Shown: positions 1 through 27,386 of the stretch, piece by piece | Layout: every line of letters begins with the position of its first letter | How positions within the stretch are numbered: position 1 is the first letter of the stretch | Source of the DNA: a virus | IMG/VR virus record: IMGVR_UViG_3300032242_001223 | Location: 1 to 27,386 of that record | Length of the DNA stretch: 27,386 bases | Direction: 5' to 3' (one strand) | Notes under the pieces: generated by a model | What the model saw: only the letters and a program-made list of their open reading frames with translations | Database searches by the model: none | Told to the model about the DNA's origin: nothing | Program-made: the position numbers and the translations under genes

Positions 1-1120
1 CTGCTTCTGTATCATAAAATGTCAATGGACGACTGGGCTGTGTACCAATTTGTTCAATGGCTTCACATATATCTGACAAGTCCTTTGTAACTTTTTCTAG
101 ATAAATTTGTGCATCTGCCATATTTTTTACAGCCGTGCCTGTCATTTCCTCATGTTTGTGATCATGAAGTTCTTGTTCACAAGCAGGGCAAGTCTTATCT
201 TTTAGCTTTTCTACTTCTTTTGTATACTTGGCAACAGTCTTATCAGCTTGGATAACAGCACTTTCTAAGGTTGCTTTTTGTTTTTGCAGTCCAGTTAATG
301 CGGTATTGTTGTCTTCCCATACTTTGAGTTCAGCATGTGTTGCTAGTTCTGCATCAATATCTACAGTAGCAAGTGTATGAATACTGTTTACAAGGGAAGT
401 TAAGTCGGATTCCTTCTTTGTCTCCCAAGCATTACTGCGTGTGATTAAACTGTCAATGCTCTTCTGAACATTTTCATTGGCTTTTTTAGTTGCTTCAATG
501 CTAGCAGTCTCAGAAAGTATACTATCTTTAGTTTCTTTGACAGCTAATTTAAGTAACTCTGCTTTTTCAGACAGCAGAGTAATACCCAATAGCTGTTCAA
601 TAACCTCACGCTGATCCGCAGCCCGCATACTTAAAAACGGTTCTGTATAAGTGTTCAATGCCACAAGATGCTTAAACATTGTGTGTGACATTTCCAACAT
701 TTGTTCGATAGCCTTTTGTGTTTCACGGCTATCACCTTGACTGTCGTCCTCTGAATCTTCAGTTTTTAATTGATTATCATTGACATACAGTTTAAGAACA
801 TTAGGCTTACGACCCCGTTCAATGCGATATATGTTGCCATCTTTAGCAAACTCTACAGTAACCAACATGTTTCTGCCATTGATCTTATTAATTAAGTTTT
901 CTTTCTTAATGTTAGTCAACGCTTGTCCATACAATGCATAACTTAACGCATTGATGATTGTAGTTTTACCAGTACCGTTACGACTTCCAGTATCATCACC
1001 ACCTAGATCCAAGTTGGCACCTAATACCAATGTTAATGATTCTTTGTCAAAGTCTACAGCTTGGGTCTGTGCGCCCACACTCATAAAGTTTTTAACAGTT
1101 AAATTATTGATATTGAACAT
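1..1120 (-). CDS. 46: gp46-like recombination/repair ATPase (SbcC/Rad50 family), C-terminal part beyond the window
   Basis: ATPase subunit of the gp46/gp47 (Rad50/Mre11-like) complex, which resects DNA ends for recombination-dependent phage replication. The frame is open from ATG at 1120-1118 to base 1, giving about 373 residues; the C-terminal lobe (Walker B, signature) is missing. Residues 1-16 resemble the T4 gp46 start (NFMSVG against NIMSVG). The P-loop ends in RNGTGKTT (about 47-54) and is preceded by a Gly/Asp-rich extension (GANLDLGGDD, about 34-43), longer than in T4 but, from memory, usual in aquatic T4-like phages. A charged, coiled-coil-like stretch follows, then a zinc-hook CPAC at residues 311-314. 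The start lies one base after the gp47 TAA, so the two are probably translationally coupled; I see no strong Shine-Dalgarno. Confidence 0.93.
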   Translation of the reverse strand, partial: MFNINNLTVKNFMSVGAQTQAVDFDKESLTLVLGANLDLGGDDTGSRNGTGKTTIINALSYALYGQALTNIKKENLINKINGRNMLVTVEFAKDGNIYRIERGRKPNVLKLYVNDNQLKTEDSEDDSQGDSRETQKAIEQMLEMSHTMFKHLVALNTYTEPFLSMRAADQREVIEQLLGITLLSEKAELLKLAVKETKDSILSETASIEATKKANENVQKSIDSLITRSNAWETKKESDLTSLVNSIHTLATVDIDAELATHAELKVWEDNNTALTGLQKQKATLESAVIQADKTVAKYTKEVEKLKDKTCPACEQELHDHKHEEMTGTAVKNMADAQIYLEKVTKDLSDICEAIEQIGTQPSRPLTFYDTEA

Positions 1121-1121
1121 A

Positions 1122-2135
1122 TTATAGGTCGTTATAAATTTGTAGTAATGTGTTCTTATCGAACTGTTCGCTTTCAATGTTGACTAAACTATCCGTAACA
1201 ATTTGATCAACACTTTCAAACATACCATCTGGACTATCCTCAACAGTTCCTTCCAAGTTGACTTTATCTTGGATTAAACTAATTTCTCGAATGTCATACT
1301 CGTTAGTAAATGTTTCTTTGATGTAGTTTGCTTCCTCGAAGCTAATATCAATATCCAAATGAACTTTTAAGTGCATTTTTGACTTCATGATTTCATCTTT
1401 GCGATCAATCATATCACTCAATTTGATAGTTCTATACTTGGGGCAGTTATCCCAATTGATATATTGTGGAGTTCCGCCCCATTCTAATACCATCATGCCA
1501 CGGTCATCATCCCATGTATCAGAGAAATTATGTGGAAATGCATTTCCAATATAGTGTACGCTGCCATTAGTTTGTCGTTTATGGAAGTGTCCACTAAACA
1601 CATACTCCGGACCGTTAAAATCTTCAGCCCTAAGTTCGCCGTGATCTGGCATTTGTACCATTGCATTCATAAAGAACTTAGGTAATTCAAAGTGACCAAA
1701 GACATATTTGCTCTTTAAGTCCTTCATTTGTTTCCATTCGTCACCCACTAACCATGGAACTAATGTTACATCACCAATAGTGGTAACTGTTTCAACGATA
1801 GTAACACCTGGAATATGTCTACCAAATGCACTGCTATGGATATCTCGCTTGTCTTTGTAGAACAAATCGTGATTACCCGGGAACCAATAGAACTGTTCAA
1901 ATGCCGCACCCAGTCTTTCCAAACAGCGCAGGCTAGAATCTAAAGTGAATAAGTTTAGGCTGTTACGATTATGGCTCCAATCGCCAAGGAATATACAAGT
2001 TTCGCATTCCTGTTCTTTAGCTTGTTCAATAAACCAATCTACAAATTCTTCGCAGTCTCGTAAATGTGTTGCTGAATTGGATTTCAGGCCAAAATGTATG
2101 TCTGTAAAACACGCTACCTTTTTAAATAGGCTCAT
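1122..2135 (-). CDS. 47: gp47-like recombination endonuclease subunit (Mre11/SbcD family)
   Basis: Nuclease subunit, partner of gp46 encoded directly downstream. The 337 residues are close to the T4 gp47 length. Metallophosphatase motifs are complete and in order: D12-x-H14, G51-D52, G87-N88-H89-D90, H148 in GHF, and H183/H185 in SGHFH. These are the expected two-metal ligands and the nucleotide-handling histidine, so the enzyme should be active. The C-terminal third (about 225-337) is less conserved and probably contacts the gp46 coiled coil. Translation starts at ATG 2135-2133, with a good AGGAG Shine-Dalgarno at about 2146-2150. It ends in TAA. A sigma70-type promoter lies just upstream, so it can be expressed independently of gp55. 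Confidence 0.95.
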   Translation of the reverse strand: MSLFKKVACFTDIHFGLKSNSATHLRDCEEFVDWFIEQAKEQECETCIFLGDWSHNRNSLNLFTLDSSLRCLERLGAAFEQFYWFPGNHDLFYKDKRDIHSSAFGRHIPGVTIVETVTTIGDVTLVPWLVGDEWKQMKDLKSKYVFGHFELPKFFMNAMVQMPDHGELRAEDFNGPEYVFSGHFHKRQTNGSVHYIGNAFPHNFSDTWDDDRGMMVLEWGGTPQYINWDNCPKYRTIKLSDMIDRKDEIMKSKMHLKVHLDIDISFEEANYIKETFTNEYDIREISLIQDKVNLEGTVEDSPDGMFESVDQIVTDSLVNIESEQFDKNTLLQIYNDL

Positions 2136-2157
2136 TAATTAAAGTTCTCCTACTAAA

Positions 2158-2186
2158 AGTATAGCGTGTATATTACTAAAGGTCAA
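2158..2186 (-). promoter_or_regulatory. Sigma70-type promoter for gp47-gp46
   Basis: On the minus strand TTGACC (2186-2181) is followed after exactly 17 bases by TATACT (2163-2158), five of six matches to each consensus hexamer. Transcription should start near 2151, just before the gp47 Shine-Dalgarno, giving a very short leader. The -35 box overlaps the end of gp55, including a backup TGA at 2185-2183. Expected to be read by host RNA polymerase early in infection (inference). Confidence 0.72.
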
Positions 2187-2188
2187 TA

Positions 2189-2572
2189 CTAAATGTCTTC
2201 GTTTTCTATTTCTTCTTCTTCAGAAACTACATCGCTCTTGGGCATACGCATATTTTTATACAGTTCAGCCTGGCGAGCAATCTCTTCTGCGTACTCTTGA
2301 CTATTTTGTCTTGTTAGACTTGGAGTCAATCCTGCTTCTTCTAGCAAGTCGTCTCGAATGTTTTGGCTCTTTTTCTCGATATTTAAGATTCGAGTAAAGC
2401 TATTAGTCACTGCGGCTGTGTAATAGGCAAATGGATTCTCTGATTTGGATTCATCAAACTGTAATCCAATTTGGCTAAATTGCAAAATGGCCTGACCCTT
2501 CATTTCGTCAATGTAAGTATAGCCACGCCAGTTGCTACGCTGTGCATATCGTTCACTGAGTTTAATAAACAT
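2189..2572 (-). CDS. 55: gp55-like late sigma factor, C-terminal (core-binding) part downstream of an in-frame amber codon
   Basis: Sigma factor that reprograms host RNA polymerase for phage late promoters. This 127-residue stretch, counted from ATG 2572, aligns by eye with the middle of T4 gp55: MFIKLSERYAQR and RGYTY, then the EM of DEMKGQAI, then FDESKSENPFAYYT (T4: NFDETKYKNPHAYIT), then IEKK. That is the sigma2-like core-binding and -10-reading region. The tail is acidic (EEEEIENED), and I do not see the hydrophobic clamp-binding end known from T4. The stop is TAG, followed one codon later by TGA. The frame stays open upstream of this ATG for 29 more codons to the TAG at 2660-2662, and those codons look like gp55 sequence. 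The ATG has only a weak AGG four bases upstream. It may therefore not be a natural start. Confidence 0.85.
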   Translation of the reverse strand: MFIKLSERYAQRSNWRGYTYIDEMKGQAILQFSQIGLQFDESKSENPFAYYTAAVTNSFTRILNIEKKSQNIRDDLLEEAGLTPSLTRQNSQEYAEEIARQAELYKNMRMPKSDVVSEEEEIENEDI

Positions 2573-2659
2573 CTTGCCTAAATTTTCAGTAATCCTGCCG
2601 TGATCCTTACTGAATTTACCATTTACAACTCCACCTTTCCAATGACTTATACCTACGCA

Positions 2660-3103
2660 CTATAGTTCGTCTGCATCATTAAATTTCCAATGTTGGAATG
2701 GAGGGAAGTTAACTTTTTCGTGACTGTCTGCTGTACTTTTAACAGTCTTCTTTCTTCCAGGAGCTAGTGGAATGTGATCAAATGTCATAATGCGTATTAT
2801 GATATCTGTTTTAGCAATAGTTTTATAGTCTGGGGTACATTCTATTAATTTGATTTTCTTATCGCCACCTGCTCTAGCTGCGGCAAATGCTATTAGTCCT
2901 AGTCTTTTTGCTCTTGCTCTTTTAGCATCTGCAATTGTTCGGATATTGACTTTATCTAAACTGGCTAAAATTATGTCATGCTGTTGGTACCCTGGATCAG
3001 CAAAACTTGAAAATGAACATTTACTACGATGTATTTCTGCTAGTAAATCTCTATTGTTTAGGTACTTTACCTTTCTCCCTGTGGGTGCAATGGTTGTTGT
3101 CAT
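2660..3103 (-). CDS. 55: gp55-like late sigma factor, N-terminal part ending at an amber codon
   Basis: The N-terminal part carries KYLNNRDLLAEI, matching the T4 gp55 N-terminal YVNNKELLQAI. A longer middle part than in T4 follows, with Ala/Arg-rich helices and the motifs DHIPLAPGRKK and VNFPPFQHWKF. It stops at TAG 2662-2660, codon 148 from this start. The frame can be extended upstream to a TTG at 3127-3125, but the mapped promoter would start transcription at about 3122, after that TTG. I therefore choose ATG 3103-3101, which has AAGGA about 13 bases upstream. The stretch is in the same frame as the gp55 C-terminal part. I read both as pieces of one gene of about 304 codons, not as an unrelated neighbour. 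Confidence 0.8.
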   Translation of the reverse strand: MTTTIAPTGRKVKYLNNRDLLAEIHRSKCSFSSFADPGYQQHDIILASLDKVNIRTIADAKRARAKRLGLIAFAAARAGGDKKIKLIECTPDYKTIAKTDIIIRIMTFDHIPLAPGRKKTVKSTADSHEKVNFPPFQHWKFNDADEL

Positions 3104-3128
3104 ATTATTATTGTTGTCCTTATCCAAT

Positions 3129-3156
3129 ATTTTAACACGGAAATGGTAGTTGTCAA
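3129..3156 (-). promoter_or_regulatory. Sigma70-type promoter for gp55
   Basis: On the minus strand TTGACA (3156-3151) is followed after 16 bases by TAAAAT (3134-3129): a perfect -35 and a five-of-six -10. The expected start point is near 3122, about 19 bases before ATG 3103. That argues against the upstream TTG at 3127 as start. Likely early host-driven expression of the late sigma factor (inference). Confidence 0.7.
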
Positions 3157-3189
3157 CTGAAATTATTATATTAGCACATTATTTATTAG

Positions 3190-3197
3190 TTAAATAC
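3190..3197 (+). promoter_or_regulatory. T4-type late promoter for the structural cluster
   Basis: TTAAATAC lies 28 bases before ATG 3218. It resembles the T4 late -10 element TATAAATA read by gp55, and it shares TAAATA plus a T/A/G-rich downstream flank with three other sites in this window. It faces away from the gp55 promoter 34 bases to its left. There is no -35 box, as expected for this class. Confidence 0.6.
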
Positions 3198-3217
3198 ACT
3201 ATCAAGGAATAATATTT

Positions 3218-4045
3218 ATGGCTGACGATGTTGTCAATTACGATTTAAATGCTACGCCACTAGCAACTTGGCCCAAAATTGTTGGTGAGAGTACAAATTC
3301 GGCACCTACTACATATTACGAAAATAATGGGCAGTCCTCGAGTGATGCTTCGGAAATTGGTGTAAAAAGAGATTTGGGTAATGTACCAAAGGGTGCAGAG
3401 AGAACACGACCTGTACCAGTAATTAATAGTCCTGGAAAAAAGGATTTAAGAGTTAGGATCAAAGTTCCACAGCCTTATCTAAGTTCCAAATTTACAACAG
3501 GCGCCAAAGGGCAACTTGCTAGTATTGGTGGAATCATTTTCCCCTATACTCCTAGTATCAGTTTTGAGCATAAAGCTGATTATGCTCAGCAAACTCCTAC
3601 CCACAGTAACTATGCTATAAATTTTTATAAAGGTAGTTCAGTTAGTGACATACAAATTTCTGGACTATTCACAGTTCAAAACGATCAAGATGCAATAAAT
3701 TATATTTCAACTATTCATTTATTAAGATCCCTAACTAAAATGGGATTTGGTAATGAGACTGGTGGAATTATCAAAGGTAGTCCTCCTCCAGTTTGTAGAT
3801 TGTTTGCTTATGGTAATTTTATGTTAGAGAATGTACCTGTTGCAATTACCAGCTTTAAAACAGACTTGCCAGTAGATGCTGATTCATACTGGTTGAATGA
3901 TGCAACTTTTGATGAAGCATTTATACCCACTAGATCCACAATTTCTGTAACTTGCAGACCAATGTACAGTAGAAATGAAATGTTAAGTGCAACAGTATCT
4001 GGATATCTAAATGATGTTGGACAAAGAACAAAGGGAATTCTATAA
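3218..4045 (+). CDS. Conserved baseplate structural protein, tail-tube-like (possible gp48/gp54 role)
   Basis: A 275-residue protein opening the structural cluster. Residues 1-75 are polar and Pro/Ser/Asn-rich, probably an extended arm. From about residue 78 the sequence is beta-rich, with GGIIFPYTPSISFEH, HSNYAINFYKGSS, GSPPPVCRLFAYGNFMLENV and CRPMYSRNEM. This pattern of a variable strand, a short helix with LLRSLTKM and a second sheet recalls phage tail-tube and tube-initiator folds. From memory, near-identical blocks occur in cyanophage proteins annotated only as structural. A role at the baseplate-tube junction is inferred from fold style and position next to gp53 and the hub. Start: ATG 3218 with AAGGA nine bases upstream. 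Its TAA overlaps the next start by one base. Confidence 0.88.
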   Translation: MADDVVNYDLNATPLATWPKIVGESTNSAPTTYYENNGQSSSDASEIGVKRDLGNVPKGAERTRPVPVINSPGKKDLRVRIKVPQPYLSSKFTTGAKGQLASIGGIIFPYTPSISFEHKADYAQQTPTHSNYAINFYKGSSVSDIQISGLFTVQNDQDAINYISTIHLLRSLTKMGFGNETGGIIKGSPPPVCRLFAYGNFMLENVPVAITSFKTDLPVDADSYWLNDATFDEAFIPTRSTISVTCRPMYSRNEMLSATVSGYLNDVGQRTKGIL

Positions 4046-4341
4046 TGGCCAATTATAATAAACTTAGTCCATATCATGCAACAAGTCAAACTAACGGATA
4101 TTTAGATATCATGTCTTGGAAAAATTTTCCTGCTGAAGTTGATGATATTTTGTTTACAGTCACTAAGAGTTATGAACATAGACCTGACTTGTTAGCATAT
4201 GATCTTTATGGCGATGTGGGATATTGGTGGGTGTTTGCTGCTCGCAATCCTGAAACTATACAAGATCCTATGTTTGATCTTGTATCTGGCACCAGTATAT
4301 ATCTACCAAAAGCAAGCACCTTAAAAAAATCAATAGGATAA
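4045..4341 (+). CDS. 53: gp53-like baseplate wedge protein
   Basis: A short wedge component of 98 residues (T4 gp53 has 196). The central block RPDLLAYDLYGDVGYWWVFA matches the gp53 signature in T4 (RPEELANAIYGNPQLYWVLL), a small domain found in many contractile baseplates. The C-terminal part (about 70-92: DPMFDLVSGTSIYLP) is typical of the short gp53/LysM-like forms that end soon after this domain. In T4, gp53 completes the wedge on gp6/gp7. It starts on the last base of the preceding stop codon, so it is probably translated by coupling. The next gene follows after four bases. Confidence 0.85.
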   Translation: MANYNKLSPYHATSQTNGYLDIMSWKNFPAEVDDILFTVTKSYEHRPDLLAYDLYGDVGYWWVFAARNPETIQDPMFDLVSGTSIYLPKASTLKKSIG

Positions 4342-4345
4342 TAAT

Positions 4346-7300
4346 ATGCCAGGAGCAAATCCAAGTTTAGGGTCGACACCAGGAAGGGTTACCGCATTAC
4401 CGAGACAACCTGCAAATCCTAATGTAAGTTCAGAAGTAGTTGGCACAGGTGCAGCTCGACCATATGACGGTAATCCACTTTCACCATCTGGGCATCCGTG
4501 GGAAACAGTGACACATGGAACTCTTGTAGGCAATAACAATACTGCGGCTGAAAGAAAAACTTCGCCGCCATCCGATACTCCACAAACTCCGTCATCAAAC
4601 AATATTGAAAAATTTGGGGATAAAGTCAACAAAAACATTTTAAATTCATATAGATCAGTAACTTATAACTTTACACTAGCAGCACTAACGCCTGCACAAG
4701 TTAATGACCCAGCAACCTATATGACTAATCCAGATAATTTATCTAATGTTATTTTAAGATCTGGTGGAAAAGGTGGACAGGGCATGGGAACGCCTGGGGG
4801 AGACACTGGTCCAAAAACACACTTGTCTTCTATAAATTCTGAAGCTATTCAAGGTTTTAACGAATATAGCCCAGGCAAATTTGATATGTTTATTGAGAAC
4901 TTAGAAATAGGTAATACTTTTGCATTTGAACATCGATCTGGGATGACTTTGCCTACCAATTTTTCTTTTGATGTCATTGAACCATATAGTATTAATGGAT
5001 TCCTTGAAGGGTTACAAGTTGCAGCACAATCAGCTGGATACAGTAGCTATATGTCGGCTAGTTTTGTATTAGTGATGGAATTTATCGGATACCCTGATGG
5101 TCCTGGAATGCCAGATGCAGAAGTAATTGATCAATCATTAAGATATTTTCCTATATTGGTAACTGGCATGTCTGTTAATATCACTGAAAGGGGAACTGTT
5201 TATAAAGTTACAGCAGTGCCACACGGTGAACGCTTATTCAATAACGAACTTAATTCTTTAAAATCTAATATGGCTGCTGTTGGCAATACTGTTAAAGAGC
5301 AAGTAGAAGATTTGATTTCACAAATAAACATAAAAATAAAACTGGATATTGAGAAAACAAAAATAGAAAGTGGCCAGTTTGATGAATATGAAGTTAGATT
5401 TCCTGAATATAATTCAGATGGTTCAGTCGGGTCGAGCAGTAATAAAATTGCAGGAGCAAAAATTGTTTCTAATCCTGGAAAAGAAGAAGTAGTTCCTAAA
5501 CATGAAGATGTTGGCAAGACGACAATGCCCAACAACTATAAAGCTCAAATATTAGGATCATCTGCGGCAAGCCCGACAAATGCAGCAGCGGCAAAATCAA
5601 CTCAAAATTCTGGATCTTCAATAATTACACCTATTACACAATTTCAACCAGGGTCTAGAATAGATGCTGCAATAGAAGCAATTATTAAAAATAGTGAATA
5701 TGTTCGGGACATTGTAACAGGTCCACCAAAGGTTGACGAGCATGATATGGTAACATATTTTATTGTTCGAAGTGAAATCACAAATAAAGGTGAAGAGATC
5801 AATCCTGAAAAAATGCAGCCGTATCAAAAATATACCTTTATAATTACACCATATAAAGTTCATTATACTGCAATTCCTGGATATGGTAGACAAAGAGTCG
5901 ACAGTGAAAAAATAAAAAATATTTGTCTTAGAGGTTACGACTACATTTATACTGGTGAAAATGTAGATATTATTGATTTTAAGATTGATTTTAATACTTT
6001 GTTTTTTGAAGCAATGCCAACATCGTTGGCTAATTCTGATAAAGTAAACAGACAAAATGCAGCAGCAAACGATAATCGAGCAGACTTTGCTAGGAAAGAT
6101 CCTCGTAGAACAGATTTAATCGGTGACCCATCTGATCCTGCAGGCAAGGCACCCCGTTATGAAACAAGTGATGCCAACAGTGTAAATCCTGGAAAGAACA
6201 TAACTGCTGGCGCGCCCAATGTTGGTGATGCATATTGGCAAATGGCCAAAGTTATGCATGAGGCAATTGTTAATTCCAATAGCGGAATGATCACTGGGGA
6301 GATCACCATAACAGGTGATCCTTATTATCTTGTCAGTGGAGGCAAAGGAAATTACACTCCTGCTAAAATGCATACTCAAGGAGTTGAAACTGACAACGGG
6401 GAAGCTACTCCGCATGGTGGTCAAATTTTAATTTATATTAAGTTTTATAACCCTATAGATATTCAGTCTGATGGATTTATGAAATTTGAGCCAAGGCTAG
6501 TTCCATTTAGTGGAGTATTTTTTGTAACTGAAGTTGTCAATAATTTTAAAGCTGGATTGTTTACACAAACTTTAAAAATAGTTCGAGTACCTGGACAACT
6601 TATGGACTCCACTCGACAAGCAGATCCTACAGATAAACAATTTGGATCGTATGCTAAACCAGAAGATCAAGTTAATGCTGATTCTAGTCCAGCTGCTGAT
6701 TCGACTGTGGTTAATTCAAATGATGGTACTTTGGGTGATCGAGCAAGTACTGCTAATCTATTAGAACAGCAAGGTAGATCTTTGCCTAGTCCTGGATCCC
6801 CTGGACAATTAAGTAATTTTACAAATGCAACAGGCGGCCTTGGTGGAGCACCCCAAACAAGTGTGGCTGGCGCAACATCTAATGCTATTAATCCAACTGG
6901 AGCAGGTTCGTTAGTCAATGGATCTACAATTAACGGTATTAATCAATTAGCTTCTGGTATTAGAATGCAAGCATCTGGTCTAGTAAATGCACAAAATAGT
7001 CTATTAACATCGGTGGCCACAATTGCAGCAGCAGCCAGTGTAATTAAGAGTGCTTATTCAATTGCACATCCTACACAAACCTTAGCAACTAGAGCAAGCT
7101 CTATCAATCCAACTGTATCAAGCTCTCTAGATACTAGAGCTATTGCAGCAATTTCAGCTCCAGGCATAGCAGCAGGTAAGATTGTAAGTAATATTGACAA
7201 TAACATTACCAGTAAATTATATGGTATATCGTCTGACATAAATGCAGTTGGCGCAAAATTTGGTGTTAAGATGGCAGAAATATCTGGCCTTAGTGATAAG

Positions 7301-7765
7301 TTATCCAGTAAATTAGTATCTGAACTAAATGGATTAACTTCAAAGATTCCAAAGAATTTAAATGTGTCAGATGCAATTAAACAAGGTATATTACTAGATC
7401 AGTTATCTGTAAATGGTCTTAAAAACTTGCCACCAATTGCTCCGCATATAGCGGCCTCTGCTGCATTGTCAGGGTTCACTGGCGGTAATCCAGTTACTAA
7501 TGCTGCCCTTGTAAATAGAGTTATCCCAACAAGTTTAACTAATGCTGTTGACTCGGCAGTTAACAGTGGCAAACTATTGTCTGCAAATACTTTAGTTTCA
7601 AATGTTACTGGTGTTGTGGGCTCAGTAGAAAACAAATTAACAGTTGTTAGGAATATTGCAGGAACATCAATTAATAATGGCGGCAGCTTGTCGAGTTCTG
7701 TAGTGTCAAAATTTGGCAGTATAAGTAACAATGATAGTCCATTGTCTAAAATAATGTCAGGTTAA
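4346..7765 (+). CDS. Large baseplate hub-region structural protein, 1139 residues
   Basis: Probably part of the central hub or of the link between hub and spike, judged from its place directly before the gp5-like spike. I do not recognise a T4 protein of this size here; gp27 is the positional candidate. Residues 1-95 are low-complexity Pro/Ser/Asn. About 176-300 forms a compact domain (EIGNTFAFEHRSGMTLPTNF, FDVIEPYSINGFLEGLQVAA, YFPILVTGMSVNI) of a kind seen in aquatic T4-like hub proteins. Residues 300-345 look like a coiled coil. A second beta-rich region spans about 438-770 and includes GEITITGDPYYLV and FFVTEVVNNFKAGLFTQTL. The last 350 or so residues are Ala/Ser/Asn/Gly-rich with helical stretches. 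ATG 4346 has AGGA seven bases upstream. Confidence 0.88.
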   Translation: MPGANPSLGSTPGRVTALPRQPANPNVSSEVVGTGAARPYDGNPLSPSGHPWETVTHGTLVGNNNTAAERKTSPPSDTPQTPSSNNIEKFGDKVNKNILNSYRSVTYNFTLAALTPAQVNDPATYMTNPDNLSNVILRSGGKGGQGMGTPGGDTGPKTHLSSINSEAIQGFNEYSPGKFDMFIENLEIGNTFAFEHRSGMTLPTNFSFDVIEPYSINGFLEGLQVAAQSAGYSSYMSASFVLVMEFIGYPDGPGMPDAEVIDQSLRYFPILVTGMSVNITERGTVYKVTAVPHGERLFNNELNSLKSNMAAVGNTVKEQVEDLISQINIKIKLDIEKTKIESGQFDEYEVRFPEYNSDGSVGSSSNKIAGAKIVSNPGKEEVVPKHEDVGKTTMPNNYKAQILGSSAASPTNAAAAKSTQNSGSSIITPITQFQPGSRIDAAIEAIIKNSEYVRDIVTGPPKVDEHDMVTYFIVRSEITNKGEEINPEKMQPYQKYTFIITPYKVHYTAIPGYGRQRVDSEKIKNICLRGYDYIYTGENVDIIDFKIDFNTLFFEAMPTSLANSDKVNRQNAAANDNRADFARKDPRRTDLIGDPSDPAGKAPRYETSDANSVNPGKNITAGAPNVGDAYWQMAKVMHEAIVNSNSGMITGEITITGDPYYLVSGGKGNYTPAKMHTQGVETDNGEATPHGGQILIYIKFYNPIDIQSDGFMKFEPRLVPFSGVFFVTEVVNNFKAGLFTQTLKIVRVPGQLMDSTRQADPTDKQFGSYAKPEDQVNADSSPAADSTVVNSNDGTLGDRASTANLLEQQGRSLPSPGSPGQLSNFTNATGGLGGAPQTSVAGATSNAINPTGAGSLVNGSTINGINQLASGIRMQASGLVNAQNSLLTSVATIAAAASVIKSAYSIAHPTQTLATRASSINPTVSSSLDTRAIAAISAPGIAAGKIVSNIDNNITSKLYGISSDINAVGAKFGVKMAEISGLSDKLSSKLVSELNGLTSKIPKNLNVSDAIKQGILLDQLSVNGLKNLPPIAPHIAASAALSGFTGGNPVTNAALVNRVIPTSLTNAVDSAVNSGKLLSANTLVSNVTGVVGSVENKLTVVRNIAGTSINNGGSLSSSVVSKFGSISNNDSPLSKIMSG

Positions 7766-7767
7766 TT

Positions 7768-10053
7768 ATGGGAATTGAACAAAGAACACGCGGTACATTG
7801 TCTGGTCCAGGCCCGTATCTGGCTGAGATCACCAATCACTTAGACCCTACCTACATGGGTGGGGTTGAAGTTAGTTTAATTCGCGGCGTTCAAAGTAATG
7901 TTAGAAATAAAGCTGAAACCTACACAGTAAAATATCTCAGTCCGTTCTATGGAGTTACTTCCATCAGGCATGAAGGAAATAATGCCAAGGACTATAACGA
8001 TGTACAAAAGAGTTATGGTATGTGGATGGTGCCACCTGATATCGGCACCATTGTAATGATTATCTTTGTGGATTCTGATCCTAACCAAGGATACTGGTTT
8101 GGCTGTGTTCAAGACACATATCAAAATCATATGCTTCCTGGCATTGCTGCTAGTATTAACACTAACATGACACCTGAGCAGGAAAAGAAATATGGGACTA
8201 CATATTTGCCTGTTGCAGAGTTTCTTAAAAATACAGAAACATTAGCAGATCCAAACATCAATAAGAAACCCAAACCTATACATCCATTTGCTGATAGATT
8301 GTTAGCACAGGGGTTGTTATTAGACACTATTCGTGGACCAACTTCTAGTAGTGCCCGTAGAGAAGTTCCAAGTAGTGTGTTTGGTATTAGCACACCTGGT
8401 CCGCTAGATACTTCTGATGGTGCTCCTAAGAAAAAGATTGGTTATTCTGGAAATGCAATAGCACCAGTAAGTCGTCTTGGAGGATCTTCCTTTGTTATGG
8501 ATGACGGTGATACCAACGGAGAGAATGAATTAATCAGAATTAGGACAAGGACTGGTCATCAGATTCTAATGCACAACAGCCAAGATTTGATTTATATCGC
8601 AAACTCTACAGGAACAGCATGGATTGAATTAACCAGTATGGGTAAGATTGATATCTACGCAGAAGATTCTGTGTCTATACATACTCGTGGTGATTTTAAT
8701 TTCCGCGCAGATCGTGACTTTAACTTAGAAGCAGGTAGGAATTTTAATATTGCAGCTACAGAAGGTAATGTTAATATCAATGGAAATAACGAATTTAACC
8801 TAAGTACTAAGAAAGTACAAATTGAATCGTTGGGCGATTATAATTTAATTGTGTCTGACGATTTAAAAATATCTGCAACCAATATTGGAACAACTGTAAC
8901 CAAGGATCTAAATACTTTGGTATCAGGGAACAGTAATTACAGTGTTAAAAACAAGTATAGTATGACTGCGGCTACTTCGGCTATTAAGGGTACTAATGAT
9001 CTGTCATTTACAAGTGATAAAGCTATTAGCTTTACAGCACCTGTTTTAAACTTTAATGGACCGAAAGCCACTTCGCCCACTGCTCCAACTGCACCAACAT
9101 TGGATGTTCCAGCAAAGTTAACACTATTCTCAGTACCACAAAGAAAACGCGAGATGGGCTGGCCAAATGGTGTCAAATATAAAGCTGACAACTTATTAAC
9201 AATAATGCAGCGTGTTCCTATGCATGAGCCTTGGGACCATCATGAGAACATTAATCCTAGCCAATTTTCAAAGTCAAATACTGACAACAATATTCAGCCT
9301 GCATTTACAACTAAGAATGGTGTATCTGTTCCGGCATCAGGTTCTAGTGCTAGTACTCCGACTTCTTATAAATCTGGACCAGGAACTGATCGCGGACAAG
9401 TACGCGGTAACCCGTCAACCTGGACTAAGGATCAAGCGTTCTTAACAAAAGTTAAAGAAGTTGCAAAGGCATTGAATTTTAATGCAATTGATTTGTTAGC
9501 TATTATTAACTTAGAAAGTGCAAGATCATTTGATCCGGCCATTACTAACTCGCTTGGTTATACTGGATTAATTCAGTTCGGTAATGCTGCTGCAAAAGGA
9601 TTAGGAACTACTACTGATTATTTGAGAGGGCTAACTAGAGTCCAACAAATGGATTATGTGTACTCATACTTCAATAAACTGTGGGGCTGGCCAAATGCCA
9701 AAGTACCAAACCCGTCACTGGGTAACATTTATCTAACAGTATTGTTGCCAGCATTTAGATTTGCTGGACAGGATGAAAAGATTGCAGATGCTACAAATCC
9801 AAAAACTGCTGCTTATTGGAGAAGTAACCCTGGATTCGATCCGCAACATTTGGGATATTTTACACCAAGCATGGTTGAATCAGTAGTAAGTCAGCATAGG
9901 CGTGAAGTACAAAAATGTTTAACTACTGCTGGTGTAGGAATTGATCCTACTGATGAGAAGACATTCTTAATTGTACCTGAAGCAACAGTTAAATCTGGAA
10001 CTGGCGGAATTGTTACTTCTGGCAGCGGAAACCCAGTGATGACAGGTCAATAA
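7768..10053 (+). CDS. 5: gp5-like cell-puncturing spike with C-terminal lytic transglycosylase-like domain
   Basis: Central spike that pierces the outer membrane and cuts peptidoglycan. Residues about 10-130 form an OB-fold-like start (GPYLAEITNHLDPTYMGGVE, ending DPNQGYWFGCVQD). Residues about 255-435 are a gp5/VgrG-type beta-helix, with short repeats such as GDFNFRADRDFNLEAGRNFN. A Pro/Ser/Gly linker follows. Residues about 555-740 look like a soluble lytic transglycosylase: catalytic-type E583 in NLESA, then GYTGLIQFG at 597-605. T4 gp5 instead carries its lysozyme between the OB fold and the helix; here that middle segment has no such domain. The start follows the hub gene by two bases, with CAGG upstream. 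The TAA stop is part of a late-promoter-like motif. Confidence 0.9.
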   Translation: MGIEQRTRGTLSGPGPYLAEITNHLDPTYMGGVEVSLIRGVQSNVRNKAETYTVKYLSPFYGVTSIRHEGNNAKDYNDVQKSYGMWMVPPDIGTIVMIIFVDSDPNQGYWFGCVQDTYQNHMLPGIAASINTNMTPEQEKKYGTTYLPVAEFLKNTETLADPNINKKPKPIHPFADRLLAQGLLLDTIRGPTSSSARREVPSSVFGISTPGPLDTSDGAPKKKIGYSGNAIAPVSRLGGSSFVMDDGDTNGENELIRIRTRTGHQILMHNSQDLIYIANSTGTAWIELTSMGKIDIYAEDSVSIHTRGDFNFRADRDFNLEAGRNFNIAATEGNVNINGNNEFNLSTKKVQIESLGDYNLIVSDDLKISATNIGTTVTKDLNTLVSGNSNYSVKNKYSMTAATSAIKGTNDLSFTSDKAISFTAPVLNFNGPKATSPTAPTAPTLDVPAKLTLFSVPQRKREMGWPNGVKYKADNLLTIMQRVPMHEPWDHHENINPSQFSKSNTDNNIQPAFTTKNGVSVPASGSSASTPTSYKSGPGTDRGQVRGNPSTWTKDQAFLTKVKEVAKALNFNAIDLLAIINLESARSFDPAITNSLGYTGLIQFGNAAAKGLGTTTDYLRGLTRVQQMDYVYSYFNKLWGWPNAKVPNPSLGNIYLTVLLPAFRFAGQDEKIADATNPKTAAYWRSNPGFDPQHLGYFTPSMVESVVSQHRREVQKCLTTAGVGIDPTDEKTFLIVPEATVKSGTGGIVTSGSGNPVMTGQ

Positions 10054-10057
10054 ATAG
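10050..10057 (+). promoter_or_regulatory. Late-promoter-like motif overlapping the gp5 stop
   Basis: ATAAATAG contains the gp5 TAA (10051-10053) and lies only 14 bases before the gp25 ATG. The flank GTATATC resembles the flanks of the other late sites. If active it would start transcription at or next to the gp25 start codon, giving a leaderless message. It may therefore be a chance match. Confidence 0.35.
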
Positions 10058-10063
10058 TATATC

Positions 10064-10501
10064 ATGCCATACAAATCAAAAATACTTAAAAATGCAAATG
10101 CGGTATACCAGCAGCCTCCTAAGATGAGTCAGTTCTACATGGGGTTTAGCAGTGTTAATCCGGCCAATGTTAACTCTAGGCTTTATGATTTTGATTTGAT
10201 CAAGCAGGATTTTTTAAATCACTTTAACACTCGAAAGGGTGAGAGATTGATGAAACCAGAGTTTGGAACTATTATTTGGGATCTATTAATGGAGCCATTA
10301 ACTGAGCGTGTACATGATTTACTATTACAAGATGTTACTACTATATGTAATAGTGATCCTAGGGTAGCACCTTTGCAAATTAATGTCAGTGACTATGCTA
10401 CTGGATATTTGGTCGAGATAACTTTACAGTTGGTTGGTACTGATCAATCCTCTAATTTACGATTATCTTTTGATCAAGAAATTGGTCTTCAGGTGCAATA
10501 A
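10064..10501 (+). CDS. 25: gp25-like baseplate wedge protein
   Basis: Wedge protein that joins sheath and wedge, a hallmark of contractile baseplates (T4 gp25, TssE family). The 145 residues include NTRKGERLMKPEFGTIIWDL and EPLTERV (about 55-85), matching the T4 block TTRKGSRPFDPEFGCDL. The EP pair and the GT turn are the conserved core contacts of the family. The C-terminal part is a two-strand segment (LVEITLQLVGTD). The first 20 or so residues are an extension, and an internal ATG at residue 21 would give a length nearer to T4. Neither start has a clear Shine-Dalgarno. I keep the first because it lies just after gp5. In T4 gp25 lies elsewhere; here it is within the 5-6 interval. Confidence 0.93.
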   Translation: MPYKSKILKNANAVYQQPPKMSQFYMGFSSVNPANVNSRLYDFDLIKQDFLNHFNTRKGERLMKPEFGTIIWDLLMEPLTERVHDLLLQDVTTICNSDPRVAPLQINVSDYATGYLVEITLQLVGTDQSSNLRLSFDQEIGLQVQ

Positions 10502-10522
10502 TATGTGCGGTTTATTGCCGCC

Positions 10523-10530
10523 ATAAATAC
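10523..10530 (+). promoter_or_regulatory. T4-type late promoter for gp6
   Basis: ATAAATAC in the 47-base gap between gp25 and gp6, 26 bases before ATG 10549. The downstream flank GGTATAG closely matches the site at 25770 (CGTGATAG). A short GCGG/CCGC inverted repeat (10507-10521) just upstream is too weak to call a terminator. Confidence 0.62.
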
Positions 10531-10548
10531 GGTATAGAATTAAAAATT

Positions 10549-13500
10549 ATGACCATTCCAGCAACCAATTCAAAACTACTTGTCACCGAAGATTGGAAAA
10601 AACTTTACCAATCCTTCCCCAACGCAGAATTTCAAAGTTATGATTTTGATACAATTCGACGCACCCTAATTTCGTATCTTCAAGAAAATTATCCAGAAGA
10701 TTTTAATGATTTCATTGATAGTAGTGAGTATATTGCACTTGTAGATTTAATCTCTACGCTGGGTCAAAATTTAAGTTTCCGTATTGATTTAAATGCTCGT
10801 GAAAACTTCTTAGGTACTGCTCAACGCCGTACTAGCATACTACAATTAGCACAATTAATCAGCTATTCTCCATCTAGAAATGTGCCAGCTAGTGGTTTAC
10901 TGAAGATTTCTGCAATAGCAACTACTGGTAATGTCACAGATTCTAATGGAGTAAACTTAGCTAATTCAACTGTATCTTGGAATGATCCTACTAATACAAA
11001 TTGGTACAATCAATTCATGAGTATTATGAACAGTGCAATGCCAGCTGGTACAGCATTTGGTAATCCTAACTCACGAGCTACACTTGGCGGAATTTTAACA
11101 GAACAATATATTCTTAATAGCGCCAACACAGATGTGCCAATTTATAGTTTTACACAAAACATCAATGGCACTTCTATGAACTTTGAAGTGGTACCAGCTG
11201 CATTTGACGGTAAAACCTACATATATGAAGGAACACCTAAGCCTGGAAGTCCTATTAGTTTAATATATCAAAACGATAATCAAGGCGCAGCAAGTCCAAA
11301 TACTGGATTCTTTGCATTGTTTAAGCAGGGTTCTATTGCAGTTACTTCCTTTGATATTAAAAATCCTGTGCCAAATGAAATCATTGGTATTAATGTTTCT
11401 AACATCAATAAAACTGATGTTTGGTTATGGCAGTTGGATGCAACAAATAGATATTCTAATTTGTGGCAACAGGTTCCTGCATTGGTTGGAAACAATGTAA
11501 TCTATAACAGTGTCAACCAAGCTGTTAGAAATATCTACAGTGTGACCACTAGAGATCAAGATCAAATTGATTTAAACTTTGCTGATGGCAGTTTTGGAAA
11601 TCTGCCTTCTGGCAATTTCCAGTTGTTCTATAGACAAAGTAACGGATTAAATTATACCATCAAGCCTATACAAATGTCAGGTGTGCTAGTAAAAGTTCCG
11701 TATGTTGATCAAGTTGGACAAAATCAAACATTAACAATGGTATTGACTTTAGAGTATACTGTAAACAACAGTGCTCCAACAGAAAGTATTGCTAGTATTA
11801 AACAAAATGCTCCACAATCATACTACACACAAAATCGTATGGTTACTGGCGAAGATTATAATATTGCTCCATTAACTTATACAACTAATGTAGTAAAAGT
11901 TAAAAGTGTTAGCCGAATTAGCAGCGGAATTAGCAAGTACTTTGACCTGAGTGATGTTAGTGGAAAATACAGTTCAACAAATATTTTTTGTGACGATGGC
12001 ACCATTTCTAAACACACTACCAGTACTGGATTTACATTCTCATTTGTAAGCAGTAATGATATTCAATCAGTGTTTAATCAAACTCTTGCCCCGCTGATTG
12101 ATAGTACTGCGTTGAGGTCATTCTATTTTGATCAGTACAGGACTTATCGTCCAATCACAATTGATTTTGCTACATTTAATCTTTCTTGGGTAACAGTTAA
12201 CACAGTTACTGGTCAGAGTCGAGGATATTTTAAAAATCCTATCCCACAAGCAGTAGGTCCAATATTTGCATCTCTACCAAATCCGTTAGTGTATGTTACT
12301 GCTGGTGCAATGATCAAATTCCGTGCACCGAATACAATTGCTGGTGACCAACAATATTTCTTACCTGATGGAACAATAACTGCAACAAAGACTTATAATG
12401 CTGTCAGTTATATTTGGACAACAGTTAAGCAAGTTATTGGTACTGGATCTAATAATGGATTAGGCCCATTAAATGATGGCACTGGTCCTATTATTTTTAA
12501 TAATACAATATCCAGTAATGCTATTCCTATTGAAATTATTCCAGTATATGAAAATAATCTAACATATACTTTTCAATCTAGTATTTTAAATCTATGCTTG
12601 TCTCAACAATCTTTTGGTCTCAGTATTGATTCTGTCACACGCTCTTGGAGAATTATTGAAGGTTCTAACTTAGATGCTAGTTATAATACTGGTGATATGT
12701 TTGAAAATGAATTTGCTATGAGCAATAGCGGAAATGATGCAAGTTGGCTAGTTAAGTTTAATTGGGATTCTGGTGCTAATGCATATAATGTTACTATTAA
12801 AAATACAAAATACATTTTTAAGAGTAATGGACAAACTGGATTTTTCTTAGATAAATCTAGCGTGAATTTTGATTATAAGACCAATACAGTTATCAAAGAT
12901 AAAATCTCTGTATTGTCTGTTAATCCAGATATTACTGGTTCTGGTTCTTCTTACCCAGCTGATTATTCCTGGCAAATTGATGATGTAGTTGTTGAAGCTG
13001 ATCAATATGTTGACCCGACACAAGTTGTAGTTAGTTTGTATGATCATTTAGATAGTCAACATTTTAGTCAATTAACAGATCCAGATTCCTTCAACAATGT
13101 TGTTGGCGTTGGTAACACTAGTCGTTCTGGATTAAAATTCCAATATATTCATAACAGTGGTCAAAATACTAGGATTGATCCCGCCAAGAGTAATATTATT
13201 GACATATACATGTTAACTGCTGATTATAACGCCGCATTTAGAAATTGGTTGTTAACTGGTATTGGTTCAAAACCAGTTCCACCAACAAGTCAAAGTTTAG
13301 AAAACAATTATTCTGCAGATTTAGAACCAATAAAAACAATTAGTGATCAAATTATATATCAACCTGCAACTTATAAAATATTATTCGGCAGTAAGGCTTC
13401 ACCAAACTTACAGGCAACATTTAAGGCAGTAATTAATAATTCTAGTACATTGAGTAATAATGCAATTATTTCTCAAATTTTACAAGGCATTAATAATTTC

Positions 13501-13743
13501 TTTGCATTAGAGAATTGGGATTTTGGTCAGAGTTTCTATTTTAGTGAACTATCAACATACATAATGAATTTAATGACACCTGATATTACAAACTTTTTAA
13601 TTGTTCCTAATTCTGGATCATTCGGCGACTTATATGAAGTTGCGTGTTTGAGTAACGAAATTTTTATAAGTGGTGCAACGGCAGCTAATATACAAATTAT
13701 TACTGCTGCAACCGCTGCCCAATTGACTATTGCTGGAAAGTAA
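10549..13743 (+). CDS. 6: gp6-like baseplate wedge protein, enlarged
   Basis: Central wedge protein forming the inner ring of the baseplate. The N-terminus (1-120) has the family layout: EDWKKLYQSFPNAEFQSYDF, then IRRTLISYLQENYPEDFNDF and ARENFLGTAQRRTS. The middle marker NRMVTGEDY lies at about 429. The C-terminal marker (about 984-1045: FFALENWDFGQSFYFSELS, then NEIFISGAT) is also present. At 1064 residues it is well over T4 gp6 (660). The extra length is mainly between about 470 and 930, a beta-rich stretch with no recognised family, probably surface decoration or an extra wedge contact. It has its own late promoter but only a weak Shine-Dalgarno. The giant gene follows after two bases. 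Confidence 0.9.
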   Translation: MTIPATNSKLLVTEDWKKLYQSFPNAEFQSYDFDTIRRTLISYLQENYPEDFNDFIDSSEYIALVDLISTLGQNLSFRIDLNARENFLGTAQRRTSILQLAQLISYSPSRNVPASGLLKISAIATTGNVTDSNGVNLANSTVSWNDPTNTNWYNQFMSIMNSAMPAGTAFGNPNSRATLGGILTEQYILNSANTDVPIYSFTQNINGTSMNFEVVPAAFDGKTYIYEGTPKPGSPISLIYQNDNQGAASPNTGFFALFKQGSIAVTSFDIKNPVPNEIIGINVSNINKTDVWLWQLDATNRYSNLWQQVPALVGNNVIYNSVNQAVRNIYSVTTRDQDQIDLNFADGSFGNLPSGNFQLFYRQSNGLNYTIKPIQMSGVLVKVPYVDQVGQNQTLTMVLTLEYTVNNSAPTESIASIKQNAPQSYYTQNRMVTGEDYNIAPLTYTTNVVKVKSVSRISSGISKYFDLSDVSGKYSSTNIFCDDGTISKHTTSTGFTFSFVSSNDIQSVFNQTLAPLIDSTALRSFYFDQYRTYRPITIDFATFNLSWVTVNTVTGQSRGYFKNPIPQAVGPIFASLPNPLVYVTAGAMIKFRAPNTIAGDQQYFLPDGTITATKTYNAVSYIWTTVKQVIGTGSNNGLGPLNDGTGPIIFNNTISSNAIPIEIIPVYENNLTYTFQSSILNLCLSQQSFGLSIDSVTRSWRIIEGSNLDASYNTGDMFENEFAMSNSGNDASWLVKFNWDSGANAYNVTIKNTKYIFKSNGQTGFFLDKSSVNFDYKTNTVIKDKISVLSVNPDITGSGSSYPADYSWQIDDVVVEADQYVDPTQVVVSLYDHLDSQHFSQLTDPDSFNNVVGVGNTSRSGLKFQYIHNSGQNTRIDPAKSNIIDIYMLTADYNAAFRNWLLTGIGSKPVPPTSQSLENNYSADLEPIKTISDQIIYQPATYKILFGSKASPNLQATFKAVINNSSTLSNNAIISQILQGINNFFALENWDFGQSFYFSELSTYIMNLMTPDITNFLIVPNSGSFGDLYEVACLSNEIFISGATAANIQIITAATAAQLTIAGK

Positions 13744-13745
13744 GA

Positions 13746-16700
13746 ATGACAACATCAACAATCCAATCAGTCAGCTTACTGCCTGTATACCTACAAACTG
13801 GAAAAAATTCTAAATTCCTATCAAGCACAGTTGATCAGTTAATTCAACCTGCACAATTGGAACGATTAAATGCATATATTGGCTCAACTTCAACACCAAC
13901 ATATTCACCTAGTGATGTTTATGTAATTGAGTCAGACCCATTAAGACAATCTCGTCAATTAGATCCAGCGTTGGTAATAAAGGATATTGAAAGTAATATT
14001 CAAGATGTTATTGCATTGGACGACATTGCTAATGAAATTACATTGAAGGGTGGATTTAGTAATGACTTCGATAGATTATTTGCATCTGATGTTTATTCAT
14101 ATGACCCATATATTGATTGGGACAAAATAACAAATTTCCAGAACTATTATTGGATGCCTTTTGGTGCATCAGTAATTGAAATTGATTCAGATTATTTAAA
14201 CATTGATGCAGAAGTTGTTGGAAAGCCATCTTACACCACAGATGAAGGAGTAACATTGCTTAATGGAATGTTGCTTAGATTCAATGGATTACATGTATCA
14301 GACAAATATCAATATAAAGAATTCTTTGTAGAAGGTACTGGCACCTCTATTACATTGGTGCCTTACGACGAATTAGTTACTCCTGAGTTAGCAGTTAATA
14401 CAAGTTATGCATTGTATGATGATGGATTATTTGACCAAAATAATCTTGATAACAATCAAACTTCCCCAACTATTCCTGAATATGTAACTATTAATCGTGC
14501 CAGTAGAGATAGAAATCCTTGGAGCCGATACAATCGTTGGGTACATTTAGATGTATTAAATGCATCGGCCAAAGCCAACAATGTTACGCTTGATTCAATT
14601 GCTATTTCATCAAAGCGTGCTGTTCGTCCTATTATAGAATTTAAAGCTAATCTAACATTATTCAATTTTGGTAAGATTGCTATTGAACCAATTGACCTTA
14701 TTGATAATGTTACTACTGATGCATTTTTAACAATTGAAAGGGCACCAATTCTTAATGGTGCAACTACTTCAACAATTACTGTTGACGGAATAAATCTAGA
14801 GTACGGCCAAAAGATTGTGTTTGCTGCTGATAATGACTCGTTAGTACGCAACACTATATTTCAAGTTAATATAGTTACTATTAAAGGTGTTGATACTTTA
14901 ACATTATTACCATATGCTCCACATGATCCTTCAGTAGATCAAACATTTGTTGTTACCAAAGGTAACAAATATGTTGGAACTTCATGGAGATATAATGGTT
15001 CAAAATGGGTATTCGCACAACAAAAGACTACATTAAATCAAGCTCCATTATTTGATTTATTTGATGAAAATGGAATAAGTTACAGCAATACTGATTATTA
15101 TTCTAATGATTTTGCAGGTAACAAAATATTTGGTTACGAAATTGGTACGGGTACTAAAGATGCAGTATTGGGCTTTCCATTAAGTTATCTTCAAATTAAT
15201 ACAGTTGGCAGTTATCTTTTTAAAAACTATTTTGCCATTGGATCGATTAATTTATCAAACCCTAACTTAACAATTACTGTTATCCCTACATCTGATACTT
15301 ACTTTGAATATATTCCTAATGATGTTCCTGAGTATAAAAATATATGGAGTAATTCAATACACTATCCTTTGACTATTAATAGTCACGGGTATTATAACTC
15401 TCCATTAGGATTAACTAACAATCCGTTAAATCAAAACATCAGTAAATTTTCATTATCTGATTTAACAGATCATAATAAAACAAAATCTAGATTAATAACA
15501 AATGCAAATCCTATATCTTTTGCATTAATGTTTATTGGTAAAAAAGAACATAATGTTATTGATGCAATTTCTAAAGTTGCAGATCAATATAATCAATTTA
15601 AATTATCCTTAATTACTCGTCTATCTAATGTAACATCTCCGACTAATCCTGCAGATGCATTGGATAGTATTTTAGCAGATATTAATGCTAATCAATCAGT
15701 ATTAAGTTCATATTATCTATCTGATATGATTGGGTATGGTTCTGATTTTGTTTCTAAAACTTATGAAGTTTCTGGTCCACAAAATACAGTATATCCACTT
15801 TCTAATGATTTTGATCTTACATCTATTACTTTGCAAAGTGTATTACTATATTTGAATGGGGTACAACTTGTTCACAATATTGATTATAAATTTGATAAAG
15901 TTAGTAGTTCAGTTATTATCCTAACTAGTTTAGCAGCAAATGATCTATTGACTATTAGGGAATATTTTAATACTTCTGGTAGTTATGTTCCACCAACACC
16001 TAGTAAGTTGGGACTATATCCTGCACATGCTCCTTTAAAATATTTAGATGAAACTTATGTAACTCCTAAAAATGTTATTCAAGGTCATGATGGCAGCATT
16101 ACAGTTGCATTTGATGATTATAGAGACGACATCATATTAGAATTTGAGAAGCGTGTTTATAATAATATCAAAGTACAATATCGTCCTGAGTTAATCGATG
16201 TTAATTCAATTGTACCTGGAGCATTTAGGACTAGCAAATATTCTATAGATGAAATTACATCTATATTAGGTCCAGAATTTATTACTTGGGCTGGTCAATA
16301 TAATATTGATTATATCAATAATCCTACTTTTGATCCATTAAATTATAAAACTTGGAATTATAAAAATAGTTATAATGCAAGTTTAGGTATTTCATTTAAC
16401 GGATCTTGGAGATCAGTATTTGAATATTTTTATGACACTGATCGCCCTGCTACTCATCCTTGGGAAATGTTAGGATTTGATGTACAACCTGATTGGTGGA
16501 CTGATATATATGGACCTGCTCCGTACACATCTGGCAACAGCATCATGTGGTCAGACATTGAAGCAGGCCGAATTGCTGTTACTCCTACTGGACCAACAAT
16601 TAATCCGTTCTATGCTAGACCTGGCTTATCGGCAATTTTACCAGTCGACGAATTTGGTAATACTGTACCAGTTCCAGATCGTTTAGCTGGAACTCCAGAT

Positions 16701-19700
16701 CCTTATGAAATAAGAACATCTTGGGTAATTGGCGATCAAGGGCCTGCTGAAGCTGCTTGGCGTCGTAGCAGCTATTGGCCGTTTGTTGTACAAAAACTAT
16801 TGGCATTGACTCAACCTGCAACATACGCATCATTAGCATATGACCCTGCTAACATTACTAAAAATATTGCAGGACAATGGACATATGGGAAGAATCATAG
16901 CTTCTTGTCCTTGTACAATATCTCAATCCATGGAGAAAATGGATTGCCAACTAGCGGGTATAGTGTGTTTGTAAGTGAAGTTGGACAACAGCGTAGTTTG
17001 AATTATATCACCTCACTTCGTGAAGAACTAACTTACTTAAATTTAAACTTATTCCATAAGGTTGGTGGATTTGTCAATCAAAATACATTACAAGTTATTA
17101 TTGATGCATATGATCCAAATAGTAAAGACCCTGGGTCGATCCTACCTAACGAAAACTATTCAGTAATATTGAATGTCAGTAACCCAGTAGAAAGCATTGG
17201 CATTTCTGGTTTTGTTATTCAGAAAGTAAATGGTGAATTTGTAGTTAGGGGATATGATCGTAAAAATCCTTACTTTAATTATTATAAGTCTATAAGGAAT
17301 ATGTCAACTCCGTCAATTACTTTAGGCGGTGTTGAAGAATCATATCTTGTGTGGTCGGCAAGTGGTACAGCTGGTAATACTGGACTTGGCTCATTTGATA
17401 CTACTACAGCAAGGGCTGCAACTGCTGGAACATTCTACCAAAAAGGTCAGATTGTTTTATACGGAACTAGTTTTTATCGTGTTACAGTAAGTCATCAGTC
17501 TGGTGCTGCTTTTGATGCTACATTATTCCAATTGTTGCCATCCTTGCCATCAGTTGGCGGAGTGACTGTACAAATTGCAAGTTCTTTTGATAAAAAAGTA
17601 TACCAAGTTGCATATGGTACAACATTTAATTCTATTCAAGAAGTATACGATTTAATTATTGGGTACGGTGAATGGCTAACGACCAAAGGATTCTCGTTTA
17701 ATGAATACAGTTCAGAATTAAATGCTGTAATTGATTGGAATTTGTCAGCAAAAGAATTTTTATATTGGACTACGCAAAACTGGGACGAAAACAGTATTAT
17801 TGCCCTAAGTCCATTCTCGGATAAGATAACATACAAACATCCATATGCTGTAGTTGATAATGTATTTGATAATTTTTATGATTATAGCATAGGGAGAGCA
17901 GATGGTACTCCGTTCCCACAAAAGAATTTATTCATAAGTCGTCAAGACGGTGTGTTTACAATTGATGTTGTTAATTCTGCTGATGGAATTTATTTTGCTA
18001 GATTGTATTCTGTGCAAAAAGAACACGCATTAGTTTTTGATAACACTACTATATTTGGTGATATCATATATGACATAGAAACTGGCGAACGCCAGATGCG
18101 TATGAAATTATCTGGATTCCGTACAGCAAACTGGAATGGTGATTACTTTAGTCCTGGATTTATCTATGATACTGCACAGGTATCTAACTGGAAAGCATAC
18201 ACTGCATACACAGCTAGCTCTGTTGTAAAATTTAACGGAAATTACTATTGTGCTATCCATAATATCGATAGTGCTGATGCATTTGATCCTACCAAATGGA
18301 GACTATTGCCTCTTGGTAAACCAACTTCTGGACTATTGCCAAACTTTGATTATAAAATTACACAGTTTGGCGATTTCTACAGTTTAGACATTGACAACTT
18401 TGATGCTGGCCAAGAAGTAATGGCTCAGCATTTAACTGGCTATACTCCTAGATCCTACCTAAATAATATCTTTACAGATCCTATTGCTCAATATAAATTC
18501 TATCAAGGATATATTAGAGAAAAGGGAACCAGTAATGCTATTTCTAAATTAGCTAAGGCTAGTTTACAAACCATTCAAGGACAAGTTGAATTCAAAGAAG
18601 AGTGGGCATTTAGAATTGGTCAATACGGATCATTCACTACCTATGATGAAATTGAATTCCCGTTAATTGAAGGTAATGTAAAAAGTAATCCACATATTAT
18701 TAATTTTGTAAATGCTGTTAATGATGTAGCAAATAATGCAATTACATATGTTACACCATCACAACTTACTATAGGAACAGGCAAACTACCTAAATTTGTC
18801 ACTAACACAACCACTAATGCATTTAAACTATTGCACTCTGGTTATGTTAGACTTGATGATGTACAAGCCACTGCCTATAATGAAAATAGTATTTTAGATA
18901 TTGCTAACATTAATGCTTTACAAGATGGAGATACTATCTGGTTAGGCTTTAAGGAAAACGGCGAGTGGGATGTCTATAGATATTCTGGACAAATTGCTGC
19001 CATTACCGGAGTCTATGTAAGTGATCCATTTAATCAAATTACATTTACTACTAACAACCCTCATGGATCTGTAGTTGGCGATATTATTTCTGTTGTAAAT
19101 TTTAATTCTCAAGTAGATGGAATTTATCGAGTACAGGATGTTCCTTCCCCTACAGAAATTTCTGTAGCAAGTACATTGGCTACAATTACAAATGATCCGT
19201 TAGTTTCTTTAGGATTGTTCTTCAAATTTGTATCTGCAAGATTTAATGACTTTGATACCCTTCCTGCAGACCAAATTTTATACCACTATCCCACACATAC
19301 TTTATTGTGGGCAGATTCTAGAAACGGTACTGATAATAATGGGTGGGCAGTATATAGAAAAGTTATTAATCACGACACCAAATCAATAAACAGTTATAGT
19401 TCTCCGAATGCTCAAAGATTTGGAACTAGTATTAGTAAGAGACGCGGTAACAATGTCTTAGTTGTTGGTGCAACTGATTATTATAAAGGACCGTTGTCGG
19501 GTGCAATTGACCTGTATAAAATTAATAACAATGTTGTAGAATCACAATTAAGTTATTACATGACAACCGGCACATCAGCCACTGAACTTGGTCACTGTGT
19601 AGTATATGATGATATTGAATTTTCAAATACCACATACGGTTTAATATTTGCAGGTGCTCCAGGATATATGGGATCAAGTGGAACTGTAAAAATCAGTAGC

Positions 19701-22700
19701 ATTGATGTTTTGATTTTTGATGAGCAGCCACAAAAATTTATTGATAATCCAGATCCAGCAGTATGTAGTAGATTTGGTTCTAGTATTTTTGTTGAAAGAA
19801 ATGTAACTACTAAAACTGTAATAATTGGTGCACCTGGTACAATTGCTAACAATCAACCTACTCGTGGTAGAGTTTTTGAATATACAGTGACCAGTAATCT
19901 AAATAGTGTTACCGTTGAATACATTCAAGAAATTAATCCTAACTATTTGATATTTGGTGGATATGCAACCGAGTGGGGATACTCTATTGCGGGTGCTGAA
20001 GATGCATCAACAATTGCAATCAGTGCTCCGGGCTTTAGTGAAAATACTGGATGTGTATTTGTTTATAAAGATCGTAATTTTAATGATTCAATAATACTAT
20101 CATTATCTAGTGATTTTGCGAGACACGGTCGATTCGGTCAAGCAATGGCCATAACTCCTGATGGAAAATATTTGGCAATTGGTGCACCTGCATTGTCAAA
20201 CACTGATTTGAGTATTGGTGCTGTTTTTGTCTATAAGTCGTCTGGAACAGAATATGTACTTGATCAAATTATAACTAATCCAGTAACTGGTTCAGGCATG
20301 TTATTTGGTGAAGCTCTTGATTTTAATGAGGATGGTACTGTTTTAGTAATCACAGCCCTTGGTACAAACTCAACAGTTAGAACTACTTTTGATAACGACA
20401 AAGCTACATTTGACCAAAATACAACTCACTTTATTGAGGTTGTAAAGAATTCTGGTTCAGCGTATCTGTACAGTAGACATAATAAACGATTTGTATATTC
20501 AGAAGAATTAAAAGATAACACAGAAGCAAGATTTAGTAATACTGACTACGGCAAGAGTGTGGTAGTTGATAACGATATAATTTTTGTAGGAGCCCCTGCA
20601 TTTAGTGATACACCAGTAGGTGCAGTATTCCAGTTTGATAGAATTAATTCTGCAATTAAAGGTTGGGAAACTTACCGAGCTCAAGATTCATTAGTGGACA
20701 TAGATTTAATTAATCGTGTTGGATTAATTGATACCTATACAGATTCTGTTGTAAACTATTATGACCTAATTGATCCATTAAAGGGTAAAATTGCTGGTAT
20801 TGCAGAACAAGAACTAAGCTATAAATCAGCAAGCGATCCTGCAGTTTACAGTATTGGCTTGGCCAGTGTTAATGTTGATACTAATACCAATTGGCTTGAT
20901 GAGCATGTGGGCGAATTGTGGTGGGATTTGAGTAGTGCCAAGTATGTATGGTATGAACAAAGTGACCTAGCATATCGTAAAAATAATTGGGGTAAATTAT
21001 TTCCAGGTGCAACAATTGATGTTTATGAATGGATTGGATCTAGCCTATTACCTAGCGAATGGAGTGCCCAAGCTGATACAACAGCAGGTATTGCCAAGGG
21101 AATAAGTGGACAACCTAAATTTGTTGATAACAGTATTGTCAGTGTAAAACAAGTTTATGATACTATTACAGATAGTTTTAGTAATGTTTACTTCTACTGG
21201 GTCAAGAACAAAGTTACTGTTCCTGATGTTGCAAATAGAAGAATTAGTAGTTACAGTGTATCGAATATCATTGCTAATCCTACAAGTGCTGGCCTACAAT
21301 ATGTATCTGTTATATCGTCAGATGCATTGTTCCTTGCCAACTTGGGAGCCGAACCAGTAGGTGATCGTATTAGTTTGAATATCAGTTTAGACAAGACAAA
21401 AAATACTGTACCTAAACATACTGAGTGGGCATTAGTACAAGAAGGAAATCCTGAAAGTACCTTGCCAAAATTAATTGAGAAAAAGTTAGTTGATAGTTTA
21501 GTTGGACATGATGTATTGGGTAATAATGTTCCTGATCCAGCATTAACTTCTAGAACTCGATACGGTATTAATATTCGTCCACAGCAGACTCTATTTGTTA
21601 ATAGATTGGAAGCATTACATAATATTGTTGAATTTGCTAACTCTGTATTAATCAAAGAGCAAATAACAGATATTTGCAGTTTTACTAATCTTAACAAACA
21701 AGAAGCCGCACCAACAGAATATATCACAGTTGAAGATAATAGCGAACTATCTTTAATTGACACAGGTTCTACATCAACAGTAACAGTATTATCTGATATT
21801 ACATTTAATGGTGGATGGACTGTATATGAATTTGTTAATAACGAATGGGTTAGATATCGTACACAGGCATATAATACACCATTATATTGGGATTATGTAG
21901 ATTGGCAAAGCCCTTCTTATAATATGCATCGTGATTATTCTTACACAGTTGCTGATACATATCAATTGGCCAGTCTTCAATTGACTCCAGGACAATATGT
22001 TAAAGTATTAAATCACGGTAATGGAAATTATATTATTGTAGAAAAAGTTGATCCAAATGTTGTTGGAAATTTTGGTAATGACTTTAATATTGTCTACAAT
22101 GAAAAAGGTACAATTCAAATATCCAATAGCTTGTGGGATCCTTCTTTTGGATGGGATCAAACATACGGTTATTCTCAAACATTGTTTGACCAAACACCCA
22201 ATATTGAAATTGAATATATCTTATCTGCATTAAAGAATGATATTTTTATAAACAATCTAGCAGTTAACTGGAATTTACTATTCTTTAAAGCAATTAAGTA
22301 TGCTTTTACTGAACAGAAATTCTTAGATTGGGCCTTTAAAACTTCATTTATTAGTGTCACTAATTATGCAGGAAACTTAGGACAACCACCTGTTTATAAA
22401 CTACAGGATAGTGCATACTATCAAAGTTATATTGAAGAAGTTAAACCGTACCATACTCAGATTAGAGTTTTTAATACTAACTTTGAATCTACGGAAACTA
22501 GCCATACTTCAATATCAGATTTTGATTTCCCAGCATATTTTAATACATCAACTGGAAAATTTACTGCGGCTACAGTATCTGCCAGTAGTATTATAATTCC
22601 TCCAGTTAGATCAATTACATCTAGAATAAAATATGATAGAATTACTGCATTAGATCAAATTGGTGATTTACCAGTTACTGATACATTTTATGGAGATGGT

Positions 22701-25700
22701 GTAAACACCACATTTATATTAAGTTGGTTACCACAAATTTCTAACAATAGTATCACTGTAAGAGTTGCTAATGAATATATTCCTTCAATGGGATATGATA
22801 TCAGTTTCTATTCAGCATCACATAATGACTATTCTAAGAAGTATGCAGCTATTATATTGACAAATGTAATCCCTCAAGCAAATGATGTTATTATAATATC
22901 ATACAAAAAGAGTGTTGAATTGATGTCGGCTTCTGAGCGTATTATAAATTATTATACGCCTGGTCCAGGAATGCCTGGTCCAGATTTAAGCCAAGTAATG
23001 AGTGGTATAGTATATCCTGGAGCATTAGTTGGCGGACAATATGAAGGATTGGGATTTGCTAATGCATATGCTGGCGGGGTACCATCCACTTATATTAATG
23101 ATACATCAAGCTATGCAACTTTTGTACACGGTCAAAATATTGGTGCAACTGGAACAAATGCTGTTGTTATTGACGGTGAATCAAGTTTCTTAACTCCTAC
23201 TTCTGGATATGGTCCTGAAGAGTTAATTCCGGGTACAGTAGTTGATTCATTAGGTATTAGTGTATACACTAAATCTGCAATTGGGGCACCAATTATTCAA
23301 ACACAAGTTGTTGGTGTACAGTCAGGTACAGCATTTGTTCATGCATTGACTGATATGCCAACTACTAAAGATAGTATAACTGTTGTATTTGATAATATAG
23401 AGTATTCATATATTCCTTCTGTTAATTTTACAACTAGTACACAATTTACCATCGACTGGGTCCACACTAATTTAATATTGCCACCGCAACCATATTCTGG
23501 ATTACTTGCTTATACTGTAGTTGGTGTTGGAAGTAACTCTACATCTACATTAGGAATTATTGATAAACAATCTGTCCAATCTAATTATTCTCCAGAAACA
23601 TATGTATTGAGTGTGGCGGGTGCAACTACTATAAAAGGTGCATATGTAACAATTGACGGGTCACCGATAACATCTACTCCTAGTAGCATTGACCCTTGGT
23701 TTGAATTAAATGTTGTTTATGGAAGCCCCGGGTCTGCTTATGTTCGCAATTTATCAACTGGCACTAATTCACTAGTGCAAGCATGGTTCTTTGATACACC
23801 AACAGACAGTGCAAACTTCAATAAGATATTATCTCAGACAGTTTCTGTGCCTAGTCCAGTTACTACAATTCCATTGACTTATCCACCATTTGGTGCAGGT
23901 CCAGTAAGTGCTCAAACTATTGTAGAAATGACTGACAGGTTTGCTGTCACTAGAAGATTGTTACCGCCTGATATGACATATCATACTGTTACTGACAGCG
24001 GCGACATAACTTATAATATTAGAGTTGCTTCTACTACTTCCGTTACATTAAGTTCAAGTAATGTTATTGTTTACAAGAATAATGTTGCGCTTGATCCAGC
24101 TGCAATTATTATAAATTCGCCAAGCCGTACTGTTACAATTGATACTGGTTTGGTTACATTAGTTGCAGGTGATTTAATTTCTATTGAAACATTTAATCCT
24201 TCAATAATTGATGGAGTACTATCTCCACCAGCAGGCACTTATACATACGATTATAGAATACTCGGATCGAATTTAATATTATCACCTAAAATAATACCTT
24301 TCTTAGAAAATGCATCTTTAAAGATTACTACATATTCTAATCAAGATAGTATGCAGATTGAGACAACTAGATTTGTCGGTAATCCAAGACGAGTATTTAA
24401 ATTAGATCGAGTTGTTGTAAACAGTAATTATGTATGGGTACAAATTGAAAGACCATCTGGCGACCTTGCTTTAATAAACGGTATTGATTATACAGTGTTA
24501 GCAGATCGTTTGACAATTATGATCAATGACAAATTTGCGTTAACCACTGATGATAATGTTGTTATTATGAGTTTCAGTAGCCAAACAATTGCAAATACAA
24601 TTATTGGTTATAAAATATTCAACGACATATTGGGTAAAACTTCGTTCACTAGAATAAGTGATCGTAATACAACATATTTGACTCAACCGTTAGCTGCTGC
24701 TGATACTGAAATACATGTTGCCGATGCAACAGTACTATCAACTCCAATTGTATCTGAAAATCGTCCTGGGGTGATTGTAATTGCATCTGAACGCATTGAA
24801 TTCTTTAATATCAACGGAAATGTGTTGACTCAAGTATTGCGTGGTACTGGCGGAACAAGTCCTATTGGTACAGTAGGTGTTGGTGTTGAAGTAATTGATC
24901 AAGGTTTTGATCAAATATTACCACACACTATTTTCACTCCCTATACTGAAACAGTATTGGTTCAGAATACATTTACCAATACATTGACTAATATGTATAC
25001 TATTAGTACTGTCACTCAGCAATTAATTACATATCCAAACACTTCTACATTGGTACAATATGACGGTATTAATTTAGGATTTACACAAAAGCCTGTTCCT
25101 TATGATACCTATTATAACAATCATTTACCAACAGTAAATGCAATTGACATGGTTGCAGTATATTACGGCGGCCGTCCATTAAGTAAATTTGGCACTTATC
25201 GTCATGATACAAGTGTGGCATATGATAGCATTTCTACTTCTTCAATTGTGGGTACTGTATCTACAGTAAAAGAGCTAACAACTGCAACATATTTCCCAGG
25301 ACAAGCATATCTTGTTACATCAACTAATCAAGTATGGGTCTGTACAGAAAACCAATTTGTTGATCCAGATATTCCGTATTTTGTTGATTCTGGATTAAGA
25401 TATGTTCCGCCAGAATTTAGTATTATAACTGCAACACAGACCGTAGTATTAAATCCTGATGTTGTTTCTATAGGTGAAAATATAATGTTAACCTTTGTTA
25501 AGAAACAGTTTGCAATAGACACAAGCAACAGTTGGAATGATATTAACCCTAATAATAGTGAATTATCTGAATCTTTATTATATAGCACAAGTACAGTGGC
25601 AACTTTCTTAAAGAATTCTCCAGCTACTTTACCTCAGCAACGATATTATGGAAACGATCCTATAGCATCAAATGGTGGTGGAACTATATTTGTTGATCAC

Positions 25701-25727
25701 AATGGGTCACCAATTCAAGGATATTAA
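13746..25727 (+). CDS. Giant baseplate/tail structural protein, 3993 residues, in the gp7 position
   Basis: One uninterrupted frame covering 44% of the window, roughly 440 kDa. It probably forms the outer wedge and arms of the baseplate. The gp7 role is inferred from order alone (6, then this gene, then a small protein and a fibre), and T4 gp7 has only 1032 residues. The N-terminus (1-150: SVSLLPVYLQTGKNSKFL, then DIDWD-like and NYYWMPFG segments) resembles the start of very large cyanophage structural proteins. Visible modules: two short Trp/Tyr-rich segments (about 1226-1275 and 1479-1522) like carbohydrate-binding module 5/12; seven FG-GAP repeats (1886-2298); a WWDLSSAKYVWYEQ block just after them; an EEVKPYHTQIRVF block near 2898; and ASERIEFFNINGNVL near 3680. 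No protease or enzyme motif was seen. ATG 13746 has only a weak purine stretch and probably depends on coupling with gp6. Confidence 0.92.
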   Translation: MTTSTIQSVSLLPVYLQTGKNSKFLSSTVDQLIQPAQLERLNAYIGSTSTPTYSPSDVYVIESDPLRQSRQLDPALVIKDIESNIQDVIALDDIANEITLKGGFSNDFDRLFASDVYSYDPYIDWDKITNFQNYYWMPFGASVIEIDSDYLNIDAEVVGKPSYTTDEGVTLLNGMLLRFNGLHVSDKYQYKEFFVEGTGTSITLVPYDELVTPELAVNTSYALYDDGLFDQNNLDNNQTSPTIPEYVTINRASRDRNPWSRYNRWVHLDVLNASAKANNVTLDSIAISSKRAVRPIIEFKANLTLFNFGKIAIEPIDLIDNVTTDAFLTIERAPILNGATTSTITVDGINLEYGQKIVFAADNDSLVRNTIFQVNIVTIKGVDTLTLLPYAPHDPSVDQTFVVTKGNKYVGTSWRYNGSKWVFAQQKTTLNQAPLFDLFDENGISYSNTDYYSNDFAGNKIFGYEIGTGTKDAVLGFPLSYLQINTVGSYLFKNYFAIGSINLSNPNLTITVIPTSDTYFEYIPNDVPEYKNIWSNSIHYPLTINSHGYYNSPLGLTNNPLNQNISKFSLSDLTDHNKTKSRLITNANPISFALMFIGKKEHNVIDAISKVADQYNQFKLSLITRLSNVTSPTNPADALDSILADINANQSVLSSYYLSDMIGYGSDFVSKTYEVSGPQNTVYPLSNDFDLTSITLQSVLLYLNGVQLVHNIDYKFDKVSSSVIILTSLAANDLLTIREYFNTSGSYVPPTPSKLGLYPAHAPLKYLDETYVTPKNVIQGHDGSITVAFDDYRDDIILEFEKRVYNNIKVQYRPELIDVNSIVPGAFRTSKYSIDEITSILGPEFITWAGQYNIDYINNPTFDPLNYKTWNYKNSYNASLGISFNGSWRSVFEYFYDTDRPATHPWEMLGFDVQPDWWTDIYGPAPYTSGNSIMWSDIEAGRIAVTPTGPTINPFYARPGLSAILPVDEFGNTVPVPDRLAGTPDPYEIRTSWVIGDQGPAEAAWRRSSYWPFVVQKLLALTQPATYASLAYDPANITKNIAGQWTYGKNHSFLSLYNISIHGENGLPTSGYSVFVSEVGQQRSLNYITSLREELTYLNLNLFHKVGGFVNQNTLQVIIDAYDPNSKDPGSILPNENYSVILNVSNPVESIGISGFVIQKVNGEFVVRGYDRKNPYFNYYKSIRNMSTPSITLGGVEESYLVWSASGTAGNTGLGSFDTTTARAATAGTFYQKGQIVLYGTSFYRVTVSHQSGAAFDATLFQLLPSLPSVGGVTVQIASSFDKKVYQVAYGTTFNSIQEVYDLIIGYGEWLTTKGFSFNEYSSELNAVIDWNLSAKEFLYWTTQNWDENSIIALSPFSDKITYKHPYAVVDNVFDNFYDYSIGRADGTPFPQKNLFISRQDGVFTIDVVNSADGIYFARLYSVQKEHALVFDNTTIFGDIIYDIETGERQMRMKLSGFRTANWNGDYFSPGFIYDTAQVSNWKAYTAYTASSVVKFNGNYYCAIHNIDSADAFDPTKWRLLPLGKPTSGLLPNFDYKITQFGDFYSLDIDNFDAGQEVMAQHLTGYTPRSYLNNIFTDPIAQYKFYQGYIREKGTSNAISKLAKASLQTIQGQVEFKEEWAFRIGQYGSFTTYDEIEFPLIEGNVKSNPHIINFVNAVNDVANNAITYVTPSQLTIGTGKLPKFVTNTTTNAFKLLHSGYVRLDDVQATAYNENSILDIANINALQDGDTIWLGFKENGEWDVYRYSGQIAAITGVYVSDPFNQITFTTNNPHGSVVGDIISVVNFNSQVDGIYRVQDVPSPTEISVASTLATITNDPLVSLGLFFKFVSARFNDFDTLPADQILYHYPTHTLLWADSRNGTDNNGWAVYRKVINHDTKSINSYSSPNAQRFGTSISKRRGNNVLVVGATDYYKGPLSGAIDLYKINNNVVESQLSYYMTTGTSATELGHCVVYDDIEFSNTTYGLIFAGAPGYMGSSGTVKISSIDVLIFDEQPQKFIDNPDPAVCSRFGSSIFVERNVTTKTVIIGAPGTIANNQPTRGRVFEYTVTSNLNSVTVEYIQEINPNYLIFGGYATEWGYSIAGAEDASTIAISAPGFSENTGCVFVYKDRNFNDSIILSLSSDFARHGRFGQAMAITPDGKYLAIGAPALSNTDLSIGAVFVYKSSGTEYVLDQIITNPVTGSGMLFGEALDFNEDGTVLVITALGTNSTVRTTFDNDKATFDQNTTHFIEVVKNSGSAYLYSRHNKRFVYSEELKDNTEARFSNTDYGKSVVVDNDIIFVGAPAFSDTPVGAVFQFDRINSAIKGWETYRAQDSLVDIDLINRVGLIDTYTDSVVNYYDLIDPLKGKIAGIAEQELSYKSASDPAVYSIGLASVNVDTNTNWLDEHVGELWWDLSSAKYVWYEQSDLAYRKNNWGKLFPGATIDVYEWIGSSLLPSEWSAQADTTAGIAKGISGQPKFVDNSIVSVKQVYDTITDSFSNVYFYWVKNKVTVPDVANRRISSYSVSNIIANPTSAGLQYVSVISSDALFLANLGAEPVGDRISLNISLDKTKNTVPKHTEWALVQEGNPESTLPKLIEKKLVDSLVGHDVLGNNVPDPALTSRTRYGINIRPQQTLFVNRLEALHNIVEFANSVLIKEQITDICSFTNLNKQEAAPTEYITVEDNSELSLIDTGSTSTVTVLSDITFNGGWTVYEFVNNEWVRYRTQAYNTPLYWDYVDWQSPSYNMHRDYSYTVADTYQLASLQLTPGQYVKVLNHGNGNYIIVEKVDPNVVGNFGNDFNIVYNEKGTIQISNSLWDPSFGWDQTYGYSQTLFDQTPNIEIEYILSALKNDIFINNLAVNWNLLFFKAIKYAFTEQKFLDWAFKTSFISVTNYAGNLGQPPVYKLQDSAYYQSYIEEVKPYHTQIRVFNTNFESTETSHTSISDFDFPAYFNTSTGKFTAATVSASSIIIPPVRSITSRIKYDRITALDQIGDLPVTDTFYGDGVNTTFILSWLPQISNNSITVRVANEYIPSMGYDISFYSASHNDYSKKYAAIILTNVIPQANDVIIISYKKSVELMSASERIINYYTPGPGMPGPDLSQVMSGIVYPGALVGGQYEGLGFANAYAGGVPSTYINDTSSYATFVHGQNIGATGTNAVVIDGESSFLTPTSGYGPEELIPGTVVDSLGISVYTKSAIGAPIIQTQVVGVQSGTAFVHALTDMPTTKDSITVVFDNIEYSYIPSVNFTTSTQFTIDWVHTNLILPPQPYSGLLAYTVVGVGSNSTSTLGIIDKQSVQSNYSPETYVLSVAGATTIKGAYVTIDGSPITSTPSSIDPWFELNVVYGSPGSAYVRNLSTGTNSLVQAWFFDTPTDSANFNKILSQTVSVPSPVTTIPLTYPPFGAGPVSAQTIVEMTDRFAVTRRLLPPDMTYHTVTDSGDITYNIRVASTTSVTLSSSNVIVYKNNVALDPAAIIINSPSRTVTIDTGLVTLVAGDLISIETFNPSIIDGVLSPPAGTYTYDYRILGSNLILSPKIIPFLENASLKITTYSNQDSMQIETTRFVGNPRRVFKLDRVVVNSNYVWVQIERPSGDLALINGIDYTVLADRLTIMINDKFALTTDDNVVIMSFSSQTIANTIIGYKIFNDILGKTSFTRISDRNTTYLTQPLAAADTEIHVADATVLSTPIVSENRPGVIVIASERIEFFNINGNVLTQVLRGTGGTSPIGTVGVGVEVIDQGFDQILPHTIFTPYTETVLVQNTFTNTLTNMYTISTVTQQLITYPNTSTLVQYDGINLGFTQKPVPYDTYYNNHLPTVNAIDMVAVYYGGRPLSKFGTYRHDTSVAYDSISTSSIVGTVSTVKELTTATYFPGQAYLVTSTNQVWVCTENQFVDPDIPYFVDSGLRYVPPEFSIITATQTVVLNPDVVSIGENIMLTFVKKQFAIDTSNSWNDINPNNSELSESLLYSTSTVATFLKNSPATLPQQRYYGNDPIASNGGGTIFVDHNGSPIQGY
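19401..20640 (+). repeat. Seven FG-GAP-type repeats forming a predicted beta-propeller inside the giant protein
   Basis: Repeats begin at about residues 1886, 1941, 2006, 2073, 2126, 2182 and 2265. Each has an FG or YG turn, a polar loop, a strand ending in GAP or a variant (VVGATD, FAGAPG, IIGAPG, AISAPG, AIGAPA, VITALG, FVGAPA), and a G-x-V-x-x-Y/F close (for example GAVFVYKS). Seven units is the number needed for a complete integrin-alpha-like propeller. The calcium-loop DxDxDG motif is degenerate (TPDGK, NEDGT). Confidence 0.8.
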
Positions 25728-25741
25728 TAAAGGAATATAGA

Positions 25742-25754
25742 CAAACGATGTTTG
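25742..25754 (+). other. Small stem-loop after the giant gene
   Basis: CAAAC, a GAT loop, then GTTTG: a five-base-pair hairpin in the 70-base gap. There is no following T tract, so it is a weak terminator or processing candidate at best and may be chance. Confidence 0.2.
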
Positions 25755-25769
25755 CCCATAATAAACAGC

Positions 25770-25777
25770 ATAAATAC
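25770..25777 (+). promoter_or_regulatory. T4-type late promoter for the 221-residue structural protein and fibre gene
   Basis: ATAAATAC with flank CGTGATAG, 28 bases before ATG 25798, in the only sizeable gap on the right arm. The spacing to the start codon equals that of the site at 3190, and the sequence closely matches the site at 10523. Confidence 0.62.
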
Positions 25778-25797
25778 CGTGATAGAAAGAATCTAAA

Positions 25798-26463
25798 ATG
25801 ACTACTAACCAACAACCCAATTTCCCACCAATTAGCAAGCCTAATGAACAAGGTAGCCTTGCCATACGGGGCCATATTAAAATTTTTGATCCTGTAACAA
25901 AGGAAGTTTTCATTGATAAACCAAATGCTATCCATTATGAAAATTTCAGCATTGCTTTGGCTCAGACAGTTAGCGGCCAAAGTAATTTTGTTGGAATGAT
26001 TGAAGGAATGGCGCTTGGAAATGGCGGTACTAGAGTTGATAACACTGGGATTATTACATACTTAACACCTAATGTTATTGGTTCCACATCAAATCTATAT
26101 AATCAAACTTATTTTAAAACAGTTGCACCTAATGTAGGCAATATTAATTCTAATACAAATCCTGCACAAAATTATATGCAAGTTAGACATCTTGTTGGTT
26201 CTTACTACAGTGATGTTCTGATTAGCATGTTATTGGATTTTGGTGAACCAAATACACAACAGGCATTTGATAATGAAGTAAATTCTGATGGAACATTTGT
26301 GTTTGATGAGTTAGGTATCCGAGCATATCTCCCAGGGGAAACAGCTCCAGGGCAAGGACCTTTGTTGACTCATGTTATTTTCCATCCTGTACAGAAATCG
26401 TTAAACCGTACCATACAAATTGATTACACAATACGAATTCAGAGTCTAACTGCTGGAGCATAA
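25798..26463 (+). CDS. Conserved tail/baseplate structural protein, 221 residues, unknown exact role
   Basis: I recognise the style of this protein from aquatic T4-like phages, where it is usually called structural, but I cannot assign a T4 homologue; by position it could replace gp8 or gp9. Features: a short polar N-terminus, GHIKIFDPVTKEVFIDKPNA and IHYENFSIALAQ (about 25-60), MALGNGGTRVDNTGIITYL (about 73-91), a variable Asn/Thr stretch, then VFDELGIRAYLP and a C-terminal block HVIFHPVQKSLNRTIQIDYT (about 193-212). It lacks a signal peptide and transmembrane segments. It is beta-rich and could be a fibre-attachment or collar-type protein. Start ATG 25798 follows a late promoter; only an AGAAAGA purine run serves as ribosome site. 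It ends in tandem TAATAA directly before the next ATG. Confidence 0.88.
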   Translation: MTTNQQPNFPPISKPNEQGSLAIRGHIKIFDPVTKEVFIDKPNAIHYENFSIALAQTVSGQSNFVGMIEGMALGNGGTRVDNTGIITYLTPNVIGSTSNLYNQTYFKTVAPNVGNINSNTNPAQNYMQVRHLVGSYYSDVLISMLLDFGEPNTQQAFDNEVNSDGTFVFDELGIRAYLPGETAPGQGPLLTHVIFHPVQKSLNRTIQIDYTIRIQSLTAGA

Positions 26464-26466
26464 TAA

Positions 26467-27386
26467 ATGGCCTATAAAATTACAAACACTTTAGGAGCAG
26501 TAGTTGCAAGGGTTGCAGATGGTGTTGTGGACACTACATCGACCACTCTTGCATTGATTGGCCGAAATGTATCAGGGTACGGTAACTATCTTAATGAAAA
26601 TGCAGTTACACTCTTAACGAATCATGCGTCTCAGTCTTTTAATCAGCCAAACAAACCTCTACAAGGCCAACTGTGGTATGATATTACTCATAGAAGATTA
26701 AAAATTTATGATAGAGGTTTTACATCAGTTGCAGGTGCAGTGATTAGTGGACCACAACCTTCTGGGTTAAGTGCTGGTGATTTTTGGTATAGTCCAACAT
26801 CTAATGCATTGAATTTCTTTAATGGATCTGGATTTATATCATTGTACACTGCACCGCAGAATCAGGTTAACGGTTGGATTTATCCAACGCCACAAGTGGG
26901 AGATGTTACTACTCCAATTCCAGTAGTTCAGCAAGTAACTTTATTACAAAACTTTGGTAACCAGTTGGGATTGATGTCAAATTCACAATTTGCTGTTAAC
27001 ACATCTGATCTTAGATTTCCTGTTGGACTAGTAGCGGTAGCTGGAATAACAGTTGTCGGTGATGTTAAAGCTACTGGTAGTTTACATATGGGCAGTCATC
27101 CACCTGCCACACTTACTAGCCCTGGACTACCTGGGCAGATGACCTGGGATGCAAATAAATTATATATTGCTACCGGCACTAATACTTGGTCAACTATCCC
27201 ATTTGGTGGTAGTGGAGGCGGCGGTGGAGGATCTTCTGGGCTGTCATCTAGAACAACAGCATCTGGCGTAACTTCTTCCATTGCAGCAAATACGACTGGG
27301 ACTTTCCAAATTACAGGATTTAAGGGATACGCCCTTTACAAAATAAGTGTTTCTGCTGCTGCTTGGGTAAGATTGTATACTACACA
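26467..27386 (+). CDS. Tail-fibre/adhesin-like protein, N-terminal part (runs off the window)
   Basis: The frame is open from ATG 26467 to the window end, 306 codons. It has GGAG eight bases upstream and starts three bases after the previous stop. The N-terminal segment (1-120) has repeated Trp/Gly blocks typical of fibre proteins: GRNVSGYGNYLNENAV, PLQGQLWYD and SGLSAGDFWYSP, each followed by an LKIYD- or LNFFN-like strand. A beta-rich shaft follows, with GDVKATGSLHMGS and PGLPGQMTWDANKLYIATG. A glycine hinge (about 247-258, GGSGGGGGGSS) comes next, then SSRTTASGVTSS and GFKGYALYKISVSAAAWVRL. From memory this last module recurs at the ends of diverse aquatic phage tail proteins. Host recognition is the likely role, inferred from architecture and position. 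Confidence 0.86.
   Translation, partial: MAYKITNTLGAVVARVADGVVDTTSTTLALIGRNVSGYGNYLNENAVTLLTNHASQSFNQPNKPLQGQLWYDITHRRLKIYDRGFTSVAGAVISGPQPSGLSAGDFWYSPTSNALNFFNGSGFISLYTAPQNQVNGWIYPTPQVGDVTTPIPVVQQVTLLQNFGNQLGLMSNSQFAVNTSDLRFPVGLVAVAGITVVGDVKATGSLHMGSHPPATLTSPGLPGQMTWDANKLYIATGTNTWSTIPFGGSGGGGGGSSGLSSRTTASGVTSSIAANTTGTFQITGFKGYALYKISVSAAAWVRLYTT

Follow-up and report, generated by a model that had tools for sequence, protein, structure and literature searches.

An amber codon private to one viral record interrupts the late sigma factor gene gp55 of a T4-like jumbo phage

In bacteriophage T4, gp55 is the sigma factor for late transcription, and without gene 55 function the late genes are not transcribed (PMC2988020). 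T4 gp55 is a protein of 185 aa and lacks a domain of about 120 aa that is inserted in the gp55 considered here. The same long gp55 gene is present in phages of the profile family phrog_12791, namely PA5oct (Pseudomonas), 121Q (Escherichia), GAP32 (Cronobacter), and Atu_ph07 (Agrobacterium). In other phages, stop-codon recoding has been proposed as a timer of lytic genes (PMC11210395, PMC10879173), and a suppressor tRNA with the CUA anticodon is found in about half of the TAG-recoded phages (PMC11210395). Here, we describe a gp55 gene interrupted by a single TAG in IMG/VR record IMGVR_UViG_3300032242_001223. The whole stretch of DNA that was analysed (27,386 nt) is referred to as the window.

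In the group of T4-like jumbo phages, gp55 is one normal gene. In this record, it is encoded on the minus strand, and the amber TAG at 2660-2662 (codon 148 if the ATG at 3101-3103 is taken as the first) is the sole stop between that ATG and the terminal TAG at 2189-2191. The flanking open reading frames, from 3127 (or ATG 3103) to 2660 and from ATG 2572 to 2189, lie in one frame. Between the amber and the next in-frame ATG (2570-2572), which encodes the conserved Met of GKM[FY]IKL and is the only likely restart, there are 29 open codons (87 bases). In a profile search, both sides matched phrog_12791 (286 positions, 'sigma factor for late transcription') as consecutive parts, in frame: the N-terminal part (2663-3103, 147 codons) matched positions 5-138 (E 1.3e-21), and the C-terminal part (2189-2659) matched positions 143-275 (E 4.4e-52) as well as positions 22-156 of phrog_234. 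The near-whole profile is therefore matched and the sigma-2 core is present, and it is the single uninterrupted frame that is lost to the TAG. The original prediction that gp55 is broken by one in-frame amber is thus borne out by the shared frame and the consecutive matches, and the 29 codons past the TAG (CVGISHWKGG..GKFSKDHGRITENLGK), which had been read as gp55-like, can indeed be aligned with intact relatives. The assignment of the N-terminal and core-binding motifs to one protein also stands, with the addition that the N-terminal motif and the sigma-2 core lie on either side of a domain specific to this family (about 120 aa) and that the amber falls inside this domain. The N-terminal part comprises the YLNNRDLLAEI motif and most of this inserted domain, and the C-terminal part comprises the remainder of the second hairpin strand, the sigma-2 core (FDESKSENPFAYYT), and an acidic tail. 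The amber is also contained in a perfect 8-base palindrome, ACTATAGT, at 2659-2666, which is probably due to chance.

AlphaFold2 was run on the read-through gp55 together with 29 relatives (mean pLDDT 84.7). In the predicted structure, the amber corresponds to residue 148, which lies in hairpin strand 147-153, in blocks with pLDDT above 90; the sigma-2 helices start at residue 173, and the first of them spans residues 173-187. The TAG is therefore predicted to cut a beta-hairpin, not a linker, and truncation at this point is predicted to leave the inserted domain with a strand missing.

As in PA5oct, sbcD and sbcC follow gp55 and divergent virion genes, here a structural (baseplate) operon, lie on its other side. 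The region upstream of gp55, which is conserved in relatives, contains a sigma-70-like promoter, TTGACA-16-TAAAAT (3129-3156, minus strand). The sigma-70-like promoter of sbcD, TTGACC-17-TATACT (2158-2186, minus strand), overlaps the end of gp55 and is conserved in the closest relatives; in several relatives, the TGA stop of gp55 forms part of the -35 box of this promoter. The late promoters had been described as intact, and this holds for one site: upstream of the structural operon, a GTTAAATA resembling a late promoter (3189-3196, plus strand) is conserved in relatives. The core of the T4 late promoter is TATAAATA; it is absent from the whole window (0 vs. 5.3 expected), and the late promoter core of the group may be TTAAATA. 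The window also contains one open frame of 3,993 codons (13746-25727), which is unusually long for a phage gene.

A scan of viral contigs yielded the 80 nearest relatives, with 57 distinct gp55 sequences that are 79-91% identical. A sense codon occupies the amber site in all 80, and the residues encoded there by the 57 distinct sequences are Ile (31), Val (18), Glu (4), Thr (2), Met (1), and Phe (1). The comparison of this codon in close relatives, which had been proposed as a check, thus shows that the TAG is private to the record. No internal stop was found among 48 more distant gp55 genes recovered in a second scan with PA5oct gp55 as the query, nor in the gp55 of ten long contigs of relatives scanned whole, and in cultured jumbo phages gp55 is one open stretch across the amber site. 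In 647 kb of homologous coding DNA from 129 records, no in-frame stop other than the gp55 TAG is flanked on both sides by well-aligned sequence; chance is therefore excluded, and the amber is a real oddity. An apparent internal TAG in a structural gene of relative L078 was not counted, as conservation is poor around it and the alignment edge is near. Exact-pattern scans of viral contigs returned no near-identical record of the same phage, their one match being a distant relative (L082) with a Val codon at the site, and a scan of genome contigs returned no relative. Two clearly separate genes in relatives would have contradicted the notion of a single broken gene; instead, the relatives have one uninterrupted gene. 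As no relative carries either the TAG or a split gene, a conserved recoding site and a split gp55 are both absent from the group.

The more distant gp55 genes were noteworthy in another respect. Five of the 48 carry an in-frame insertion that resembles an intein and is about 335 aa long (L143, 2056-3069; L144, L146, and L147, about 2056-3063; L148, about 2146-3159), situated between NWRGY and TYLDEM of gp55. The insert has the form CVDxxTEALTxRGW ... YLTGN with Thr at +1. Its profile matches are weak, with LAGLIDADG_3 in L144 and an intein-containing model in L143 and L148. In L149, only the C-terminal side is present. A literature search on inteins and gp55 returned no paper clearly reporting an insertion of this kind.

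The closest relatives share approx. 77% DNA identity with the window, with synonymous sites saturated, and the terminal branch of the window (0.21 substitutions per site) equals the tree median. Amino-acid divergence past the TAG is 0.054, compared with a median of 0.066 in intact relatives (rank 42 of 56). The 29 codons between the TAG and the next ATG contain two private residues, whereas approx. 12 residue differences would be expected if these codons had been unselected along the whole 0.21 branch. Given this lack of decay, the stop is young, or an error, or translated through, and the part past the TAG appears to have been translated until very recently, or to be translated still. Relaxed selection between the TAG and the next ATG was considered and rejected, as the ratio was not distinct (rank 6 of 56). 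The private changes in gp55 are E46G, stop156, K160I, V168, and L217F (P0001 numbering, with a start 8 codons ahead of the ATG), of which K160I alters a nearly invariant Lys four codons past the stop. Three of the five lie within 13 codons around the stop; such clustering could arise from a local patch of errors or from a short relaxation, the numbers being too small to decide. K160I also creates a TATAAGT, for which no promoter function is claimed, as such sites are only mildly in excess of chance (14 vs. 8.7 expected). It should be noted that TAG is two or three base changes away from the Ile and Val codons (ATN, GTN) of nearly all relatives and thus does not derive from one wrong base on a typical codon; only the codon of L045 (GAG) is one step away.

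The TAG, which is private to this record, is probably a very young or spurious nonsense codon for which there is no dedicated readthrough. It may have entered the metagenome consensus through an error or a mixed-variant path, or it may belong to a real but defective variant, either a dead end or dependent on a helper; from the privacy of the codon and the intact sequence beyond it, we infer an origin that is recent or erroneous and an absence of function. Ribosomes would then stop at codon 148, and the product would end inside the inserted domain, before the sigma-2 core, so that this copy would fail to turn on the late genes. As T4 late transcription needs gene 55 (PMC2988020), a fixed and unsuppressed null should not persist in a lytic phage. 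Against this reading, none of the other complete genes in the window is disrupted, so the record is not generally error-ridden; the distance of TAG from the usual codons of relatives and the variability of the site, where a translated TAG would be tolerated, also count against it. Among the options originally offered, a substitution in one variant and an assembly error are the best readings. Regulated readthrough and a functional split sigma fare badly, given a TAG found in no relative, a poor context with no accompanying structure, a cut within a hairpin, and no suppressor tRNA seen. More generally, stops in essential genes of single metagenome contigs call for caution and need read support.

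It is also conceivable, albeit unlikely, that the amber is real and translated, with a phage or host suppressor tRNA filling a tolerant site and yielding full-length gp55, perhaps at a reduced level or in a timed manner. The absence of decay past the TAG would be explained, and the site is highly variable (one of the 15 gp55 columns, out of 281, with six or more residues), so most inserted residues should be tolerable there. Suppression would also cost little because the group very seldom uses TAG as a stop (2 of 315 long open frames in relatives) and TAA terminates the other complete genes in the window. Even a suppressed terminal TAG of gp55 would add only two residues, as a TGA lies two codons on (2183-2185, minus strand), at which gp55 ends in relatives L007, L012, and L019. 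One relative is tRNA-rich: a family search counted 16 tRNA matches in the L063 contig (131,512 bases), in a cluster at 118-131 kb; most contigs of other relatives have none. However, the window contains no tRNA genes, and no CUA anticodon was found among the tRNAs of the long contigs of 15 relatives, two of which carry tRNAs. The base directly after the amber (+4) is U, which in bacteria constitutes a strong termination context and is poor for suppression. Moreover, no second in-frame TAG occurs in approx. 9,000 codons, and K160I would be left unexplained. TAG also acts as a stop in the group, since genes of relatives sometimes end in it and TAA or TGA replace the terminal TAG of gp55. For this reason, the terminal TAG was rejected as a second sense TAG: relatives of the L010, L016, and L017 types have TAA or TGA there, and an ordinary stop is the simpler interpretation. 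Likewise, the TAA-only stops of the other window genes were rejected as a sign of a code change because orthologues in relatives mostly end in TAA too (59 of 64 readable ends for the 98-aa gene, with four TAG, and 66 of 66 for the 275-aa gene); the stops of sbcD are mixed. The stricter form of this explanation, in which the amber is fixed and gp55, and with it the entire late programme, relies on suppression of this one TAG by a tRNA of the phage or its host under an otherwise standard code, is quite improbable. Were the codon indeed fixed and translated, the late programme would be gated via one suppressible stop in a sigma factor, and recoding of the kind proposed for lytic timing would here take a simple form.

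It is very improbable that a second late sigma factor encoded elsewhere in the genome makes gp55 dispensable and that this copy is a young pseudogene. Only 27 kb of this genome are covered and the private changes cluster near the TAG, both of which would suit such a scenario, but the ten contigs of relatives, 94-385 kb long, contain exactly one gp55 each.

Slightly harder still to credit is a split sigma factor, in which the 147-aa N-terminal fragment and a 127-aa product restarted at ATG 2572 would both be made and act jointly or each on its own, with the restart product serving as a short sigma-2 protein of the T4 kind. An in-frame ATG does occur 87 bases past the TAG, and the gp55 proteins of T4 and cyanophages, which have no inserted domain, match only the C-terminal part of this gp55. 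The predicted structure argues against this, as the hairpin is cut and a restart at Met 178 would begin within the first sigma-2 helix, without the N-terminal motif. Codons 149-177 would be lost; these include what is left of the broken hairpin strand and the beginning of that helix. Furthermore, only a weak Shine-Dalgarno-like AGG precedes the restart ATG, the codons between the TAG and this ATG are still conserved, and none of the relatives examined is split.

The least credible reading, that programmed readthrough or suppression of a regulated TAG sets the level of gp55 and thereby gates the late programme, appeals to gp55 as the gateway to late genes (PMC2988020) and to the lytic-timing recoding proposed elsewhere (PMC11210395, PMC10879173), but the TAG is conserved in no relative, the RNA 3' of it folds no better than shuffles (z = 0.33), the +4 base is unfavourable, and in-frame TAGs are lacking in the late structural genes; neither the conserved stop nor the favourable context or 3' structure typical of programmed readthrough is present.

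Among known systems, this gp55 is 40-46% identical over 81-91% of its length to those of the jumbo T4-like isolates, in which the gene is one uninterrupted frame, whereas in this record it is interrupted by the TAG. T4 gp55 (PDB 7d7c, chain F) is the best fold match in the PDB (rmsd 1.7 over 89 columns, 31% identity), and its sigma-2 core also matches by sequence (E 7.9e-7). Stop-codon-recoded phages (code 15, TAG = Gln) share with this record an in-frame TAG in an essential phage gene. However, in recoded phages in-frame TAGs are numerous and coding density rises by 5-10%, the gain used to call such phages (PMC10879173), whereas here there is one TAG, and fusion of gp55 across it raises coding density from 98.6% to 98.9% (+0.3%); the many TAGs and clear density rise that mark a TAG-recoded phage are thus not seen. 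Defective mutants of T4 gene 55 likewise lose the late sigma factor, but these are laboratory mutants, whereas the interrupted gene described here comes from a metagenome record.
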